A stretch of DNA of 64,000 nucleotides, taken from positions 310,001-374,000 of the forward strand of contig NZ_JAFEWE010000004.1 of NCBI RefSeq assembly GCF_017355785.1. The letters run 5' to 3'. This stretch comes from Desertivirga arenae. Lineage in GTDB: Bacteria > Bacteroidota > Bacteroidia > Sphingobacteriales > Sphingobacteriaceae. Numbering within the stretch: the first letter of the stretch is position 1; each line of letters starts with the position of its first letter. Shown one piece after another: positions 1-64,000 of this stretch. Position numbers and translations under genes: made by a program. The notes below the pieces were generated by a model. The model saw only the letters and a program-made list of their open reading frames with translations. It was not told where the DNA came from and searched no databases.

Positions 1-965
1 ATTTTGCTTCTAATGAGGCTGCCCTTAAATACTTCTTGATGGGGGCTTTTTCGACGGGTTTCCTATTATTCGGAGTTGCCCTATTATATGGAGCAACGGG
101 TTCATTTGATCTTGAGGCTATTCGCAGTTATATAATTCAAAATCCACAGCAGGTTTCTCCCATTTTTTATGCAGGAATACTGTTGATGATTATAGGATTA
201 AGCTTTAAAGTTGGTGCTGCTCCCTTCCACTTCTGGGCTCCAGATGTATATGAAGGATCGCCTGCTTTAGTTACCGCTTTCATGAGTACGGTGGTAAAGA
301 CAGCTGGATTTGCAGCCTTCCTGCGTTTGTTTATGGTATGCTTCTCTCCGGTACAGTCTTTTTGGATCCCCATATTTGTAACATTCGCTGCTTTGTCTCT
401 GCTTGTTGGAAACGTAACAGCTGTTTACCAGCAGCATTTTAAGAGGATGTTGGCTTATTCCAGTATTTCACATGTTGGCTATATGCTATTTGCTATGATT
501 TCTCTTAATAGCGAATCTGATAGTTCTGTTTTTGTCTATGCGGCTGCATATTCGGTTGCTTCCATCATTGCCTTTGCAGTTTTAATAGTTCTTCAGCGTC
601 AGGTCGGAAACGATAGTTTTGACAGCTTTAATGGTATATCTAAGAAGAATCCTTTTCTTGCCTTTACGCTAACTATTGCAATGTTGTCTCTTGCTGGGAT
701 TCCTTTAACTGCTGGCTTTATAGGAAAACTTATGATGTTTAGCCGTGCATTAGCAGGTTATCATATTTACCTGACTGTATTTGCGGTCTTAAATGCTTTA
801 GTTGGTATTTTCTATTATTTCCGAGTGATAATAGCAATGTATTTCAGACCTGCAGAACGCAACGAACTGGTTGTGTCTCCCCTGTTCAAGTTCGTTTTGG
901 CAGTTTCTGCAATTGCTACTGTAATTCTTGGAATATACCCTGATTTGATTACAAGACTCATTTGA
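1..965 (+). CDS. nuoN: NADH-quinone oxidoreductase subunit N, 3' part
   Basis: Membrane subunit of respiratory complex I, an antiporter-like proton channel of the NuoL/M/N family. The reading frame is open from base 3 at the left edge, so the start codon lies outside the window and roughly the last 320 residues are present. The visible protein is a chain of hydrophobic helices and contains the family hallmark FHFWAPDVYEGSP, followed by the charged stretch QQHFKRMLAYSSISHVGY typical of the proton-channel domain. It is presumably the last gene of a nuo operon lying to the left. The DedA gene follows after 50 bases. Confidence 0.95.
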   Translation, partial: FASNEAALKYFLMGAFSTGFLLFGVALLYGATGSFDLEAIRSYIIQNPQQVSPIFYAGILLMIIGLSFKVGAAPFHFWAPDVYEGSPALVTAFMSTVVKTAGFAAFLRLFMVCFSPVQSFWIPIFVTFAALSLLVGNVTAVYQQHFKRMLAYSSISHVGYMLFAMISLNSESDSSVFVYAAAYSVASIIAFAVLIVLQRQVGNDSFDSFNGISKKNPFLAFTLTIAMLSLAGIPLTAGFIGKLMMFSRALAGYHIYLTVFAVLNALVGIFYYFRVIIAMYFRPAERNELVVSPLFKFVLAVSAIATVILGIYPDLITRLI

Positions 966-1015
966 TTATTCAAACAAAATATTATTAATATTCGTAGATT
1001 TACGGATATTCACTT

Positions 1016-1657
1016 ATGCACGAACTCTGGGAATCGATCCATTCGCTAATAGATCCGGAAATATTACTTAAAGAAGGGGGATTTTACGTTCTCCTTTTTG
1101 TAGTTTTTGCCGAGACCGGATTGTTTTTTGGATTTTTCCTGCCGGGAGATTATTTACTCTTTTTGGCAGGGATGTTCGTCGCTACCAATAAGCTTGACGT
1201 GTCCATATTCTTGTTAATTGCCGGGCTGATCCTTGCGGCAATTTGTGGCAACTTCGTTGGATATTGGTTCGGCAAGAAGACGGGACCCGTTCTCTACAAG
1301 AAAAACGATTCTTTCTTTTTTAAAAAGGCCTATCTCATTTCAGCCCAGGAATATTATAATAAGCAGGGAGCCTTTGCCTTGATTATGGGACGTTTTATCC
1401 CTATTGTCAGAACCTTTGCCCCTATAGTAGCGGGTCTTATAAATGTTAATTTTATAAAATTTGCTATTTATAATATTATTGGTGCAGTTTTATGGATCGT
1501 CTCATTGACATTGTTAGGATATTTTTTAGGGATGAAGTTTGAGAGACAAGTTAATGAGTATCTGATGTACATCATAGCTGGATTTGTAGTTGTAACTGCA
1601 GTTCCACTAATTTGGACTTATATAAGAAGCAGAATCCTATCGCAAAAAAACAAATAG
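1016..1657 (+). CDS. DedA family membrane protein
   Basis: This 213-residue integral membrane protein has the DedA/VTT (SNARE-associated Golgi protein) architecture. The signature GLFFGFFLPGDYLLFLAG sits near residue 40, and the charged GRFIPIVRTFAPIVAG segment near residue 130 is the conserved arginine/proline motif of the family. Family members are linked to lipid scrambling, undecaprenyl-phosphate recycling and membrane homeostasis; the substrate here cannot be read from sequence. It lies between nuoN and the pyrophosphatase gene (7-base gap), in a tight forward run that probably forms an operon with the next four genes. Confidence 0.9.
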   Translation: MHELWESIHSLIDPEILLKEGGFYVLLFVVFAETGLFFGFFLPGDYLLFLAGMFVATNKLDVSIFLLIAGLILAAICGNFVGYWFGKKTGPVLYKKNDSFFFKKAYLISAQEYYNKQGAFALIMGRFIPIVRTFAPIVAGLINVNFIKFAIYNIIGAVLWIVSLTLLGYFLGMKFERQVNEYLMYIIAGFVVVTAVPLIWTYIRSRILSQKNK

Positions 1658-1664
1658 AAATAAA

Positions 1665-2219
1665 ATGGACATTAAAGATAAAGACCACATTTGGCATAGA
1701 GTAACTCCTGGAGAGGACGTGCCTAATTCTGTTACTGCTATTATTGAAATACCAAAAGGTTCAAAGGCAAAATACGAAGTCGACAAAGATTTCGGTCTCT
1801 TGCGTCTTGACCGGATTCTATTTTCTTCGGTGATGTATCCGGCAAACTATGGATTTATCCCACAAACTTATTGCGACGATAAAGACCCTCTTGATATTTT
1901 GGTACTTTGTTCTGTAGATGTATTTCCTATGTCTATGATAGAAGCTAAAGTGATCGGAGTAATGCATATGGTTGATAATGGAGAACAAGACGATAAGATC
2001 ATAGCCGTAGCAAAGAACGATATGTCTGTTAATTATATTGAGGATCTTGAAAATTTACCTCCTCATACAATGAAGGAAATCGTTCGTTTCTTCCAGGACT
2101 ATAAGGCGCTCGAACATAAAAATGTGACTATTGAGCAGCTTCATGGCAGGGAATATGCCTATAAGATAATTCAGGAAAGTATTGAACTATATAACAGTAC
2201 TTTTGTTACTAATGTCTAA
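1665..2219 (+). CDS. ppa: Inorganic pyrophosphatase (family I)
   Basis: Hydrolyses cytosolic pyrophosphate to two phosphates, pulling biosynthetic reactions forward. The 184-residue length fits bacterial family I enzymes. Visible motifs are EIPKGSKAKYE (residues 28-38), the YPANYGFIPQT segment (58-68) and the metal-binding DKDPLDIL block (72-79). A lysine takes the second position of that signature, where small residues are usual; the aspartates that bind magnesium are intact. The gene is 7 bases after dedA and 3 bases before the CNNM gene, so it is almost certainly cotranscribed with them. Confidence 0.96.
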   Translation: MDIKDKDHIWHRVTPGEDVPNSVTAIIEIPKGSKAKYEVDKDFGLLRLDRILFSSVMYPANYGFIPQTYCDDKDPLDILVLCSVDVFPMSMIEAKVIGVMHMVDNGEQDDKIIAVAKNDMSVNYIEDLENLPPHTMKEIVRFFQDYKALEHKNVTIEQLHGREYAYKIIQESIELYNSTFVTNV

Positions 2220-2222
2220 ATA

Positions 2223-3548
2223 ATGGCTTTTCAGATATTCCTTACATTCTTTCTTGTTTTCCTGAACGGCTTTTTCGTTGCAGCAGAATTTGCTATTGTA
2301 AAAGTGCGTGCTTCGCAAATTGAAGTTTCGGCAAAATCAGGTAATAGAGTGGCAAAAACAGCAAAGCATATCCTCCAACATTTGGATGGATATCTTGCTG
2401 CTACACAGTTAGGGATAACTCTTGCTTCTCTTGGCCTGGGATGGGTTGGTGAGGAAGTCATGGAACATATCATTAGTAACATACTAATCTCATTTAATGC
2501 AAGTCCTGCGGTAATTACTTCGTTTTCAGAGACTATATCACCAATAGTAGCTTTCGGAATTATTACCATACTGCATATTGTTTTTGGAGAATTAGCACCT
2601 AAATCCCTGGCAATACAAAAACCAATTGGGATAACGATGGGAGTTTCTCTCCCATTGCATTTCTTTTACCTGGTCTTCAGACCATTTATATTGTTACTTA
2701 ACGGGTTTGCCAATTTAATACTTCGTGCAATCGGTATTCATTCTATCAGTGGACACGAAGCAAACCACAGTTCTGAGGAGCTTCAATATCTTTTGGATCA
2801 GGGGAAAGAGACGGGCGCATTAGATGTCAACGAGCATGAACTGATTAAGAATGTTTTCGATTTCAATGAGAGAGTTGTTAAGAATATCATGGTTCCCCGA
2901 ACGAAAATATCGGGTATTGAAATAAATACTCCCTCTGATGAATTGTTACAAACGATAATTAAGGAAGGTTATTCACGTATTCCGGTTTATGACGATACCA
3001 TCGATAAAATTGTAGGTGTTGTACATGCTAAAGATATTCTACCTATAGTAGCGGCCAATAAAGAACTTATCCTAAAAGATCTTATCAGAAAACCTTATTT
3101 CATTCCTGAAACAAAAAAAATTAACGATCTTCTTGGAGAGTTTCAATTAAGAAGGATTCAGATAGCTATTGTACTTGACGAATTCGGAGGAACTGCGGGT
3201 ATGGTTACTCTTGAAGATATCGTTGAGGAACTGGTTGGAGAGATTCAGGATGAGTTTGATGAAGAGAAGCCGATTGTCGAAAAGGTATCGGAACATGAAT
3301 TTATTGTAAATGCATCTGCAACAATATATGACGTTAATGAATATCTTCCACATGATCTTCCAGAAGACGAGGATTATGATACTGTAGGAGGTTTGGTAAG
3401 TGATATTTTTGGAAAAATCCCCGAAGTTGGCGAGAGAAAGGATTTTTATGGCTATACAATTACTGTCCTCAAGAAGACTGAACAAAACATTGAGTCTGTT
3501 AAGCTAGATCTGGAGATTAATCCCGAAGACGCTGTTGATCTGCATTAA
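2223..3548 (+). CDS. CNNM/CorC-type hemolysin family protein
   Basis: This 441-residue membrane protein has the standard order DUF21 transmembrane domain (about residues 1-195), a pair of CBS domains (about 215-335, including VPRTKISGIE and YSRIPVYDDTIDKIVGVVHAKDIL) and a C-terminal CorC/HlyC domain (about 350-435, with DYDTVGGLV). Relatives include MpfA/YhdP-type magnesium exporters and the GldE gliding accessory protein of Bacteroidota. The sequence does not settle whether this is a magnesium exporter or a GldE-like protein. It follows ppa by 3 bases. No domain is missing. Confidence 0.88.
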   Translation: MAFQIFLTFFLVFLNGFFVAAEFAIVKVRASQIEVSAKSGNRVAKTAKHILQHLDGYLAATQLGITLASLGLGWVGEEVMEHIISNILISFNASPAVITSFSETISPIVAFGIITILHIVFGELAPKSLAIQKPIGITMGVSLPLHFFYLVFRPFILLLNGFANLILRAIGIHSISGHEANHSSEELQYLLDQGKETGALDVNEHELIKNVFDFNERVVKNIMVPRTKISGIEINTPSDELLQTIIKEGYSRIPVYDDTIDKIVGVVHAKDILPIVAANKELILKDLIRKPYFIPETKKINDLLGEFQLRRIQIAIVLDEFGGTAGMVTLEDIVEELVGEIQDEFDEEKPIVEKVSEHEFIVNASATIYDVNEYLPHDLPEDEDYDTVGGLVSDIFGKIPEVGERKDFYGYTITVLKKTEQNIESVKLDLEINPEDAVDLH

Positions 3549-3556
3549 TTAATCTT

Positions 3557-4258
3557 ATGCATCTTTTTTATACCCCTGATGTTAATGGTGAGAATTATAC
3601 CTTAAACGAGGAGGAAAGCAAACACTGTATTCGAGTATTACGATTGGTCACCAAGGATGTCGTGCATCTTATAGATGGTAAGGGAGGCTTTTATACGGCG
3701 GAAATCATCGATCCGAATCCAAAACGAACAACGTTGCTTATAACAGACGTTAAAAGGGAGTTTAACCGGCGAAATCATTTCCTTCATATAGCTGTAGCGC
3801 CGACTAAAAATATTGAGCGAATTGAGTGGTTTTTAGAGAAGGCAACAGAGATTGGAATTGACGAAATAACGCCCATCCTTTGCGATCGGTCTGAAAGAAA
3901 GGAAATTAAGCTCGAAAGATTAAATAGGATCATTACATCAGCGGTAAAGCAGTCGTTAAAAGCGTATCATCCTAAATTAAATCCACTTACTAAGTATAGT
4001 GATTTTGTCGGATCGGCAGGTTATGGCAATAAGTTCATAGCTCATTGTTTGGATGAACCAAAGCTCGAACTGCGGTCAGCTATCCAGCTCGAAGGCCATT
4101 ATACGGTTCTCATAGGTCCTGAAGGTGATTTTACAGGAGATGAAATAGAACTTGCTAAAAGTAATGATTTTAAAGCGATTACGTTAGGGTCAAGTAGACT
4201 GAGGACCGAAACTGCAGCGCTTGAAGCTTGTTTTGAAGTAAATTTTCTGAACAGGTAG
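3557..4258 (+). CDS. rsmE: 16S rRNA (uracil-1498-N3)-methyltransferase
   Basis: RsmE methylates N3 of U1498 in helix 44 of 16S rRNA using SAM. The 233-residue protein has the N-terminal PUA-like part with EESKHCIRVLRL near residue 20. The C-terminal SPOUT/trefoil-knot motifs are GPEGDFTGDE near residue 190 and LGSSRLRTETAAL near 212, which bind SAM. An ATG at 3557 follows the CNNM stop codon by 8 bases, consistent with an operon. Confidence 0.95.
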   Translation: MHLFYTPDVNGENYTLNEEESKHCIRVLRLVTKDVVHLIDGKGGFYTAEIIDPNPKRTTLLITDVKREFNRRNHFLHIAVAPTKNIERIEWFLEKATEIGIDEITPILCDRSERKEIKLERLNRIITSAVKQSLKAYHPKLNPLTKYSDFVGSAGYGNKFIAHCLDEPKLELRSAIQLEGHYTVLIGPEGDFTGDEIELAKSNDFKAITLGSSRLRTETAALEACFEVNFLNR

Positions 4259-4295
4259 ATATAAGTGTTCAAACCTCTTGTAATATAGAAACCTG

Positions 4296-4952
4296 ATGAA
4301 AAAGTTATTTTTTACTTGCCTTTTGTTTATAGTAAGCTTTTTGTCTTTTTCGCAACCGACCTACAAGTTGGGAAAATTGAAGTATAGTGGAGGGGGAGAT
4401 TGGTATGCTAACAGAACAGCTATTCCTAATCTGATTCAATTTTGCAATAAAAACCTTGGAACAAATCTGGATCTGGAGGAAGGGGTTGTAGAGGTAGGGA
4501 GTAATGATATATTTAATTACCCTTTTGTATATCTGACTGGCCACGGAAACATTAAGTTTTCTGATCAGGAAGTGCTTAACTTACGAAAATATCTGATAGC
4601 GGGTGGCTTTCTTCATATAGATGATAATTATGGATTAGATAAGTTTATAAGGCCTCAGATGAAAAAAGTGTTTCCTGAATTGAGCTTTGTTGAGTTACCT
4701 AGTTCTCATGCTATATACAACCAAAAATTTAAGTTTCCACTAGGACTTCCCAAAATTCATGAGCATGATGGGAAGCGGCCTCAGGGCTTTGCTTTGATAT
4801 ATAAAGGTCGACTAGTGTGTTACTATACTTATGAATGTGATCTTGGAAATGGTTGGGAGGATGCAGGAACTTATACCGGAGATTCTGAAGAAACCAGGCA
4901 AAAAGCTTTAAGGATGGGAGCTAACGTTGTCCAGTTCGCACTAACACAATGA
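4296..4952 (+). CDS. DUF4159 family exported protein
   Basis: A 218-residue protein with a clear signal peptide (MKKLFFTCLLFIVSFLSFSQ, cleavage probably after residue 19) and a DUF4159 domain. Motifs seen are FVYLTGHGNIKFSDQE and GGFLHIDDNYG, which recall the glutamine-amidotransferase-like fold predicted for this family. The function is unknown; it should act in the periplasm. It ends the forward run starting at dedA, 37 bases after rsmE. Its stop is followed by hairpin-forming sequence before the reverse gene at 5100. Confidence 0.85.
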   Translation: MKKLFFTCLLFIVSFLSFSQPTYKLGKLKYSGGGDWYANRTAIPNLIQFCNKNLGTNLDLEEGVVEVGSNDIFNYPFVYLTGHGNIKFSDQEVLNLRKYLIAGGFLHIDDNYGLDKFIRPQMKKVFPELSFVELPSSHAIYNQKFKFPLGLPKIHEHDGKRPQGFALIYKGRLVCYYTYECDLGNGWEDAGTYTGDSEETRQKALRMGANVVQFALTQ

Positions 4953-4993
4953 AATTCTTTAAGAGAGCACCAGATTGCTGGTCTATAAAAAAA

Positions 4994-5028
4994 GAAAAAG
5001 CTGGTCGTTTGTGACTTCCAGCTCTTTC
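4994..5028 (+). terminator. Possible hairpin terminator after the DUF4159 gene
   Basis: An imperfect 11-bp inverted repeat (GAAAAAGCTGG and CCAGCTCTTTC, one mismatch) begins 41 bases after the DUF4159 stop. A weaker 5-bp stem (ACCAG/CTGGT) lies just upstream and is followed by a run of A. There is no strong T tract after either, so termination efficiency is uncertain. Confidence 0.4.
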
Positions 5029-5099
5029 TATCTAAATTAACGCTCTCGATTACTTTTACTAGATAACACATAAAAAGGTTACGATATTTTTTAAAAAAA

Positions 5100-6482
5100 T
5101 TAGAATATTTCGTAACAGCCTAGATCTGAAGGGAATAATCTTTGTCTGTTGTTTTGATCCAGCTTTAACCAGCTCTGAAAGTCAAGGTCTGAGCTCAGGT
5201 TTTCTCCTTTGTCAGCAGCAATGCTGTTGGTAGTAAGGTTAAAGTTTAGTCTGTTTAAATCCCTGAAAGACGGATCTAAATTAAAAATATTTGTTCCCTC
5301 TATAAGGTGTTTTCCCCTCGACTTAATCAGATTCGAACGTATTATGCGAACAAATTCCTGGCCTTTTTCATCCAGGCTTAATTCCTCAGTCTGATTACCC
5401 CAGATGATATTATTAATTAGAATGAGGTTAGTGCTCTTACCCGGGCCTGATGATAGGTAGTCGCTAAAAAATAGAGAAGCTGTACTTCTGATTCCATAGC
5501 TGTAATAGTTTGCGAAAGTGTTCTGCTTAAAATTATAGCTCCCTCCATTGTTACAATAAATAAGGTGTTTACCGCAATTTATAATTAAGTTATTAAAGCC
5601 AGTGATGGAGGTATGAGAGCCAAGGACGCCTACAGCTTCCATATTCTTCACTACTGAATTTACCAAAGTAAGTCTCGGATTTGCATCATCATGTCCCTCT
5701 TGAATACTTAGACCTATAAGAGCATTTTTAATAGTTGCATGGTTAATAAAATTATTGGAGCTTGTTTTTAAGAAAAATATTCCATCCCACTGCCCTGGTA
5801 CCTCTGAATAAAGCTTTTCTTTTCTATCACTTGCAAATGTAACGGAGTCATTTACTGTACCTTCTACTTTCAGCGTACCAGCAATAGAAAGTCGGGCTCC
5901 TTTATGAAAGTATACTCTGGCCCCTCTCCCAATAGTTAGCTTAGTTCCTGAAACAACTCTCACTGAGTCATAGATGAGGTAAGGAAACTGTTTATCCCAG
6001 ATTACATCTTTTGAAATTGTTGTTCCACGGATAAAACGAGCATTTTGTCCAAAAGCCTGTAATTGGATTATCTGGGATCGACCATTAGTAGTAAAGCTAA
6101 GTGAATCAGCTACCAGAAAAGGAGCTGATCTGTCTGTGGGGGGAATATTCAGGCGGACAAAAAGATTAGCTGAATCTCTTCCTCTAATTTTAAAGTTTTC
6201 CAGGTTTTCAACTGAAATTCCATTTATATTGATTTCATAGGACGACTTATCTCCTCCAGCTAAATTTATCCTTGAAATAATCACATCTTCCTTCGACGAA
6301 TTGAATATTTTTAAACGCTGCGTGGTTGAAGTGACTGATGTGAAAACTGTATCAAATTTTATCGTGTCATTTGAAAATGTCAAAGGCTTTTCCGGATCAT
6401 AAGCATTGTTGTGTTCCTTCCTACACGAAAGAATTATGAGTGCTCCAAACAAAAGCAAAAGGCATCGGTCTATGATTTTCAT
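5100..6482 (-). CDS. Beta-helix repeat lipoprotein of unknown function
   Basis: A 460-residue predicted lipoprotein: the N-terminal hydrophobic stretch ends in the lipobox LIILSC with cysteine 20, followed by RKEHNN. Residues about 35-130 resemble an immunoglobulin-like/choice-of-anchor domain. The remainder has short hydrophobic beta strands with regularly placed asparagines (NFINHATIKNALIG, LTLVNSVVKNMEAVGV, NNIIWGN), as in right-handed parallel beta-helix proteins. No catalytic site is recognisable. It is 3 bases downstream of the comF-like gene and ends a reverse run rlmN-comF-lipoprotein, although that neighbourhood does not explain its job. Confidence 0.75.
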   Translation of the reverse strand: MKIIDRCLLLLFGALIILSCRKEHNNAYDPEKPLTFSNDTIKFDTVFTSVTSTTQRLKIFNSSKEDVIISRINLAGGDKSSYEININGISVENLENFKIRGRDSANLFVRLNIPPTDRSAPFLVADSLSFTTNGRSQIIQLQAFGQNARFIRGTTISKDVIWDKQFPYLIYDSVRVVSGTKLTIGRGARVYFHKGARLSIAGTLKVEGTVNDSVTFASDRKEKLYSEVPGQWDGIFFLKTSSNNFINHATIKNALIGLSIQEGHDDANPRLTLVNSVVKNMEAVGVLGSHTSITGFNNLIINCGKHLIYCNNGGSYNFKQNTFANYYSYGIRSTASLFFSDYLSSGPGKSTNLILINNIIWGNQTEELSLDEKGQEFVRIIRSNLIKSRGKHLIEGTNIFNLDPSFRDLNRLNFNLTTNSIAADKGENLSSDLDFQSWLKLDQNNRQRLFPSDLGCYEIF

Positions 6483-6485
6483 TAA

Positions 6486-7184
6486 TTAACCAGTATAAGC
6501 AATCCCTGCAATGCTAATTGTTGTTCCTGAAACTTTTAATATAGGATGGGCACAGGCCTCTATTGTAGCTCCTGTAGTAATAATATCATCGACTAATAGT
6601 ATATGTTTCCCTTGCAATGTCTCTCCATAAGAAAGAGTAAAAACATCCTTCATATTTTCGAACCTTAGAAATCGTGATTTCTTTGTTTGTGTTGCTGTAA
6701 AAGTTCCTCTTTGAAGGCAAGATGTGTTGACAGGAATATTAAGAGATTGAGATAAGCCTTGAGCAAATGACTCACTTTGATTGTAACCTCTTTTTTTTTG
6801 TCTTTTAGGATGAAGTGGAACAGGAACAATAATATCCGGAAGTACAATTGATGATGATTCTAATAGTTGTTTCCCATAGGCTATCCCAAGTTTCGTTCCA
6901 ACGTCAGGCCTATTATTATATTTCAGCTGATGCAGCAAGTTTTGAACCTTTGTACCCTTAGAAAAATAAAGGAATGCACCACAAAAAGTAAACGGAACTC
7001 TTCCCCAAAATTGCCGGGCAACACTATTATCGGGGATTAAATGGAAATTTGTGTATGGGAGGTTAACCAAACAACCCGTGCAAATCTCCTCTTCATTACT
7101 CACAAGGGAACACCCGCAACCAGCACAAACCTCAGGAAAGAAGAGTGAAAAAAAATCACTGATATTCTGTGTAAGAAGATTCAC
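6486..7184 (-). CDS. ComF family phosphoribosyltransferase-like protein
   Basis: This 232-residue protein has the two parts of ComF/GntX proteins. The N-terminal zinc-binding region carries C20xxC23 and C35xxC38, and the C-terminal type I phosphoribosyltransferase fold has the PRPP-binding loop LLVDDIITTGAT near residue 197. The segment PVPLHPKRQKKRGYNQSE is also typical. ComF takes part in DNA uptake in naturally competent bacteria, but orphan copies like this are widespread and often of unknown use. It lies 35 bases downstream of rlmN. Confidence 0.9.
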   Translation of the reverse strand: MNLLTQNISDFFSLFFPEVCAGCGCSLVSNEEEICTGCLVNLPYTNFHLIPDNSVARQFWGRVPFTFCGAFLYFSKGTKVQNLLHQLKYNNRPDVGTKLGIAYGKQLLESSSIVLPDIIVPVPLHPKRQKKRGYNQSESFAQGLSQSLNIPVNTSCLQRGTFTATQTKKSRFLRFENMKDVFTLSYGETLQGKHILLVDDIITTGATIEACAHPILKVSGTTISIAGIAYTG

Positions 7185-7219
7185 AGCAACAATTTACAGA
7201 AAATCTTTTGCAAAGGAAA

Positions 7220-8269
7220 TTATTGTTGCTTTACTGCTAACTGTCCGCAGGCTGCGTCAATATCCTTTCCTCTGCTTCTGCGTATATTTGTAATAATGCC
7301 CTGCTTTTTTAAATAATTAGCAAAAGCTTCTGTTTTGTCTTCCCCGGCGTTCTCAAAGTCAGCAAAAGATATAGGATTATACTCAATAATATTGACTTTA
7401 CATGGGAGGTGCTTGCAGAATTTGGCTAATTCCATAGCATCCTGTATACTGTCGTTGAAGTTATTGAAAATGATATATTCGTAAGTAACAGGATTCTTAG
7501 TTTTTAGAAAGTAATATTTGAGCGCTTCAGCTAAGGCCTTAAGAGAGTTTTGCTCGTTAATAGGCATAATCTCGTTACGTTTCTTGTCATTAGCCGCATG
7601 TAATGACAGAGCCAAATTGAACTTCACCTGGTCATCCCCGAGCTTTTTAATCATCTTCGCTATACCTGCAGTTGAAACAGTAATGCGTTTAGCTGCCATA
7701 TTCAGTCCATCTTCAGCAGTTATCCGCTCTATTGATTTTAGAACATTTGCATAGTTCAAAAGGGGTTCTCCCATCCCCATGTATACGATATTCGTAAGAG
7801 GCTGATTGTATTTTTCCTTTGCCTGCTTGTCAATCAACACCACCTGATCATAAATCTCAGCTGGATCAAGATTTCTTTTACGTTCCATGTAGCCTGTAGC
7901 ACAGAACTTGCAAGTTAAGCTGCAGCCAACTTGAGAGCTAACACAAGCCGTCATCCTATCAGAGGTAGGGATTAGGACCCCCTCTATAATGTTGCTGTCG
8001 TAAAGGCTGAATGTATTTTTAATAGTCTGATCAGAACTATGTTGTGATTGGTGAACCTTTACTGCGTTTATCGTAAACTGCTCTTTCAATTTCTCCCTGA
8101 GAGCTTTTGAAAGATTAGTCATATCGTCAAAACTATGTGCGGACTTCGCCCAGAGCCATTCAAGAATCTGTTTTGCTCTAAAAGCAGGTTCTCCTATTTC
8201 TCCAAGAAGTTTTATCAGGTCGGTAGATGCTATATTCCGAATATCCTTTTTTACAAGTGCCTCATTCAC
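7220..8269 (-). CDS. rlmN: Dual-specificity 23S rRNA A2503 / tRNA A37 C2-methyltransferase
   Basis: Radical-SAM enzyme that methylates C2 of A2503 in 23S rRNA and of A37 in some tRNAs. The iron-sulfur motif CxxxCxxC is C116, C120 and C123 (GCSLTCKFCATG). The second catalytic cysteine is C341 in the C-terminal DAACGQL, and the conserved GMGEPLLN lies between. The length of 349 is normal for the phylum. The start is GTG at 8269; a TAAATTTG box lies only 4 bases upstream of it, suggesting a nearly leaderless mRNA. No in-frame ATG is better placed. Confidence 0.95.
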   Translation of the reverse strand: MNEALVKKDIRNIASTDLIKLLGEIGEPAFRAKQILEWLWAKSAHSFDDMTNLSKALREKLKEQFTINAVKVHQSQHSSDQTIKNTFSLYDSNIIEGVLIPTSDRMTACVSSQVGCSLTCKFCATGYMERKRNLDPAEIYDQVVLIDKQAKEKYNQPLTNIVYMGMGEPLLNYANVLKSIERITAEDGLNMAAKRITVSTAGIAKMIKKLGDDQVKFNLALSLHAANDKKRNEIMPINEQNSLKALAEALKYYFLKTKNPVTYEYIIFNNFNDSIQDAMELAKFCKHLPCKVNIIEYNPISFADFENAGEDKTEAFANYLKKQGIITNIRRSRGKDIDAACGQLAVKQQ

Positions 8270-8273
8270 AATG

Positions 8274-8281
8274 CAAATTTA
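8274..8281 (-). promoter_or_regulatory. -7 box TAAATTTG of rlmN
   Basis: Perfect match to the Bacteroidota -7 consensus TAnnTTTG on the reverse strand, 4 bases upstream of the rlmN GTG. I see no convincing TTG at the -33 position. Confidence 0.5.
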
Positions 8282-8333
8282 CTTATTTAAAGATAAAATT
8301 TTGATAAAAAAAGAGGTAATAAAAATTTTTCCT

Positions 8334-8345
8334 ATAATTGTTGTT
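8334..8345 (+). repeat. 12-base element ATAATTGTTGTT, copy 1
   Basis: This exact 12-mer also occurs in sense orientation upstream of upp and of porV. Here it lies 58 bases before the amidohydrolase ATG. It could be part of a -33 region or a regulator site; see findings. Confidence 0.4.
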
Positions 8346-8403
8346 GTAACAGCAATACTTCTCCTGTAGCTATGGGGCTTGATGAGTTACAGAAAAACAT
8401 GTT

Positions 8404-9576
8404 ATGAGGACTTACTATTCAGCAGATTATATTCTACCAGTCGGAAGTCTGCCATTGAAAGATGGAGTTGTAGTCGTGGATGAGGGTGGGGAAATACTCG
8501 ATCTCTTCAATGGGAAAGCCGCACTGCCTTCTGATGCTAATATTCAGCGATACGAAGGAGTTATTGTTCCTGGTTTTGTTAATACTCACTGTCACCTCGA
8601 ACTTTCTTATCTTAAAAATCGTATTCCAACAGGACTTAGCCTTATTCCCTTCATAAAGGAAGTGATCAAAGCCCGAAGAAGTACAGAGGATGTATTTCAG
8701 CCAATGTTTGATGCTGATGCTTTAATGTATAAAAACGGTATTGTTGCCGTTGCTGATATATCAAACACGGCTCAAACAAAGGACGCCAAGCTAAATAGCA
8801 AACTCTATTACCATACTTTCATTGAATTAATTTGTTTTCAACCCGATGGAGCCAAGGAAGCCTTCAGAGCTGGGAATAATCTGCTTGAAGAGTTTAAGCC
8901 ACTCCGTGCCTCTATATCTCCACATGCACCCTATTCTGTATGTAAAGAGCTTTTTAAATTCATTAGTAGGTTTTGCGGTGAGGCGGGAGAGTTATTAAGT
9001 ATTCACAATCAGGAAACCGAGGAAGAAAATAAGTTTTACCGGTATAAAACTGGGGAGTTTCTGGATTTTTATAAAGACTTGGGTATTGACATCGAATTCT
9101 TTAAACCTCAGGCGCGCAATTCTATTCAAAGTTTTGTGCCTTTGCTTGCTGCCCAACAGAAAGTTTTGCTGGTTCATAATACCTTTACCAGCATGAAAGA
9201 TATTTATTTTACAAGAAGGTCTGGAAGGGATATTACCTGGTGTTTCTGTCCTAATGCTAATTTATATATTGAAGGCCGTTTGCCCAAGGCTGACATGTTC
9301 TTTTTTGAAAATGTTACTATCACTCTTGGGACAGATAGTTTAGCTTCTAATAAGAACTTATGTATTCTTTCAGAGTTAAAAACTATCCATGAACATTTTC
9401 CAAATTTGAGTTTCACTGACACTATTAAATGGGCAACGCTGAATGGTGCGAAGTTCCTTGGAATAGATGACAAGTTTGGAAGCATTGAAAAAGGTAAAAA
9501 ACCAGGTCTTAATCTAATTAAGAATGTTGATGATCTTCGTTTAACCCCTGATTCAGAAGTTCAAAAACTTATTTAG
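8404..9576 (+). CDS. Amidohydrolase family protein (deaminase-like)
   Basis: A 390-residue metal-dependent hydrolase of the cytosine-deaminase/TRZ-ATZ branch of the amidohydrolase superfamily. The metal ligands of strand 1 are H62 and H64 in NTHCHLELSYL. Later conserved sites are SIHNQETEEE, LLVHNTFT and the strand-8 aspartate in LGTDSLASN, followed by the C-terminal FGSIEKGKKPGLNLI typical of this branch. The substrate is not identifiable; guanine-, aminofutalosine- or chloro-s-triazine-type deamination are all seen in relatives. It stands alone, divergent from rlmN and 39 bases before the nitronate monooxygenase gene. Confidence 0.85.
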   Translation: MRTYYSADYILPVGSLPLKDGVVVVDEGGEILDLFNGKAALPSDANIQRYEGVIVPGFVNTHCHLELSYLKNRIPTGLSLIPFIKEVIKARRSTEDVFQPMFDADALMYKNGIVAVADISNTAQTKDAKLNSKLYYHTFIELICFQPDGAKEAFRAGNNLLEEFKPLRASISPHAPYSVCKELFKFISRFCGEAGELLSIHNQETEEENKFYRYKTGEFLDFYKDLGIDIEFFKPQARNSIQSFVPLLAAQQKVLLVHNTFTSMKDIYFTRRSGRDITWCFCPNANLYIEGRLPKADMFFFENVTITLGTDSLASNKNLCILSELKTIHEHFPNLSFTDTIKWATLNGAKFLGIDDKFGSIEKGKKPGLNLIKNVDDLRLTPDSEVQKLI

Positions 9577-9615
9577 TACTTTTAGTATTATCGCTTAATC
9601 TTCACCTTTGCAGCG

Positions 9616-10560
9616 ATGAATACAATAAGCTCCCTTCTAAAAATTCAATACCCAATCATTCAAGCGGGCATGGTTTGGTGCAGCGGCTGGCGTTTGGCCT
9701 CAGCGGTAAGTAATGCTGGGGGACTTGGGTTAATAGGTGCTGGGTCGATGAGCCCTGAAATTTTGAGGGAGCACATAATAAAATGTAAAGCAGCTACCCC
9801 TCATTCATTTGGGGTAAACATTCCCCTAATTTATTCACATGCATTAGAGCAGATTCACGTCGCTATAGAGCAAAATGTAAAGGTGGTTTTTACTTCAGCA
9901 GGAAATCCAGCAATTTTTACATCCCGACTTAAAGACGCTGGTATAACCGTTGTGCATGTGGTAGCTAATAGTAAATTTGCAAAGAAAGCGGAAGCAAGCG
10001 GGGTTGATGCTGTTGTGGCCGAAGGTTTCGAGGCTGGTGGACACAACGGACGTGAAGAGACTACTACAATGTGTCTTATTCCTCTGATAAAAGAACAGAT
10101 ATCAGTACCAGTTATTGCAGCAGGCGGAATTAGCACTGGGAGAACAATGCTTGCAGCTATGGCTTTGGGAGCTGAAGGTGTCCAGATAGGTTCTGCATTT
10201 GCTGTGGCAAAGGAATCCTCAGCCCATGCGAACTTTAAGCAGAAAGTAATCGAAGCAGGGGAGGGAGATACACGCCTATGCCTTAAATCTCTTACACCTG
10301 TACCCTTACTTAAAAACAGTTTTTCAAGTGAGATCGAGCAGGCCGAACTCCGTGGGGCAGACAAAGAAATACTCCGGGGAATCCTAGGTAAAGGTCGTGC
10401 CAAGCTCGGAATTTTTGAGGGGGATTTGGCAGCAGGAGAGCTTGAGATTGGTCAAGTGTCAGGTATCCTTAAGGAAGTTCGGCCAGCTGCTGAAATTTTA
10501 AAAGGTATTGTACTTGAGTTTGAAAGAGCAAAAAGCAGGATTTGCGAATTTGACTGGTGA
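9616..10560 (+). CDS. Nitronate monooxygenase / FMN-dependent FabK-like oxidoreductase
   Basis: This 314-residue TIM-barrel flavoprotein resembles 2-nitropropane dioxygenases and enoyl-ACP reductase II (FabK). The FMN-binding parts are visible: QAGMVWCSGWRLASAVSNAGGLGLIG at the N-terminus, EGFEAGGHNGREE near residue 135, PVIAAGGISTG near 170 and GAEGVQIGSAF near 190. The histidine of GGHNG is the catalytic base of nitronate monooxygenases. Without reference comparison I cannot exclude a FabK role. Its TGA overlaps a possible GTG of the next gene. Upstream, CACCTTTG, one mismatch from the -7 consensus, lies 5 bases from the ATG. Confidence 0.85.
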   Translation: MNTISSLLKIQYPIIQAGMVWCSGWRLASAVSNAGGLGLIGAGSMSPEILREHIIKCKAATPHSFGVNIPLIYSHALEQIHVAIEQNVKVVFTSAGNPAIFTSRLKDAGITVVHVVANSKFAKKAEASGVDAVVAEGFEAGGHNGREETTTMCLIPLIKEQISVPVIAAGGISTGRTMLAAMALGAEGVQIGSAFAVAKESSAHANFKQKVIEAGEGDTRLCLKSLTPVPLLKNSFSSEIEQAELRGADKEILRGILGKGRAKLGIFEGDLAAGELEIGQVSGILKEVRPAAEILKGIVLEFERAKSRICEFDW

Positions 10561-10589
10561 AAGTTTTTAAGATAATAGATTTTAATTTG

Positions 10590-10874
10590 ATGAAACACTA
10601 TTCTATAAAAGTTAAAGGTAAAGTGCAGGGAGTTTTGTACCGGGCTGCAACAAAAGCAGTTGCTGATCAACTTGGGGTAAGAGGGTACGTTAAGAATCTT
10701 GAAGACGGATCTGTTCAGATCGAAGCAGAGGGGGATGACTTCTCTCTGGAAAATTTCCTTGAATGGTGCAATGAAGGACCGGAAAAAGCTGTGGTTGAAA
10801 GTGTAGATGTTGTTGAAGCTGAACTGAAAAACTATAGTAACTTTGAAGTAGTTAAGAAAAACTTCTTGTGGTAA
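10590..10874 (+). CDS. acyP: Acylphosphatase
   Basis: Small cytosolic enzyme that hydrolyses acyl phosphates. From the ATG at 10590 the protein is 94 residues, the usual family size. The catalytic arginine lies in KVQGVLYRAATK, and the catalytic asparagine in GYVKNLEDGSVQIEAEG; both family signatures are intact. An upstream GTG at 10557 would add eleven residues (MKVFKIIDFNL) that do not belong to the fold, so I prefer the ATG. It follows the nitronate monooxygenase gene with a 29-base gap. Confidence 0.93.
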   Translation: MKHYSIKVKGKVQGVLYRAATKAVADQLGVRGYVKNLEDGSVQIEAEGDDFSLENFLEWCNEGPEKAVVESVDVVEAELKNYSNFEVVKKNFLW

Positions 10875-10904
10875 TTCAAATTTGTAACATATACCTTCCG
10901 GAAA

Positions 10905-12401
10905 TTGTCAACTCTTAAGAAATTTGCAGGACAAACTGCTGTTTATGGCTTAACAACAGTAGTGTCAAGATTACTAAATTCAATCTTGACCCCAATTTAT
11001 GTAAATTTATATCCCGCAAAAACATACGGAATATTCACTACAATGTATGCTTGGGCATCAGTGCTTAATGCATTGCTGGCGTTTGGAATGGAAACCACCT
11101 TCTTCAGGTATTTAAACAAAGTTGAAGACAAGAAGAAAGTGTATTCTACAACGTTTTTTAGCGTAGCTATCATTTCAATTGCGTTTCTTGGTTTAACCTT
11201 CGCTTTCACTGCAGATATTGCTGCATGGATGCATGCTGACGGAGCTGCGAGCATTAGTGATTATAAAATTTTTATCCGGCTTTTTATTTGGATTTTGGTA
11301 CTTGATGCTCTTGCTGTTATCCCAGCGGCTAAATTAAGGGCGGAAGGACGTCCAGGACGATATTCATTAATTAAAATTGTAAACATTCTATTTACCGTTG
11401 GTTTAAATCTCTTTTTTTTGTATGTCATACCCTGGGGATTAAAAAGCGGATATTGGGAATTCGCATGGTTCCGGCCACATTGGGTTGGTTACGTATTCAT
11501 TTCGAACCTTCTTGCAAGTTTAATAACCTTTTTATTGCTAATTCCTGAGTTGCTCGAATTAGTCTGGAGATATGACAGAAACCTTGTTATGCAAATGCTA
11601 GGTTATAGTTTTCCTGTTCTTATTGCTAATCTTTCTTTCATTGTTAATGAAAATCTGGATAAAATTGCCATTAAACAAATCCTTGGAGGAGATTATGGAG
11701 ATCAGGAAGTTGGAATATATGGAGCAGTTTGTAAACTTGCTATCTTCCTAAGCATTTTTATTCAGGGATTCCGGCTTGGGGCTGAACCATTTTTCTTCAG
11801 TCATGCTAAAAATAAGGACGCTGGCGAAACTTATGCTACTATAATGAACTATTTCGTGATAGTAGTTTGTTTTATCTTTGCTGGCATTGTAGCAAATATT
11901 GAAATTCTTAAATATTTCATTCCCGGTGGCTCAGCTTCTCAGAGGGAACTATACTGGTCTGGACTCCATATTGTGCCAGTTTTAATTTTAGGCTACGTGT
12001 GCCTTGGAATTTATATGAACCTTTCCATATGGTATAAATTATCAGATCAAACACGTTTTGGTCTTTATATCTCAAGTTTAGGGGCTGCACTTACTATCGT
12101 TCTTAATTTTATTCTTATCCCAAAATACAGTTATGTGGCCTCTGCATGGATTTCCTTAGCAGCTTATGCATCTATGATGATCCTTTCTTATATCTTAGGC
12201 CAAAAAAACTATCCGATTCCATACAATCTTAAAAAGAACCTGGCTTATCTTCTCACATCTATTGTCATTGTAATTTTATCTTTTAATGTTTTTCATAGAA
12301 GCTTAATTATCGGTAATTTGTTGCTGCTGATATTTGCAATTGGAACAATTTACTTTGAAAAGAATAACCTAAAAGGAATACTTCAAAGAAAAACTTCATG
12401 A
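10905..12401 (+). CDS. Oligosaccharide flippase family protein (Wzx-like)
   Basis: A 498-residue polytopic membrane protein with about 12-14 hydrophobic helices and the N-terminal pattern LKKFAGQTAVYGLTTVVSRLLNSILTPIY of MATE/Wzx lipid-linked oligosaccharide flippases. The start must be TTG at 10905: the frame is closed by a stop at 10872, no ATG lies between, and the family N-terminus begins at that point. It is located 30 bases after acyP and not within a glycosyltransferase cluster, so its substrate is unclear. A second flippase of the same family is at 32970. Confidence 0.85.
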   Translation: MSTLKKFAGQTAVYGLTTVVSRLLNSILTPIYVNLYPAKTYGIFTTMYAWASVLNALLAFGMETTFFRYLNKVEDKKKVYSTTFFSVAIISIAFLGLTFAFTADIAAWMHADGAASISDYKIFIRLFIWILVLDALAVIPAAKLRAEGRPGRYSLIKIVNILFTVGLNLFFLYVIPWGLKSGYWEFAWFRPHWVGYVFISNLLASLITFLLLIPELLELVWRYDRNLVMQMLGYSFPVLIANLSFIVNENLDKIAIKQILGGDYGDQEVGIYGAVCKLAIFLSIFIQGFRLGAEPFFFSHAKNKDAGETYATIMNYFVIVVCFIFAGIVANIEILKYFIPGGSASQRELYWSGLHIVPVLILGYVCLGIYMNLSIWYKLSDQTRFGLYISSLGAALTIVLNFILIPKYSYVASAWISLAAYASMMILSYILGQKNYPIPYNLKKNLAYLLTSIVIVILSFNVFHRSLIIGNLLLLIFAIGTIYFEKNNLKGILQRKTS

Positions 12402-12563
12402 GCAAAATTCAGAGACCGGGGACGAAGGCGACTTTAAGATCCTTTCCTGGGATATAGGAAGAAACAAGACTTTCAGAATGAGGCCTCCAGCATAATGTTC
12501 GCAAGTGGAAAGGAATTGCGAAGAATTTTTCATAATAAAGAGTGATTAGAACTTTCATAAATA

Positions 12564-12998
12564 ATGACGATTTCAATAATCAACAGGTCAACTCATCTAC
12601 TACCAGAATATCAAACAGAACTTTCTGCTGGAATGGATTTAAGGGCTTTTCTGCCCGAAGGTGCAGTTGTAATTAAACCATTGCAAAGAGTGCTTATTCC
12701 AACTGGTCTGTTTATAGAACTTCCAAAAGGGTTTGAGGCACAGATCAGGCCAAGAAGCGGTTTAGCATTAAAGCATGGTATCACTGTTTTAAATTCACCC
12801 GGGACTATAGATGCTGATTATCGTGGAGAAATAAAAATCCTTTTAGTTAATCTTTCTGATGTTGAATTTGTTGTTAATGATGGAGAACGGGTAGCGCAAA
12901 TGGTTGTGGCTCAGCATGAGCAGGTTATCTGGGGTGAAGTTGAGATATTAAACGAAACATCGAGAGGAGCTGGAGGGTACGGACATACCGGTAAATAG
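12564..12998 (+). CDS. dut: dUTP diphosphatase
   Basis: Hydrolyses dUTP to dUMP and pyrophosphate, keeping uracil out of DNA and supplying thymidylate synthesis. The 144-residue trimeric-type protein shows all five family motifs: [10 protein letters not shown] (1), [11 protein letters not shown] (2), [11 protein letters not shown] with the catalytic aspartate (3), GERVAQMVV (4) and [10 protein letters not shown] (5, with Y and H where F and S are common). The dCTP deaminase gene at 61061 supplies the other step towards dUMP. The TPR gene starts one base after this stop, so the two are probably cotranscribed. Confidence 0.96.
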
Positions 12999-12999
12999 T

Positions 13000-14718
13000 A
13001 TGGTGAAAAGACTGACTTTTTTGTTAAGTATTATAGGTGGATTAAGCTTTGCACAGCAAAATAAATCTGCTGTGTTCGTAGTGGGACGGGTGCTTACTGG
13101 AGAAGACAGTGCATTAGTGCGCGAAAAGTTTTTTAATGGATTGCGGGCTAAGACCATAGACAGAGTGGGCGAGTCTGAATTGTATTTTAAAGAGATTGTA
13201 CAAATTGATCCTCAGAATGATGCTGCTTTATACGAGCTAGCAAGCATTTACCATGAGCAGGAGGATGAAGGCAGTGCTGAAAAGTATGCAAGGGATGCTG
13301 TAACAGTTAAATCCACTAACAAGTGGTATTGGCTACTTCTTGCAGATATTTATAAAAAGAACCGAAATTTTGAGCAGTTATCTTTGGTATTCACTGATCT
13401 GATTCATCTTGATCCCAATAATCCTGATTATTATTTTGATAAGGCAAACACTTTAGTTTTATTGAATAAAAATAAGGAAGCGGAAGGGGTCTATAATGAG
13501 GTAGAGAAGCGTTTTGGAGTGTCAAATGAATTAATCAATGGCCGGCAGAGAATTTATCAACAAACCGGTCATTCAGACAAAGCTGCAGTTGAAATAGAGA
13601 AGTTAATCAAAGCAAATCCCGCCGACATTCGAAACTACCTTACTTTAAGTGAAGTTTATGAGAAAAACGGAAATATTGGAAAAGCGGTAGATCTACTTGA
13701 AAAAGCAAAGCAGGTAAGCAATGCTAATGCTTTTCTGAATTTGAGTTTGGCTGATCTGTATAATAAGCAGGGAAAAACAGAAGCAGCGTTTACTGAATTG
13801 AAAGCAGCTTTTAGAAATCCTTCATTACAGGCTGAACCCAAAATCGGAATTGTATTGTCACTTTTTCCAAAGCTTGAACAACCGGAGATCCAGAGGCAGT
13901 CCTTAGAACTAGGTAAGGTTTTAACAGAAGCTCATCCTGGTGAGGCTAGAAGTTTTGCGGTCTATGCAGATTTATTATTTAGGTCTAACAAGTTAGAAGA
14001 AGCAGAGTTAAACCTTAAGAAGTCACTTGAGATAAACAATCAGGTTTACTCAGTATGGGAGGAATTATTAAGGATTGAATTGAGTCGATCAGATTATGTT
14101 ACGGCTATTAAAGACGGAGAAGAAGCCTTAACATTGTTCCCCAATCAGGCAGCCTTATACTATCTTACAGCTTTAGCCTATCAGCAGGGCGGCAAGCCAG
14201 ATAAAGCTATTTCCTATTTGAAAAATGCTACGCAATTGCAGATTGATGATAAAGAATTTTTATCCCAGGTTTATGCTTCTCTTGGTGATTCATATAATGG
14301 AATTAGGCAATATAGGGAGTCTGACGAAGCTTATAACATGGCATTATCTGCTAATCCTATTAACATTTATGTATTGAATAATTATGCCTATTATTTATCG
14401 TTAAGAGGTGAAAAGTTGGAAACGGCAGCAGAAATGGCCCTAAAAGCAAACGAGTTGAAGCCAAATAACTCTTCCTTCGAGGATACGTATGCCTGGGTGC
14501 TATTCAAACAAAAAAAATATATACAAGCATTGGTTTGGCAGGAGAAAGCAGTAGGGAATAATCCCCGAAGTGGTGTCCTATATGAACATTGGGGAGATAT
14601 ATTATATCATTTAGGTCAAAAGGATAAAGCTTTTGAGAAGTGGCAGAAGGCAAAAGAGTTGGGGGTTAAAACAGAAATTCTTGAAAAGAAAGTTAATGAA
14701 AAAAAATATCTTGAATAA
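13000..14718 (+). CDS. Exported tetratricopeptide repeat protein
   Basis: A 572-residue protein with a signal peptide (FLLSIIGGLSFAQ, cleavage near residue 18), then TPR-type helix pairs from about residue 40 to the end. Repeats are recognisable by patterns such as DAALYELASIYHEQ, PADIRNYLTLSEVYEKNGN, AALYYLTALAYQQGG and GVLYEHWGDILYHLG. It should be a periplasmic scaffold for protein-protein contacts. The gene is 1 base after dut and overlaps the next lipoprotein gene by 23 bases. This order (dut, TPR, DUF4292, M23/EnvC-like) suggests a cell-envelope role, but the partner is unknown. Confidence 0.88.
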   Translation: MVKRLTFLLSIIGGLSFAQQNKSAVFVVGRVLTGEDSALVREKFFNGLRAKTIDRVGESELYFKEIVQIDPQNDAALYELASIYHEQEDEGSAEKYARDAVTVKSTNKWYWLLLADIYKKNRNFEQLSLVFTDLIHLDPNNPDYYFDKANTLVLLNKNKEAEGVYNEVEKRFGVSNELINGRQRIYQQTGHSDKAAVEIEKLIKANPADIRNYLTLSEVYEKNGNIGKAVDLLEKAKQVSNANAFLNLSLADLYNKQGKTEAAFTELKAAFRNPSLQAEPKIGIVLSLFPKLEQPEIQRQSLELGKVLTEAHPGEARSFAVYADLLFRSNKLEEAELNLKKSLEINNQVYSVWEELLRIELSRSDYVTAIKDGEEALTLFPNQAALYYLTALAYQQGGKPDKAISYLKNATQLQIDDKEFLSQVYASLGDSYNGIRQYRESDEAYNMALSANPINIYVLNNYAYYLSLRGEKLETAAEMALKANELKPNNSSFEDTYAWVLFKQKKYIQALVWQEKAVGNNPRSGVLYEHWGDILYHLGQKDKAFEKWQKAKELGVKTEILEKKVNEKKYLE

Positions 14719-15490
14719 GCTGGCAATTGGACTGGCATTAGTTGTATTTACATCCTGTAAGGCAAAAAAAACATTAGTACCTCCAACTACTTCAGTTCCT
14801 GCGGTCATAACGAAGCCTGCGGCTAACAATTCTGATCTGATAGATAGCTTAAAGGCGAAACAACCCTCATTTAACACTTTAGCTATAAAAGCAAAGGCTG
14901 ACTTAAAGATTAATAACAACAGCAATGATGTGAGTATGTCGATCCGGATAAAAAATAGTGAAACTATATGGGTTTCAGTAACGGCTATTGCTGGCTTGGA
15001 GGTTGCAAGAGCTTTAATTACTCCTGATAGTATTAAAATCATGAACAGGCTGCAAAATGAATATATGAGAAAGCCGTTTAGTTACATTTACCAGTTTACA
15101 TCAAGGCAAATTGATTTTAAGGCAATACAAGGACTTTTTACCGCAAACGCTTTTCCTAATACTTTAACCGAATCAGCTAGCTTTACTGCAACAGCTAGCC
15201 AGGTAGAGGTTAAGGGTCAACTATCGGAGCTCATGTATAATATGATTTTCAACAATAGAAGGAACATGCTGCAAAATCAGGTCACAGACAATGCAAATGG
15301 TCAGAAGCTAAGTGTTACTTACGATAGTTTTGGTGTAATTAATAATCAAGAGCTGCCTCAAATTGTAAATATTAATTCAGTAGCTAATAATAAAACTATC
15401 GCTATAGCATTAAGGTATAATAGTGTTTCAATTGATGAACCTGTAGATTTTCCCTTCAATGTCCCTAAAAGGTTTACTGTAAAAGATTAA
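14696..15490 (+). CDS. DUF4292 family lipoprotein
   Basis: A 264-residue predicted lipoprotein, MKKNILNKLAIGLALVVFTSC, with lipobox cysteine 21. The rest matches the DUF4292 type: a beta-rich domain resembling LolA/LolB-like lipid-binding proteins (LAIKAKADLKINNNSNDVSMSIRIK, ITPDSIKIMNRLQNEYMRKPFSY). I chose the ATG at 14696 because it starts the signal peptide; longer frames add charged sequence that overlaps the TPR gene. Overlap with the TPR gene (23 bases) suggests translational coupling. Role in outer-membrane lipoprotein or lipid handling is inferred only. Confidence 0.85.
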   Translation: MKKNILNKLAIGLALVVFTSCKAKKTLVPPTTSVPAVITKPAANNSDLIDSLKAKQPSFNTLAIKAKADLKINNNSNDVSMSIRIKNSETIWVSVTAIAGLEVARALITPDSIKIMNRLQNEYMRKPFSYIYQFTSRQIDFKAIQGLFTANAFPNTLTESASFTATASQVEVKGQLSELMYNMIFNNRRNMLQNQVTDNANGQKLSVTYDSFGVINNQELPQIVNINSVANNKTIAIALRYNSVSIDEPVDFPFNVPKRFTVKD

Positions 15491-15507
15491 ATAGATAGAT
15501 TTGCCTC

Positions 15508-16779
15508 ATGAGTTTTAAAAGGCTGTTTCTTTTTTTTGGATTAATACTACTATCTGCTACAACTTTCGCTCAGAGCAGCGCAGAGTTAAAGCGTCGAAAG
15601 GAGGCATTGTCTCGGGAAATTGAAATGCTACGACGCTCTCAAAGTGAAGTTTCAAGTAATAAAAGATTGTCTCTAAAACAGATTAATGCCTTAAATGCTC
15701 AAATACGGCTTCGTGAAGAGAAGATAGGGACTATCAATTCGGAAATAAGACTTCTGGATAACGAGATTTCGGAGAATACGAGTACAGTGAGATCGTTACA
15801 GACTCAGCTTAATAAGCTTAAAAGAGAGTACGCAAGTATGGTGCTTTTCGCTTTTAGAAATCAAAGCGCTTATAGTAAGCTGATGTTCATTTTTGCATCC
15901 CGGGACTTTAATCAGGGATATAAGCGTCTTAAGTACTTACAACAATTTGGAGATTATCGTAAAAAGCAAGCAAAATACATTGAGCAAACTGCCCATGAGC
16001 TAGGCATTAAGATAGTTGAGCTTGATAGAAACAAGCGAAACAAAAATAGTTTACTTCATGATCAGGAAAGTGAAAAGGTAACGCTAGGTAAGGAAAAAAG
16101 TAATAAAGCGCAACAATTGAGTAAGCTCAGTAAGCAGGAAAGCCAGCTGAAACAGGAGCTTAGGAGGAAACAAAGGGAAGCGGCAAGTTTAACACGGGCT
16201 CTAAATGCTGCAATTGCGCGTGAAATTGCAGAAGCTCGCAGGAGGGAAGAGGAAGCTGCACGAGCTGCCGCAGCTAAAGCCAGGGCAGAAAATAGGGAGG
16301 TGCCTACTACCACTCGTTCCTCTTCAGGATCTAGTGTATTGGCCGCCACTCCTGAAGCAGCGAAGCTTTCTTCCGATTTTTTAAGTAATCGTGGACGCTT
16401 ACCTTGGCCTGTTGCTACCGGAACAACAACGGAACAATTTGGACGGCATACGGTTGGGGAAGGTGTTACTATTGACAATGATGGTATTACAATTCGGACA
16501 CCTCAAGGTGCAGCGGTAAGAGCTGTATTTGATGGAACGGTTGCTCAGGTTGGAACTATTCCTGCAACTAATGTACAATTTGTGTTGGTGAGACATGGAG
16601 AATACTTTTCAGTTTATTCAGGCTTGAGATCAGTAAGTGTTTCAAGGGGACAGAAAGTATCGCTAAAGCAGACCATAGGTGTCGTTGCTACAGACTCAGA
16701 GGACGGAACAACAGAAATGCAGTTTAAGGTCTGGAAAGGTTCAACTCCTTTAAATCCTGAAAGTTGGCTGGCAAATTAA
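15508..16779 (+). CDS. EnvC-like murein hydrolase activator with degenerate LytM domain
   Basis: A 423-residue exported protein with signal peptide (residues 1-21), a long charged coiled coil (about 22-250) and a C-terminal M23/LytM domain (about 295-423). The LytM zinc ligands are not visible. The HxxxD motif is replaced by TVGEGVTID, the usual YxHL by YSGLRS, and the final HxH by TTEMQFKVW. This matches EnvC, which does not cut peptidoglycan but activates amidases during daughter-cell separation. It follows DUF4292 by 17 bases and precedes the two tatA genes, which is apt since amidases are often Tat substrates. Confidence 0.88.
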   Translation: MSFKRLFLFFGLILLSATTFAQSSAELKRRKEALSREIEMLRRSQSEVSSNKRLSLKQINALNAQIRLREEKIGTINSEIRLLDNEISENTSTVRSLQTQLNKLKREYASMVLFAFRNQSAYSKLMFIFASRDFNQGYKRLKYLQQFGDYRKKQAKYIEQTAHELGIKIVELDRNKRNKNSLLHDQESEKVTLGKEKSNKAQQLSKLSKQESQLKQELRRKQREAASLTRALNAAIAREIAEARRREEEAARAAAAKARAENREVPTTTRSSSGSSVLAATPEAAKLSSDFLSNRGRLPWPVATGTTTEQFGRHTVGEGVTIDNDGITIRTPQGAAVRAVFDGTVAQVGTIPATNVQFVLVRHGEYFSVYSGLRSVSVSRGQKVSLKQTIGVVATDSEDGTTEMQFKVWKGSTPLNPESWLAN

Positions 16780-16804
16780 TGAATCCACTGGTTCATTTAT
16801 TACG

Positions 16805-16812
16805 TATATTTG
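16805..16812 (+). promoter_or_regulatory. -7 box TATATTTG before tatA
   Basis: Perfect TAnnTTTG match, 16 bases before the first tatA ATG. No clear -33 TTG, so an internal promoter is possible but not certain. Confidence 0.35.
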
Positions 16813-16828
16813 TAAAAACTAAGATAAG

Positions 16829-17098
16829 ATGTTGAATTCAGTTTTATTGTTTCTAAATATAGGAACGCCGGAATTGATCCTGATTTTAGGGGTTGTTCTG
16901 TTACTTTTCGGAGGTAAGAAGATGCCAGAGCTGGCCCGGGGATTAGGGAAAGGCATTCGGGAATTCAAGGACGCTTCAGAAGGTGTTAAGAGAGAAATTC
17001 ACAGGAATATAAATGCTGTGAATGACGATCTTAATGTTGACATGGATAATAACGTAAATAAAAGTAAACCTGCCGATGAGGCAAATACAAATTCATAA
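16829..17098 (+). CDS. tatA: Sec-independent protein translocase TatA/TatE, first copy
   Basis: Pore-forming subunit of the twin-arginine translocase. The 89-residue protein has one N-terminal transmembrane helix ([20 protein letters not shown]), the characteristic [23 protein letters not shown] hinge and amphipathic helix, and a charged tail rich in D, N and K. The tail is longer than that of the second copy. No tatC is in the window. It starts 49 bases after the EnvC-like gene. Confidence 0.93.
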
Positions 17099-17100
17099 TT

Positions 17101-17283
17101 ATGGTAAACTCAATTTTATTGGCAGGATTAGGAGCTCCCGAGATTATCCTTATTATACTAGCCATTCTGCTACTATTTGGGGGTAAAAAGATTCCGGAAC
17201 TGATGAGAGGTTTGGGAAAAGGAGTTAAAGAATTTAAAGATGCTAAAGACGGCGACGCTAACGATAGCGGAAAGTCTTATTAA
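17101..17283 (+). CDS. tatA: Sec-independent protein translocase TatA/TatE, second copy
   Basis: A 60-residue TatA paralogue, 2 bases after the first. It has the same layout: transmembrane segment [18 protein letters not shown], hinge [20 protein letters not shown], then a very short acidic tail. The two core regions are clearly related, so this is a tandem duplication with tail divergence. One copy may act as TatE or take the place of TatB. An intrinsic terminator follows. Confidence 0.92.
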
Positions 17284-17304
17284 TTCTTAACATTGAAGAT
17301 TCAA

Positions 17305-17337
17305 CCTCATTTGCAGACTGTAAATGAGGCTTTTTTA
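17305..17337 (+). terminator. Intrinsic terminator after the tatA pair
   Basis: Perfect 8-bp stem CCTCATTT/AAATGAGG with a 9-base loop, followed by C and a run of T (TTTTTTATTT). It closes the run that starts at dut or at the tatA promoter. Confidence 0.8.
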
Positions 17338-17442
17338 TTTTTACCTATTACCACGCTTCACAATTCTCTTATATTTCTGCCAATTTAAGCCCTAATCTAC
17401 GCGGCTTTAGCATCATTGACTAGAAATTCTTACCTTCACGGC

Positions 17443-18876
17443 ATGGAACAGTACACTTCTCTAAGCAGCGTACAAAACGATATCAAAAGTGGCAAACTCC
17501 AGTTGTTGGAGCTTGTAAATACATATTTAGAGCGTATAGAAGACAAAAGGCATTTAAATGCTTTTGTAGAGGTTTATGCAAAGGAAGCAAAACAGCAGGC
17601 CATTGTAGTAAATGAGAAAATACTGGATGGATCAGGCGGTAAACTTGCTGGCATGGTGGTAGGAATAAAAGATCTTATATGTTATCAGGGGCATCAGGTA
17701 TCCGCAGGATCTAAAATCCTTGAAAATTATACCTCCATCTTTTCCTCTACCGTGGTAGAGCGTCTGTTGGCGGAAGACGCTATTATTATAGGCAGGCAAA
17801 ATTGTGACGAGTTTGCTATGGGGGGATCTAATGAGAACTCCTATTACGGACCTGTTAAGAATGATGCAGATAACTCGAAGGTGCCCGGCGGATCTTCAGG
17901 AGGTTCAGCAGTAGCTGTACAGGCTGGTTTGTGCCTTGCATCCTTAGGGACAGATACAGGAGGTTCGGTAAGACAACCGGCGGCGTTTTGTGGAGTGGTA
18001 GGTTTGAAACCTACTTATGGTCGCGTATCAAGGCATGGTATTATAGCTTATGCTTCCTCTTTTGATCAGGTCGGTCCTATTACTCACACTGTGGAAGACG
18101 CAGCTTTATTGATGGAAGTAATAGCCGGTCATGATGACTATGATAGTACTGCCTCTCAGCTCCCTGTTCCAGAATACTCACAGCAACTTTCGCTTTCAGG
18201 AAAGAAAAGGATAGCCTATCTTCCGGAAACTTTGTCTTCAGATGGTTTGGATCCAGAAGTTAAAGCTCTAACGGAGCAGACGATCCAGAAATTATTGGAT
18301 GAAGGCCACTCGGTTGAACCTATATCCTTTCCGTACCTGGATTACGTGGTTCCAACTTATTATATCTTAACTATGGCCGAGGCTTCATCTAATCTTGCAA
18401 GGTATGACGGAGTTCACTATGGTTATAGAAGTCCTAATGCTATAGATTTAGAAACTACATATAAAAAGTCACGCTCTGAAGCTTTTGGAGCAGAGGTTAA
18501 ACGTCGTATATTACTTGGATCTTTTGTACTTAGTGCTGGTCACTATGATGCCTTTTATGGAAAGGCCCAAAGAGTTAGGAGGTTAATCAGGGAAAAGACG
18601 GATGAGATTTTGGAGAACCACGATTTTATACTTCTTCCAACCACTCCTGGTCCTGCTTTTGGAATAGGAGAGAAAACCGATGATCCGGTAACAATGTATT
18701 TAGCTGATATATTTACAGTTCAGGCTTCTTTAGCAGGAATACCTGCAATCTCATTGCCTTTGGGAAAAACAAATAATAATTTACCTTTGGGAGTCCAGTT
18801 TATAGGGAAGCGGTTTGGTGAGGCTGAATTACTGGCTTTTTCTAAATATCTTTTAGATGTAACAAAAGCTCATTAA
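17443..18876 (+). CDS. gatA: Glu-tRNA(Gln)/Asp-tRNA(Asn) amidotransferase subunit A
   Basis: Glutaminase subunit of GatCAB, which converts mischarged Glu-tRNA(Gln) or Asp-tRNA(Asn) to the correct amide. From the ATG at 17443 the protein has 477 residues. The amidase triad is K76 (VVGIKDLIC), S151 (PGGSSGGSA) and S175 (GTDTGGSVRQPA). An upstream in-frame TTG at 17416 would add nine unconvincing residues. gatB and gatC are not nearby, as is common in this phylum. The gene stands behind the tatA terminator, so it needs its own promoter, which I could not define. Confidence 0.95.
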   Translation: MEQYTSLSSVQNDIKSGKLQLLELVNTYLERIEDKRHLNAFVEVYAKEAKQQAIVVNEKILDGSGGKLAGMVVGIKDLICYQGHQVSAGSKILENYTSIFSSTVVERLLAEDAIIIGRQNCDEFAMGGSNENSYYGPVKNDADNSKVPGGSSGGSAVAVQAGLCLASLGTDTGGSVRQPAAFCGVVGLKPTYGRVSRHGIIAYASSFDQVGPITHTVEDAALLMEVIAGHDDYDSTASQLPVPEYSQQLSLSGKKRIAYLPETLSSDGLDPEVKALTEQTIQKLLDEGHSVEPISFPYLDYVVPTYYILTMAEASSNLARYDGVHYGYRSPNAIDLETTYKKSRSEAFGAEVKRRILLGSFVLSAGHYDAFYGKAQRVRRLIREKTDEILENHDFILLPTTPGPAFGIGEKTDDPVTMYLADIFTVQASLAGIPAISLPLGKTNNNLPLGVQFIGKRFGEAELLAFSKYLLDVTKAH

Positions 18877-18926
18877 ATGGGTAAAAGGTAGTCAGATGTC
18901 TGGCTATAAAGCATTTACTTGAAAAA

Positions 18927-20132
18927 ATGATGAGAAGAGGAAGTATTAAAGTAATTTTTTATGCACTAAGTTTTACTTTATTGTCCCTGACTACCTCAGG
19001 GAAAGAGAAGGTTGTATCTGTAAAATCCAGTGTTTCTGAAAAGAAGGCAATAGACCCTTCCGAGTATAGGAGAACTTTAGAGAGTATCACAAAGACTGTG
19101 CCTTTGAGTTATAATGAGCCTGTCAGGAAAATGATTAATTATTATCTAAGTAATCATCGTGACAGGTTTTCCAGGATGCTGGGTTTATCTCAATATTATT
19201 TCCCTATTTACGAAAAGGTATTCACGTCAAAAGGTGTTCCTGAAGAGATAAAATTCCTTTCAGTAGTTGAATCTTCACTGAATCCATTCGCTACATCTAC
19301 AGCACAAGCCGGTGGCCTTTGGCAATTTCTTGAGCCGGTAGGAAAGAAATATGGTTTAGCAATTAATGATACTATCGACGAGCGCAGAGATCCGGTGCTT
19401 GCATGTAATGCCGCTGCAGATTATTTGCTGGAATCCTATGGGATGTATAAAGATTGGTTACTGGCAATTGCATCTTATAATTGTGGTAGGAATAATATCC
19501 GCTGGGCTATGGAAAATAATCCCGGTTTAACAGATTATTGGTCTCTTAGACAGTATTTACCTGTTGAAACTCAAAATTATGTTCCTGCTTTTATTGCCAC
19601 TGTTTACTTGATGAATAATGCTAAAAAACATGGAATTTATTCGTCCGAGCCAAACTTCGGTATATTTACTAAAGAAGTATCAGTTAACAGACCTGTTAGT
19701 TTACAAAGCGTTGCTAAGGCAATTAATGTTAATTTATCCGATCTGTGTGTTTTAAACGCTGCTTACAAAAACCAGGTTGTGAATGGATGTTCTTCTGCTC
19801 CAAAAAAATTGGTTATACCTGTTATCAAAGATTATATTTACTCTGCATTGGTTGATGAGTGTAAGAAGCCGGGAAAACTAAAGTATGAGTTAAAGCTCGA
19901 CTATATTGTGCCGGTCGAGACAACACTTGCAACTGTTAACGTGGCTGCTAAGGCTAGTCAGGCGAAGTACAAAGCCGTTAACACTTATATCATGTATAGA
20001 GTGAAGGAGGGCGATACTCTTGACTCTATTGTAGAGAGATTTAATTCTACTGAGGAAGAAGTGAAGATCTTAAACAAACTGAAGCATTACTCAGTAAAGC
20101 CTGGAATGGTTTTAAAAATAGTTCAAAGCTAG
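18927..20132 (+). CDS. Lytic transglycosylase with LysM domain (MltD-like)
   Basis: Cleaves peptidoglycan glycan strands to 1,6-anhydro-muropeptides in the periplasm. The 401-residue protein has a signal peptide (about residues 1-25). The SLT domain carries catalytic E115 in VVESSLNPFATSTAQAGGLWQF, plus the second signature ASYNCGRNNI near residue 190. A C-terminal LysM motif follows (MYRVKEGDTLDSIVERFNST, about 351-400), which would bind peptidoglycan. A perfect bidirectional terminator follows the stop. Confidence 0.92.
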   Translation: MMRRGSIKVIFYALSFTLLSLTTSGKEKVVSVKSSVSEKKAIDPSEYRRTLESITKTVPLSYNEPVRKMINYYLSNHRDRFSRMLGLSQYYFPIYEKVFTSKGVPEEIKFLSVVESSLNPFATSTAQAGGLWQFLEPVGKKYGLAINDTIDERRDPVLACNAAADYLLESYGMYKDWLLAIASYNCGRNNIRWAMENNPGLTDYWSLRQYLPVETQNYVPAFIATVYLMNNAKKHGIYSSEPNFGIFTKEVSVNRPVSLQSVAKAINVNLSDLCVLNAAYKNQVVNGCSSAPKKLVIPVIKDYIYSALVDECKKPGKLKYELKLDYIVPVETTLATVNVAAKASQAKYKAVNTYIMYRVKEGDTLDSIVERFNSTEEEVKILNKLKHYSVKPGMVLKIVQS

Positions 20133-20150
20133 GAATAGTCATGATTTTTA

Positions 20151-20184
20151 AAAAAGGCGCTTTCTACAGAAAGCGCCTTTTTCG
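20151..20184. terminator. Bidirectional intrinsic terminator
   Basis: Perfect 14-bp stem (AAAAAGGCGCTTTC with GAAAGCGCCTTTTT) and a 4-base loop. The A and T tracts let it work for both the transglycosylase on the forward strand and the pectinesterase on the reverse strand, whose stops flank it. Confidence 0.9.
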
Positions 20185-20199
20185 TTGTATATTTTTTTA

Positions 20200-21165
20200 T
20201 TAATAAGGGATCCAGCCTCTGAAGATATTTTCCAAAGTATATTCCTTTAACTCGTTTTCGCTTAACTGATGAGACCATTGTACCCGCTGTTCCGGTTTAA
20301 ACCCTGCTCCCTTGTTCTTATACTCTGCAAAGTATGCGGTTTTCTCGTTTGAGTCTTTCCCCCAATTATCCCAACCCTTTAAGTTAATAACCTTACTCAT
20401 TGTGGAATTTATAAATACAACCTTCGCGAAAGGTCGCCATGGGCGTCCGAGAAAGAAGGAGCCATCCGCTCCATCACCACTTAATTTACAGTTTAAGAAT
20501 ACGTATCCGTATTTGGTGGTATCGGGAGTTGAGGCCGCAGTCACATAACCAGATTTTTTACAATAAAGTTCACAGTTGTCAAATACCGCTGTTGATGAAC
20601 CGAAAATAAAGTCTACAGTACCCTCAATATAGCAGTTCTTATAATACTGCCGGCTGCCTCTTCCGAAGGTATAAAGGGTGTCTTGAAATCCAAGAAAACG
20701 ACAGTTTTTAAACATCATTTTATCTCCCGCTGACCATACTGCTACAGCTTGACCCACCGGGCCAGCAGAATTTTGAAACGTGATATTTTCGGCTGAGAAG
20801 TTGTCTCCGTAGATGAAGAAGCTTGATGAACCAGATGTTCCAATCTCTTCTCCAAAGCGATTCTTTTTCTGTGCCCAATCATCAAAAGTGAGGATCGTTT
20901 TGTCAACATCTTCACCTATAAACTTGACCATCTGCTTTGAGCCAGCCAGTATAAGCTTCTCCTTATAAATACCTTTTTTAATAAAAATGGTAGTAGTTTT
21001 CTTTCTCATATCTGGCACTGCATCAATTGCATCCTGAACGGTTTTGAAATTTCCGCTTCCATCTTGTGCTACAATGAAATCATACTTTTCTGTTTGCCTT
21101 GCATATGATAAAGGAGATGAAAAGATAAAAAGTAATAGAAAAAAATAACGAGTTAATTTTAACAT
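20200..21165 (-). CDS. Secreted pectinesterase
   Basis: De-esterifies methylated homogalacturonan. The 321-residue protein has a signal peptide (cleavage near residue 22) and then a right-handed beta-helix of the CE8 family. All family sites are present: Q139 in QAVAV, the first catalytic D162 in FQDTLYT, D185 in VDFIFG and the substrate arginine R241 in LGRPW. It is unusual that no polysaccharide-utilisation genes (susC/susD, pectate lyase, regulators) surround it; neighbours are housekeeping genes on both sides. Confidence 0.93.
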   Translation of the reverse strand: MLKLTRYFFLLLFIFSSPLSYARQTEKYDFIVAQDGSGNFKTVQDAIDAVPDMRKKTTTIFIKKGIYKEKLILAGSKQMVKFIGEDVDKTILTFDDWAQKKNRFGEEIGTSGSSSFFIYGDNFSAENITFQNSAGPVGQAVAVWSAGDKMMFKNCRFLGFQDTLYTFGRGSRQYYKNCYIEGTVDFIFGSSTAVFDNCELYCKKSGYVTAASTPDTTKYGYVFLNCKLSGDGADGSFFLGRPWRPFAKVVFINSTMSKVINLKGWDNWGKDSNEKTAYFAEYKNKGAGFKPEQRVQWSHQLSENELKEYTLENIFRGWIPY

Positions 21166-21256
21166 AGAAGTATAACTGGTATTAATAGGTTTCTTAAATA
21201 GAGGTCACTACCTTGTGATTACAACTGAAACTGATTTAGCTGTAAACCTTCATCAT

Positions 21257-21946
21257 TTATAACAAAACTTTCAATTCTTTTAAATGAGATATTTCTCTTT
21301 CAATATCTAAAGGAGTGGCTTTACCTTCAGGATTAAAATAGATAGCATCAATTCCAAAAGCCAAGGCCCCTCGAATGTCAGCCTCCAGACTATCCCCAAT
21401 CATTAGGCTTTCTTCCTTTTTAGCTCCGGCGCTCTTAAGAGCAAATTCGAAAATTGCTTTATCTGGCTTATTTACGCCTACCACTTCGGAAATTATAATG
21501 TTTTCAAAATATTTCCCGAGATCACTTAATTCAATCTTCATTTCAGTTGATTCCTTAAAACCATTTGATATAAGGTGTAGACTGTATTTGGAACTCAAAT
21601 ACTTAAGGGTTTCATGTGCTTCCGGGAATAAGTTTGTTTTCGTTGGGCAAATACGAACGTAATCGTCTTCAAAAGCGGCAGGTATTGTCTCCGGCAGAAG
21701 GCCCAGATCAAGAAACGTTTTTTTGAATCTTGTTTCCCTTAATTCTTGCTTGCTGATCTTTCCTAAATGATAAGCAGTCCAAAGCTCATGGTTGTTCTTT
21801 GTGTAAATGTCAATGAAAGTTTTTGAACATGAAACGCCAAGGTCACAAAGAGAATAAACTTCAAATAGTTCTGTTAATGTTTCTTCTGCGTTCTTATCAA
21901 AGTCCCAGATCGTGTGATCCAGATCGAAAAATATATGCTTATACAT
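21257..21946 (-). CDS. YjjG-type pyrimidine nucleotidase (HAD superfamily)
   Basis: A 229-residue HAD hydrolase of the YjjG group, which dephosphorylates noncanonical pyrimidine nucleotides. HAD motif I is FFDLDHTIWD with nucleophile D8 and general acid D10. Motif II is HLISNGF near residue 120, motif III the lysine in VVGVNKPDKAIF, and motif IV LMIGDSLEADIRGA. The DHTIWD variation is typical of YjjG. It shares the reverse strand with upp (48-base gap), a sensible pyrimidine pairing. The sequence ATATTTGCAGCG directly precedes the ATG. Confidence 0.9.
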   Translation of the reverse strand: MYKHIFFDLDHTIWDFDKNAEETLTELFEVYSLCDLGVSCSKTFIDIYTKNNHELWTAYHLGKISKQELRETRFKKTFLDLGLLPETIPAAFEDDYVRICPTKTNLFPEAHETLKYLSSKYSLHLISNGFKESTEMKIELSDLGKYFENIIISEVVGVNKPDKAIFEFALKSAGAKKEESLMIGDSLEADIRGALAFGIDAIYFNPEGKATPLDIEREISHLKELKVLL

Positions 21947-21994
21947 CGCTGCAAATATCCGAAAGATTTACCTCGACTGAGCATGAAAAACAGG

Positions 21995-22639
21995 TTATCC
22001 GTCTTTTTGCCCGAATGAAAGATCTCCTGCATCTCCCAGCCCAGGTACAATATATGCTTTCGTGGTCATTTCATCATCAATTGCCCCCAGCCAGAGTTTT
22101 GCATGAGGCAGGTTAGCGCGTACGTGAGCTACTCCCTCAGTGCTTGCAATGACAGAAACAATATGAAGTTGTCTAATTTCATACTGCTGTAATAGCTCCT
22201 TACAACTTAAAACAATACTCTGTCCTGTAGCAAGCATAGGGTCTGATATTATTACAACTTTGTGGTTTAAGTCGGGACTTGAAACATACTCTTTCACGAT
22301 AGTAAAGCCGCCGCCTTTGGTGTCCTGTCGAAAGGCTGCAATAAAAGCAGAATCGGCTTTGTCAAAAAAATTAAGTAGTCCCTGATGTAAAGGTAGTCCT
22401 GCCCTTAGAATAGTAGCAAGAACAGGTTGTTCCTGTATAATAGGAACTACAGCTGTACCTAAAGGTGTTTCAAATTCAGTTTCAATGTAAATAAGAGTTT
22501 TACTTATCTCGTAAGCGAAGATCTCGCCTATGCGCTCCATATTTCTTCTAAACCGCATGCTGTCTACCTGAATGTTGGCATCGCGTAACTCGGCTATAAA
22601 ATTATTTGCTACGGAAGAGTTGTTACTTAGTACAAACAT
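21995..22639 (-). CDS. upp: Uracil phosphoribosyltransferase
   Basis: Pyrimidine salvage: converts uracil and PRPP to UMP. The 214-residue enzyme shows the family parts VVPIIQEQPVLATILRAGLPLHQGLL near residue 60 and the PRPP-binding VVIISDPMLATGQSIVLS near residue 125 (Q replaces the more usual G in ATGGS). The C-terminal uracil-binding segment is YIVPGLGDAGDLSFGQ. The 12-base element shared with porV and the amidohydrolase gene lies 82-93 bases upstream of the ATG. Confidence 0.95.
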   Translation of the reverse strand: MFVLSNNSSVANNFIAELRDANIQVDSMRFRRNMERIGEIFAYEISKTLIYIETEFETPLGTAVVPIIQEQPVLATILRAGLPLHQGLLNFFDKADSAFIAAFRQDTKGGGFTIVKEYVSSPDLNHKVVIISDPMLATGQSIVLSCKELLQQYEIRQLHIVSVIASTEGVAHVRANLPHAKLWLGAIDDEMTTKAYIVPGLGDAGDLSFGQKDG

Positions 22640-22720
22640 GATATTTAAAATTAAGCATTCTGTGTTGAAGGAACAGATATCTTTTCTAAAAGTGAGATCA
22701 TGGGATGAATTATTTTACTA

Positions 22721-22732
22721 AACAACAATTAT
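22721..22732 (-). repeat. 12-base element ATAATTGTTGTT, copy 2
   Basis: Exact reverse-strand copy of the element seen before the amidohydrolase and porV genes, in sense orientation upstream of upp. Confidence 0.4.
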
Positions 22733-22755
22733 TTTTTTTAAGAAACTAATTATCA

Positions 22756-22839
22756 ATGGCTAACGTTCATACCTCGAAAGCCAGGCTTTCATGATTGTTA
22801 AATAAGGTTTATCGGGGGGCCACGAGGTGGTCCCTTTTT
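22756..22839 (+). ncRNA. Candidate short RNA or leader ending in an intrinsic terminator
   Basis: Between divergent upp and uvrB, the forward strand carries three elements: a 12-codon open frame (22756-22794), a perfect 7-bp hairpin GAAAGCC-A-GGCTTTC (22776-22790), and a GC-rich terminator hairpin (22816-22834) followed by T5. The terminator lies upstream of the likely uvrB promoter, so it would end a short transcript starting within this 240-base gap rather than regulate uvrB by attenuation. No annotated gene needs it. This is inference from structure only. Confidence 0.4.
22816..22839 (+). terminator. Intrinsic terminator upstream of the uvrB promoter
   Basis: An 8-bp stem (GGGGCCAC with GTGGTCCC, one G-T pair), loop GAG, then TTTTT. 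The reverse strand lacks a T tract after the stem, so it acts on forward transcripts. Confidence 0.7.
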
Positions 22840-22867
22840 AATTACCTTCCAAATTTCTTATAATGCT

Positions 22868-22875
22868 TATCTTTG
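22868..22875 (+). promoter_or_regulatory. -7 box TATCTTTG of uvrB
   Basis: Perfect TAnnTTTG match, 7 bases before the uvrB ATG; predicts a very short 5' untranslated region. Confidence 0.5.
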
Positions 22876-22882
22876 ATATTGC

Positions 22883-24928
22883 ATGGATTTTAAACTTATA
22901 TCTGATTATTCGCCCACCGGAGATCAGCCAGAAGCTATAAGGCAGTTGGTTGAGGGAGTTAGGAGTGAAGAGCATTATCAAACGCTTTTAGGAGTAACGG
23001 GGTCAGGTAAAACATTTACCGTTGCTAATGTTATTCAACAAACTCAAAAGCCTACTTTGATTCTTAGTCATAATAAAACACTAGCAGCGCAGCTATATGG
23101 AGAGTTCAAACAGTTTTTTCCAGATAACTCTGTTAACTATTTTGTTTCTTATTATGACTACTACCAGCCTGAGGCATATATATCTACTACAAACACTTAT
23201 ATCGAAAAGGATCTCCAGATTAATGAGGAGATTGAAAAACTGCGACTGAGAACAACGTCCTCATTAATGTCGGGAAGAAGGGATATAATTGTTGTATCGT
23301 CCATATCCTGCATTTATGGTATGGGAAACCCGGAGGACTTCTCCAATTCAGTTTTCAAAATCGCCGTTGGAACAAGGATCAGTAGAAATTCATTCTTACA
23401 CCGCCTTGTTGAGATCCTTTATTCCCGTACTTCAGCTGATTTTAGAAGAGGGACATTCCGGGTAAAGGGAGATACTGTAGATATCTACCCTCCTTACATG
23501 GACTTTGCGTACAGAGTTTGTTTTTTTGGAGACGATATCGAGGAAATGATGACTATCGACCCCTCTACTGGTAAGACCCTCGAAAAAATGTCTCACATGG
23601 CTATTTACCCAGCCAATCTTTTTGTTACCCCCAAAGATCGTTTTAATCAATCCATTTGGGCGATACAGGAAGAATTGGAAGTAAGGAAACAACAATTTGT
23701 GCAAGAGCAGCGCTTTCTGGAAGCAAAAAGACTGGAAGAAAGAGTTAATTACGACCTTGAAATGATCCGTGAGTTGGGTTATTGCAGCGGGATTGAAAAT
23801 TACTCACGTTTTTTTGATGGTAGACAACCCGGTATGCGTCCATTTTGCCTACTGGATTATTTTCCGGATGATTACCTGATGGTTATAGATGAAAGTCACG
23901 TTACTGTTCCTCAGATACGGGCAATGTACGGTGGAGATAGGTCCCGGAAAATGTCGTTGGTAGATTACGGATTCAGATTACCAGCGGCCTTAGATAACAG
24001 GCCTCTGAACTTTGAGGAATTTGAGCGACTGGCACCGCAGACTATTTATGTAAGTGCAACTCCCGGCGATTATGAATTACAGCAAACAGGAGGGGTGGTT
24101 GTAGAACAGGTGATTCGACCTACTGGATTATTAGATCCTCCGATAGATGTGAGGCCTATAATTAATCAGGTTGATGACTTACTGGAGGAAGTTGAACAAA
24201 CGGTTAAGCAAGGCGACCGGATTTTGGTTACAACGCTTACTAAGCGAATGGCTGAAGAGCTGACCAAGTACATGGACAGACTTGGTATTCGTGTAAGGTA
24301 CATTCACTCAGAAGTAAAAACTCTCGAAAGAGTTGAGATATTGAGGGGCTTGAGATTGGGCGAATTTGATGTGCTGGTTGGAATAAATTTGTTAAGAGAG
24401 GGACTGGATTTGCCGGAAGTTTCCTTGGTTGCAATTTTAGATGCGGATAAAGAAGGCTTTTTACGATCAGAACGTTCTTTGATACAGACTATCGGACGTG
24501 CTGCGCGGAATGATAGGGGACGAGTTATTATGTACGCTGATTCAATTACTGAGAGCATGCGTATCACTATTGAGGAAACAAATCGCCGGCGAGAGAAACA
24601 GATGAAATATAACGAGGAACACGGAATTGTACCTAGAACGGTAGGTAAATCCCGTGAAGCGATTATTGAACAAACTTCTGTGGTTGATTTTAAAGGTGGG
24701 GTGCAGAAAGCTTATGTTGATAGCGCTGATACGTTGGAGTCTATTGCAGCTGATCCAATAGTCCAATACATGAGTAAGCCTGAGCTTCAAAAGGCGATCG
24801 ATAAAACGAAGAAAGACATGATGGCTGCAGCAAAAGATATGGATTTCCTTCTAGCCGCAAAACTTAGGGACGAAATGTTTGCCCTGGAAAAGATGATGGA
24901 GGATAAATTTGCAAAAAAAGCACCTTGA
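22883..24928 (+). CDS. uvrB: Excinuclease ABC subunit B
   Basis: DNA-damage-binding helicase-like subunit of nucleotide excision repair, working with UvrA and UvrC. The 681-residue length is normal. Visible are Walker A GVTGSGKT (37-44), the beta-hairpin region VNYFVSYYDYYQPEAYI (about 90-105) that inserts into DNA, MVIDESHV as Walker B, QTIGRAARN as helicase motif VI, and the C-terminal UVR motif (about 640-675, LQKAIDKTKKDMM to FALEKMM) that contacts UvrC. The gene has its own promoter and is followed by ywbE after a 46-base gap. Confidence 0.97.
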   Translation: MDFKLISDYSPTGDQPEAIRQLVEGVRSEEHYQTLLGVTGSGKTFTVANVIQQTQKPTLILSHNKTLAAQLYGEFKQFFPDNSVNYFVSYYDYYQPEAYISTTNTYIEKDLQINEEIEKLRLRTTSSLMSGRRDIIVVSSISCIYGMGNPEDFSNSVFKIAVGTRISRNSFLHRLVEILYSRTSADFRRGTFRVKGDTVDIYPPYMDFAYRVCFFGDDIEEMMTIDPSTGKTLEKMSHMAIYPANLFVTPKDRFNQSIWAIQEELEVRKQQFVQEQRFLEAKRLEERVNYDLEMIRELGYCSGIENYSRFFDGRQPGMRPFCLLDYFPDDYLMVIDESHVTVPQIRAMYGGDRSRKMSLVDYGFRLPAALDNRPLNFEEFERLAPQTIYVSATPGDYELQQTGGVVVEQVIRPTGLLDPPIDVRPIINQVDDLLEEVEQTVKQGDRILVTTLTKRMAEELTKYMDRLGIRVRYIHSEVKTLERVEILRGLRLGEFDVLVGINLLREGLDLPEVSLVAILDADKEGFLRSERSLIQTIGRAARNDRGRVIMYADSITESMRITIEETNRRREKQMKYNEEHGIVPRTVGKSREAIIEQTSVVDFKGGVQKAYVDSADTLESIAADPIVQYMSKPELQKAIDKTKKDMMAAAKDMDFLLAAKLRDEMFALEKMMEDKFAKKAP

Positions 24929-24974
24929 TAAAAATCGGCGTAATCCTATTTCAATCAATGTAATCATAAAAAAA

Positions 24975-25175
24975 ATGAACGGACAAAATAGAAAAGATAT
25001 ATATCCAGGTCTCGAGGTTGATATTATATTAAAGAAAGACCAAAGGACTGGAAAGCTTACACGCGGTGTCGTAAAAGATTTATTAACTAGCTCTTCCTTC
25101 CATTCAAGAGGCATTAAAGTAAGACTCGAAGATGGACAAATCGGCAGGGTAGCTTCAATTGTCGACGAGGAGTAA
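24975..25175 (+). CDS. YwbE family protein
   Basis: A 66-residue protein of the YwbE/DUF2196 family, of unknown function. The family pattern is visible throughout: PGLEVDIILKKDQRTGKLTRGVVKDLLT, then HSRGIKVRLEDGQIGRV. The fold is probably a small SH3-like beta barrel. I chose the ATG at 24975 because upstream sequence back to 24909 overlaps the end of uvrB and is not conserved-looking. It is likely cotranscribed with uvrB. Confidence 0.88.
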   Translation: MNGQNRKDIYPGLEVDIILKKDQRTGKLTRGVVKDLLTSSSFHSRGIKVRLEDGQIGRVASIVDEE

Positions 25176-25236
25176 ATAGATTGGCCTTGATCTTGCTGAT
25201 AAAAGATAATTATCATAGAATTGCAACGTTAAATAG

Positions 25237-25254
25237 CTTCAGAAACTTCTGAAG
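25237..25254. repeat. Perfect inverted repeat before the DUF4834 gene
   Basis: CTTCAGAA-AC-TTCTGAAG, 8-bp arms with a 2-base spacer, 32 bases upstream of the DUF4834 ATG. The short spacer fits a dimeric operator better than a terminator; no T run follows. Confidence 0.35.
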
Positions 25255-25286
25255 ATATTTGTAGTCAAAATTGCACACGTTTAAAA

Positions 25287-25550
25287 ATGGCAGTAATTAA
25301 ATTTTTATTTATATCCATCTTGGTAATGTGGCTGATAAAGCAGATCGTTAAACTGCTTTTACCCATGTTGTTTCAAAAGGTGGTTAGCAAAGCTCAGGAA
25401 AACGCTCAGGCTCAATATCAAAGCCAGCAGAATTACCAGCAACAAAAACCTATTGGTAAGATATCAGTTGATTATGTCCCTCCGAAAGATAAGGAAGCCA
25501 GGGCTGCTGATAAAGCAGGCGACTTTATTGACTTTGAAGAGGTAAAATAA
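25287..25550 (+). CDS. DUF4834 family membrane protein
   Basis: An 87-residue protein with one N-terminal transmembrane helix (VIKFLFISILVMWLIKQIVKLLLPMLF), a glutamine-rich linker (AQAQYQSQQNYQQQ) and the conserved tail KISVDYVPPKDKEARAADKAGDFIDFEEV that defines DUF4834. Function is unknown. It is followed by an intrinsic terminator, so it ends a unit that may begin at uvrB or at a promoter just upstream. Confidence 0.85.
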   Translation: MAVIKFLFISILVMWLIKQIVKLLLPMLFQKVVSKAQENAQAQYQSQQNYQQQKPIGKISVDYVPPKDKEARAADKAGDFIDFEEVK

Positions 25551-25560
25551 AAGTCAGTAC

Positions 25561-25592
25561 AGGTTCTTAATGCATTTTAAGAACCTTTTTTT
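25561..25592 (+). terminator. Intrinsic terminator after the DUF4834 gene
   Basis: Perfect 10-bp stem AGGTTCTTAA/TTAAGAACCT with a 6-base loop, followed by seven T. Confidence 0.85.
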
Positions 25593-25690
25593 CGACTTAT
25601 TAATATACTGTAGCTTCGAGCCCATTCACTTAATTCTTTTGTAGTACCATCCCATCAGTAGTTTATTTGCGTGGCTACTAAAATATTCCA

Positions 25691-25719
25691 TTGTACATCT
25701 ATCCTTTTTTCTATTTTTG
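25691..25719 (+). promoter_or_regulatory. Bacteroidota-type promoter of the yfhO-like gene
   Basis: TTG at 25691-25693, an 18-base spacer, then a perfect -7 box TATTTTTG at 25712-25719, 21 bases upstream of the ATG. Both promoter elements are present here. Confidence 0.6.
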
Positions 25720-25740
25720 ATACCCAACAATTTTTGAAGA

Positions 25741-28197
25741 ATGACGACCTGGTTTAAAAGAAATGGTATTCATCTAGCCATTATCGGACTGTTTATATTA
25801 GTGTGTTTCGTTTACTTCCTACCAGCTATTCAGGGCAAGGTGCTTAATCAGCACGACGTGCTTCAGGCGAAAGGAATGCAAAAGGAAATAATGGATTTCC
25901 GGGAGAAAGACGGTACAGCACCTCTCTGGACCAATTCTATGTTCGGTGGGATGCCCGCCTACCAAATATGGATGAGGTTTCCCAAGAATGTTACCACTTA
26001 TGTTATTTCATCTTTAAAGGCCGTTTTTCCTAGTCCCATAGACACAGTTCTCCTTTATCTTGTCGGTGCTTATTTCCTATTTTGCGTATTAAAAGCTAAG
26101 CCTTGGCTAGCAGCAGCAGGAGCAATTGCTTTTGCGTTCTCTTCTTACAACTTTGCAATTATAGAAGCAGGTCATGCAAACCAGGCTTTAGCCATTGCTT
26201 TTTTTGCTCCTCTAGTTGCAAGTATTATTCTCACACTTAGAGGTAGATATCTTTTAGGCGGTTCATTAACAGCCTTTTTCATGGCGATGGAAATCAGAAG
26301 CAATCATATTCAGATGTCATATTATCTGTTTATAGCCTTGTTGATTCTAGTTGGTATTGAGCTTTACCATGCTATTAAAAATAAAACTCTCCCTCTTTTT
26401 GCTAAGGCCGTAGGTACTCTGGCTATATCTGTGATAATTGGTGTTGCTGTAAATACAAGTCTTCTCTGGACAACCTACGAGTATGGACAAGAGTCTATCA
26501 GAGGTAAGTCTAACCTGAAAACAGAAGGAGATAAACCTTCTAACGGGTTAGATAAGGATTATGCTTACGCCTGGAGCCAGGGAGTAGGGGAGAATATTAC
26601 GTTTTTGGTTCCTAATGCTTACGGAGGTTCTTCTGTTGGAAACCTGGACGAAAATTCAGAGGTTGCAAAAGCATTGATTGGTAAAGGGGTTCCCGCTGAC
26701 CAGGCTGCAGGAATTGCGAAACAAATGCCGACCTATTGGGGGGAAAAGAGCTACACTGCCGGCCCCTTTTACTTTGGAGCAACTATCTGCTTTTTGTTTA
26801 TTTTGGGACTATTAATAGTTAGGGACAGAATAAAATGGTGGGTTTTGGGAGCTGTTGTGCTCACTTTGTTCTTGTCTTTCGGTAAAAACTTCCCGCTTAT
26901 CTCTGATCTATTCTTCCACTATTTTCCACTTTATAACAAGTTTAGAGCCGTTGAATCTATCCTTGCTGTAACCGGATTGTTGTTCCCTATACTGGCGGTA
27001 TTGGCAGTTCGAGACCTGACAGCGGATAAGGTAGATTCTAAAGAATTGCTGAAGAAGTTTAAGCTTGCTTGCTACATTACCGGAGGTATCCTGTTAATTA
27101 TAATTGTTATTCCGAGCTTATTGCTAAGCTTCAAAACTTCTACTCACCAGTCGTTCATTGATCAGCTTACGCAGGCATTCGGCGATCAAGGCATTGCAAA
27201 TATCGTAGCAAATGCTTTAATTTCTGACCGTGAAAGTTTGGCCAGAATGGATGCCATACGGTCATTGGTTTTTGTTGCTATCGCTGCTACTATAATTTGG
27301 GCGCTAATCCAAAGGAGGTTAAAATCAGAGCTCTCTTTCATTCTATTATTCGCACTTGTTCTCATTGATCTTTGGAGTGTTGACAAAAGATATCTTAACA
27401 ATGACAAATTTGTAGAAAAGCAAGATATGGTATTTCAGCCTCGTGAAGTAGATCAGTTGATTTCAAGGGATCAGACATTGGATTACCGTGTACTTGACTT
27501 AACAACGGATCCGTTTTCCAGTGCTTATACTTCCTATTTTCATAAATCAGTCGGAGGATACCATGCAGCAAAGTTGAAACGGTATCAGGAGGTTATTTCG
27601 AAGCAGTTTAATAATGCCATCAATGAGGATGTGTTGGATATGCTTAACACTAAGTATGTCATCACTACAGGTCCGGATGGACAATCTCAGAAGATGGTTA
27701 ATCGGGCAACAGCATGCGGGAATGCCTGGTTTATTACCAACGTTCTCTATGTTAAGGACGCTGATGAGGAGATGACGGCAATAAACAGCTTTGACCCGAA
27801 GAAGGAAGCTATTGTAAGTGAAGAATTTAAGCCCTTGATTAACGAGAAGAAGCTAGGGACAACTACTAATGCTTCTATTTCGTTAACTGGCTACCACCCT
27901 GATCGTCTCACTTACGAGTACACAGCGCCTAATGATGTTATCGCTGTATTTGCTGAGATCTGGTATACAAAGGGCTGGAACGCTTATGTCGACGGGGTTA
28001 AAATCCCTTACTTTAGAGCGAATTATATCTTGAGGGCAGCTCAGCTTCCGGGCGGTAACCATAAGCTCGAATTTAGATTCGAACCCACGTCTTACTACAC
28101 AGGTGAGAATATATCACTTGCTGCTTCAATATTGATGATAATTGGTTTAGGAGCGGTAGGCTTTAAAGAAAGTAGGAAAAAGAAGGAGGAAGCTTAA
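25741..28197 (+). CDS. YfhO family membrane protein
   Basis: An 818-residue integral membrane protein of the YfhO family, related in layout to GT-C glycosyltransferases. There is a transmembrane helix at residues 12-32, then an extracytoplasmic loop and about ten further helices up to residue 540. A soluble domain follows (about 545-790, including TDPFSSAYTSYFHKSVGGYHAAKL and GYHPDRLTYEYTAPND), with a last helix at the C-terminus. In Gram-positives YfhO glycosylates lipoteichoic acid; the substrate in Bacteroidota is not known. It precedes, tail to tail, the glycan cluster at 28251, which may be coincidence. Confidence 0.87.
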   Translation: MTTWFKRNGIHLAIIGLFILVCFVYFLPAIQGKVLNQHDVLQAKGMQKEIMDFREKDGTAPLWTNSMFGGMPAYQIWMRFPKNVTTYVISSLKAVFPSPIDTVLLYLVGAYFLFCVLKAKPWLAAAGAIAFAFSSYNFAIIEAGHANQALAIAFFAPLVASIILTLRGRYLLGGSLTAFFMAMEIRSNHIQMSYYLFIALLILVGIELYHAIKNKTLPLFAKAVGTLAISVIIGVAVNTSLLWTTYEYGQESIRGKSNLKTEGDKPSNGLDKDYAYAWSQGVGENITFLVPNAYGGSSVGNLDENSEVAKALIGKGVPADQAAGIAKQMPTYWGEKSYTAGPFYFGATICFLFILGLLIVRDRIKWWVLGAVVLTLFLSFGKNFPLISDLFFHYFPLYNKFRAVESILAVTGLLFPILAVLAVRDLTADKVDSKELLKKFKLACYITGGILLIIIVIPSLLLSFKTSTHQSFIDQLTQAFGDQGIANIVANALISDRESLARMDAIRSLVFVAIAATIIWALIQRRLKSELSFILLFALVLIDLWSVDKRYLNNDKFVEKQDMVFQPREVDQLISRDQTLDYRVLDLTTDPFSSAYTSYFHKSVGGYHAAKLKRYQEVISKQFNNAINEDVLDMLNTKYVITTGPDGQSQKMVNRATACGNAWFITNVLYVKDADEEMTAINSFDPKKEAIVSEEFKPLINEKKLGTTTNASISLTGYHPDRLTYEYTAPNDVIAVFAEIWYTKGWNAYVDGVKIPYFRANYILRAAQLPGGNHKLEFRFEPTSYYTGENISLAASILMIIGLGAVGFKESRKKKEEA

Positions 28198-28212
28198 TTG
28201 CTTTTACTTCGT

Positions 28213-28246
28213 AAAAAAAGGGTAATCTGCAGATTGCCCTTTTTTT
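28213..28246. terminator. Bidirectional intrinsic terminator
   Basis: Stem GGGTAATC/GATTGCCC (one G-T pair, 4-base loop) flanked by seven A and seven T. It serves both yfhO on the forward strand and the GT4-GT2 gene on the reverse strand. Confidence 0.85.
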
Positions 28247-28250
28247 GTGA

Positions 28251-30272
28251 TCAATCATTTGTTCGCTTGTTCTTCAAATAGTAAAGAATAAGATTTTTAG
28301 CAATAACCACATGGTTCAGGAGATTAGGAATCAATCCATAATATTTGGAAAAAATTCTGAACCTCTCTATTAAACTCTGCCGGTGTTTCTTCTTAGACAT
28401 ACCTCCAACAAGGTATTTCGCCACATAGGTCCTGGTGTTAACGACTTTCTTTGCCTTACTCAGCGCATTCAAGACCCAGTCGATATCTGAACTTAATTGA
28501 TAAGAGGTGTCATATGTAGAAGCAAGGGATCGCTTAATATATATCGCTTGATGGCTCACACTCATACCGTATTTAAAGCTTCCTATGGTTAACTCCTGAG
28601 GTGCCTCGTGTCTTCTTTTTCCCAGGCTTGTCCATGTATCGTCGAACATCTCGGTTTCTCCATAATAGACGTCTGCGTGAGGATTGCACGAGAAGACTTT
28701 TTCTACGGTATCAGTATCATATATTTCGTCGCCCGAATTCATGAACAAAACATAATCACCAGTCGCCAGCTTAAGTCCTTTGTTCATCGCATCATAAATG
28801 CCATTGTCTTTCTCGGAGATGAAAGCACTTATCTGATCTCTATATTTTCTGATGATTTCAATGGTGCCATCAGTAGAACCACCGTCTACTATAATATATT
28901 CAATCCTGAAATAGCTTTGATTAATTACAGACTGTATCGTTCTCTCAATATCACGAACATTATTATAAACAATGGTGATAACCGAAAGTAAAGGTTTAAA
29001 TGGCACATCATGGCCCAGTAACTGTTTGTATACATTCAGGTGCTTTTTTGCGATAACCTCCTCTGAAAATTGCTCTTCCACCATTAGTCTTGAAGTCTTA
29101 TTTAAAGCTTCTTTATCTGCGAACTTATACACCCATTCAATGCCTTTTGCGAAGTCCTCTGATGACTTATATTCAGCGAGATATCCATTTTTCTGATGTT
29201 TAACCATATCCGGAATTCCGCCGGTAGTAAAAGCAACAACAGGCGTTCCACAAGCCAGGCTTTCCATTACTGTATTGGGGAGGTTATCCTCTAAGGAAGG
29301 GGTTAAAAAAACGTCAGCAGCGCTATAGCAGATCGCTAGCTGGTCATCATTAGATATTGTACCAAGAAAAGTGGTTTTCACAGGAAATGCCGGAACGTTC
29401 TCGGCGTCACGATTTCCAAATACGATCAGTTCAACATCCTCTGCACGGCAAGCTTCGCTTTTTATTAAAATGTCCAGTGCTGCAAGTAAATAAGGGGTGC
29501 CCTTATGTAAATCCTTACGAGATGGCATAAATCCGCTAAGCATGATAAACTTTTTGGCTGGTAGGTTAAGATGTTCCCTGGCATGAGCTTTACCGTAAGG
29601 CTTGAAGACAGAGGTTTCAAGAGTATTTGGAATTACCCGGATCTCCCGGTCTTTTAAAAGCTTGCTTCGTTTTATTGAATTTTTCATCCAAAAGCTGGGA
29701 GCTACAATAGTGAAACTGAGGTCCGCGTAAGCTTTCTCCTTAGACTTCCAGATCTTATGGGACTGGTCATTGTCTGCCGTGGCCTTTAAGATCGGGCAGT
29801 TACCACATTCATTTTCAAAGTGGTCGCATGAATAGCGGACATGGCATCCTCCTGTAAACGCATTGCTGTCGTGAAACGTCCAGACAATAGGTTTGTTCAG
29901 CCTAGCAAGCTTTTCCAGATCTTGCGGTCGTAAAAAGGCATGGTTTACCCAATGAAGATGAATAATATCGGCTTCTTGAACAACAGGATGTGTAGTCGGA
30001 TCGATACCCCAGACGGGTATTGAAAAAGGGATCTTTAGTTTCTTTGCATAAGCGGAAGAAATAAATCTTTCCAGAAGTATTCCGAAGACTGCAATTGCTT
30101 TTGCAATCTTGCCATCTCGAAAACTTTTAATATGTGGGTTTTTGCCAAACTTAAACCCAACCCATACCTCCGACGAAACTCCCTCCTGGCCATTTAACGC
30201 TTGATTTAACCTTAAACAAGCTCTTCCGGCACCGCCATTTCCATCATAGGTATTAAGGTGAACTATTTTCAT
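28251..30272 (-). CDS. Bifunctional glycosyltransferase: GT4 fused to GT2
   Basis: A 673-residue two-enzyme fusion. The N-terminal half (about 1-410) is a GT4/GT-B enzyme with the donor-binding pattern DVFLTPSLEDNLPNTVMESLACGTPVVAF. The C-terminal half (about 425-660) is a GT2/GT-A enzyme starting PLLSVITIVYNN, with VDGGSTDGT and the acidic metal-binding region MNSGDEIYD. It probably adds two sugars to a surface glycan. The ATG at 30272 begins the GT-B strand MKIVHLNTYDGNGGAG; a longer version would overlap the upstream gene. It is the last gene of a four-gene reverse operon. Confidence 0.9.
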   Translation of the reverse strand: MKIVHLNTYDGNGGAGRACLRLNQALNGQEGVSSEVWVGFKFGKNPHIKSFRDGKIAKAIAVFGILLERFISSAYAKKLKIPFSIPVWGIDPTTHPVVQEADIIHLHWVNHAFLRPQDLEKLARLNKPIVWTFHDSNAFTGGCHVRYSCDHFENECGNCPILKATADNDQSHKIWKSKEKAYADLSFTIVAPSFWMKNSIKRSKLLKDREIRVIPNTLETSVFKPYGKAHAREHLNLPAKKFIMLSGFMPSRKDLHKGTPYLLAALDILIKSEACRAEDVELIVFGNRDAENVPAFPVKTTFLGTISNDDQLAICYSAADVFLTPSLEDNLPNTVMESLACGTPVVAFTTGGIPDMVKHQKNGYLAEYKSSEDFAKGIEWVYKFADKEALNKTSRLMVEEQFSEEVIAKKHLNVYKQLLGHDVPFKPLLSVITIVYNNVRDIERTIQSVINQSYFRIEYIIVDGGSTDGTIEIIRKYRDQISAFISEKDNGIYDAMNKGLKLATGDYVLFMNSGDEIYDTDTVEKVFSCNPHADVYYGETEMFDDTWTSLGKRRHEAPQELTIGSFKYGMSVSHQAIYIKRSLASTYDTSYQLSSDIDWVLNALSKAKKVVNTRTYVAKYLVGGMSKKKHRQSLIERFRIFSKYYGLIPNLLNHVVIAKNLILYYLKNKRTND

Positions 30273-30285
30273 TAAATGCAGAGGA

Positions 30286-31182
30286 TTAAAATTTTTCCCG
30301 GGCAAATCTAACTATCCTTTGCCACAGATTCCCCTTACGATGTTTAAGAAACTCTCTGATGGCCAGGTACGCTTCCCGATTTTCTTCGATCTTTTCCGGG
30401 AAGTATGAAACGTGATGGTTGCTTATACTCACCGAATACATAGAGTTTTTTCCCGAGTGTACTCCGGTACCATCATGGCCTATATTATCAATAAGTGAAT
30501 GCGCAGGGTTCAGACAAAGACCATTTTTCAAAAATATGGAAGCATACCAGCGGATCGCCCATGAATTGTTCTGACCGCGTTTAAACTCGTTCACCTGTTT
30601 CCAGAAGTTCATAGTACGATCAATAGAAAAATCGTTGATCTTGCTCGAATCAAACTGTTGAATGATTTTATCAATGTTCGGTTCGAAGTATTCCCAGGCT
30701 CTTTTCCATGTTGCCCAGCCCCAGCTGCCAGCTGCCCGGTAGAGAAAGGTTTCTGGTAGGGTAGAGGCATTCTTTAAAGGATACATATAGGCACAGATGT
30801 GCATTACCCTTTCTTCAAGCGCGTAGTGGTTTAAAGCATCGTTGAAATATTGCAGAGAGTAAGGGGAAGATAAGAGGTCATCTTCAAAAACAATTACCTT
30901 TCCGTATTCCTCCGTAAGCCGCGTCACGCCGTCAATGATAGAATCCGCAAGTCCCAAATTCTTTTCCCGCTCTACTACTTCAACCGATTTGAATCCTTCA
31001 ATTCCTTTTAATAGTTCCCTAACTTCATTTACATAAGGCTCATGTCCCCGTTTTGGGCCATCAGAAAAAACAAAAAGTCTAGACTCTTTTGCCAGAAAGT
31101 TCTGTTGCAGGAATTTGATTGTCCTTCTGGTATGTTCAGGTCTGTTGTAAACAAATAGGGCTATTGGGGCTAATGCTTTCAT
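30286..31182 (-). CDS. Glycosyltransferase (GT-A type)
   Basis: A 298-residue protein with a GT-A fold. It begins PIALFVYNRPEHTRRTIKFL and has the DxD-like metal site in VIVFEDDLLSSPYSLQYFND near residue 98. A later conserved patch is RAAGSWGWATWKRAW near residue 150. These features match a family of sugar transferases found in Bacteroidota O-antigen and exopolysaccharide loci. The sugar is unknown. It lies 13 bases upstream of the GT4-GT2 fusion and 10 bases after the methyltransferase. Confidence 0.85.
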   Translation of the reverse strand: MKALAPIALFVYNRPEHTRRTIKFLQQNFLAKESRLFVFSDGPKRGHEPYVNEVRELLKGIEGFKSVEVVEREKNLGLADSIIDGVTRLTEEYGKVIVFEDDLLSSPYSLQYFNDALNHYALEERVMHICAYMYPLKNASTLPETFLYRAAGSWGWATWKRAWEYFEPNIDKIIQQFDSSKINDFSIDRTMNFWKQVNEFKRGQNNSWAIRWYASIFLKNGLCLNPAHSLIDNIGHDGTGVHSGKNSMYSVSISNHHVSYFPEKIEENREAYLAIREFLKHRKGNLWQRIVRFAREKF

Positions 31183-31192
31183 AAGGCATAAC

Positions 31193-31915
31193 TTATAAAG
31201 CAGATACGTACTCTTTGTATTTGTTAGCTTCTTTCAGGTTAAGGTAATGCTCCCGGTTCTGTTCTAAATTATCGTATGTTAAGGCTTTTACTTCCTCTAC
31301 ATTAAAGTCCAAACCATTTTCCGGTTTACCCGGAACTACATATCCAATTCCGTAATCACAATCAAATACAGCTATCTTAAGATCCTTCCTCCTTGATCTT
31401 AACTCAACCAGGGCTTTCCAGGTATCTCCATTCCATTCCCCTGTCCATCCTGGAGGCGGATTTTTTCTGATCTCCATAGGGGAATAGCCACGAACTGATG
31501 CTGCATAAGAAGCTGGGTTACAATCATGCATCAATATTACGCCGCCTTCGTTCAAAAATCTCAGCGAATTTTCTACGTCGACCACAACTTGCTCATGCAT
31601 ATGTAAGCCATCCACAAATATTACATCTATTCCGCCTATTTCCTTTATGTAATCTGCTTTTTGTGAAAAAAAGTCGTCGCTGGTTAATTCAAAGAAGACA
31701 TTATTGAAATTTGAAAAGTTGTTTAGATAAGCTTTAATCTTTTTGGTTGGCTTAATGATAAAGTTGGGATCAACAGCAACTTTCTTATCCGCCTTAATTT
31801 TAAAAAAGCAAAAGCCAGTTTGCACACCTATTTCCACATAATTAACCTTACCCTTTTTTTGTTTGATCTTGTCCAGAAAGGCCTGGATTATGTCATACCT
31901 TTTTATATCAATCAT
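31193..31915 (-). CDS. Class I SAM-dependent methyltransferase in the glycan cluster
   Basis: A 240-residue protein with the SAM-binding start VNYVEIGVQTGFCFFKI near residue 25, the acidic VAVDPNF after strand 2, and DVIFVDGLHMHEQVVVDVENSLRFLNEGGVILMHDCNP (given in parts here: DVIFVDGLHMHEQ, then GGVILMHDCNP). This resembles the Methyltransf_24 group. By context it probably methylates a sugar or sugar-linked precursor of the surface glycan; a small-molecule substrate is equally possible. It is 1 base upstream... of nothing longer: the GT2 gene ends at 31917, leaving a single-base gap. Confidence 0.8.
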   Translation of the reverse strand: MIDIKRYDIIQAFLDKIKQKKGKVNYVEIGVQTGFCFFKIKADKKVAVDPNFIIKPTKKIKAYLNNFSNFNNVFFELTSDDFFSQKADYIKEIGGIDVIFVDGLHMHEQVVVDVENSLRFLNEGGVILMHDCNPASYAASVRGYSPMEIRKNPPPGWTGEWNGDTWKALVELRSRRKDLKIAVFDCDYGIGYVVPGKPENGLDFNVEEVKALTYDNLEQNREHYLNLKEANKYKEYVSAL

Positions 31916-31916
31916 T

Positions 31917-32918
31917 TTAATCTTTTTTTCCTAATTTTCCAGAACTTCCGTCTTCAACGGCCCCTTTTATACTTCTAAATTCGTCCCCTTTTCCAGTTAG
32001 AATACTTGAAATAGCCAGTGCTCCCAAATATAATTGCTTGTTAATACTATAAACGATTTTATTTTTGAATGCAAACCGATTATTGAAGTAAATCATATTT
32101 CTGACATGATAATATGTTCTGAAGGAATAAAGGTCCAGAAGTCTGGAGCGGTACCATGCAGCTCTATAATCAATACCAACAGATTTGTCTATATCAATAA
32201 TTTTAGAGGAAGGGATTAACCATATAGAATATCCCTTTGATGTAATCCTATAAGTATACTCGGTATCATCAACATAAAGAAAGAACCGATCATCTGGAAA
32301 TCCGATACGCTGTAACAGGGATTTAGGAAGTAAAAGACCACCATAAGGCACATAAGGGATTTTAGCTGCTTCTTTTAAAGTTTTTGAACTTCTAGCTAGG
32401 ATCTTATCCTTAAGTTTTTTGTATTGGTTATAAGGAATCTTGAGAAAGTTAAACCCCAGGAAATTGTCCGTTGTTAAATAGAAGCGATAAGGGTCTTCTC
32501 CTTTGGCTATTTTCGCATGCTGCTTCCGATCTTCGCGCATACAGTATAGTGCGTCGTTATCTTCTATTTTTTCAACCGCTTTTCTCTTTGCAAGCAAGTT
32601 TTCCAGGCAAGATCGATCAGGTAGATTATCATCGTCAAGAAGGAAAACGAAATCACATTCGATAGATGAAGCATATTCTAATCCCTTTTTATAACCACCT
32701 GCAGATCCAAGATTCTCTGGCTGCGTTAATACAATTATTCTATCTGATCCAAGATCTTTGATGTGTTTTTCAACCGAATATACAGATGCATTATCTACTA
32801 CAACAATATTGGTTACTATCTCTGATTCTAAAGCTCTTTTCAGAACTTGTTCCAGAAATTTCCATCTATCACCATAGGTCACTGTCACCACGCAAACTTT
32901 ATATTCTATCTTTGCCAT
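31917..32918 (-). CDS. Glycosyltransferase family 2 protein
   Basis: A 333-residue GT-A enzyme that begins YKVCVVTVTYGDRWKFLEQVL, with the donor-binding IVVVDNAS, the metal-binding DFVFLLDDDNLPD near residue 90 and the FFLYVDDTEYTYRI acceptor-side motif. The layout is like rhamnosyl- and galactofuranosyltransferases of the GlfT/WbbL type. The ATG at 32918 is preferred: a longer start at 32990 would run into the divergent flippase gene. It is the first gene of the reverse glycan operon and has a TATTTTTG box 7 bases upstream. Confidence 0.88.
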   Translation of the reverse strand: MAKIEYKVCVVTVTYGDRWKFLEQVLKRALESEIVTNIVVVDNASVYSVEKHIKDLGSDRIIVLTQPENLGSAGGYKKGLEYASSIECDFVFLLDDDNLPDRSCLENLLAKRKAVEKIEDNDALYCMREDRKQHAKIAKGEDPYRFYLTTDNFLGFNFLKIPYNQYKKLKDKILARSSKTLKEAAKIPYVPYGGLLLPKSLLQRIGFPDDRFFLYVDDTEYTYRITSKGYSIWLIPSSKIIDIDKSVGIDYRAAWYRSRLLDLYSFRTYYHVRNMIYFNNRFAFKNKIVYSINKQLYLGALAISSILTGKGDEFRSIKGAVEDGSSGKLGKKD

Positions 32919-32925
32919 GTAGCGC

Positions 32926-32933
32926 CAAAAATA
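32926..32933 (-). promoter_or_regulatory. -7 box TATTTTTG of the glycan operon
   Basis: Perfect TAnnTTTG match on the reverse strand, 7 bases before the GT2 ATG, within the 51-base gap to the divergent flippase gene. Confidence 0.5.
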
Positions 32934-32969
32934 AATTAAAATTTTGAAGGTGCGATTTTCAATTATTGG

Positions 32970-34460
32970 ATGGGAATTATTCAACAGCAAACTGTTAAAG
33001 GTGCGTTCTACTCGTACCTTGGTATCTTAATAGGTTTTTTTACTACAAGCATATTACAGCCGTGGGTCCTCTCACCAGAAGAAGTAGGGCTAACAAGTAT
33101 CCTTTCTTCATCGTCGCTCATGTTTGCGCAATTTGCTATTCTAGGGTTTAATGGCACCACTCGCTATTTTCCTCACTTTAGAGATGAGAAGAATAACCAT
33201 CACGGCTACCTTTTCTTGTTCTGCCTTGTTGGTTTTATCGGTTTTGTATTGTTTACTGTAATTGCTGTATTTCTAAAAGACGAGATTATTAATCAGGAGG
33301 CACAAGATTCAGATATTTTTAAAGAATATTATTGGTATTTAATTCCCTTAACTCTGTTTACCTTGTATTTTAACGTCTTCGACCTTTATGCTCAACGTTT
33401 GTATGATACTGTGTCAGGAAGAGTTCTGCGAGAGTTTGCGAAAAGGGTTTTTATCCTTTTGGCAGTATTATTCGTTGCCTTCAGGTTTGTTGAGTTTCGT
33501 GTTTTTATGCCCCTGTGGCTGCTCGCTAACCTTATACCAACCGTTCTGCTAGCTTGGAAATTGTACAAGAGGAAGCAGTTGAACCTGAAATCAGATTTCC
33601 AGTTTATAGATCAAGATCTGAGAAAGAAGCTGGTCTCTATAAGTCTTTTTGCTATTCTAACAGGGTCTGCTCCCCTAATAGTAGAAAATATAGATAAATT
33701 TATGATCAATGGTAAGTTCGGGTTAGACAGTACAGGAATTTATTCTATAGCACTTTATTTTGGTACAGTAATCACATTGCCTGCAAGATCGTTGTATAGT
33801 ATCGCCTATACAGTTGTTTCTGAGTCTTGGAAAAGTAATGATTTGGCTAATATCCGGATGATATACAGGAAAAGTTGTTCTAATCAATCTATTGCTGCAG
33901 TTTTTATCTTTACGATTATCTGGGTCAATATTGATAACATTTTTAAGGTTCTTCCTCCAGAATATGCGGCAGGTAAATATGTGGTGTTTTACATAGGGTT
34001 GGCAAGTATAATAGACTCAGCAACGGGGATAAATGGAGTAATACTCGCTACGTCAAGATATTTCAAGTACGACTCTTTATTTTATCTGGTACTTGTGGGG
34101 GTAACTATTCTCCTCAACTTACTTTTAATCCCTCCCTTCGGGATTACAGGTGCTGCTATGGCAGTTGCTGGTACTTATTTTGTCTTCAACTTGTTTAGGT
34201 TGATCTTTATTTATAAAGCCTTTGAAATGCAGCCCTATACTAAGGGTTTTCCAATTATTTTTGTAATAGGAGTTATAGTATACTACATCACTGTATCCAT
34301 ACCCGACATCGGCAACCCTTACTTAGATTCGGTTAGCAAAGCAATTGTAGTGTCAATACTTTATGGCGCTGGCATTTATTTTACCAGAGTCTCCGAAGAC
34401 ATTAATAACATCGCTGATTCGGTATTGGCAAGAGGTCTTGATTACATCAAAAAAAAATAG
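32970..34460 (+). CDS. Oligosaccharide flippase family protein (Wzx-like)
   Basis: A 496-residue polytopic membrane protein with about 14 helices. The N-terminal pattern GAFYSYLGILIGFFTTSILQPW and later segment NIDKFMINGKFGLDSTGIYSIALYFG are typical of the Wzx/PST family. It should flip the lipid-linked product of the neighbouring glycosyltransferases across the inner membrane. It starts 51 bases from, and divergent to, the GT2 gene, so the two units share one short control region. Its terminator is shared with typA. Confidence 0.88.
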   Translation: MGIIQQQTVKGAFYSYLGILIGFFTTSILQPWVLSPEEVGLTSILSSSSLMFAQFAILGFNGTTRYFPHFRDEKNNHHGYLFLFCLVGFIGFVLFTVIAVFLKDEIINQEAQDSDIFKEYYWYLIPLTLFTLYFNVFDLYAQRLYDTVSGRVLREFAKRVFILLAVLFVAFRFVEFRVFMPLWLLANLIPTVLLAWKLYKRKQLNLKSDFQFIDQDLRKKLVSISLFAILTGSAPLIVENIDKFMINGKFGLDSTGIYSIALYFGTVITLPARSLYSIAYTVVSESWKSNDLANIRMIYRKSCSNQSIAAVFIFTIIWVNIDNIFKVLPPEYAAGKYVVFYIGLASIIDSATGINGVILATSRYFKYDSLFYLVLVGVTILLNLLLIPPFGITGAAMAVAGTYFVFNLFRLIFIYKAFEMQPYTKGFPIIFVIGVIVYYITVSIPDIGNPYLDSVSKAIVVSILYGAGIYFTRVSEDINNIADSVLARGLDYIKKK

Positions 34461-34490
34461 GCCAAGCTTTTACAGTCTGGCCTATTTTTT
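34452..34490. terminator. Bidirectional intrinsic terminator
   Basis: Perfect 13-bp stem AAAAAATAGGCCA/TGGCCTATTTTTT with a 13-base loop, between the converging flippase and typA genes. Confidence 0.88.
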
Positions 34491-34512
34491 ATTCGCAATA
34501 ATTACTGCTATC

Positions 34513-36321
34513 TTATTGTGCAAATCTCTTTGCGTTGATCTTACGCTCGTTTTCTGTCAGATAGATTTTACGTAAACGCATGCTTTGAGGAGTTACTTCT
34601 ATGTACTCGTCAGCCTGGATATATTCCATTGCTTCTTCCAGAGAGAATTTGATGGCAGGTGCAATACGCGTGTTGTCATCTGTTCCTGATGCACGCATGT
34701 TAGTCAACTGCTTTCCTTTTACAATATTTATCACCAGGTCATTATCGCGGATATGCTCCCCAAGGATTTGGCCTTCATAAACTTCAGCTCCCGGGTCAAC
34801 AAAGAAACGGCCGCGATCCTGTAGTTTATCAATAGAATAAGCTGTCGAAGAGCCTTTCTCCATCGATACCAGTACTCCGTTTAATCTTCCAGGGATCTGA
34901 CCTTTCCACGGCTCATATGCTTTGAAGCGGTGCGCCATGATAGCCTCACCCGCTGTCGCGGTAAGAACATTGTTTCTCAGTCCAATGATCCCGCGGGATG
35001 GAATTTCAAATTCAAGATGCTGAAGATCTCCTTTTGGTTCCATGATCAGTAATTCACCTTTACGTTGAGTAACCAGTTCAATAACTTTACCTGCAACATC
35101 TCCTGGTACGTCAACGATCAAAGTCTCAACAGGCTCACATTTAACCCCATCGATTTCTTTAACGATAACCTGTGGTTGTCCTACTTGTAACTCATATCCT
35201 TCACGACGCATAGTTTCGATCAATACAGACAAGTGAAGAATACCTCTTCCGTAAACCAGGTAAGCATCAGGAGACTCAGTTTCAACAACCTTTAATGCAA
35301 GGTTCTTTTCGGTTTCCTTGTATAAACGCTCGCGCAGACGTTGAGAGGTTACAAATTTACCCTCTTTACCAAAGAATGGGGAATTGTTTATCGTGAACAA
35401 CATATTCATGGTTGGTTCATCGATTTTGATAACTTCTAATTGCTCAGGATTTTCAAAATCAGCAATTGTATCACCAATGTCAAAACCTTCAATACCAACA
35501 ACTGCACAAATATCACCAGAACCTACTTCCTGAACTCTAACTTTTCCTAAACCTTCGAAAGTATAAAGTTCTTTGATCCGGCTTTTTACAACCTTACCAT
35601 CTCTTTTAACCAGAGATACTGGCTGATTCTCTTTTATCACTCCACGTGCAACACGACCGATCGCAATACGACCAACGAATGAAGAATAATCCAGAGATGT
35701 AATCTGCATTTGAAGAGTACCTTCAAATACCGGAGCAGGCGGAATATTCGCCAGGATAGCATCCATTAGAGGGAAGATGTTGTCAGTCGGCGTTTTCCAA
35801 TCTGTGTTCATCCAACCTTGCTTAGACGATCCGTAAACAACCGGAAAATCCAATTGCTCTTCAGTTGCATCAAGGTTAAAGAACAGTTCGAAGATCTGCT
35901 CATAAACTTCTTCCGGGCGACAGTTCTCTTTGTCTACCTTGTTTACCACCACAATGGGTTTCAATCCAAGGGAAAGAGCCTTCTGTGTTACGAAACGAGT
36001 TTGTGGCATCGCACCTTCAAAAGCATCACAAAGTAGTAATACTCCGTCGGCCATTTTCAATACACGTTCCACCTCGCCACCAAAGTCGGCGTGGCCCGGA
36101 GTATCTATGATGTTAATTTTAACGTCTTTATATTTTACAGACACGTTCTTTGAAACGATGGTAATACCACGTTCACGCTCCAAATCATTGTTGTCAAGGA
36201 TCAATTCACCAGTCTCCTGATTGTCCCTGAAAATTGCACATGAGTGTAAAATCTTATCAACCAGAGTAGTTTTACCGTGGTCAACGTGTGCGATAATCGC
36301 AATGTTTCTAATATTCTGCAT
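34513..36321 (-). CDS. typA: Translational GTPase TypA/BipA
   Basis: A 602-residue ribosome-associated GTPase involved in 50S assembly and stress adaptation. G1 is AHVDHGKTTLVDKIL near residue 12, G2 RERGITI, G3 DTPGHADFGGE and G4 NKVDKE. The EF-G-like beta barrel, domains III and V and the specific C-terminal domain (ending LTENERKINAKRFAQ) follow. Length is standard. A TACCTTTG box lies 24 bases upstream of the ATG on the reverse strand. Confidence 0.97.
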   Translation of the reverse strand: MQNIRNIAIIAHVDHGKTTLVDKILHSCAIFRDNQETGELILDNNDLERERGITIVSKNVSVKYKDVKINIIDTPGHADFGGEVERVLKMADGVLLLCDAFEGAMPQTRFVTQKALSLGLKPIVVVNKVDKENCRPEEVYEQIFELFFNLDATEEQLDFPVVYGSSKQGWMNTDWKTPTDNIFPLMDAILANIPPAPVFEGTLQMQITSLDYSSFVGRIAIGRVARGVIKENQPVSLVKRDGKVVKSRIKELYTFEGLGKVRVQEVGSGDICAVVGIEGFDIGDTIADFENPEQLEVIKIDEPTMNMLFTINNSPFFGKEGKFVTSQRLRERLYKETEKNLALKVVETESPDAYLVYGRGILHLSVLIETMRREGYELQVGQPQVIVKEIDGVKCEPVETLIVDVPGDVAGKVIELVTQRKGELLIMEPKGDLQHLEFEIPSRGIIGLRNNVLTATAGEAIMAHRFKAYEPWKGQIPGRLNGVLVSMEKGSSTAYSIDKLQDRGRFFVDPGAEVYEGQILGEHIRDNDLVINIVKGKQLTNMRASGTDDNTRIAPAIKFSLEEAMEYIQADEYIEVTPQSMRLRKIYLTENERKINAKRFAQ

Positions 36322-36424
36322 GAAAAATGCTTCTCAAAATTTGCGCAAAGGTAGCGTTTTATTTTTGTATTTCCTTGTATTTATAAACTTGAAAACTAAT
36401 GACAATCAGGCATTAACAAAAGTT

Positions 36425-36432
36425 TAACTTTG
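36425..36432 (+). promoter_or_regulatory. -7 box TAACTTTG of the small cysteine-rich gene
   Basis: Perfect TAnnTTTG match, only 3 bases before the ATG at 36436, consistent with leaderless transcription. Confidence 0.45.
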
Positions 36433-36435
36433 TTT

Positions 36436-36594
36436 ATGGAACTCCAGGAACTGTTAGTGGCTGCTTTGTTTCTAATTGCAGTGAGTTATATTGGAAGAAG
36501 TATTTACAGGAATGCCCGTCCACAGAATGGCTGCGGTACTAGTTGTAAATGCGGAATTGACTTTTCGGAAATTGAAAAGGAGTCACAAGATTAG
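36436..36594 (+). CDS. Small cysteine-rich membrane protein (FeoB-associated type)
   Basis: A 52-residue gene between typA and ispF. It has one N-terminal transmembrane helix (LLVAALFLIAVSYIGRSIY), a short basic turn, the cysteine cluster NGCGTSCKCG (C33, C37, C39) and a short acidic tail. This is the layout of FeoB-associated Cys-rich membrane proteins. No feoA or feoB is in the window, so the link to ferrous iron transport is by resemblance only. It is transcribed opposite to both neighbours and its start is immediately preceded by a perfect -7 box. Confidence 0.7.
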   Translation: MELQELLVAALFLIAVSYIGRSIYRNARPQNGCGTSCKCGIDFSEIEKESQD

Positions 36595-36607
36595 TCTTTA
36601 AAGAAGC

Positions 36608-37090
36608 TTATGCTTTCTTTTCTATCAGACATACTGCATAGGCTACAACACCTTCTTCTCTACCGATAAAACCCATTTTTTCATTTGTAGTAGCCTTAAT
36701 TGAGATGTCCTCCTCAGAAATTGAAATTGCTTCAGCTATATGCCTTTTCATTTCAGGTACATGTGGATTCACTTTTGGTGCCTCAAGACATATCATTGCG
36801 TCAATATTACCGATAGTCCAGCCTTTTTCTCCAATAAGCCTTACACATTCTTTCAGTAAAAGTAAGCTGCTTATCCCCTTCCAACGATCGTCCTTATTCG
36901 AAAAATGATAACCTATATCCCTTAAGTTTGCTGCTCCAAGTAAAGCGTCACAAATTGCATGAAGCAACACATCTGCATCACTATGTCCGTAAGCACCGCT
37001 ATGATGCTCTAATTTTACGCCGCCCATTACAAAAGGGTGTCCTTCCTTTAATTCATGGACGTCAAATCCAAAACCTACTCTTATTTTCAT
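36608..37090 (-). CDS. ispF: 2-C-methyl-D-erythritol 2,4-cyclodiphosphate synthase
   Basis: MEP isoprenoid pathway enzyme that cyclises CDP-methylerythritol 2-phosphate with loss of CMP. The 160-residue trimeric enzyme has the zinc ligands D10 and H12 (GFDVHEL) and the histidine of GAYGHSDADVLLHAICDALLGA (read as AYGHSDADVLLHA then ICDALLGA). ATTNEKMGFIGREEG is the C-terminal signature. Its ATG overlaps the porV stop (ATGA at 37090-37087 on the reverse strand), so it is translationally coupled to a type IX secretion gene. dxs of the same pathway is at 42569. Confidence 0.96.
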   Translation of the reverse strand: MKIRVGFGFDVHELKEGHPFVMGGVKLEHHSGAYGHSDADVLLHAICDALLGAANLRDIGYHFSNKDDRWKGISSLLLLKECVRLIGEKGWTIGNIDAMICLEAPKVNPHVPEMKRHIAEAISISEEDISIKATTNEKMGFIGREEGVVAYAVCLIEKKA

Positions 37091-38283
37091 TTTTTTTCAG
37101 CAAAGGTAAACGCTAATGAAAATCTAAGTGTATTGGCAAGCGGGGATTTTTGCTGATTAGCCAAAATATAGGCAAAGTCAAGATTAAAATAATTGTACTG
37201 AAGTCCTGCCCCAAGTGTCAAGTAGTTCCGGTTGCCTTTATTCGGGTTTTCGTAAATATAGCCTGCCCTTAATGCAAACTGCTTGTTATAAACGTACTCT
37301 AGTCCTGCCGAATAGCTTATTTCCTGCATCTCCTCTTTGAAACCTCCGGGTGCATCTGTAAAAGATCCGAATATTGCAGATGGCACAGATAGGGTTGCGG
37401 GATCTCGTCCCGATACAATAACTGTTTCATTGTCTTCCGTCCTTGTTACTGGAGGAGAGGGGACTAGTAATTTATTAAGATCAAGAGCAAAGGTAAGTTC
37501 GCTTAAAGCGTCAGGGAAGAACGTAGCTGCTCCCCCTAAACGAAAGTTCGTGGGAAGGAATACTTTGTTATTGCTTCCTTCAACATATTCGATCTTATTT
37601 CCAATATTTGAAATATTCAGTCCGGCCGCTAATCGCGAATCATATCCTAAAAAAACGGTTTCTTTCTTAAGATAAGCCGAAACATCTGCTGCCAATGCTG
37701 TTCCTGGTTTTGCCTGACCATTACCTGTAACCATATTTGATCCCAGATTAGACCTTATGAACCTCAGGGCTGTTCCCAGTGAAAAGTTCTCTCCAAATTT
37801 TCGGGCAAAAGTTCCGTCAATGGCAAACTCATTAGGACTGTAACTTCCCGTGGATTGCCCGGATTCATTAGTTAAGGCAATGTCTCCCAGAGAAAAATAA
37901 CGAAGGCTTCCTCCAATCACATTCCTGTCGTCAACTCTATAGTAACCACTTAAGTAAGCCAAATTTATATCAGGAACGAGTCTTTGCAGCCAAGGACTAT
38001 AGGATAATGAAACGCTCCCATTGCCCTGAGTAAAAGCAAGCTTTGATGGGTTCCAATGGATTGCATTGGCATCAGGTGATACCGCAACACCAGCTTCACC
38101 CATTGCTCCAGCTCGTGAGTCCGGACCAATCAATAAAAACGGCACACCTGTTTGTATTAATCTGCTTCCAGATCGTCCGTCTGTTGTTGTTTCATCGACC
38201 GTGCTTTGTGCAATAGTATCAAGTGAAGTAGATGTCAGGATAAATAAAGACAACGCCTTAATTATCTTGTTATAACCTTTCAT
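37087..38283 (-). CDS. porV: Type IX secretion outer-membrane channel protein PorV
   Basis: A 398-residue FadL-like beta barrel with signal peptide (cleavage near residue 26). In the type IX system PorV shuttles cargo from the Sov/SprA translocon to the PorU sortase complex. Family hallmarks are GPDSRAGAMGEAGVAVSPDAN near residue 55, WNPSKLAFTQ, and SLSYSPWLQRLVPDINLAYLSGYY (read as SYSPWLQRLVPDINLAYL). It ends in barrel strands with the outer-membrane-like terminus LRFSLAFTFAEKK. gldJ is divergent, 230 bases away. No porU is present on either side. Confidence 0.9.
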   Translation of the reverse strand: MKGYNKIIKALSLFILTSTSLDTIAQSTVDETTTDGRSGSRLIQTGVPFLLIGPDSRAGAMGEAGVAVSPDANAIHWNPSKLAFTQGNGSVSLSYSPWLQRLVPDINLAYLSGYYRVDDRNVIGGSLRYFSLGDIALTNESGQSTGSYSPNEFAIDGTFARKFGENFSLGTALRFIRSNLGSNMVTGNGQAKPGTALAADVSAYLKKETVFLGYDSRLAAGLNISNIGNKIEYVEGSNNKVFLPTNFRLGGAATFFPDALSELTFALDLNKLLVPSPPVTRTEDNETVIVSGRDPATLSVPSAIFGSFTDAPGGFKEEMQEISYSAGLEYVYNKQFALRAGYIYENPNKGNRNYLTLGAGLQYNYFNLDFAYILANQQKSPLANTLRFSLAFTFAEKK

Positions 38284-38311
38284 GCTTTAAAAGTATTAAA
38301 AAAACGTTTAC

Positions 38312-38323
38312 AACAACAATTAT
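38312..38323 (-). repeat. 12-base element ATAATTGTTGTT, copy 3
   Basis: Exact reverse-strand copy in sense orientation, 29-40 bases upstream of the porV ATG. A TACTTTTA box, one mismatch from the -7 consensus, lies between it and the gene. Confidence 0.4.
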
Positions 38324-38513
38324 TTGGGCATAAAGACGAAAAAGTGGCGTCTGTTATATGCTCTTATTTACAGGATCCTTTCTAATAAAATTCGTAACCC
38401 TTAATTAATGTTTTCGTATCAGGAGCTTGTTAACACATTACACATCTGCTTAAATCATTTTTTTATGTTAATGATTTATAGCTACTTTTAGCAATTAATG
38501 CTCATAATAAAAA

Positions 38514-40127
38514 ATGAAAAGAATATCAATAGTTTTTACAACGGGGTTGCTTGTGCTGGGATTGTTTGGGACTGCATGTAAAAGCAAAAGCGGAGGCGCT
38601 TCTACAAAAACCGGCTGGAAGTATAATGACAAATACAACGGCGGTTTTCAGGTAGCAAAAAAAGTTAAGCCAGGTGCAGGTCCGGGCTTAATTGCTATCG
38701 AAGGAGGAACTTTCGTTATGGGTGGTAGCCTTGATCAGGATTTATCCTATGAATTTGATAACGTAAGAAGACGGGTTTCGGTGGCCTCTTTCTATATGGA
38801 TGAAACTGAAGTTTCAAACGTAGACTGGCTGGAATATCTTTATGATCTTCGTCAGAAGTTTCCGAACGACAGGGAACTATATTATAACGCACTTCCTGAT
38901 ACTCTTGTATGGAGACGTCCATTATCCTATAATGAGCCTTATGTAGACAATTACTTACGTCACCCTGCATATCAGGATTATCCGGTAGTGGGTGTTACCT
39001 GGGAACAAGCGGTTGCCTATTGTGAATGGCGTACAGATCATGTGAACGAAGGCATACTTCGGGAAAGAGGTATTCTGGCTGATTTTAAAACTAAGACAGG
39101 TAAAGGAAAAGGCCAGGCAGCGGGTGCATCAACAGCTTCAGCTGAGCCCTTCAATACTGATATATATTTAAACGGGCAGATCAGAGGAGAAGGAGTAGAT
39201 GGAAAAAGGATGATCAAAGATCTAAGTCCAAATGCTCAGGCTTCTGGTGCAGGTGCAAAAAAGGGAGGAGCTCCAACACGCCCAGCGAGATTGGAAGATG
39301 GGATTTTAACCCCTCCTTACAGACTTCCTAGTGAAGCTGAGTGGGAATATGCAGCTTTAGCTTTGGCTGGAAATACTGAATACGAGAACATCAATGATGG
39401 TAAGATATATCCATGGAATGGTTTAGGTGTACGTTCAGCTAAACAAAGTACCAGAGGTTTGATCATGGCTAACTTTAAAAGAGGGCAGGGTGATAATATG
39501 GGTACTGGTGGCTATCTTAACGATAAAGCCGATATTACTGCACCTGTAAAGAGTTACATTCCTAATGACTTCGGTTTGTATAACATGGCAGGGAACGTGA
39601 ACGAATGGGTGAGAGATACTTACAGAAAGTTATCTTTCGAGGATTTCGAAGATTTTAACCCTTTCCGTGGTAACCAGTATGTAAACAAGCGTCTGGCCGA
39701 TAGAAATACCGGAGTTTATGCCAAGGATAAATACGGTAAACCAATAAAAGATGCCGCTCCTTCAAGGAAGAAGCAATCTTGGAAGGAACTGAACGGAGCT
39801 GTTGATTCCGCTAAAAATACAGCTATCGCAGGCAAGCCGTTCGATCCGGATATGCGAGGATTCAGAGACACGGTAAACGCGAAACTTTACGGTACCTCTA
39901 CCCTGGTTAATGATCAGTCAAAGGTTTATAAGGGAGGATCCTGGAATGACAGAGCTTATTGGTTAAACCCTGCGACAAGAAGATTTATGCAACAAGATGA
40001 GTCGAGTGCAGAAGTAGGGTTCAGATGTGCCATGAATATGGTGGGTACAGCCGAGATTAATCCGAAAGGCAAGCCTCAATTCCGTCAGCCACCTTCAAAG
40101 GCTGCTAAATCACTTTCAAAGAAGTAA
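38514..40127 (+). CDS. gldJ: Gliding motility / type IX secretion lipoprotein GldJ
   Basis: A 537-residue lipoprotein (lipobox LFGTAC, cysteine 22) with a formylglycine-generating-enzyme-like (SUMF1) fold. Evidence includes GGTFVMGGSLDQD near residue 63, RLPSEAEWEYAAL near 267, NDFGLYNMAGNVNEWVRDTY near 345 and KGGSWNDRAYWLNPATR near 480. Insertions rich in G, A and K interrupt the domain at about 185-255. GldJ stabilises the GldK/N ring and is required for gliding and type IX secretion; GldK shares the fold but the N-terminal SGGASTKTGWKYNDKYNGGF pattern favours GldJ. porV lies divergent next to it. Confidence 0.88.
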   Translation: MKRISIVFTTGLLVLGLFGTACKSKSGGASTKTGWKYNDKYNGGFQVAKKVKPGAGPGLIAIEGGTFVMGGSLDQDLSYEFDNVRRRVSVASFYMDETEVSNVDWLEYLYDLRQKFPNDRELYYNALPDTLVWRRPLSYNEPYVDNYLRHPAYQDYPVVGVTWEQAVAYCEWRTDHVNEGILRERGILADFKTKTGKGKGQAAGASTASAEPFNTDIYLNGQIRGEGVDGKRMIKDLSPNAQASGAGAKKGGAPTRPARLEDGILTPPYRLPSEAEWEYAALALAGNTEYENINDGKIYPWNGLGVRSAKQSTRGLIMANFKRGQGDNMGTGGYLNDKADITAPVKSYIPNDFGLYNMAGNVNEWVRDTYRKLSFEDFEDFNPFRGNQYVNKRLADRNTGVYAKDKYGKPIKDAAPSRKKQSWKELNGAVDSAKNTAIAGKPFDPDMRGFRDTVNAKLYGTSTLVNDQSKVYKGGSWNDRAYWLNPATRRFMQQDESSAEVGFRCAMNMVGTAEINPKGKPQFRQPPSKAAKSLSKK

Positions 40128-40145
40128 GTACTATTTAAGATAGAG

Positions 40146-40175
40146 AAAGCCCGGGGAGATGTCTTCGGGCTTTTC
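40146..40175 (+). terminator. Intrinsic terminator after gldJ
   Basis: Perfect 8-bp stem AAAGCCCG/CGGGCTTT with a 12-base loop and a short T run. Confidence 0.7.
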
Positions 40176-40185
40176 TGTTATAAGC

Positions 40186-40214
40186 AAAAAAAGCCCGGTA
40201 AAAATTACCAGGCT
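40186..40214 (-). terminator. Intrinsic terminator after glyA
   Basis: On the reverse strand, stem AGCCTGGTAA/TTACCGGGCT (one mismatch), short loop, then seven T. It lies about 40 bases after the glyA stop. Confidence 0.8.
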
Positions 40215-40256
40215 CTTATGCATTATTTTTATTATAGTAAATCTGATCAGAATTCT

Positions 40257-41528
40257 TTATTTGTATAAAGGGAACTCCTCCATTAACTCTTCAACCTTCT
40301 TGCGAACTTTTTTAAGAGCTGCCTGGTCATCAGAATTCAGGATAACAGTATCGATCAGGTCAACAATTTTATCCATGTGCTTTTCTTTCAAACCACGGCT
40401 GGATATTGCTGCTGAACCTACACGAATTCCTGAAGTAACAAATGGCGATTTGTCATCGAAAGGAACCATGTTCTTGTTAACTGTAATATGAGCTTGCTGT
40501 AAAGCAGCTTCAGCAACTTTACCCGTAATATTTTTATTTCTAAGGTCAATCAACATTAAATGATTATCAGTACCTCCTGAAATAATTTCATAACCGCGAC
40601 TTACAAAAGCGTCAGCCATTGCAGAAGCGTTTTTCTTAACTTGTGTTACATATTTTAAATAGTCGTCTGTTAATGCTTCTCCGAAGGCAATAGCTTTAGC
40701 AGCGATAACATGCTCTAATGGTCCACCCTGAGTTCCAGGGAAAACAGCCATATCAAGAAGTGAAGACATCGGTCTGATTTCACCTTTAGGTGTTTTTAAA
40801 CCGAAAGGATTTTCAAAGTCTTTACCTAACATGATCATTCCACCACGAGGTCCTCTCAACGTTTTATGCGTTGTGGTTGTAACAACATGGCAATGCGGTA
40901 GCGGATTATCAAGAAGCCCTTTAGCGATCAAACCAGCAGGGTGTGAAATATCCGCCAAAACTAAAGCTCCTATCTGGTCAGCTACTTCACGGATAAACTT
41001 ATAATCCCACTCACGTGAATAAGCAGACGCACCACATACTATCAATTTCGGTTTCTCTCTAAGAGCAGTTTCTTCCAGTTGCTTGTAGTCGATTCTTCCA
41101 GTTTCTTTTTCAACTCCGTAGAAGAATGGTTGGTAAAGCTTACCAGAAAAGTTAACAGGAGAACCGTGAGTTAAGTGTCCTCCATGAGAAAGATCAAATC
41201 CTAAGATTTTATCACCAGGTTGAAGCAATGCAAGCATCACAGCAGCATTTGCTTGTGCCCCTGAGTGAGGCTGAACGTTTACCCACGCTGCGTTGAAAAG
41301 TTCTTTAGCGCGCTCAATTGCGATTGTTTCAATTTGATCTACAACTTCGCAGCCACCGTAATAACGCTTTCCCGGAAGTCCTTCTGCATATTTGTTTGTA
41401 AGGACAGATCCCGCTGCTTCCATTACCTGTTTGCTTACAAAGTTTTCAGAAGCAATAAGCTCCAGACCGCTTTCCTGGCGCTCCAGTTCTTCTTCAATCA
41501 GCTTAAAGATAACTTTATCTTTCTTCAT
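40257..41528 (-). CDS. glyA: Serine hydroxymethyltransferase
   Basis: PLP enzyme interconverting serine and glycine with transfer of one carbon to tetrahydrofolate. The 423-residue protein has the PLP lysine K222 in [24 protein letters not shown] near residue 28, [11 protein letters not shown] near 84 and DISHPAGL near 193. It follows scpA by 24 bases on the same strand, so the two probably form an operon. A terminator sits just downstream. Confidence 0.97.
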
Positions 41529-41552
41529 TACTTATGTTTGATTAATTATAAA

Positions 41553-42314
41553 CTACTCTAATTCGGTATTTTTTTTGTTCGACACCCAGAAATCATTAAA
41601 ACCTAGACCTGTCTGAATTGATATTAATTGCTGTTGCAACATTTCCAACACCGCAAGGAAATTGTACACAAAGTGCACCCTGTTTTCTGAATTCCTCAGC
41701 ATCTGTTGAAAATCAATTTTCTCGTTGAGACTTAATAACTCGCCGATCACCTTTTTTTGTTGCTCAATAGTATAGGGATATTGTACAACTGTATGAGTTG
41801 CGTCAACACTTCTGCTCCTGTATCTGCTCATCATTCGTTCGTAAACAAGTAATAAACGATACAAACCTAACGTAGATAGCTCTTCTCCAGCTTCAGATGT
41901 TTCAGCCGCAAGTTTAAGATCCTCAGCAATATTTCCACGTTTTTCCTGCTTGAATCGTTCTGCTTCCAGCACTCTGAGCTCTTCAGAAACCTGTTTGAAT
42001 CTTTTGTATTCAATCAGCTTCTGCACAAGGTCTTTCTTCAAATCAACCTCATTCCCAACCTCGTCAAGTTCAGGGCGGGGTAAAAGCATCTTTGCTTTTA
42101 TGCGCATTAACGTAGCTGCAATGAAGATAAACTCGCTGGCAATCTCAATGTTGAGGGCATTCAGTTGTTGAATATAACCGAGAAAGTCGTCTGTAATTCT
42201 TGCAATTGGAATGTCGTGAATATCCAGCTCATCCCGTTCAATGAAGAACAAAAGAAGATCAAAGGGGCCTTCAAACTGTGGCAGCTTTATTGCGAAAGTT
42301 TCTTGCTGTATCAC
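41553..42314 (-). CDS. scpA: Segregation and condensation protein A
   Basis: Kleisin subunit that bridges SMC heads, with ScpB, in chromosome condensation. The 253-residue protein starts with the typical LPQFEGPFDLLLFFIERDELDIHDIPIARI (read as FEGPFDLLLFFIERDELDI). It continues with the FIFIAATLMRIKAKMLLPRP segment and ends in the winged-helix part FLAVLEMLQQQLISIQ. The start is GTG at 42314; there is no ATG upstream of the conserved N-terminus. A perfect -7 box lies 7 bases upstream. scpB is not in the window. Confidence 0.93.
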   Translation of the reverse strand: MIQQETFAIKLPQFEGPFDLLLFFIERDELDIHDIPIARITDDFLGYIQQLNALNIEIASEFIFIAATLMRIKAKMLLPRPELDEVGNEVDLKKDLVQKLIEYKRFKQVSEELRVLEAERFKQEKRGNIAEDLKLAAETSEAGEELSTLGLYRLLLVYERMMSRYRSRSVDATHTVVQYPYTIEQQKKVIGELLSLNEKIDFQQMLRNSENRVHFVYNFLAVLEMLQQQLISIQTGLGFNDFWVSNKKNTELE

Positions 42315-42321
42315 CGCGAGG

Positions 42322-42329
42322 CAAAAATA
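42322..42329 (-). promoter_or_regulatory. -7 box TATTTTTG of scpA-glyA
   Basis: Perfect TAnnTTTG match on the reverse strand, 7 bases before the scpA GTG. Confidence 0.5.
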
Positions 42330-42568
42330 AAAAAAATGGGGGTTATATTCTTATTGTAAGTACGAAAAGATTCTGCTGGAGGAAACGATGCTTATTTTAT
42401 TACCATCCCGACAGGTAGAATTTAGAACAATCCCTGATTGAAAGCGTTGAACATGACAATCTGTTGAGCTAATGAGCCTGTATACGGTTTGTAAATAAAC
42501 TCAATCCAGTCATATTTTGTCAATTTTATTGAGTTAATTTGTGGTTTATTTTTTAACAACCTACCAGT

Positions 42569-44497
42569 ATGGAAGTAAAGGCGGGAGAACTATTAGAGCA
42601 AATAAACTTTCCTTCTGATCTGAAGAAATTTAGCGACAACGACCTTGAGAAGGTTTGTCAGGAGTTACGTCAATATATAATTGATGTCGTTTCTGTTAAT
42701 GGCGGACATTTTGGCGCCAGTCTGGGTGTTGTTGAGCTTTCTGTCGCTTTACATTATATTCTTAATACACCTTACGATCAACTTGTCTGGGATGTGGGGC
42801 ATCAGGCCTACGGCCATAAAATACTAACAGGACGACGTTCAGTTTTTCATACAAACCGTATTTATAAAGGAATTAGTGGTTTCCCTAAAAGGGCTGAAAG
42901 TGAATATGACACTTTTGGTGTAGGTCACTCTTCTACTTCAATCTCCGCAGCCTTAGGGATGGCAGTAGCTTCTCAATATAAAGGTGAGAAGGACCGTCAG
43001 CACGTCGCTGTAATTGGTGATGGAGCAATGACAGCCGGTATGGCTTTCGAAGCATTAAACCACGCAGGAATAGAGAACTCTAATCTTTTGGTGATCCTGA
43101 ATGACAATTGTATGTCTATTGATCCGAATGTTGGTGCACTTAAGGAGTATTTGACCGATATAACAACTTCAAGGCAATACAATAAGTTTAGAGACGACAT
43201 ATCTCATGTTCTTGGAAAGCTCTCCGAGCTGGGGCCAAATGCACATACCGTCGTTAAAAAGATAGAAAAGAGCATTAAGGGTACTCTGTTAAAGAAGAGC
43301 AACTTCTTCGAAGCCCTTAAGTTCCGCTACTTCGGGCCAATTGATGGGCATGACGTGAAGCACCTGGTTAAGGTTTTGAGGGATTTGCGGGAAATTCCAG
43401 GACCTAAGCTGTTACATTGCGTAACAGTGAAAGGTAAGGGCTTTGCGCTAGCAGAAAAAGATCAAACAAAATGGCATGCCCCGGGCCTCTTTGACAAGAT
43501 CACGGGAGAGATTAAAAAAACGGTGTCTGAAAAGCCGCAGCCACCAAAATATCAGGATGTATTTGGGCACACAATAGTTGAACTGGCAGAAGCTAATCCA
43601 AAGATCATGGGTATTACCCCTGCTATGCCTTCAGGAAGCTCTTTAAACATTATGATGAAGGCTATGCCCAAGCGGGCCTTCGATGTAGGTATTGCAGAAC
43701 AACACGCTGTAACATTCTCGGCAGGTCTTGCCACCCAAGGCCTTGTTCCTTTTTGTAATATCTACTCCAGTTTCATGCAGAGAGCTTATGATCAGGTGAT
43801 TCACGATGTAGCACTGCAGAAGCTTAATGTCGTTTTTTGTCTTGACAGAGGTGGCTTTGCAGGAGCAGATGGGGCTACACATCACGGCGCGTATGACCTG
43901 GCTTATATGCGGAGTATTCCTAATATGATTGTTTCTGCTCCAATGAATGAAGAAGAACTGCGAAACCTCATGTTTACAGCCCAGCAGGATAATATGGGAC
44001 CATTCTCAATTCGTTATCCTAGAGGGCAAGGGGTACTAACCGATTGGAGAAGACCATTAAATGCAATTCCGGTAGGACGGGGCCGAAAAGTGTGTGATGG
44101 AGAGGATGTTGCGATACTGACCATAGGGCACATTGGTAACGAAGCTGTAAAGGCTACTCTCAAGCTAAATGAAGAAGGTATTTATCCTGCACATTACGAT
44201 TTGAGGTTTGTGAAACCTCTTGATGAAGATTTGCTGCATGAAGTATTCCGGAAGTTTGATAAAGTCATTATCGTAGAAGACGGATGTCTTCCAGGAGGTT
44301 TCGGTAGTGCAGTTGTGGAGTTCATGGCTGATAAGGGTTATTCATCGAAAGTAACACGTCTTGGGATTCCTGATTCTATTATTGAGCATGGAGAACAGGC
44401 TGAGTTATGGGCTGAATGTGGATTTGATGCAGATGGAATTGCAGCCTCTGTAAGGAATATGGCTATTAGCAGAAGGACGGAAACTCTTGCTAGTTAA
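42569..44497 (+). CDS. dxs: 1-deoxy-D-xylulose-5-phosphate synthase
   Basis: First enzyme of the MEP isoprenoid pathway: condenses pyruvate and glyceraldehyde 3-phosphate using thiamine diphosphate. The 642-residue protein shows GGHFGASLGVVELSVALHY near residue 42 and WDVGHQAYGHKILTGR. The ThDP/Mg motif GDGAMTAGMAFEALNHAG is near 150, the catalytic glutamate lies in VGIAEQHAVTFSAGLA near 378, and DRGGFAGADGATHHGAYD near 430. It is monocistronic, with about 250 bases of upstream non-coding sequence and a strong terminator. ispF of the same pathway is 5 kb away. Confidence 0.97.
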   Translation: MEVKAGELLEQINFPSDLKKFSDNDLEKVCQELRQYIIDVVSVNGGHFGASLGVVELSVALHYILNTPYDQLVWDVGHQAYGHKILTGRRSVFHTNRIYKGISGFPKRAESEYDTFGVGHSSTSISAALGMAVASQYKGEKDRQHVAVIGDGAMTAGMAFEALNHAGIENSNLLVILNDNCMSIDPNVGALKEYLTDITTSRQYNKFRDDISHVLGKLSELGPNAHTVVKKIEKSIKGTLLKKSNFFEALKFRYFGPIDGHDVKHLVKVLRDLREIPGPKLLHCVTVKGKGFALAEKDQTKWHAPGLFDKITGEIKKTVSEKPQPPKYQDVFGHTIVELAEANPKIMGITPAMPSGSSLNIMMKAMPKRAFDVGIAEQHAVTFSAGLATQGLVPFCNIYSSFMQRAYDQVIHDVALQKLNVVFCLDRGGFAGADGATHHGAYDLAYMRSIPNMIVSAPMNEEELRNLMFTAQQDNMGPFSIRYPRGQGVLTDWRRPLNAIPVGRGRKVCDGEDVAILTIGHIGNEAVKATLKLNEEGIYPAHYDLRFVKPLDEDLLHEVFRKFDKVIIVEDGCLPGGFGSAVVEFMADKGYSSKVTRLGIPDSIIEHGEQAELWAECGFDADGIAASVRNMAISRRTETLAS

Positions 44498-44521
44498 TAA
44501 TATTAGGTTATAACAAAAGAG

Positions 44522-44559
44522 AAAAAGGTGGATGGGCTCTAATGTACATCCACCTTTTT
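44522..44559. terminator. Bidirectional intrinsic terminator
   Basis: Perfect 13-bp stem AAAAAGGTGGATG/CATCCACCTTTTT with a 12-base loop, between the converging dxs and DUF3109 genes. Confidence 0.9.
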
Positions 44560-44562
44560 CTT

Positions 44563-45141
44563 TTAGGATTGTTGCTCTTTCAAAAATTCTGCAGCCTCTT
44601 CTACCTCTTTGTACCAATCTTCTCCGTAGTTTCGGATCAATGGCTCTTTCAGAAACTTATACACAGGAACTTTAAGGGAGTTGCCAAAAGAACAGGCCGG
44701 GCTACATATATGCCATCGATCATAATTCAGTACTTCAAACTCAGGATAAGCTGTGATCCTGATAGGATATAAGTGACATGATACTGGTTTTTTCCAATGG
44801 ATTTTCCCCTCTAGATAAGCTTTCTCAATAGCACACTTACTTATACCGTTCTCCCACATCACATACGCACATTCCTTATTCCCATCCACGCAAGGAGTGG
44901 TATAGTCGCCTTCAAAGTCTTCTACCCAGGTTCCGTATTCCTCAATAGTCTTAATGCCCTCCTCGGTCATGTAAGGCTTTACAAGAGGGTAGATCTCCTC
45001 CAGTACTTTAAGCTCTGTCTTACTCAAGGGTGCTCCTGAGTCACCCTCAACGCAACATGCTCCCTTGCATTTTTCTAAGTTGCACACAAAATTCTCACTG
45101 AAGACATCCTCATGCACTAAAGTGTGCTGTATCTCTATCAT
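44563..45141 (-). CDS. DUF3109 family cysteine-rich protein
   Basis: A 192-residue protein with many conserved cysteines: FVCNLEKCKGACCVEGD near residue 18, TPCVDGNKECAYV near 82, CAIEKAY, SCHLYPIRI near 122 and HICSPACSFG near 143. This matches DUF3109 and resembles YkgJ/zinc-iron-chelating cysteine cluster proteins, so it probably binds metal ions or an iron-sulfur cluster. Function is unknown. It is last in a reverse series, 22 bases after DUF3108. Confidence 0.88.
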   Translation of the reverse strand: MIEIQHTLVHEDVFSENFVCNLEKCKGACCVEGDSGAPLSKTELKVLEEIYPLVKPYMTEEGIKTIEEYGTWVEDFEGDYTTPCVDGNKECAYVMWENGISKCAIEKAYLEGKIHWKKPVSCHLYPIRITAYPEFEVLNYDRWHICSPACSFGNSLKVPVYKFLKEPLIRNYGEDWYKEVEEAAEFLKEQQS

Positions 45142-45163
45142 GCTTAATTATTACTAATGATGA

Positions 45164-45937
45164 TTATTTATTAACGTTAAGGGGGTATTTCAAATTATTG
45201 GCTGAAGTAAGTTCCATTGTTACCGAACCAACGAGGATATCTACCTGAGCTTTAACAGGGATCCTATTCCCATCATCTGTTATCCATAGAAATAGCTTAC
45301 TATCTTTTTTAAAGATCCTGCCAGGCTGAATAGTTGGACTAAATTTTAAGCAATTAAAATATCCCAAGGCAGTCTTCACCCTTTCTTTTCCAATATAGGT
45401 TATCTCCAGCGAGGCCACGGTATCATCAAGGAAGTAATACATTTTTAGGGGCGCTCCAGCTTTTACATCAGACATATCAAGGTTCCTGGCGAAGTAATAG
45501 GCAGAAACAACATCAAAGGTTTGATCTTTAGCTTTGAAGGTTCCCTTATTAGCAACAACCTTATGCTGATCCTGATAGAACCGGGCTTTATCTTTCCTTC
45601 GGTAATTAGACTCGTGAATGTTCTCAGTATATAAGTGAGGAAGGAAGGTTTCCTTGTCAATGAAGGAGTCATACCGATTCCTTACTTTATAAAAAATATC
45701 AAAAGTTCCTGAGGTTTTTCCTTGCGCCACTAAATTAAAAACAGGCCTGTTGCTCAGCTTCAGATCTGTATCTTCTACCTTTAAGGTGGCTTCTGCAGCA
45801 GTAATGAAACCATAGCGCAGACGATACTTCAATGTCTCACCAGGCTTAAAAACAGGCTCGCTTTTGCTATCAAGCGATTGTGCAACAACAAACTGAGTTA
45901 CCAGTGCAAATAATATAAGTGTGAATAATCTCTTCAT
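45164..45937 (-). CDS. DUF3108 family exported protein
   Basis: A 257-residue protein with signal peptide (FTLILFALVTQFVVAQS, cleavage near residue 19) and a DUF3108 domain seen as FKPGETLKYRLRYGFITAAEATLKV near residue 30 (read as GETLKYRLRYGFITAAEATL) and YFNCLKFSPTIQPGRIFKKD near 195. It is predicted to be a periplasmic beta-rich protein; similar proteins sit near LPS-transport genes, and lptC is 3 kb upstream. No enzymatic motif is visible. Confidence 0.85.
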   Translation of the reverse strand: MKRLFTLILFALVTQFVVAQSLDSKSEPVFKPGETLKYRLRYGFITAAEATLKVEDTDLKLSNRPVFNLVAQGKTSGTFDIFYKVRNRYDSFIDKETFLPHLYTENIHESNYRRKDKARFYQDQHKVVANKGTFKAKDQTFDVVSAYYFARNLDMSDVKAGAPLKMYYFLDDTVASLEITYIGKERVKTALGYFNCLKFSPTIQPGRIFKKDSKLFLWITDDGNRIPVKAQVDILVGSVTMELTSANNLKYPLNVNK

Positions 45938-46005
45938 ATGTAATTTCTCCGTCCCATCATTATACTGACAAGACGAATGCAGGTTGGTTTAAAGTTGCAT
46001 TTCCC

Positions 46006-46521
46006 TTAATCTTTTCTTTTATAGATTGGGACTGTTGAACAGGGTTCTCCGTACATTATACTTTTAGCAACTTTTGTTAATCTTGCAGTTAATTCAACAT
46101 AAGCTGAAACAGGAATATTAATATCACCGCATCCCTTGATGACAATTCGCTCATCCTTATATTTTTCAATATCAATGCTATTAATAGCCTTTTCAAGAAT
46201 CAGGGTTTCCAGGGTTTCTAAAGAACCAAATACTATGGTTGAAGCATATGGAGTCATTTTGTTAGCCAAAAGCATGTAAGCCCAGGTAGGTACAATGGCA
46301 TCTGTTGAGCAGGTAACTGCAACATGCTTGCCTTGGTATTGGGTCCAGTCGTGTTGTTTAATGAACTCTCTAAAGTCCTTCTCCTTTAAAATTAACCCAT
46401 GAAAAAGGTTGTCTTTTATATCATAAACAATTCGTTCTCCCGCTGGATAGATATCTGCTAGGTCAAAGCTTATTAATCCACTTTGAGCTACTTTATTTAT
46501 AATGTTTTCCTGTATTTCCAT
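46006..46521 (-). CDS. DUF2480 family protein
   Basis: A 171-residue cytosolic protein matching DUF2480, a family of unknown function in Bacteroidota. Visible features are GLISFDLADIYPAGERIVYDIKD near residue 13 (read as LISFDLADIYPAGERIVYD), KHVAVTCSTDAIVPTWAYMLL near 65, IVIKGCGDINIPVSAYVEL near 125 and a C-terminal MYGEPCSTVPIYKR. Three conserved-looking cysteines could bind metal. The ATG at 46521 is preferred; longer frames reach into the terminator of the upstream gene. A TACCTTTG box lies 17 bases before it. Confidence 0.85.
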   Translation of the reverse strand: MEIQENIINKVAQSGLISFDLADIYPAGERIVYDIKDNLFHGLILKEKDFREFIKQHDWTQYQGKHVAVTCSTDAIVPTWAYMLLANKMTPYASTIVFGSLETLETLILEKAINSIDIEKYKDERIVIKGCGDINIPVSAYVELTARLTKVAKSIMYGEPCSTVPIYKRKD

Positions 46522-46612
46522 ATCCTTTAAAGTCAATGCAAAGGTATTACCAAATGACTGATAAGGAGTTAAGCTTGTGTAAAATTCTCTAATAGCTAAG
46601 GTTTGAAAATAA

Positions 46613-46640
46613 AAAAACCGGAAGATCATCTTCCGGTTTC
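46613..46640 (-). terminator. Intrinsic terminator after the PpiD-like gene
   Basis: Stem AAACCGGAAGAT/ATCTTCCGGTTT, nearly a perfect palindrome, followed on the reverse strand by a T run. It lies 20 bases after the foldase stop codon. Confidence 0.8.
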
Positions 46641-46659
46641 AATCTTTTATCGCACTGTT

Positions 46660-48759
46660 CTAGTAGAAACGGATGCGGTTATCTTTGATCTCTGCTTTAT
46701 CGCGAAGAACCTCAAACACCTGTCCTTGAGCTCTCTGTTTAACAGACTGAGCAATTTGCTGTTTCTGATTAACAGTGTTAGTTAAAGGAGCTGGATTTGA
46801 AAAGCTATTAACTACGACAACGTACACTCCCTGCTCACCGATAATTGGTTTAGATATTTTGTTTGGTTGTAAACCAAATACAGTTCCAACTACTTTGTTT
46901 TCCTGAGCAACACCAGGGATAATAGGGTTTGCAAATACCACATTCTGAGCCGGAGTAGCAGGTTTTCCTACTTTTTGGGCAACCTGGCTTATTGAAGTTC
47001 CTGCTTTAGCTAGTTGTTCTGAAAGCATACGTCCTTTAACGCGGTTACGAACAACTGGTTCAATCTGTTTTTTAACCTTCCCGAGTGGTAAAATTCCTTT
47101 TTCACGCACGTCTGATAGTTTTGCTACTACAAAATTATTTCCAAGTTCATAAACTTTATCAGTAACATCTCCTTCTTTAGCTTCAAATGCCCATCTGATC
47201 AATTCACGCGCATTTTCTAAACCAGGAATTGAAGACTGCGAGGCAGTAACATTTTCAGCAATTTGTTTATTTAACTTCTGACCCGATGCTTGCTCGTCAA
47301 AAGTTTTTGCACTATTAGCAGAACCAAGGAAGCTGGAAGCTTTTGCATAAGCTGCCTGTTGTGTTTGGTTACTAGCAGCAACACTCTTGTCAACAATAGC
47401 AACCTTTGCTACTAAAGAAGATCCAACTTGTTTCTCGATTCGAATTACGTGTACCCCGAATTGTGTAGTCACCACCTTCAAGTCCCCCGGCTTTCCATTA
47501 AATACAGCTTCTTCAAAAGCCGGAATCATTGCTCCTCTTCCAAAAGTACCTAAATCACCACCTTTATCCTTAGTTGCATCTGTTCCGAATTTTGTCGCTA
47601 ATTCAGCAAAGCTTGTTCCTTTATTAATAAGGGCAAGAAGAGAATCTGCTTTAGCACGAGCTTTATCTGCTCCACCTTCAGTAGCTGGATTAATCAGGAT
47701 ATGGCTTGCTTTTACTGAATCTGGACTTGTTTTAACATCAATTACTTTAGCAATTTTAAAAGCTCCGTTGCTGAATACCGGCCCAACAACAGTACCCACG
47801 GTTGATTTGAATACAAGAGAATCTAAGGCAGGGTCTAATTGACCTTTTTTTGCATAAGTAATAGGAGCTTTTGAATCAGCATTAACGCTCACAAACAGTG
47901 AATCGTTAGTTGTACTTCTAAAATCATTAGCTAGTTTGGTTATTCCAGTACGAATAGCCGCTGAGTCAGCTTTAGAAGGTCTGGCATCGAAGGTGATGTA
48001 ATCAAAGTTTCTGGTTTCCTCCTTGTTTTTGAACAGATTCTTATTCTCGTCGTAATATTGCTGATAGTCTTCGTCTGTAAGAGTTACTTTGTTGTCTGCA
48101 ATAGATGAATAAGGAAGAGATACATAAGTAAAGTTAGCAAGCTTGTTACGATTATTATAATCGTCACGTGCTTCAAGTGAAGTTACATAAATACTGTTCT
48201 TTACCAGGTTATTATATTTGGAATACAAACGGTCACGCTTAAGTCCCTGAAGAAAATTTTCCCATTGTTGCTTGATAGCACTATTGCCTGGCTGGGAATT
48301 AAGGTTATTAAGAAACGTAGTCAACTGGCTTTTATCAAATGCCCCTGTTTGTGGATTTCCAAAAGTTTGTACAACTTGAGGGTGAGGATTTTTCCCGAAA
48401 AGCATGTCATTCAGCTCGTTCTTACCTACCTCTATGCCAAGACGTTTTACCTCTTTATCTAACAAGATCTCAGATACAGTTTGGTTCCAGGTATTTTCGA
48501 CAATGTATGAGGTCATCTGAGGATTCAGATTTCCACCCATTTGTTGCCTGAAGTTAGCTTCATTCTGTTCAACTTTCGCTCTAAACTCTTCTGCGCTAAT
48601 TGTTTTGCCTGCAACTTCTCCTACTTCATTCTGGCTCGCTCTCCAGAAAGGTGTGCCTAGCCTAACAGCATCGCCGATCAAGAAAGCTACAATTGCCAAA
48701 CCGATTACCGCTACCAGGATAATACCAGCACGGTTTCGCAAAAAACTCATTATTCCCAT
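46660..48759 (-). CDS. SurA/PpiD-like peptidylprolyl isomerase
   Basis: A 699-residue membrane-anchored periplasmic foldase. It begins with a short cytoplasmic part and one transmembrane helix (AGIILVAVIGLAIVAFLIGDAV, residues 11-32). A SurA_N-like region follows with EFRAKVEQNEANFRQQMG and VENTWNQTVSEILLDKEVKRLGI. A parvulin domain (about 345-445) has VKASHILINPATEGG and GGDLGTFGRGAMIPAFEEAVF (read as LGTFGRGAMIPAFEEA), and further repeats of the fold continue to the C-terminus. It assists outer-membrane protein folding. The start could be ATG 48759 or 48750. Confidence 0.9.
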   Translation of the reverse strand: MGIMSFLRNRAGIILVAVIGLAIVAFLIGDAVRLGTPFWRASQNEVGEVAGKTISAEEFRAKVEQNEANFRQQMGGNLNPQMTSYIVENTWNQTVSEILLDKEVKRLGIEVGKNELNDMLFGKNPHPQVVQTFGNPQTGAFDKSQLTTFLNNLNSQPGNSAIKQQWENFLQGLKRDRLYSKYNNLVKNSIYVTSLEARDDYNNRNKLANFTYVSLPYSSIADNKVTLTDEDYQQYYDENKNLFKNKEETRNFDYITFDARPSKADSAAIRTGITKLANDFRSTTNDSLFVSVNADSKAPITYAKKGQLDPALDSLVFKSTVGTVVGPVFSNGAFKIAKVIDVKTSPDSVKASHILINPATEGGADKARAKADSLLALINKGTSFAELATKFGTDATKDKGGDLGTFGRGAMIPAFEEAVFNGKPGDLKVVTTQFGVHVIRIEKQVGSSLVAKVAIVDKSVAASNQTQQAAYAKASSFLGSANSAKTFDEQASGQKLNKQIAENVTASQSSIPGLENARELIRWAFEAKEGDVTDKVYELGNNFVVAKLSDVREKGILPLGKVKKQIEPVVRNRVKGRMLSEQLAKAGTSISQVAQKVGKPATPAQNVVFANPIIPGVAQENKVVGTVFGLQPNKISKPIIGEQGVYVVVVNSFSNPAPLTNTVNQKQQIAQSVKQRAQGQVFEVLRDKAEIKDNRIRFY

Positions 48760-48938
48760 ATAGTATAAACTTTATTCTATGCTTTAAAAAAGAGGCGCAA
48801 GATACAATTTTTACAAAAAAATCCTAATACAAAATAGGAAGCTTGTTTGTTTATTAATTGTCCTTAAACGACTATTGGTTAATTTGTTAGATATGCAGAT
48901 TTAGATTAACTGTAATTGTATGAAATAGTATCAGTCCT

Positions 48939-49490
48939 TTAATTAAGCTTGTCACCCGTCATAATATCCCCGTAGGCCCGATCTATAATAGGATTATCAA
49001 AGTTTTCATCACTTCTAAAGCCTGATCCCTTAATATTTGTCCCGTCCTGTTTGATGATATTAACCAGTTGGTTTGAGTAGAACATTCTTTTACTCTCGTC
49101 CCAAATAAGCTCTTCGGATTTGAAAACATCTCCTTTTACATTGGTAACCACAACGTTTTTTCTTAACTCTACCCGTTTTTCTGTTTCATACCGGATGCCG
49201 TAATCGGCTACTACCCGACTAGATTCTTCCTGTTTATCGTCGTAAAAGATTATTGTAAGCCCCTTAGGCATCTCATAGCGCTTCTGTTCCGTGTAATTGT
49301 TTAATTCAGGTGTAATAAGCTTGCCTTTTACAACAGCAGAATCACTGTAAATAATGGTGACACCGCTTGATTTATCTACGGGAACAGATGTTTTATTAGA
49401 CGCTATCCTTTCCACATCTTTCAGATCATTTTCGCACGCTGAAAGAAGCAGTAGAGAAAATATACAGGCAATGAAAATAAAGTTTTTCAA
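48939..49490 (-). CDS. lptC: LPS export ABC transporter periplasmic protein LptC
   Basis: A 183-residue lipoprotein (lipobox LLLSAC, cysteine 19) with the LptC/OstA-like beta-jellyroll. Examples are GVTIIYSDSAVVKGKLITPELNNY near residue 43 (read as VTIIYSDSAVVKGKLITPEL), VVADYGIRYETEKRVELRKNVVV near 92 and the C-terminal IKGSGFRSDENFDNPIIDRAYG. LptC links the LptB2FG transporter to the LptA bridge. It starts 2 bases after the outer-membrane protein gene, and ppiD-like follows 179 bases later. Confidence 0.9.
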   Translation of the reverse strand: MKNFIFIACIFSLLLLSACENDLKDVERIASNKTSVPVDKSSGVTIIYSDSAVVKGKLITPELNNYTEQKRYEMPKGLTIIFYDDKQEESSRVVADYGIRYETEKRVELRKNVVVTNVKGDVFKSEELIWDESKRMFYSNQLVNIIKQDGTNIKGSGFRSDENFDNPIIDRAYGDIMTGDKLN

Positions 49491-49492
49491 AC

Positions 49493-50791
49493 TTAATCAA
49501 ATTTATAGCGCTGGAACCATCTGTCATTTAAAGTGAATCCAAGATAAATATTAGCAAATCTATCGCGAACAAGATTGTTTTCAGTTGTACCTCTTTGTCC
49601 CAGTTCTACACCGAGGTTGATTTTGTAGAAAGTAGAACGGTTAGACGGAAGAGGTAAACCTAATCCTAATGAAAGTGCATATTGATTGATATCCTTATTG
49701 TTAATCTCGTTATTGATATACAATTTGTCATATTTTACCCCGAATCTGTAATCTACCAGCTTAAAATAGCTTCCTACAGCGGTAATGTCTGGGGTGATTT
49801 GTGCACCTACTGCTACTCCTATAGTATTAGGCAAGTTTGGATTGGTTGAACCTTCACGATAGTCAGACCATTTCCCTAACGTCAGGTCAGCGCCCACAAG
49901 CCATTTGTTCGTCTCTTCTAACACAAATCCGAAACGATGAGTTGTTGGAAGCTTTAATTTCTGACTAGCCTTTTCGCTGAAATAAGTAGAGTCAAGAGCA
50001 ATGTTCTCATTTCCGCTCGCGTCTATAGTATACCTTGCACTAACAAGCGTCGTACTCAGATTAACCTTTGATCCGGCTGTACCAGCATAACCCAAAGTTA
50101 ATTTATGTTTTTTAGAAACATTGGTAAAGTATTGTACCCCATAGTCAAAGCTCAAACCACCAATACTCTGTTTAACCTGATTCCTGGAGTTGATGAAAGT
50201 TGCATCTGTAGGAAACTCTGTATCTCTGTTTCTCTCTAATTTTCCAAATAAGTAAGAACCATTAGCTCCCACACTAAAATGCTTTCCGATTTGAACAGCA
50301 TAACCTAAATAAGCTTTTGAAATTCCGCCTTTACCATTATGAACTTTGTCTATATCAATAGTATCTAATATCTTTCCAGATACCCTTGATTTAAACCCCA
50401 TGGTGCTGTACGGCAATATTCCAAAGCTTAAAGCCGAGGTTTTGGTCACCGGCACCGCAAATACAAGGTGATTTAGTTCACCGGTAAAGCTATTCTCTTT
50501 GGCGCCTCCTTTAGACAAAGAGGTTACGTTTGCATAAAGGCCAATATCAAATGTAGTTATCCGTACTGCCGAATATGAAGCAGGATTGGCAAGGTTAACA
50601 TTATTATACGTGCCAGGTTTGCGCAAGCCTGCTGCAATTCCACCTAAAGAACGATTTTGAGGAAGTAGGGATTCGCTTAACTGCCCAAGATTGTATTGTG
50701 AATAAGGTGAGTTGGTTGAGGATTGTGCAAAGGTTTTAATACTTGCAAGAAGGCCAACAGCCAGAAATATATTTTTATATAATTTAATCAT
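49493..50791 (-). CDS. Outer-membrane beta-barrel protein of unknown function
   Basis: A 432-residue protein with signal peptide (cleavage near residue 22) and FadL/PorV-like features: NSPYSQYNLGQLSESLLPQNRSLGGIAAG after the signal (read as SPYSQYNLGQLSESLLPQNR), NNVNLANPASYSAVR, and alternating amphipathic strands ending in an aromatic terminus (YKFD). It resembles hypothetical outer-membrane proteins that sit between coaX and lptC in Bacteroidota. It overlaps coaX by 8 bases and precedes lptC by 2, so it is part of one operon. Cargo or ligand unknown. Confidence 0.82.
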   Translation of the reverse strand: MIKLYKNIFLAVGLLASIKTFAQSSTNSPYSQYNLGQLSESLLPQNRSLGGIAAGLRKPGTYNNVNLANPASYSAVRITTFDIGLYANVTSLSKGGAKENSFTGELNHLVFAVPVTKTSALSFGILPYSTMGFKSRVSGKILDTIDIDKVHNGKGGISKAYLGYAVQIGKHFSVGANGSYLFGKLERNRDTEFPTDATFINSRNQVKQSIGGLSFDYGVQYFTNVSKKHKLTLGYAGTAGSKVNLSTTLVSARYTIDASGNENIALDSTYFSEKASQKLKLPTTHRFGFVLEETNKWLVGADLTLGKWSDYREGSTNPNLPNTIGVAVGAQITPDITAVGSYFKLVDYRFGVKYDKLYINNEINNKDINQYALSLGLGLPLPSNRSTFYKINLGVELGQRGTTENNLVRDRFANIYLGFTLNDRWFQRYKFD

Positions 50792-51527
50792 TTCTCAGTT
50801 TTATAACTTCATTCAAACCTATCAGAACTAAATCGGGTACGGTTTTTACATTTTGGGCAAAGATGCTATTTTTAAGCTGTGTATCAAAGAAATTGAAATC
50901 ACCGCCACAAAGGAGTATTATTATATCAGAGTACTGTCTTGAATAACTCTCTATAAAGCCGTAAGCTTCATAAACTACACCGTTTTGAACTCCACTTATC
51001 ATAGAAGTTTTGGTATCCGATCCATTTTTTTCGCTAAATCTGGGATTAAACTCCACCAAAGGAAGCTTGCCCGTAAATGAATTCATAGCTTTATAACGCA
51101 TATTAATTCCCGGAGATATGCTTCCTCCATAATAATTCCCATCACTATCAACAAGATCATAAGTTATGCAGGTTCCTGAATCAATAACCAGGCAATTTTT
51201 ATTTCTATAGAGCGAATTCGCTCCAATTACAGCAGCCAGACGATCGAGACCAAGAGTGTTCGGGGTTTTGTAATGCACTTTAACAGGCATTTCTATTTCT
51301 GTTGAAAATCTTATATACCTGGATATATGAGAAAGATAAGCTTCAATATTCTCAACTCCAGCCTTTACTGTAGAGAGTATGGATGAATTGATTTTTTCAC
51401 CCTCAAGGAATTCTTCGATCTGCTGTGGTCCCAATTCCCGGAAAGAATAAGTTTTCACAATGCTTCGATTATAGAAGAGTCCGAGTTTTGCCGAGGAATT
51501 ACCTATATCAATAATCAAATTATGCAT
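50784..51527 (-). CDS. coaX: Type III pantothenate kinase
   Basis: First step of coenzyme A synthesis: phosphorylates pantothenate. The 247-residue ASKHA-fold enzyme has the phosphate-binding DIGNSSAKLGLF near residue 6, the pantothenate-site TLGLDRLAAVIGAN near 91, LVIDSGTCITYDLVD near 113 and GGSISPGINMRYKAM near 134. The last bases overlap the start of the outer-membrane protein gene. It is the first gene of the reverse coaX-OMP-lptC unit. Confidence 0.95.
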   Translation of the reverse strand: MHNLIIDIGNSSAKLGLFYNRSIVKTYSFRELGPQQIEEFLEGEKINSSILSTVKAGVENIEAYLSHISRYIRFSTEIEMPVKVHYKTPNTLGLDRLAAVIGANSLYRNKNCLVIDSGTCITYDLVDSDGNYYGGSISPGINMRYKAMNSFTGKLPLVEFNPRFSEKNGSDTKTSMISGVQNGVVYEAYGFIESYSRQYSDIIILLCGGDFNFFDTQLKNSIFAQNVKTVPDLVLIGLNEVIKLRND

Positions 51528-51686
51528 TTACGTAAAACAAATTTTCTTACTGCAGTAAATTAGTATTCACTTTTTAAGTTTGGATATTACAGACCGCTTT
51601 ACAAAATTATCAAAAACTCGTTTGAGCAAAGCTTTTAATTTGTTAAAAAAGGTTAAGCTATAATTTCCTAGAGGTAAAAAATTTTT

Positions 51687-52667
51687 CTACACAAATTGAA
51701 AGTAAATAATAAAACCTAACAGGATCAGATACATACTTTCATATAACCATCGCTTCCCGGCATACATAAAATAATGAGCCATGAAAAGTGATATGGGTGC
51801 TACAGTTAATATAAAATGGTAGGCATGGTACTCGGATTTTATATAGAAGGAGAGAATACTAAAAATGGCCTGAATAAAAACTATCAGGTAAGACTTTCTA
51901 ATGTGAACGCTACTTCTGTTAAGCTTAGTTTGCAGCGTATATACGCTCAAAACCAGAACTACTAATACTGGTGCAAGTACTATATAGTCATATATATTCA
52001 GCTTAAACAGAGAAGGGAATGCCGCGGCCAGCGGGACTTTAAGCTGGGCAAATTGTTGAAAAGAGTCGTTCAGATAATAGGCCGCAGCCAGGAAGAAATA
52101 TATCGTGAAAAATCCAATGATTCCCGAGGCCCATTCTCTCCATTCAAACGGCCTGAAAATAATCAATGCTATCCATAGCATTGGTATCATACCAATAAAG
52201 GGAAAGTAAATAAGGGTCCCCAATCCGATGATCATTCCCGAATCATACATAACAGATCGTGCCTCTTCCTTTCTATAAATAACAAGGAACTTGCTAAATA
52301 GCCAAAGCATCAGGAAATTGCATAAGAGCGCGGGACTTAGAACAACGAAAGGAACCAGTAAACTGGAAACTGTGACGTACATCAGGCCGGGAAGAAAAGA
52401 TGGTTTACCCAGTAAGTTATAATTATTAACAATCCTGTTGAAAATGACAGCCTGACTAATCGTAATAATCGTTGCGAAAAAAAGATTTGCAGATGGACTA
52501 AATAACTCTCCGGAGGGAATAGAGAGCAGTGTGCCTGCATAGGTCTCCAATAACGTGAACTCCAGATGTTCGGGTAATTGAAGAAGTACACCTACCCTTA
52601 GAAAGGCAGCGATAATAATGATTATTAAGAGGCTGACGGGGTTAAGTCTTCTAAAAAAATCTATCAT
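51687..52667 (-). CDS. DUF6427 family membrane protein
   Basis: A 326-residue polytopic membrane protein with about eight to ten hydrophobic helices and the N-terminal pattern MIDFFRRLNPVSLLIIIIIA that fits DUF6427 of Bacteroidota. Function unknown. I chose the ATG at 52667, which begins this pattern; an in-frame ATG at 52694 would add nine residues (MHGNRKQQR). It follows the MurG-like gene by 54 bases, suggesting a common transcript and an envelope role. Confidence 0.8.
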   Translation of the reverse strand: MIDFFRRLNPVSLLIIIIIAAFLRVGVLLQLPEHLEFTLLETYAGTLLSIPSGELFSPSANLFFATIITISQAVIFNRIVNNYNLLGKPSFLPGLMYVTVSSLLVPFVVLSPALLCNFLMLWLFSKFLVIYRKEEARSVMYDSGMIIGLGTLIYFPFIGMIPMLWIALIIFRPFEWREWASGIIGFFTIYFFLAAAYYLNDSFQQFAQLKVPLAAAFPSLFKLNIYDYIVLAPVLVVLVLSVYTLQTKLNRSSVHIRKSYLIVFIQAIFSILSFYIKSEYHAYHFILTVAPISLFMAHYFMYAGKRWLYESMYLILLGFIIYFQFV

Positions 52668-52721
52668 CCTTTGCTGCTTTCTATTGCCGTGCAATATTAC
52701 TTAAAACAAGCAAAATATTGA

Positions 52722-53717
52722 TCAGGATTTAGAACTGTAATCTTTAATAACTTTTTCTACAATACCACGCGTCTCATCAGGATAGCTAACCTTAATAAAA
52801 TTATCTGTAGTAAGCCAATGTTTTAGGGTAGGGATATTGCTTTCCTTAAGTTGATAGATTACGGGAACACCTAAATCTTTCGCAGCAGCAGCGTTACAAA
52901 GCTGTTCGTACTGGTTTTTCATAGGAATCACCATTACTTTTTTTCCAAGGAAAAGTGCTTCGGATGGGCTTTCAAATCCTCCACCAGTAAGCAGACCCGC
53001 TGAACATGCCAGACTCCGGTTATAGTTTTGATTATTAATGGGCTGAACAAAAATGTTTTTATCGGTGTAGATCTGTTTAGAATGTTTTGAGAAAATTTCC
53101 CATCTTACTTCAGGGATCTTTTTTAAGTAATCTACCAGATACCTATCGTGGTAAGCGGGTAGGTATACGGTAATATGTCCAAAGTTTCTGATCTCCTGAT
53201 TCCTGATTTCACTCCTGATAACTGGGGTATGAATAAAATCATCGTATTTGTCAAAATGAAATCCAATCTTATGAGTAGTGGGAGCATAGTGTTTGAACAA
53301 AGTTTCAGCCCAGTGGAAGCTATCAGAAGGGCGGGGTGTTTTTTGGGATAGAAATGCTGCCTGGTGACTTAAAGCCACACTTGGTCGTCCCTGAATTTTG
53401 CATGCCCAGGCTGTTACAGGCTCAAAATCGTTGATGATAAGGTCATAGTTCTTCAAAGGAAGTGAGCGAATATCTTTCCATAGACGAGGGAGATTCATTG
53501 CTCGGTAGGTCTTCCAATAGTCAACGCCACCTTTTCTTCCAAAGACGAAACTAAAACCATGAAAACGGAATTGCAGGGGAGCATTTGGCAATACGTCTGC
53601 CTGTGTTCCGCTAATCAAGATGTCTACATGGCCAAAGCTCTTCAACGCCGGGATAATTTCCCTGGCCCTGCTGATGTGCCCATTGCCAGTACCTTGCACT
53701 GCAAATAATATCCGCAT
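52722..53717 (-). CDS. MurG-like glycosyltransferase family protein
   Basis: A 331-residue GT-B protein of the GT28-like type. The N-terminal glycine loop is RILFAVQGTGNGHISRAREIIPAL, and the C-terminal donor-binding part is SLACSAGLLTGGGFESPSEALFLGKKVMVIP (read as GLLTGGGFESPSEALFLGKK), as in MurG and processive glycosyltransferases. Annotated relatives are generic. The sugar and acceptor are unknown. It lies between an LpxH-like phosphoesterase (75-base gap) and DUF6427, all on the reverse strand, consistent with glycolipid synthesis. Confidence 0.85.
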   Translation of the reverse strand: MRILFAVQGTGNGHISRAREIIPALKSFGHVDILISGTQADVLPNAPLQFRFHGFSFVFGRKGGVDYWKTYRAMNLPRLWKDIRSLPLKNYDLIINDFEPVTAWACKIQGRPSVALSHQAAFLSQKTPRPSDSFHWAETLFKHYAPTTHKIGFHFDKYDDFIHTPVIRSEIRNQEIRNFGHITVYLPAYHDRYLVDYLKKIPEVRWEIFSKHSKQIYTDKNIFVQPINNQNYNRSLACSAGLLTGGGFESPSEALFLGKKVMVIPMKNQYEQLCNAAAAKDLGVPVIYQLKESNIPTLKHWLTTDNFIKVSYPDETRGIVEKVIKDYSSKS

Positions 53718-53792
53718 TCTGTTCCTTACATTTAATCGGTTCCTGTTACGTGAACGCTATTTAGCGAAAATATAGAATCAGGAGATATTATA

Positions 53793-54644
53793 CTAAAACG
53801 ATTCCGTTTTTAATTGTTCAAGTAAACGCTTTACATCCAATTTATCCTGCATTTCTTCGTTTTCCTGCCGGGTTTCGTCTTCATTTTTGTCTTCCAAAAA
53901 CTGCTCGGAGGAATATTTATAAATGGTCCACGCATTGTTTTGATATTCAAGTGCAGTTAAGCTCTCCACCCAATCTCCCGAATTGAGGTATAATGTTTTC
54001 CCGTTTTCAGTACCTATTTCTCTTATCTCTGCCTGATGAATATGGCCACAAATTACGTAATTGTAGCCTTTATCAATGGCTAGTTCTGCTGCCGTGTTCT
54101 CAAAATCATTTATGAACTTTACAGCATCCTTGAATTTTGCCTTTATCTTTTTAGAGAAACTCATTTTCTCTTTCCCTAGACGAGTAAGTACCCAGTTTAC
54201 AAAGCTGTTTAAGTGGATCAGGGTATCGTAACCAATGGCGCCTAATTTAGCCAGCCATTTTGAATGTTGCATTGTTACATCGAAAACATCACCATGGAAG
54301 ATCCATGCTTTTTGATCGCCCAGGTTTAGTATCAGTTTATTGGCTAGATGAAAGCTTCCAAAGGAGATATCTGTAAACTTCCTCAGCATCTCATCATGGT
54401 TTCCGGTAAGATAGTAAACAGGGGTTCCATCAGCTATGAATTTCATGATTTTTCGCACTACTTTCATATGTGCCTCAGGCCAGTAATTTTTACTGAATTG
54501 CCAGATGTCAATAATGTCTCCGTTTAAGATTACCGTTTTTGGGTTGATGCTTTTCAGATACTTTAACAATTCCTTTGCATGACAGCCGTAAGTGCCAAGA
54601 TGCACATCCGATATTACTACAACCTCTATTTCTCTCTTAGCCAT
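53793..54644 (-). CDS. LpxH-like UDP-2,3-diacylglucosamine diphosphatase / metallophosphoesterase
   Basis: A 283-residue calcineurin-type phosphoesterase. The metal-binding motifs are VISDVHLGTYG near residue 10, ILNGDIIDIW near 40, LTGNHDE near 79, HGDVFD near 116 and CGHIHQAEI near 197. The WQFSKNYWPEAH insertion is typical of LpxH/LpxG-like proteins annotated in Bacteroidota as UDP-2,3-diacylglucosamine hydrolases, which make lipid X in lipid A synthesis. A general phosphoesterase role cannot be excluded. The charged C-terminus (EDKNEDETRQENEEMQDK) is probably a coil. Confidence 0.85.
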   Translation of the reverse strand: MAKREIEVVVISDVHLGTYGCHAKELLKYLKSINPKTVILNGDIIDIWQFSKNYWPEAHMKVVRKIMKFIADGTPVYYLTGNHDEMLRKFTDISFGSFHLANKLILNLGDQKAWIFHGDVFDVTMQHSKWLAKLGAIGYDTLIHLNSFVNWVLTRLGKEKMSFSKKIKAKFKDAVKFINDFENTAAELAIDKGYNYVICGHIHQAEIREIGTENGKTLYLNSGDWVESLTALEYQNNAWTIYKYSSEQFLEDKNEDETRQENEEMQDKLDVKRLLEQLKTESF

Positions 54645-54664
54645 TTAACCGTATTTGTAGAAGC

Positions 54665-54772
54665 CTTAATCTTCTTCATCTGTAAAGATTAATTCAAAAT
54701 GGTTCAGCACAATGATGAGTAAGGTCAATAGCAGGAGCAAGATGCCATAACAAATTAAATCGTGGTTTGCCA
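54665..54772 (-). CDS. Candidate 35-residue membrane peptide
   Basis: Between the LpxH-like gene and the aldo/keto reductase gene, the reverse strand carries an ATG-initiated frame of 35 codons. It encodes one hydrophobic helix (GILLLLLTLLIIVL, residues 10-23) followed by NHFELIFTDEED, an acidic tail. Composition looks like a real single-pass micropeptide rather than chance sequence. I see no ribosome-binding site, but these are often weak in the phylum. It ends 20 bases before the LpxH-like start, so the two could be cotranscribed. Confidence 0.4.
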
Positions 54773-54858
54773 TTCTGGAGGCTAAGCTACATAAGGATGA
54801 TTAGCAGAAAGTTAAGCTGCAGTAAGGAATATATTAATGATAAGTTAGGTGCAGGTAA

Positions 54859-54901
54859 ATAAGTGAATAAAGTAGTATCAGGTACTGCTTTATTCACTTA
54901 T
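54859..54901. terminator. 19-bp hairpin after the aldo/keto reductase gene
   Basis: Inverted repeat ATAAGTGAATAAAGTAGTA with TACTGCTTTATTCACTTAT: 19 pairs with one G-T and a 5-base loop. It starts 14 bases after the reverse-strand stop codon. There is no T run on either side, so it may be an RNA-stabilising 3' hairpin rather than a classical terminator. Confidence 0.5.
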
Positions 54902-54915
54902 GAGCGGTACAATTC

Positions 54916-55899
54916 CTAGAACCTGCCTCTTATTGAACTTCTGATATTTTTCTGGTACAGATCCTTTAGCTGTTCATGCATTTCCTGAGGCAGGGAAGGC
55001 AGATCAGATGAAGCTACATTGCTTTCAACCTGTGAAACCTTTGTCGCTCCGGGAATAACTGTGGTTACTTCCGGGTGGTCCAATATCCACCGCAAAGCCC
55101 ATTGAGCAGTTCTTTCATCAGGAAGCATTCCTGCTATTTTTTGTGCAAGTTTCACACCGGTTTGAAACTCAACTCCTGAAAAGGTTTCTCCTACGTTAAA
55201 GGAATCTCCATTTGCATTGTAATTCCTATGATCGTTCGCCGCAAACTGAGTGCTTTCGTTATACTTCCCTGAAAGAAGTCCGCTTGCAAGAGGTACCCTT
55301 ACAATTAGAGCGACATCTTTTGCTTTAGCTTTTGCAAAAAACTCTTCCGCATAGTGTTGACGAAAAATATTGAAAATGATTTGAATGGAAGCCAAGCCTT
55401 CCTGCTCAAGGCATAATAATGCTTCTTCGGCCGTTTCAACACTTACTCCCCAGTTCTGGATAAGTTTCTCTTCCTGAAGCCGGCGTAAATGATCAAACAC
55501 TTTCCCCGATGCTAATTCTTCCTGGGGGATACAATGCAGTTGTTCCAGGAAGAGTGACTGCACATCAAGGTTTTTAAGAGAGGATTCTACATGTTTCCTC
55601 ATGGAGTCGTAGCTGAAGTTTTGGGGCCATCCGTTACTTTCGTCACCTCGACGTCCCAACTTGGTCGCGACAAATAGCTTTTTATCCGTTGTTTTTAAAA
55701 AACGACCGATAATGCTTTCGCTGATTCCCATCCCATATACATCTGCCGTGTCAATGAAATTTCCCCCTGCATTTATAAAGCTGTTTAATATCTTAAAAGC
55801 ATCTTCATCTGATATCTGTCCCCAATCAGCACTGCCCAGCTGCCAGGTGCCTAAACCAATTTCCGATATCTCTATATCTTTGAATTTTCTATATCTCAT
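54916..55899 (-). CDS. Aldo/keto reductase
   Basis: A 327-residue NAD(P)H-dependent oxidoreductase with a TIM barrel. The catalytic tetrad is visible: aspartate and tyrosine in IDTADVYGMGISE near residue 50, lysine in FVATKLGRRG near 80 and histidine in LEQLHCIPQEE near 118. The NADP-binding end is VIPGATKVSQVESN near 285. It follows the cytochrome c gene by 2 bases and is therefore the third gene of the sugar-dehydrogenase unit, suggesting it acts on sugar or aldehyde intermediates. Confidence 0.92.
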   Translation of the reverse strand: MRYRKFKDIEISEIGLGTWQLGSADWGQISDEDAFKILNSFINAGGNFIDTADVYGMGISESIIGRFLKTTDKKLFVATKLGRRGDESNGWPQNFSYDSMRKHVESSLKNLDVQSLFLEQLHCIPQEELASGKVFDHLRRLQEEKLIQNWGVSVETAEEALLCLEQEGLASIQIIFNIFRQHYAEEFFAKAKAKDVALIVRVPLASGLLSGKYNESTQFAANDHRNYNANGDSFNVGETFSGVEFQTGVKLAQKIAGMLPDERTAQWALRWILDHPEVTTVIPGATKVSQVESNVASSDLPSLPQEMHEQLKDLYQKNIRSSIRGRF

Positions 55900-55901
55900 A
55901 A

Positions 55902-56342
55902 CTATTTTTTAGGTCTTAAAGAATTAACTTCAGTTAAAGTAACTGCACTTGCCTTATTGCCAAAGCTATTTCTAACATAAGTTAACACGTCGGCAATTTG
56001 CTGATTTGAAAATTGAGAGACTGGTGGCATTACATTAGAATAAGTTTCTCCATCTATGTCTACACCTTGCATTCCATTTAATAAAATGTTTATTAAGCGT
56101 TTTTTGTCGCCCAATACATAAGATGTTTTGATTAGGGGTGGATTCAAATTTGGTACTCCACCTCCATCAACTTGATGACAGGCAACACAAAGTGTAGCAT
56201 ATACAGCTTTACCTCTTTGAATAGATGCGTTAATGTTGGTTGTTGCACTAGGCTTGGCCAGAGGTTTTTTTGTTTGAGCAGTAACTGTCTTCAAGGCAAA
56301 AAAAGCAATGAAAAGCAGACCTGAGTAAAGTATTTTTTTCAA
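55902..56342 (-). CDS. Exported cytochrome c
   Basis: A 146-residue monohaem cytochrome c with signal peptide (cleavage near residue 22). The haem-binding motif is C52-V-A-C55-H56 in YATLCVACHQVDGGGVPNLNPPL (read as ATLCVACHQVDGGG), with a probable axial methionine in SNVMPPVSQ. It sits 2 bases after the PQQ-type dehydrogenase gene, a typical arrangement in which the cytochrome takes electrons from the dehydrogenase and passes them to the respiratory chain in the periplasm. Confidence 0.92.
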   Translation of the reverse strand: MKKILYSGLLFIAFFALKTVTAQTKKPLAKPSATTNINASIQRGKAVYATLCVACHQVDGGGVPNLNPPLIKTSYVLGDKKRLINILLNGMQGVDIDGETYSNVMPPVSQFSNQQIADVLTYVRNSFGNKASAVTLTEVNSLRPKK

Positions 56343-56344
56343 GT

Positions 56345-57613
56345 TTATTTCGAGTTTTTATTGTAAGTAATTCTGAAAATGGTCCCCTTCGTATCGTCAG
56401 AAACATAGAGAGAACCATCTTTCCCTAATGCTAACCCGCAGGGTCTATGTACGGCCTCACGCGGACTGTTAACCACGCTCACACCTGCAAAGCCGTTCGC
56501 GAAAATTTCCCATTCCCCAGAAGGTTTCCCGTTTGCAAAGGGAACAAAAGCTACAAAGTATCCCTCCTGTGGCTGAGGAGCACGGTTCCATGAACCATGA
56601 AAGGCAACAAATGCTCCGTTTTTATATCTTTCCGGGAACTGGCTACCTGTATAGAACAAAAGACCATTGGGTGCAAGATGCGCCGGGAAAGCAACGACAG
56701 GGTCAATGAACTTATTGTTAGCTTCCTTTGTTCCGTCGCCCCCATATTCAGGAGCAAGCATTTTTTTCTTCTTAAAGGGATCATAGTACATGTAAGGCCA
56801 GCCTGCATTGTCACCTTCTTTTAACTTGTACATGCACTCCGCTGGCAATTCTGCCGACTGCTTGCTATTGAAGAATTGGGAAAACATATCCAGCTGATCC
56901 CTTCCATGCTGCATTACGTAGAGTGAGTTGTCTTGTTGATTCCAGTCCAAGCCTACCACATTTCTTAAGCCTGTGGCAAAACGTGATCCGTTGTTATAGC
57001 TCTGGTTTAGCTGATCTATTTTAAACCTCCATATCCCTCCTGCTGAATCCAGGATTGGACAATCAGGCCGTCCTGGCGATCCTGCTCTTCGATCGGCTTC
57101 CTGACATGAATTAGAGTAAGCTCCAATATTCACATACAGGTTTCCATTATTATCCAAAGTAATTGACTTGGTTTCATGCTGCCGGCGATCAATTAATCCA
57201 GTAACAATTTTCTCCGGCTTTGACGGATCAACGACACGCTGATCTTTATCCAATTTGTATCTGAAAACTTCACTGTTCGAGGAAGCATACAGGTAATTAT
57301 CTTTAATGTACAGCCCAGTGCCTCCGTAATTCCCAAATCCGGAGCTTTGGTTGAATTTGCCATCGCCGTCTTTGTCTTCAAGTAAAATTATTCCCTTACC
57401 ATCTACCGGTCGTGCCAGTTTCACATAAATTGCCCCGTCTGTAGTAATTGCCATATGGCGGGCTCTGCCAACATCATCTGCGGCAACAGAAATATTAAAT
57501 CCTTGGGGTAATTTGAATTGTTCTGCTTTCTTATTTGTTTGAGCCTTTGTAATGGAACAAAGCAGAGCAAGGCTGAGTGTCGCAATCTTCAAACGAGTGT
57601 GATTGTTTTTCAT
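56345..57613 (-). CDS. PQQ-dependent sugar (sorbosone-type) dehydrogenase
   Basis: A 422-residue exported protein (signal peptide to about residue 24) with the six-bladed beta-propeller of the glucose/sorbosone dehydrogenase family. Motifs seen are GFNISVAADDVGRARHMAIT near residue 40, RQHETKSITLDNNGNLYVNIGA, RFATGLRNVVGLDWN near 207, VMQHGRDQLDMF near 229, NAGWPYMYYDP near 264 and FHGSWNRAPQPQEGY near 340. It oxidises an aldose or sugar derivative in the periplasm with PQQ as cofactor. No pqq synthesis genes are in the window. The real substrate is not readable. Confidence 0.88.
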   Translation of the reverse strand: MKNNHTRLKIATLSLALLCSITKAQTNKKAEQFKLPQGFNISVAADDVGRARHMAITTDGAIYVKLARPVDGKGIILLEDKDGDGKFNQSSGFGNYGGTGLYIKDNYLYASSNSEVFRYKLDKDQRVVDPSKPEKIVTGLIDRRQHETKSITLDNNGNLYVNIGAYSNSCQEADRRAGSPGRPDCPILDSAGGIWRFKIDQLNQSYNNGSRFATGLRNVVGLDWNQQDNSLYVMQHGRDQLDMFSQFFNSKQSAELPAECMYKLKEGDNAGWPYMYYDPFKKKKMLAPEYGGDGTKEANNKFIDPVVAFPAHLAPNGLLFYTGSQFPERYKNGAFVAFHGSWNRAPQPQEGYFVAFVPFANGKPSGEWEIFANGFAGVSVVNSPREAVHRPCGLALGKDGSLYVSDDTKGTIFRITYNKNSK

Positions 57614-57909
57614 CGTGTTTGAAATATTTATAGTTTTTACTAACCTACAATTCGAGGTGGTCAGGGGAAATTTGATTAATCAATTCCCTAATCCTCCCGA
57701 TTGTTTGCTAAGTAGCAAAATCTTTATAATTGGTGTGTGTCAGGTTGCATAAGGATAGAGGAAGTGGATCCCCCTGCAACAAATGCTGCCTTTTCAAATG
57801 CAAATGTAATCGATTTTTCGGAAGCTAAAAGATAAAGCTTTAGTAGGAATAATCGTAGTATCAGAACTGGTTCCGTTTTTGTAAATTGATCTGGTCTATC
57901 AATGCTTTT
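57614..57909. other. Longest non-coding stretch (296 bases)
   Basis: Between the PQQ-type dehydrogenase start and the clpS stop. I see no credible gene or RNA. It should hold the promoter of the dehydrogenase operon near its left end, but no perfect TAnnTTTG box is placed well for it; a short palindrome TTGATTAATCAA lies near 57671. Confidence 0.5.
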
Positions 57910-58206
57910 TTAATCTATACTTACCGTTAATCCTTCTTGCTGAAGAATTTTGCGGTACACCTCCAACTCAGTAAATGAGCCTTCCAGTACCTCACACTTA
58001 CCTTTTGTATGGACCGTCCATGCTATTTTTTCAGCTTGCGGATCTGAGTAATCCAGATATTTAGTTAGGCAATAAATAACATGATCGAAGGTATTGATTT
58101 CGTCATTCCAAAGAATTAGACGATGATTAACTTTTAATCCTGCTAAAACTTCTTCAAGAGTAAAAGTTTCTACCTGTGTATCAGTATCAGCCAAACGAAT
58201 ATTCAT
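57910..58206 (-). CDS. clpS: ATP-dependent Clp protease adaptor ClpS
   Basis: N-degron adaptor that delivers proteins with destabilising N-termini to ClpAP/ClpCP. The 98-residue protein contains the family core: LILWNDEINTFDHVIYCLTKYL near residue 37 (ligand-binding ND/D residues) and AEKIAWTVHTKGKCEVLEG near 62 (histidine of the degron pocket). I use the ATG at 58206 rather than the upstream TTG. A perfect -7 box lies 6 bases upstream. No clp ATPase gene is adjacent. Confidence 0.94.
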   Translation of the reverse strand: MNIRLADTDTQVETFTLEEVLAGLKVNHRLILWNDEINTFDHVIYCLTKYLDYSDPQAEKIAWTVHTKGKCEVLEGSFTELEVYRKILQQEGLTVSID

Positions 58207-58212
58207 AAGGCG

Positions 58213-58220
58213 CAAAATTA
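58213..58220 (-). promoter_or_regulatory. -7 box TAATTTTG of clpS
   Basis: Perfect TAnnTTTG match on the reverse strand, 6 bases before the clpS ATG. Confidence 0.5.
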
Positions 58221-58277
58221 AGCAAAAAAGAATGAACAGTAAACCTTCTTTTTAGGGCTCCATAATAAGTAGGAGAA

Positions 58278-60992
58278 TTACAAAACGATAAATCTTACTA
58301 TTTTCCTTACTAAAGAGCCTTTTGCATCCAATCCTTCCACTACTACTTTATAGGTTCCCGGTTCATCTGCCGTGTAAAAGCTTAAGGACGTTTTTCCATC
58401 TTCGTTGGTAATAACATCAGGGTTCCAGTAAATCGTATTTCTACGGTCTATTAGTTGTTCTGCTGTCGGAGTTGCGTACATAGGTGAATAAAATTCCCGG
58501 GATGAAAAAATCCCCTGAGGTTTAAAGGACGCAATCCCGGGAGATAGTCTTCTGTAGGATAAATTTCGTTCCCCTCGCTTCGTATTAATAATCAACACTC
58601 CTCCTCCGCCACGAATTCCATAGATGGCAACATTTCCTGCGCTTTTTAAAACTTCTATACTTTCTACATCCTGAGGTGCAATTATAGACAGGTAAGTGGG
58701 GTCTACATACATTCCGTCAATTATTAATTGCATAGGGACCAGGCCAGAGAAAGAGCTGTACATACTTCGGGTAGAATAGGCAATGCCGTTTTGTACAATG
58801 ATTCCTGCTACCATCCCTTGCAGGCATTGGGCCAGGTTAAGGCAGTTTATTAATTTGTCAGCTTTAATTATTGCATCAGCATTACCGGCGCCATTCAGAT
58901 TACTTGAATTAGTTAGTACCGGCTTTTTTTCAGCAACCTTTACTTCTGCCAGCATTATACTTTTTCTTAGCAAACCATTCTTTCTCATCTCCTCAAAATC
59001 ATCGCTCCTTTTTTTAAGGTATCCGATGAGGCTCTGGTTCACATTAACTTCCAGACTCGCTGCATTTCTGTTTTTTGAAACTAACTCTCCAGGTAGTGCA
59101 TCAATTTCAATATAAACATTTTTTTTCCCTTTGGTATTTCTTGCTTGCAGGACAAAAGTTGTACTGTCGTTAAAGCTTAATCCCGGAAAGGTGAACCGTC
59201 CCTCTTTGTCTGTAATGGTATCTGTAATAGCAACCTTGCCTTTTGCTGGTAAAAGAATAACATTTCCCCCAATTACAGGACTACCATTTGCGTTTACTAC
59301 CCTGCCACTTAATGTTATATTTCTTTCCGGGCTATAAGTAAGGTTAGGATACGAATTGTTGACAATACTCTTCCAGGAATATCTTCGCCAGCCTTGAGTA
59401 AGCATTAGATTATCCAAATGTCCAACTTTCTGTGAACTCAGAGGCTCTGTAAAATAGTAGTTGGGTTTTTCGATATAACCTTTTAAATCTGAAGTTAAAA
59501 GCAGATTTGAAAGAATGCTAGTTTCATTTATATCATCAAAAGGTACTGTGCTTTCGTTGATCACTGCTATGGAAAGGGCTGCTCTTGCAGCTTTACCAGA
59601 GTCTAAGGTGGCCAGATCTACAGTTACTTTTTGTCTTTTTCCATAGCTCGCCTTATCCGTCTTTATACTTAATGCAAGATCATTTTTGTTAATAAAGACT
59701 AATCTTTCTGCCACAGGCTGGTAATCTGATGAGAATAAAGTAAGCTGAAGAATTCCTCTTTGGAAACGGTTTTTAGGAATAGTTCCTGAAAAAACTGAGT
59801 TCTCAACCCTGTTCTTTGACACATATTGGACCACTCCATTGTTTGTGGCAATTAAGGTAAGATCGCCCTTGTTTAACAAATTTTCGCTGGCTGTAACTTT
59901 AACAAAAAGGTTATCCGCATTACTATTGTTAACTGAAAGGACATATCCTTCATTCCCAGCCTTCGGCAGGTCGACCTGTTTTTCCGATCCGTCAGCAAAT
60001 TTTACAAATGCTTTATAGGATGAACCTTTTATCGGTAAAAGGAGAAATGAACCCATGCCTGCATACTCCGATTTAAAGTCAGTGATACGATTGTTGTTAT
60101 TATCGCTAATGTAACCGCTAATTTCCCGGCTAAGTCCGTCTGAACCCAGGGCTTTAAATCCAACGCGGGTTCTAATACCATTAACTAAAGTTCCACCCTC
60201 GGGAAAGAACTGAACATCGCTTTCCGACGAAGTGCTTTTTACCGGAAAGGTTTTATTTACTGCAGTCTTAGTATCCAGTTTTACCGTTGTACTAATCCTT
60301 CCTGCTTTTAATACAAAGGGTTGGGCATTAGTGAATTTGATTTGAAGTGATCCCTCTGCATTTGTCATACCTTTCCCACTGGCAATATTCCTGAAATCAA
60401 GTTGAACTGAATAAGTTACTTCTTTATTAGCAATTGGTCTACCATTGATATCTTTATATTGAAGGTCTGCCACTACATTTTCCCGTACACCTACTTTTGA
60501 AAAGCTATAGTTTACTGTACTTATAATTTGATTCGTCAGCACATTACCTACAGCGAAGGTTTTGTCAAAGAAAAAAGATTCTCCCTGGTTTCTCATCCAG
60601 GTGGTGTATGCTCTTAACCTGTAATTACCTTCCGTCAACGAGTCTCCCAGAACTATATCCCCTTTGCTCATACCATTGTTCAGGAGTAATCTTAACGACT
60701 TTTTTACAGAGTCCTTCTCGTTAATAAGGTCTACATATAAAAATTTGCTGAGAGCCGAGAGCTGGTTTTTTTCTCCAATCACTACATAGGCTTTAAACCA
60801 AATAGTATCTCCGATAGCGTAATATGGCCTATCTGTATGCAAATGCACCTTTTCAACTACATTTTCTGCGTTATATTTCGACAGTTTCGCAAGGAGGTTT
60901 TTTAGCGGGTCGTCCTCTTTATGAATAAAGCTGAAGCAAAAACAGGTGCTGATAAGTAAACCGATCAGGCACATTATATTTCGAAGGTTCAT
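58278..60992 (-). CDS. Large exported MG2-like / TonB-plug protein without a barrel
   Basis: A 904-residue exported protein. The signal peptide is followed by an MG2/macroglobulin-like start, VHLHTDRPYYAIGDTIWFKAYVV near residue 46 (read as LHTDRPYYAIGDTIWFKA), and further beta domains. A carboxypeptidase-regulatory-like domain is at about 555-640 (LSGRVVNANGSPVIGGNV), and a TonB-receptor-type plug at about 715-815 (QCLQGMVAGIIVQNG, VESIEVLKSAGNVAIYGIRGGGGVLIINT). It ends after a short domain (TSLSFYTADEPGTYKVVV) with no 22-strand barrel. So it cannot be a transporter itself. It is probably a periplasmic or surface partner of another outer-membrane complex. Confidence 0.82.
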   Translation of the reverse strand: MNLRNIMCLIGLLISTCFCFSFIHKEDDPLKNLLAKLSKYNAENVVEKVHLHTDRPYYAIGDTIWFKAYVVIGEKNQLSALSKFLYVDLINEKDSVKKSLRLLLNNGMSKGDIVLGDSLTEGNYRLRAYTTWMRNQGESFFFDKTFAVGNVLTNQIISTVNYSFSKVGVRENVVADLQYKDINGRPIANKEVTYSVQLDFRNIASGKGMTNAEGSLQIKFTNAQPFVLKAGRISTTVKLDTKTAVNKTFPVKSTSSESDVQFFPEGGTLVNGIRTRVGFKALGSDGLSREISGYISDNNNNRITDFKSEYAGMGSFLLLPIKGSSYKAFVKFADGSEKQVDLPKAGNEGYVLSVNNSNADNLFVKVTASENLLNKGDLTLIATNNGVVQYVSKNRVENSVFSGTIPKNRFQRGILQLTLFSSDYQPVAERLVFINKNDLALSIKTDKASYGKRQKVTVDLATLDSGKAARAALSIAVINESTVPFDDINETSILSNLLLTSDLKGYIEKPNYYFTEPLSSQKVGHLDNLMLTQGWRRYSWKSIVNNSYPNLTYSPERNITLSGRVVNANGSPVIGGNVILLPAKGKVAITDTITDKEGRFTFPGLSFNDSTTFVLQARNTKGKKNVYIEIDALPGELVSKNRNAASLEVNVNQSLIGYLKKRSDDFEEMRKNGLLRKSIMLAEVKVAEKKPVLTNSSNLNGAGNADAIIKADKLINCLNLAQCLQGMVAGIIVQNGIAYSTRSMYSSFSGLVPMQLIIDGMYVDPTYLSIIAPQDVESIEVLKSAGNVAIYGIRGGGGVLIINTKRGERNLSYRRLSPGIASFKPQGIFSSREFYSPMYATPTAEQLIDRRNTIYWNPDVITNEDGKTSLSFYTADEPGTYKVVVEGLDAKGSLVRKIVRFIVL

Positions 60993-61008
60993 GAGGCTTA
61001 TAAATTAC

Positions 61009-61040
61009 AAGAGCCTCAATTTACTAAAATTGAGGCTCTT
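61009..61040. terminator. Hairpin between dcd and the MG2/plug gene
   Basis: Perfect 14-bp stem AAGAGCCTCAATTT/AAATTGAGGCTCTT with a 4-base loop, 20 bases after the dcd stop. The T tract after it on the reverse strand is weak. Confidence 0.65.
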
Positions 61041-61060
61041 ATTAGATTAAACTTTCTATA

Positions 61061-61597
61061 TTAAAAAGAGTTTTTCCACATCATGCTTTCCACCGGACGA
61101 GTGGTTTTATTATTGTATTTGGCGTTACCTTTCGAATTATAAAATATTTCAATTTCCCCTGCAACGTCAAAGTAGATGAGCTGCCCGATTGGCATTCCTG
61201 CGTATACCCTCACTGGTTGAGCTACCGAAATCTCTAACGTCCACGTATTACAAAAGCCTACATCACCTTTACCTGCCGTAGCATGAATGTCTATTCCCAA
61301 GCGGCCGGTACTGGATTTTCCTTCCAGAAATGGAACATGTTTATGAGTTTCAGTATATTCCATAGTCACCCCCAGGTATAGTGTTCCGGGCTGAAGAACA
61401 AATCCGCTTTTTGGAATTTCGAAATGATCGATTTCGTTATGTTGCTTTGCATCCAGTACTCTGTTTTTATAAGTAGCAAGATATTTTCCCAAATGAACAT
61501 CATAAGAATTGGTGCCTAAACATTCCCTTTTAAATGGCTCAATAATGATATTTCCCTTTTCTATTTCTTCTAAAATAAGCTTATCTGAAAGAATCAT
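61061..61597 (-). CDS. dcd: dCTP deaminase
   Basis: Converts dCTP to dUTP, feeding thymidylate synthesis through dUTPase (dut at 12564). The 178-residue trimeric enzyme is homologous to dUTPases. Visible are the start MILSDKLILEEIEKGNIII, GTNSYDVHLGKYL near residue 28 and LEGKSSTGRLGIDIHATAGKGDVGF near 92 (read as LEGKSSTGRLGIDIHATAG), and the catalytic glutamate in CNTWTLEISV near 117. Bifunctional dCTP deaminase/dUTPases exist, but the separate dut argues for the monofunctional type. Confidence 0.93.
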   Translation of the reverse strand: MILSDKLILEEIEKGNIIIEPFKRECLGTNSYDVHLGKYLATYKNRVLDAKQHNEIDHFEIPKSGFVLQPGTLYLGVTMEYTETHKHVPFLEGKSSTGRLGIDIHATAGKGDVGFCNTWTLEISVAQPVRVYAGMPIGQLIYFDVAGEIEIFYNSKGNAKYNNKTTRPVESMMWKNSF

Positions 61598-61685
61598 AAC
61601 AACTGAAGGTTTGGGATAAAACTACGTATTTTTTTCAGAAGGAATGTATGGAGAGGATGAGGAAGGAATTTCCGGCCTAAAAGCG

Positions 61686-61693
61686 TATTTTTG
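61686..61693 (+). promoter_or_regulatory. -7 box TATTTTTG before the phosphopantetheinyl transferase gene
   Basis: Perfect TAnnTTTG match 75 bases upstream of the ATG; it would give a longer leader than the other boxes in the window. Confidence 0.35.
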
Positions 61694-61768
61694 CAAAAGT
61701 TTTTCCGGAAACAGAAAAGGGATTTAGCTAGTTTATTCTGAAGCCTTTAATATTAAAAATTATTAAAT

Positions 61769-62425
61769 ATGGCCCTTGCTTACTACAAGCATTTAGACGG
61801 CACTTCGGCATTTGGGGTGTGGAAGATAGAAGAAAGTGCCGAGGAGCTCTATTCTCAACTTCAACTGAAAGAAGACGAGAAAGCTTATATTGAAACTCTT
61901 AATAATGGTAAGAGGAACTTACATTGGCTAAGCACCAGGGTGTTGCTTCGCAAAATGCTAAATACCGGGAAGTATATAGATTGCCAGGTCGATGAACATG
62001 GCAAACCTTATCTTGTTAACTTTCCCCATCATATATCATTAAGTCACTCATTTGACTATGCAGCAGTAATTATCAGCGAAGACAAGCCAGTAGGCATTGA
62101 CATAGAATTAGTTAAAACCAAAATTGAACGTGTAGCTGGCAAGTTCCTGGTAAACGAGGAGCTTAATTTTATAGATCCTGAAAAAAGAATAGAACATCTT
62201 TACATCTGCTGGTGTGCAAAAGAAGCTGTCTATAAGTTACAGGGTAAGAAAACAGTTTCATTCAGAGACAATATTCGCCTCCAGCAATTTGAGTGTCAGG
62301 AGGAGGGAAGTTTAACTGCTATACTGGAGGCAGATCAGGAATGCAGAAGCTTCGACGTACATTACGAGGCTTTTAAGGATTACATGATTGGTTATGTTAC
62401 CGGTTGTAAAGAGCTGGTTTCTTAA
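61769..62425 (+). CDS. 4'-phosphopantetheinyl transferase superfamily protein
   Basis: Transfers phosphopantetheine from coenzyme A to carrier proteins. The 218-residue Sfp/AcpT-type protein has HHISLSHSFDYAAVIIS near residue 90, the magnesium-binding aspartates in VGIDIELVKTKIERVA near 109 and the conserved glutamate and lysines in CWCAKEAVYKLQGKK near 150. The likely target is the fatty-acid acyl carrier protein, since no polyketide or peptide synthase is nearby. lipB follows after 3 bases, so the two modification enzymes are probably cotranscribed. Confidence 0.9.
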   Translation: MALAYYKHLDGTSAFGVWKIEESAEELYSQLQLKEDEKAYIETLNNGKRNLHWLSTRVLLRKMLNTGKYIDCQVDEHGKPYLVNFPHHISLSHSFDYAAVIISEDKPVGIDIELVKTKIERVAGKFLVNEELNFIDPEKRIEHLYICWCAKEAVYKLQGKKTVSFRDNIRLQQFECQEEGSLTAILEADQECRSFDVHYEAFKDYMIGYVTGCKELVS

Positions 62426-62428
62426 TAA

Positions 62429-63139
62429 TTGAATGAAGTGGAACAAAATAAGAAGGTTTTTTTTCAGGACTGGGGCGTTATTGACTATAAAGAAGCCTGG
62501 GATAAGCAGGAAGAGGTATTAAGCTCAATAGTTAATCAGAAGACAGAAAATCGTGTAAGCGGAGTGCATACCCCCACACATAATTATCTATTCTTCGTAG
62601 AACATCCGCATGTTTATACTTTAGGTAAAAGCGGAAAGCCTGAAAATTTGCTAATGGATGAACATGGCTTGGAAGATAAGCAGGCCACTTATTATAAGAT
62701 CAATCGTGGCGGCGATATTACTTACCATGGTCCTGGTCAGATCGTTGGATATCCTATACTAGATTTAGAAAACTTCTTTACTGATATCCACCTCTACTTG
62801 CGAACTCTTGAGGAAGCTATTATACAAACATTGGCACATTACGGGATTGAGTCAGGAAGGTATGAAGGCTATACCGGTGTCTGGCTTGACGCAGATAATG
62901 ACAAAGCAAGAAAGATTTGCGCAATGGGAGTAAGATGCAGTCGCTGGGTAACTATGCATGGCTTTGCATTTAATGTCAATGCAGACTTGGCATACTTCAA
63001 AAATATAGTGCCCTGCGGGATAGATGATAAGGACGTAACTTCAATGGAAAGGGAGCTAGGTAGAAAAATGGATATTGAAGAGGTAAAAGTGGTTTTGAAA
63101 AGTAAAATTGCAGGCTTGTTTGGAATGACATTACTATAA
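62429..63139 (+). CDS. lipB: Lipoyl(octanoyl) transferase
   Basis: Moves octanoyl from ACP to lipoyl domains, the first step of lipoate synthesis. The 236-residue protein has the hallmark NRGGDITYHGPGQIVGYPI near residue 90, the catalytic lysine in RKICAMGVRCSRWVTMHGFA near 153 and the catalytic cysteine in IVPCGIDDKDVTSME near 193. The start is TTG at 62429, with a GTG three codons on; no ATG occurs before the conserved region. Its stop abuts the stop of the convergent gene at 63140 with no spacer. Confidence 0.94.
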   Translation: MNEVEQNKKVFFQDWGVIDYKEAWDKQEEVLSSIVNQKTENRVSGVHTPTHNYLFFVEHPHVYTLGKSGKPENLLMDEHGLEDKQATYYKINRGGDITYHGPGQIVGYPILDLENFFTDIHLYLRTLEEAIIQTLAHYGIESGRYEGYTGVWLDADNDKARKICAMGVRCSRWVTMHGFAFNVNADLAYFKNIVPCGIDDKDVTSMERELGRKMDIEEVKVVLKSKIAGLFGMTLL

Positions 63140-63640
63140 TCAATCTTCGTCGTCAAAATCCCAATCTACACCGCCCCAATCGTCAGAGTCAATATCCCTT
63201 ACTTCTGTCTGGACCATCTTAACCTCAAAGTTATCCTTTGGATCAACTAGAAAGCGGATACCCCAGTCATCTTTATAATCATTTGTGCTATTGAAGGTTC
63301 TGATCCACTTTATAAATTCCAAACGAAACTCCTCTACACAATTCCTAACAAGCTGCACATAGTCATTATGATTTATTTTTAGGAGTCGTGCAAATAAAAC
63401 AGCTTCAAACATTTCTCTCACTGCAAATTTAATTCGAATAGCGTTTTCCATTTTAAGAGAGTAAAGTTCTGATGCTTCCGCTCCTGAAATTTTAACTACT
63501 ATCAGCATAGCATTACCTACTATCTGACCTTGCAGATCCCTTCGTTGTTCGTTCTCTTTCAGGTATTCAGCAATATGTTCTGCCAGGGTGAGCAGTTCCT
63601 TTGCTTTTTTATAGACTGGCAAATTCTTGATTTCATCCAT
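63140..63640 (-). CDS. Small helical protein, four-helix-bundle-like, with acidic tail
   Basis: A 166-residue protein I cannot name with confidence. Residues about 1-120 are strongly helical (LPVYKKAKELLTLAEHIAEYL, GQIVGNAMLIVVKISGAEASELY, FAVREMFEAVLFARLLKI) and resemble the four-helix-bundle family related to S23/avd proteins, without proof. The tail is very acidic and tryptophan-containing (DIDSDDWGGVDWDFDDED). The ATG at 63640 begins MDEIKNLPVYKKAKEL; a longer start adds unrelated residues. It converges on lipB and is divergent from purD. Confidence 0.7.
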   Translation of the reverse strand: MDEIKNLPVYKKAKELLTLAEHIAEYLKENEQRRDLQGQIVGNAMLIVVKISGAEASELYSLKMENAIRIKFAVREMFEAVLFARLLKINHNDYVQLVRNCVEEFRLEFIKWIRTFNSTNDYKDDWGIRFLVDPKDNFEVKMVQTEVRDIDSDDWGGVDWDFDDED

Positions 63641-63735
63641 CTTTGGCAAACAATATAAGTATCTTTTGATAAAACCCGAATGATTTAAGTTGATGGATAA
63701 CAAAGCTTCTCCTGCCTAACTATTCATTATAAGCA

Positions 63736-63765
63736 TTGAACAGCAAGAACATAATTCTATCTTTG
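63736..63765 (+). promoter_or_regulatory. Bacteroidota-type promoter of purD
   Basis: TTG at 63736-63738, a 19-base spacer, then a perfect TATCTTTG at 63758-63765, only 5 bases before the ATG. It is the clearest full promoter in the window and predicts an almost leaderless mRNA. Confidence 0.6.
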
Positions 63766-63770
63766 CAGCC

Positions 63771-64000
63771 ATGAATATTCTTTTACTTGGTTCTGGCGGA
63801 AGAGAAAGTGCTTTTGCCTGGAAGATTTCTCAGAGTCCTTTACTTGGTCAGTTATACATAGCGCCGGGAAATGCAGGAACAGGGGCTTACGGAAAGAACG
63901 TAAATATCAAGGTTACCGATTTTAAGGCAATCAAAGACTTTGTGCTGAAAAACTCCATTCAGCTGGTACTTGTGGGGCCTGAGGAACCACTAGTAAAAGG
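63771..64000 (+). CDS. purD: Phosphoribosylamine-glycine ligase, 5' part
   Basis: Second step of de novo purine synthesis (GAR synthetase). The window ends after 76 codons. The visible N-terminus MNILLLGSGGRESAFAWKI carries the glycine-rich GSGGREHA-like motif (S replaces H here), followed by APGNAGTGAYG and LVLVGPEEPLVKG, all typical of PurD. The gene is cut by the window end, not broken. Confidence 0.94.
   Translation, partial: MNILLLGSGGRESAFAWKISQSPLLGQLYIAPGNAGTGAYGKNVNIKVTDFKAIKDFVLKNSIQLVLVGPEEPLVK

Follow-up and report, generated by a model that had tools for sequence, protein, structure and literature searches.

A hairpin and terminator upstream of uvrB in Desertivirga arenae are most likely parts of a small RNA gene with an ECF-type promoter motif

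Introduction

The divergently oriented genes upp and uvrB of Desertivirga arenae (Sphingobacteriaceae) are separated by a 243-base gap containing a hairpin and, further on, a terminator that faces uvrB and has no annotated gene to end. What is such a terminator for? An earlier note on this DNA suggested that it could end a short RNA, or stop transcription running into uvrB from far upstream. To our knowledge, few small RNAs of Bacteroidota have been described outside Bacteroides and Flavobacterium. We analysed the locus in a stretch of 64,000 nucleotides of the D. arenae genome (hereafter the window) and compared it with genomes of the same family and class. The hairpin and the terminator are most likely parts of one small RNA gene, located at about 22775-22839 on the forward strand (Table 1).

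Results

Anatomy of the upp-uvrB gap

The divergent arrangement and the size of the gap were confirmed from the gene coordinates. The components previously described in it are also present: a forward 12-codon frame (ATG 22756 to TGA 22794), a hairpin, and a GC-rich terminator ending in a T5 run (22835-22839), with 6 G-C pairs out of 10, all upstream of the uvrB -7 box. The hairpin had been given as 7 bp; this is the length of the DNA inverted repeat GAAAGCC-A-GGCTTTC, whereas the folded form has 6 pairs and a 3-base loop. The 12-codon frame shares bases with the predicted promoter of the small RNA and does not belong to its gene. That promoter and the conserved linker between the two hairpins are components that had been missed. 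A DNA search found the small RNA as a single copy in the 6.19 Mb assembly.

Table 1. Features of the predicted small RNA gene and its neighbours in the window. The 5′ end of the RNA (22775) is inferred from the promoter, +/- 3.
Feature	Position	Strand	Remarks
Predicted small RNA	22775..22839	+	~65 nt; R1 and R2 covariance matches, fold z -2.41
ECF-type promoter motif of the small RNA	22743..22767	+	AAACTAAT 22743-22750, CGTT 22764-22767
5′ hairpin	22776..22790	+	GAAAGC-CAG-GCTTTC, 6 pairs, 3-base loop
Conserved linker AUAAGGUUUAU	22802..22812	+	most members have AUAAGGUUUGA; candidate site for pairing or protein binding
Predicted intrinsic terminator	22814..22839	+	10-bp stem, GAG loop, T5; stem-loop 22814-22836
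uvrB's own -7 box TATCTTTG	22868..22875	+	after the terminator
uvrB, conserved neighbour of the small RNA	22883..24928	+	gene coordinates and comparison across genomes
upp, divergent neighbour	21995..22639	-	not adjoining the small RNA in all members

The predicted RNA folds into two hairpins separated by an open linker, and only 3 of 200 shuffled sequences folded as well; a longer stretch including the AT-rich flank was not outstanding (z -1.27, 23 of 200 shuffles as good). Three terminator-like sites occur in the surrounding 1.6 kb, against 0.9 +/- 1.0 in shuffled sequences, so that the presence of a terminator is by itself weak evidence. It is conservation, seen in the comparisons described below, that lifts the hairpin and the terminator above chance.

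Distribution in the family

In a DNA similarity search, 12 of 399 genomes of the family matched: the window itself, one real relative belonging to another genus (G003), and ten with matches just 24-44 bases long. At the corresponding position G003 has this linker and terminator behind another 5′ hairpin. The element is absent upstream of uvrB from the remaining two genomes of the genus to which the window belongs, whose uvrB genes are 90-91% identical. The exact linker pattern was too strict as a search tool (2 of 399 genomes). Among 85 regions upstream of uvrB (80 named loci and five G genomes; 50 were read, and the full set was searched for the linker with a G-rich sequence after it), seven carriers were identified: the window, G003, G027, L053, L056, L070 and L077, of which L053 comes from Pedobacter cryophilus. 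Further hits of the linker scan in L042 and L059 show a different layout.

A covariance model constructed from the seven carriers, window included (R1), produced 48 matches in 44 of the 399 genomes at E<=0.01. Twenty-one were accepted as the RNA, all of them just upstream of uvrB and on the same strand. The other 27 (L136, L137, L139-L145 and L393-L410), none of which is located at uvrB, were set aside as other terminators; 18 of these (L393-L410) were scored for AAAC-N18-GT, and none has it. R1 scores alone do not separate the RNA from other terminators, because a rejected second match in G075 (E 1.6e-5) is better than that of the accepted member L138 (8.1e-5). Promoter and place, rather than score, distinguish true members. 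One of the rejected matches, L137 (G130), displays near the middle of the locus, on the reverse strand, AAACCTTATTA...TAATAAGGTTTGA followed by a terminator, with the complement of the linker just upstream.

We also used a model comprising the promoter and both helices, again with the window's sequence included (R2). At E<=0.001 it matched 24 of the 399 genomes, once each, and 22 of these matches lie at uvrB: the 21 members found with R1 plus L173, in genomes of different species. The match in the window (22743-22839) takes in its own copy of the promoter. Among 83 uvrB loci R2 gave five matches, all already known, and in a sample of 315 genomes of the class it matched two, the window and G022, both from the same family; with strict filters, none was obtained outside the window's family in this sample. 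The distribution is patchy by genus, with 9 of 18 genomes in g18, 2 of 2 in g2, 2 of 2 in g11 and 1 of 3 in the window's own genus. In the latter, G002 has no R2 match and retains AAAC-N17-CGTT and AAATAAGGGATAC, which looks like a decayed remnant of the element. Two loci of genus g16, L174 and L175 (both on the reverse strand, about 1501-1614), are nearly identical to each other and combine AAAC-N17-TGT, a hairpin, the linker AUACGGUUUAGG and a terminator, between genes other than uvrB. They are doubtful, possible distant relatives.

Conserved structure and covariation

The members share the promoter-like AAAC[C/T]A...CGT, a 5′ hairpin whose sequence changes, a near-invariant AUAAGGUUU(GA) and the terminator. 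In an alignment of 21 members running from the promoter to the T run and built without structure (A4), the linker ATAA.GTTT is invariant; the 22nd member, L173, has ATAGGGTTT. In single minimum-energy folds of 21 members, a hairpin precedes the linker in every one, and all 11 linker bases are unpaired in 15 of the 21 folds. The linker core AAGGTTT is fully open in 19 of them, so that this invariant stretch has the conserved and unpaired character expected of the seed of a base-pairing small RNA.

In A4, 92.3% of the cells pair, and changes on both sides are found at 10 of 15 pairs, including 7 of the 9 pairs counted in the terminator. The covariation score was 0.414, compared with 0.266 +/- 0.021 in shuffled alignments (0/500) and a maximum of 0.173 when slid, for pairs that were chosen on A4 itself, which favours them. 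For the number of further pair types, 44 of 500 shuffles did as well as A4. In 9 of 19 sequences the 5′ hairpin does not form pair 46-59, hence the alignment of this hairpin is imperfect, and the terminator provides the stronger covariation evidence. The covariance search that had been proposed as a check thus finds both stems conserved, with compensatory changes. They keep their position and pairing while their sequences change, and a promoter-like motif stands just upstream, which supports the short-RNA reading; the predicted length of about 65 bases falls inside the foreseen range of 60-180.

Promoter motif

When the search is anchored freely on the AAAC part, 20 of the 21 members have AAAC[C/T]A and GT at a constant spacing; in the exception, L119, the anchor had settled on a different AAAC. 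With the spacing included in the criterion, all 21 members have it. AAAC-N18-GT occurs in 3.5% of 52-base segments upstream of uvrB at 78 RNA-less loci, a figure to be set against 21/21 bearing in mind that the members were searched over a wider range (39 start positions, versus 29 in the RNA-less set). Thirteen of the 21 members have C at the start of the CGT box. AAC and CGT at such a spacing form the ECF-sigma kind of promoter, and as a sequence motif the element has the AAC-type -35, the CGT -10 and the fixed spacing before the predicted 5′ end. In Flavobacterium psychrophilum, the CGT-box motif SM6 is described as assigned to ECF factors, induced by low nutrients and present before T9SS genes and the small RNA Rfp11 (PMC9723704). 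A search of eight genomes with a strict promoter pattern gave 7 sites, 4 of them the small RNA, whereas the reversed control pattern gave 18; no regulon was seen in these genomes. The alternative of AAACCAAA as a divergent promoter (its reverse being a -33 TTTG), weighed by eye, is not preferred because the CGT spacing also holds where the divergent gene is a different one.

Relationship to uvrB

The primary sigma box TAnnTTTG (PMC7366714) begins 11-16 nt before the uvrB ATG in 19 of the 22 members, behind the terminator. Since this box occupies positions -12 to -5 (PMC9723704), the uvrB leader would be a few bases long or missing, and the uvrB mRNA is probably almost leaderless. In loci without the RNA, TAnnTTTG is found 11-17 nt before the uvrB ATG in 24 of 41 among L036-L080 and in 4 of 35 among L081-L115. 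A palindrome, TGACATAnnnTTGTCA or near it, occurs 74-172 bases before uvrB in 13 of 45 loci among L036-L080 and in 1 of 35 among L081-L115 (L037-L039, L041, L042, L045-L050, L072, L075 and L103); all of these loci are without the small RNA, and the palindrome resembles the operator of some regulator.

Could the element be a cis leader of uvrB? In that case uvrB would have the ECF-type promoter as an additional one, and the terminator would act as a conditional attenuator, stress raising UvrB. All 22 clear members are upstream of uvrB on the same strand, although their upstream neighbour varies, and 14 of the 21 gaps measured between the T run and uvrB span 25-83 nt. This linkage speaks for some tie. 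However, the gap reaches 132-305 nt in six others and 1295 nt in L119 (G013), where a 381-aa gene on the opposite strand interrupts the contiguity with uvrB. The RNA is intact there despite the intervening gene, and is therefore not merely a uvrB leader. Furthermore, uvrB has its own TAnnTTTG after the terminator in 19/22 members, and most uvrB genes compared are without the element altogether. We therefore regard a cis leader as unlikely. The intervening gene of L119 (1578-2723, reverse strand) is Fic-family-like, as named by eye.

Another alternative, in which the sole role of the terminator is to keep upstream transcription out of the nearly leaderless uvrB promoter and the RNA itself has no function, appears very improbable. 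The terminator is strong and the uvrB promoter box is directly behind it, yet the element persists 1.3 kb away in L119, and shielding leaves the conserved promoter motif, the 5′ hairpin and the invariant linker unexplained. A block of transcription into uvrB, the second function that had been suggested, may be a side effect. Although a frame exists, a 12-codon leader-peptide gene (22756-22794) with attenuation is hardly credible, as the ATG of this frame lies within the promoter and ahead of the predicted 5′ end, and this part of A4 varies in length and sequence with no shared frame visible by eye.

Search for targets

TCAAACCTTAT was searched in 21 genomes with the RNA (123 matches) and in 21 without it (109 matches, all analysed). 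From the former set, 15 matches, recognisable from their position as the small RNA, were excluded; 108 were analysed, of which 2 more proved to be the RNA. A gene start lies 0-20 nt downstream of the site in 8 of 106 cases in genomes with the RNA versus 2 of 109 in those without (Fisher p 0.057, for a distance range chosen post hoc); starts on the opposite strand, taken as a control, gave 3 versus 2. Two of the eight near-start sites are orthologues from sister species, and no near-start target gene recurs across genera in the 21 RNA-carrying genomes searched. Given the post hoc range, the orthologous pair and the lack of recurrence across genera, this signal is a hint at most, and backs pairing in trans weakly. 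One orthologous pair from different genera (L203 and L266, 67% identical) shares the site, inside the reading frame.

Discussion

Genome comparison establishes a conserved element that unites a promoter-like motif, a predicted fold and a link to uvrB. We consider it probable that this element is a non-coding RNA gene with its own ECF-type promoter, induced by stress and acting in trans through its linker, independently of uvrB. Forward transcription from the ECF-sigma-type promoter would begin near 22775, stop in the T run and yield an RNA composed of the 5′ hairpin, the mostly single-stranded AUAAGGUUU(GA) and the terminator hairpin. The promoter motif suggests that an alternative sigma factor turns on the small RNA under stress. 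The linker AUAAGGUUUGA may pair with mRNAs in trans, which is our best guess for its role; uvrB would be transcribed separately, from the promoter box that follows the terminator. Against this reading, two of the three genomes of the window's genus are without the RNA, which is carried by just 24/399 genomes of the family. More tentatively, the element could define a new, ECF-driven RNA family of Sphingobacteriaceae that relays envelope or nutrient stress, AUAAGGUUUGA covering the start regions of many SD-less mRNAs, its place beside a nearly leaderless uvrB being maintained by selection.

Rfam 15 gave no match in the window at the gathering score. A lenient search of 22600-22950 produced a single match to a snoRNA family, on the other strand and below gathering (E 0.24), and none at the element; there was likewise no Rfam match at the element in seven member loci. 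No published report of this RNA was found in a literature search. With every hallmark of a small RNA gene that has a promoter of its own, the conserved element is new to Rfam and belongs to a known kind. MicA and RybB, the Sigma-E-dependent small RNAs of enterobacteria, are short, ECF-driven and terminator-ended, with a short seed near the 5′ end, and use Hfq. The RNA predicted here from sequence resembles them in the first three respects and in its short candidate seed; in contrast to theirs, its conserved stretch is located between two hairpins.

The closest precedent in print appears to be Rfp11 of F. psychrophilum, compared here by description only. As described, Rfp11 is also a small RNA of Bacteroidota with a strong predicted fold and conservation in other species, and it is listed among promoters with the ECF-type CGT -10 box, SM6 (PMC9723704). 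R2, for its part, matched nothing beyond the window's family in the 315-genome class sample, searched with strict filters.

Since a promoter type, a covarying fold and a candidate seed are available for the small RNA, along with 22 genomes from different species, it is directly testable. It raises the questions of which ECF sigma factor drives it, what its pairing partners are and why it resides beside uvrB.

Flavo-1 RNA (Rfam RF01705) is likewise a small RNA family known in Bacteroidota; it differs in giving no match to the element described here. One Flavo-1 match, unrelated to the small RNA, was recorded in L053 (5625-5727, reverse strand), downstream of uvrB and on the other strand, with 53.5 bits for a gathering score of 42.
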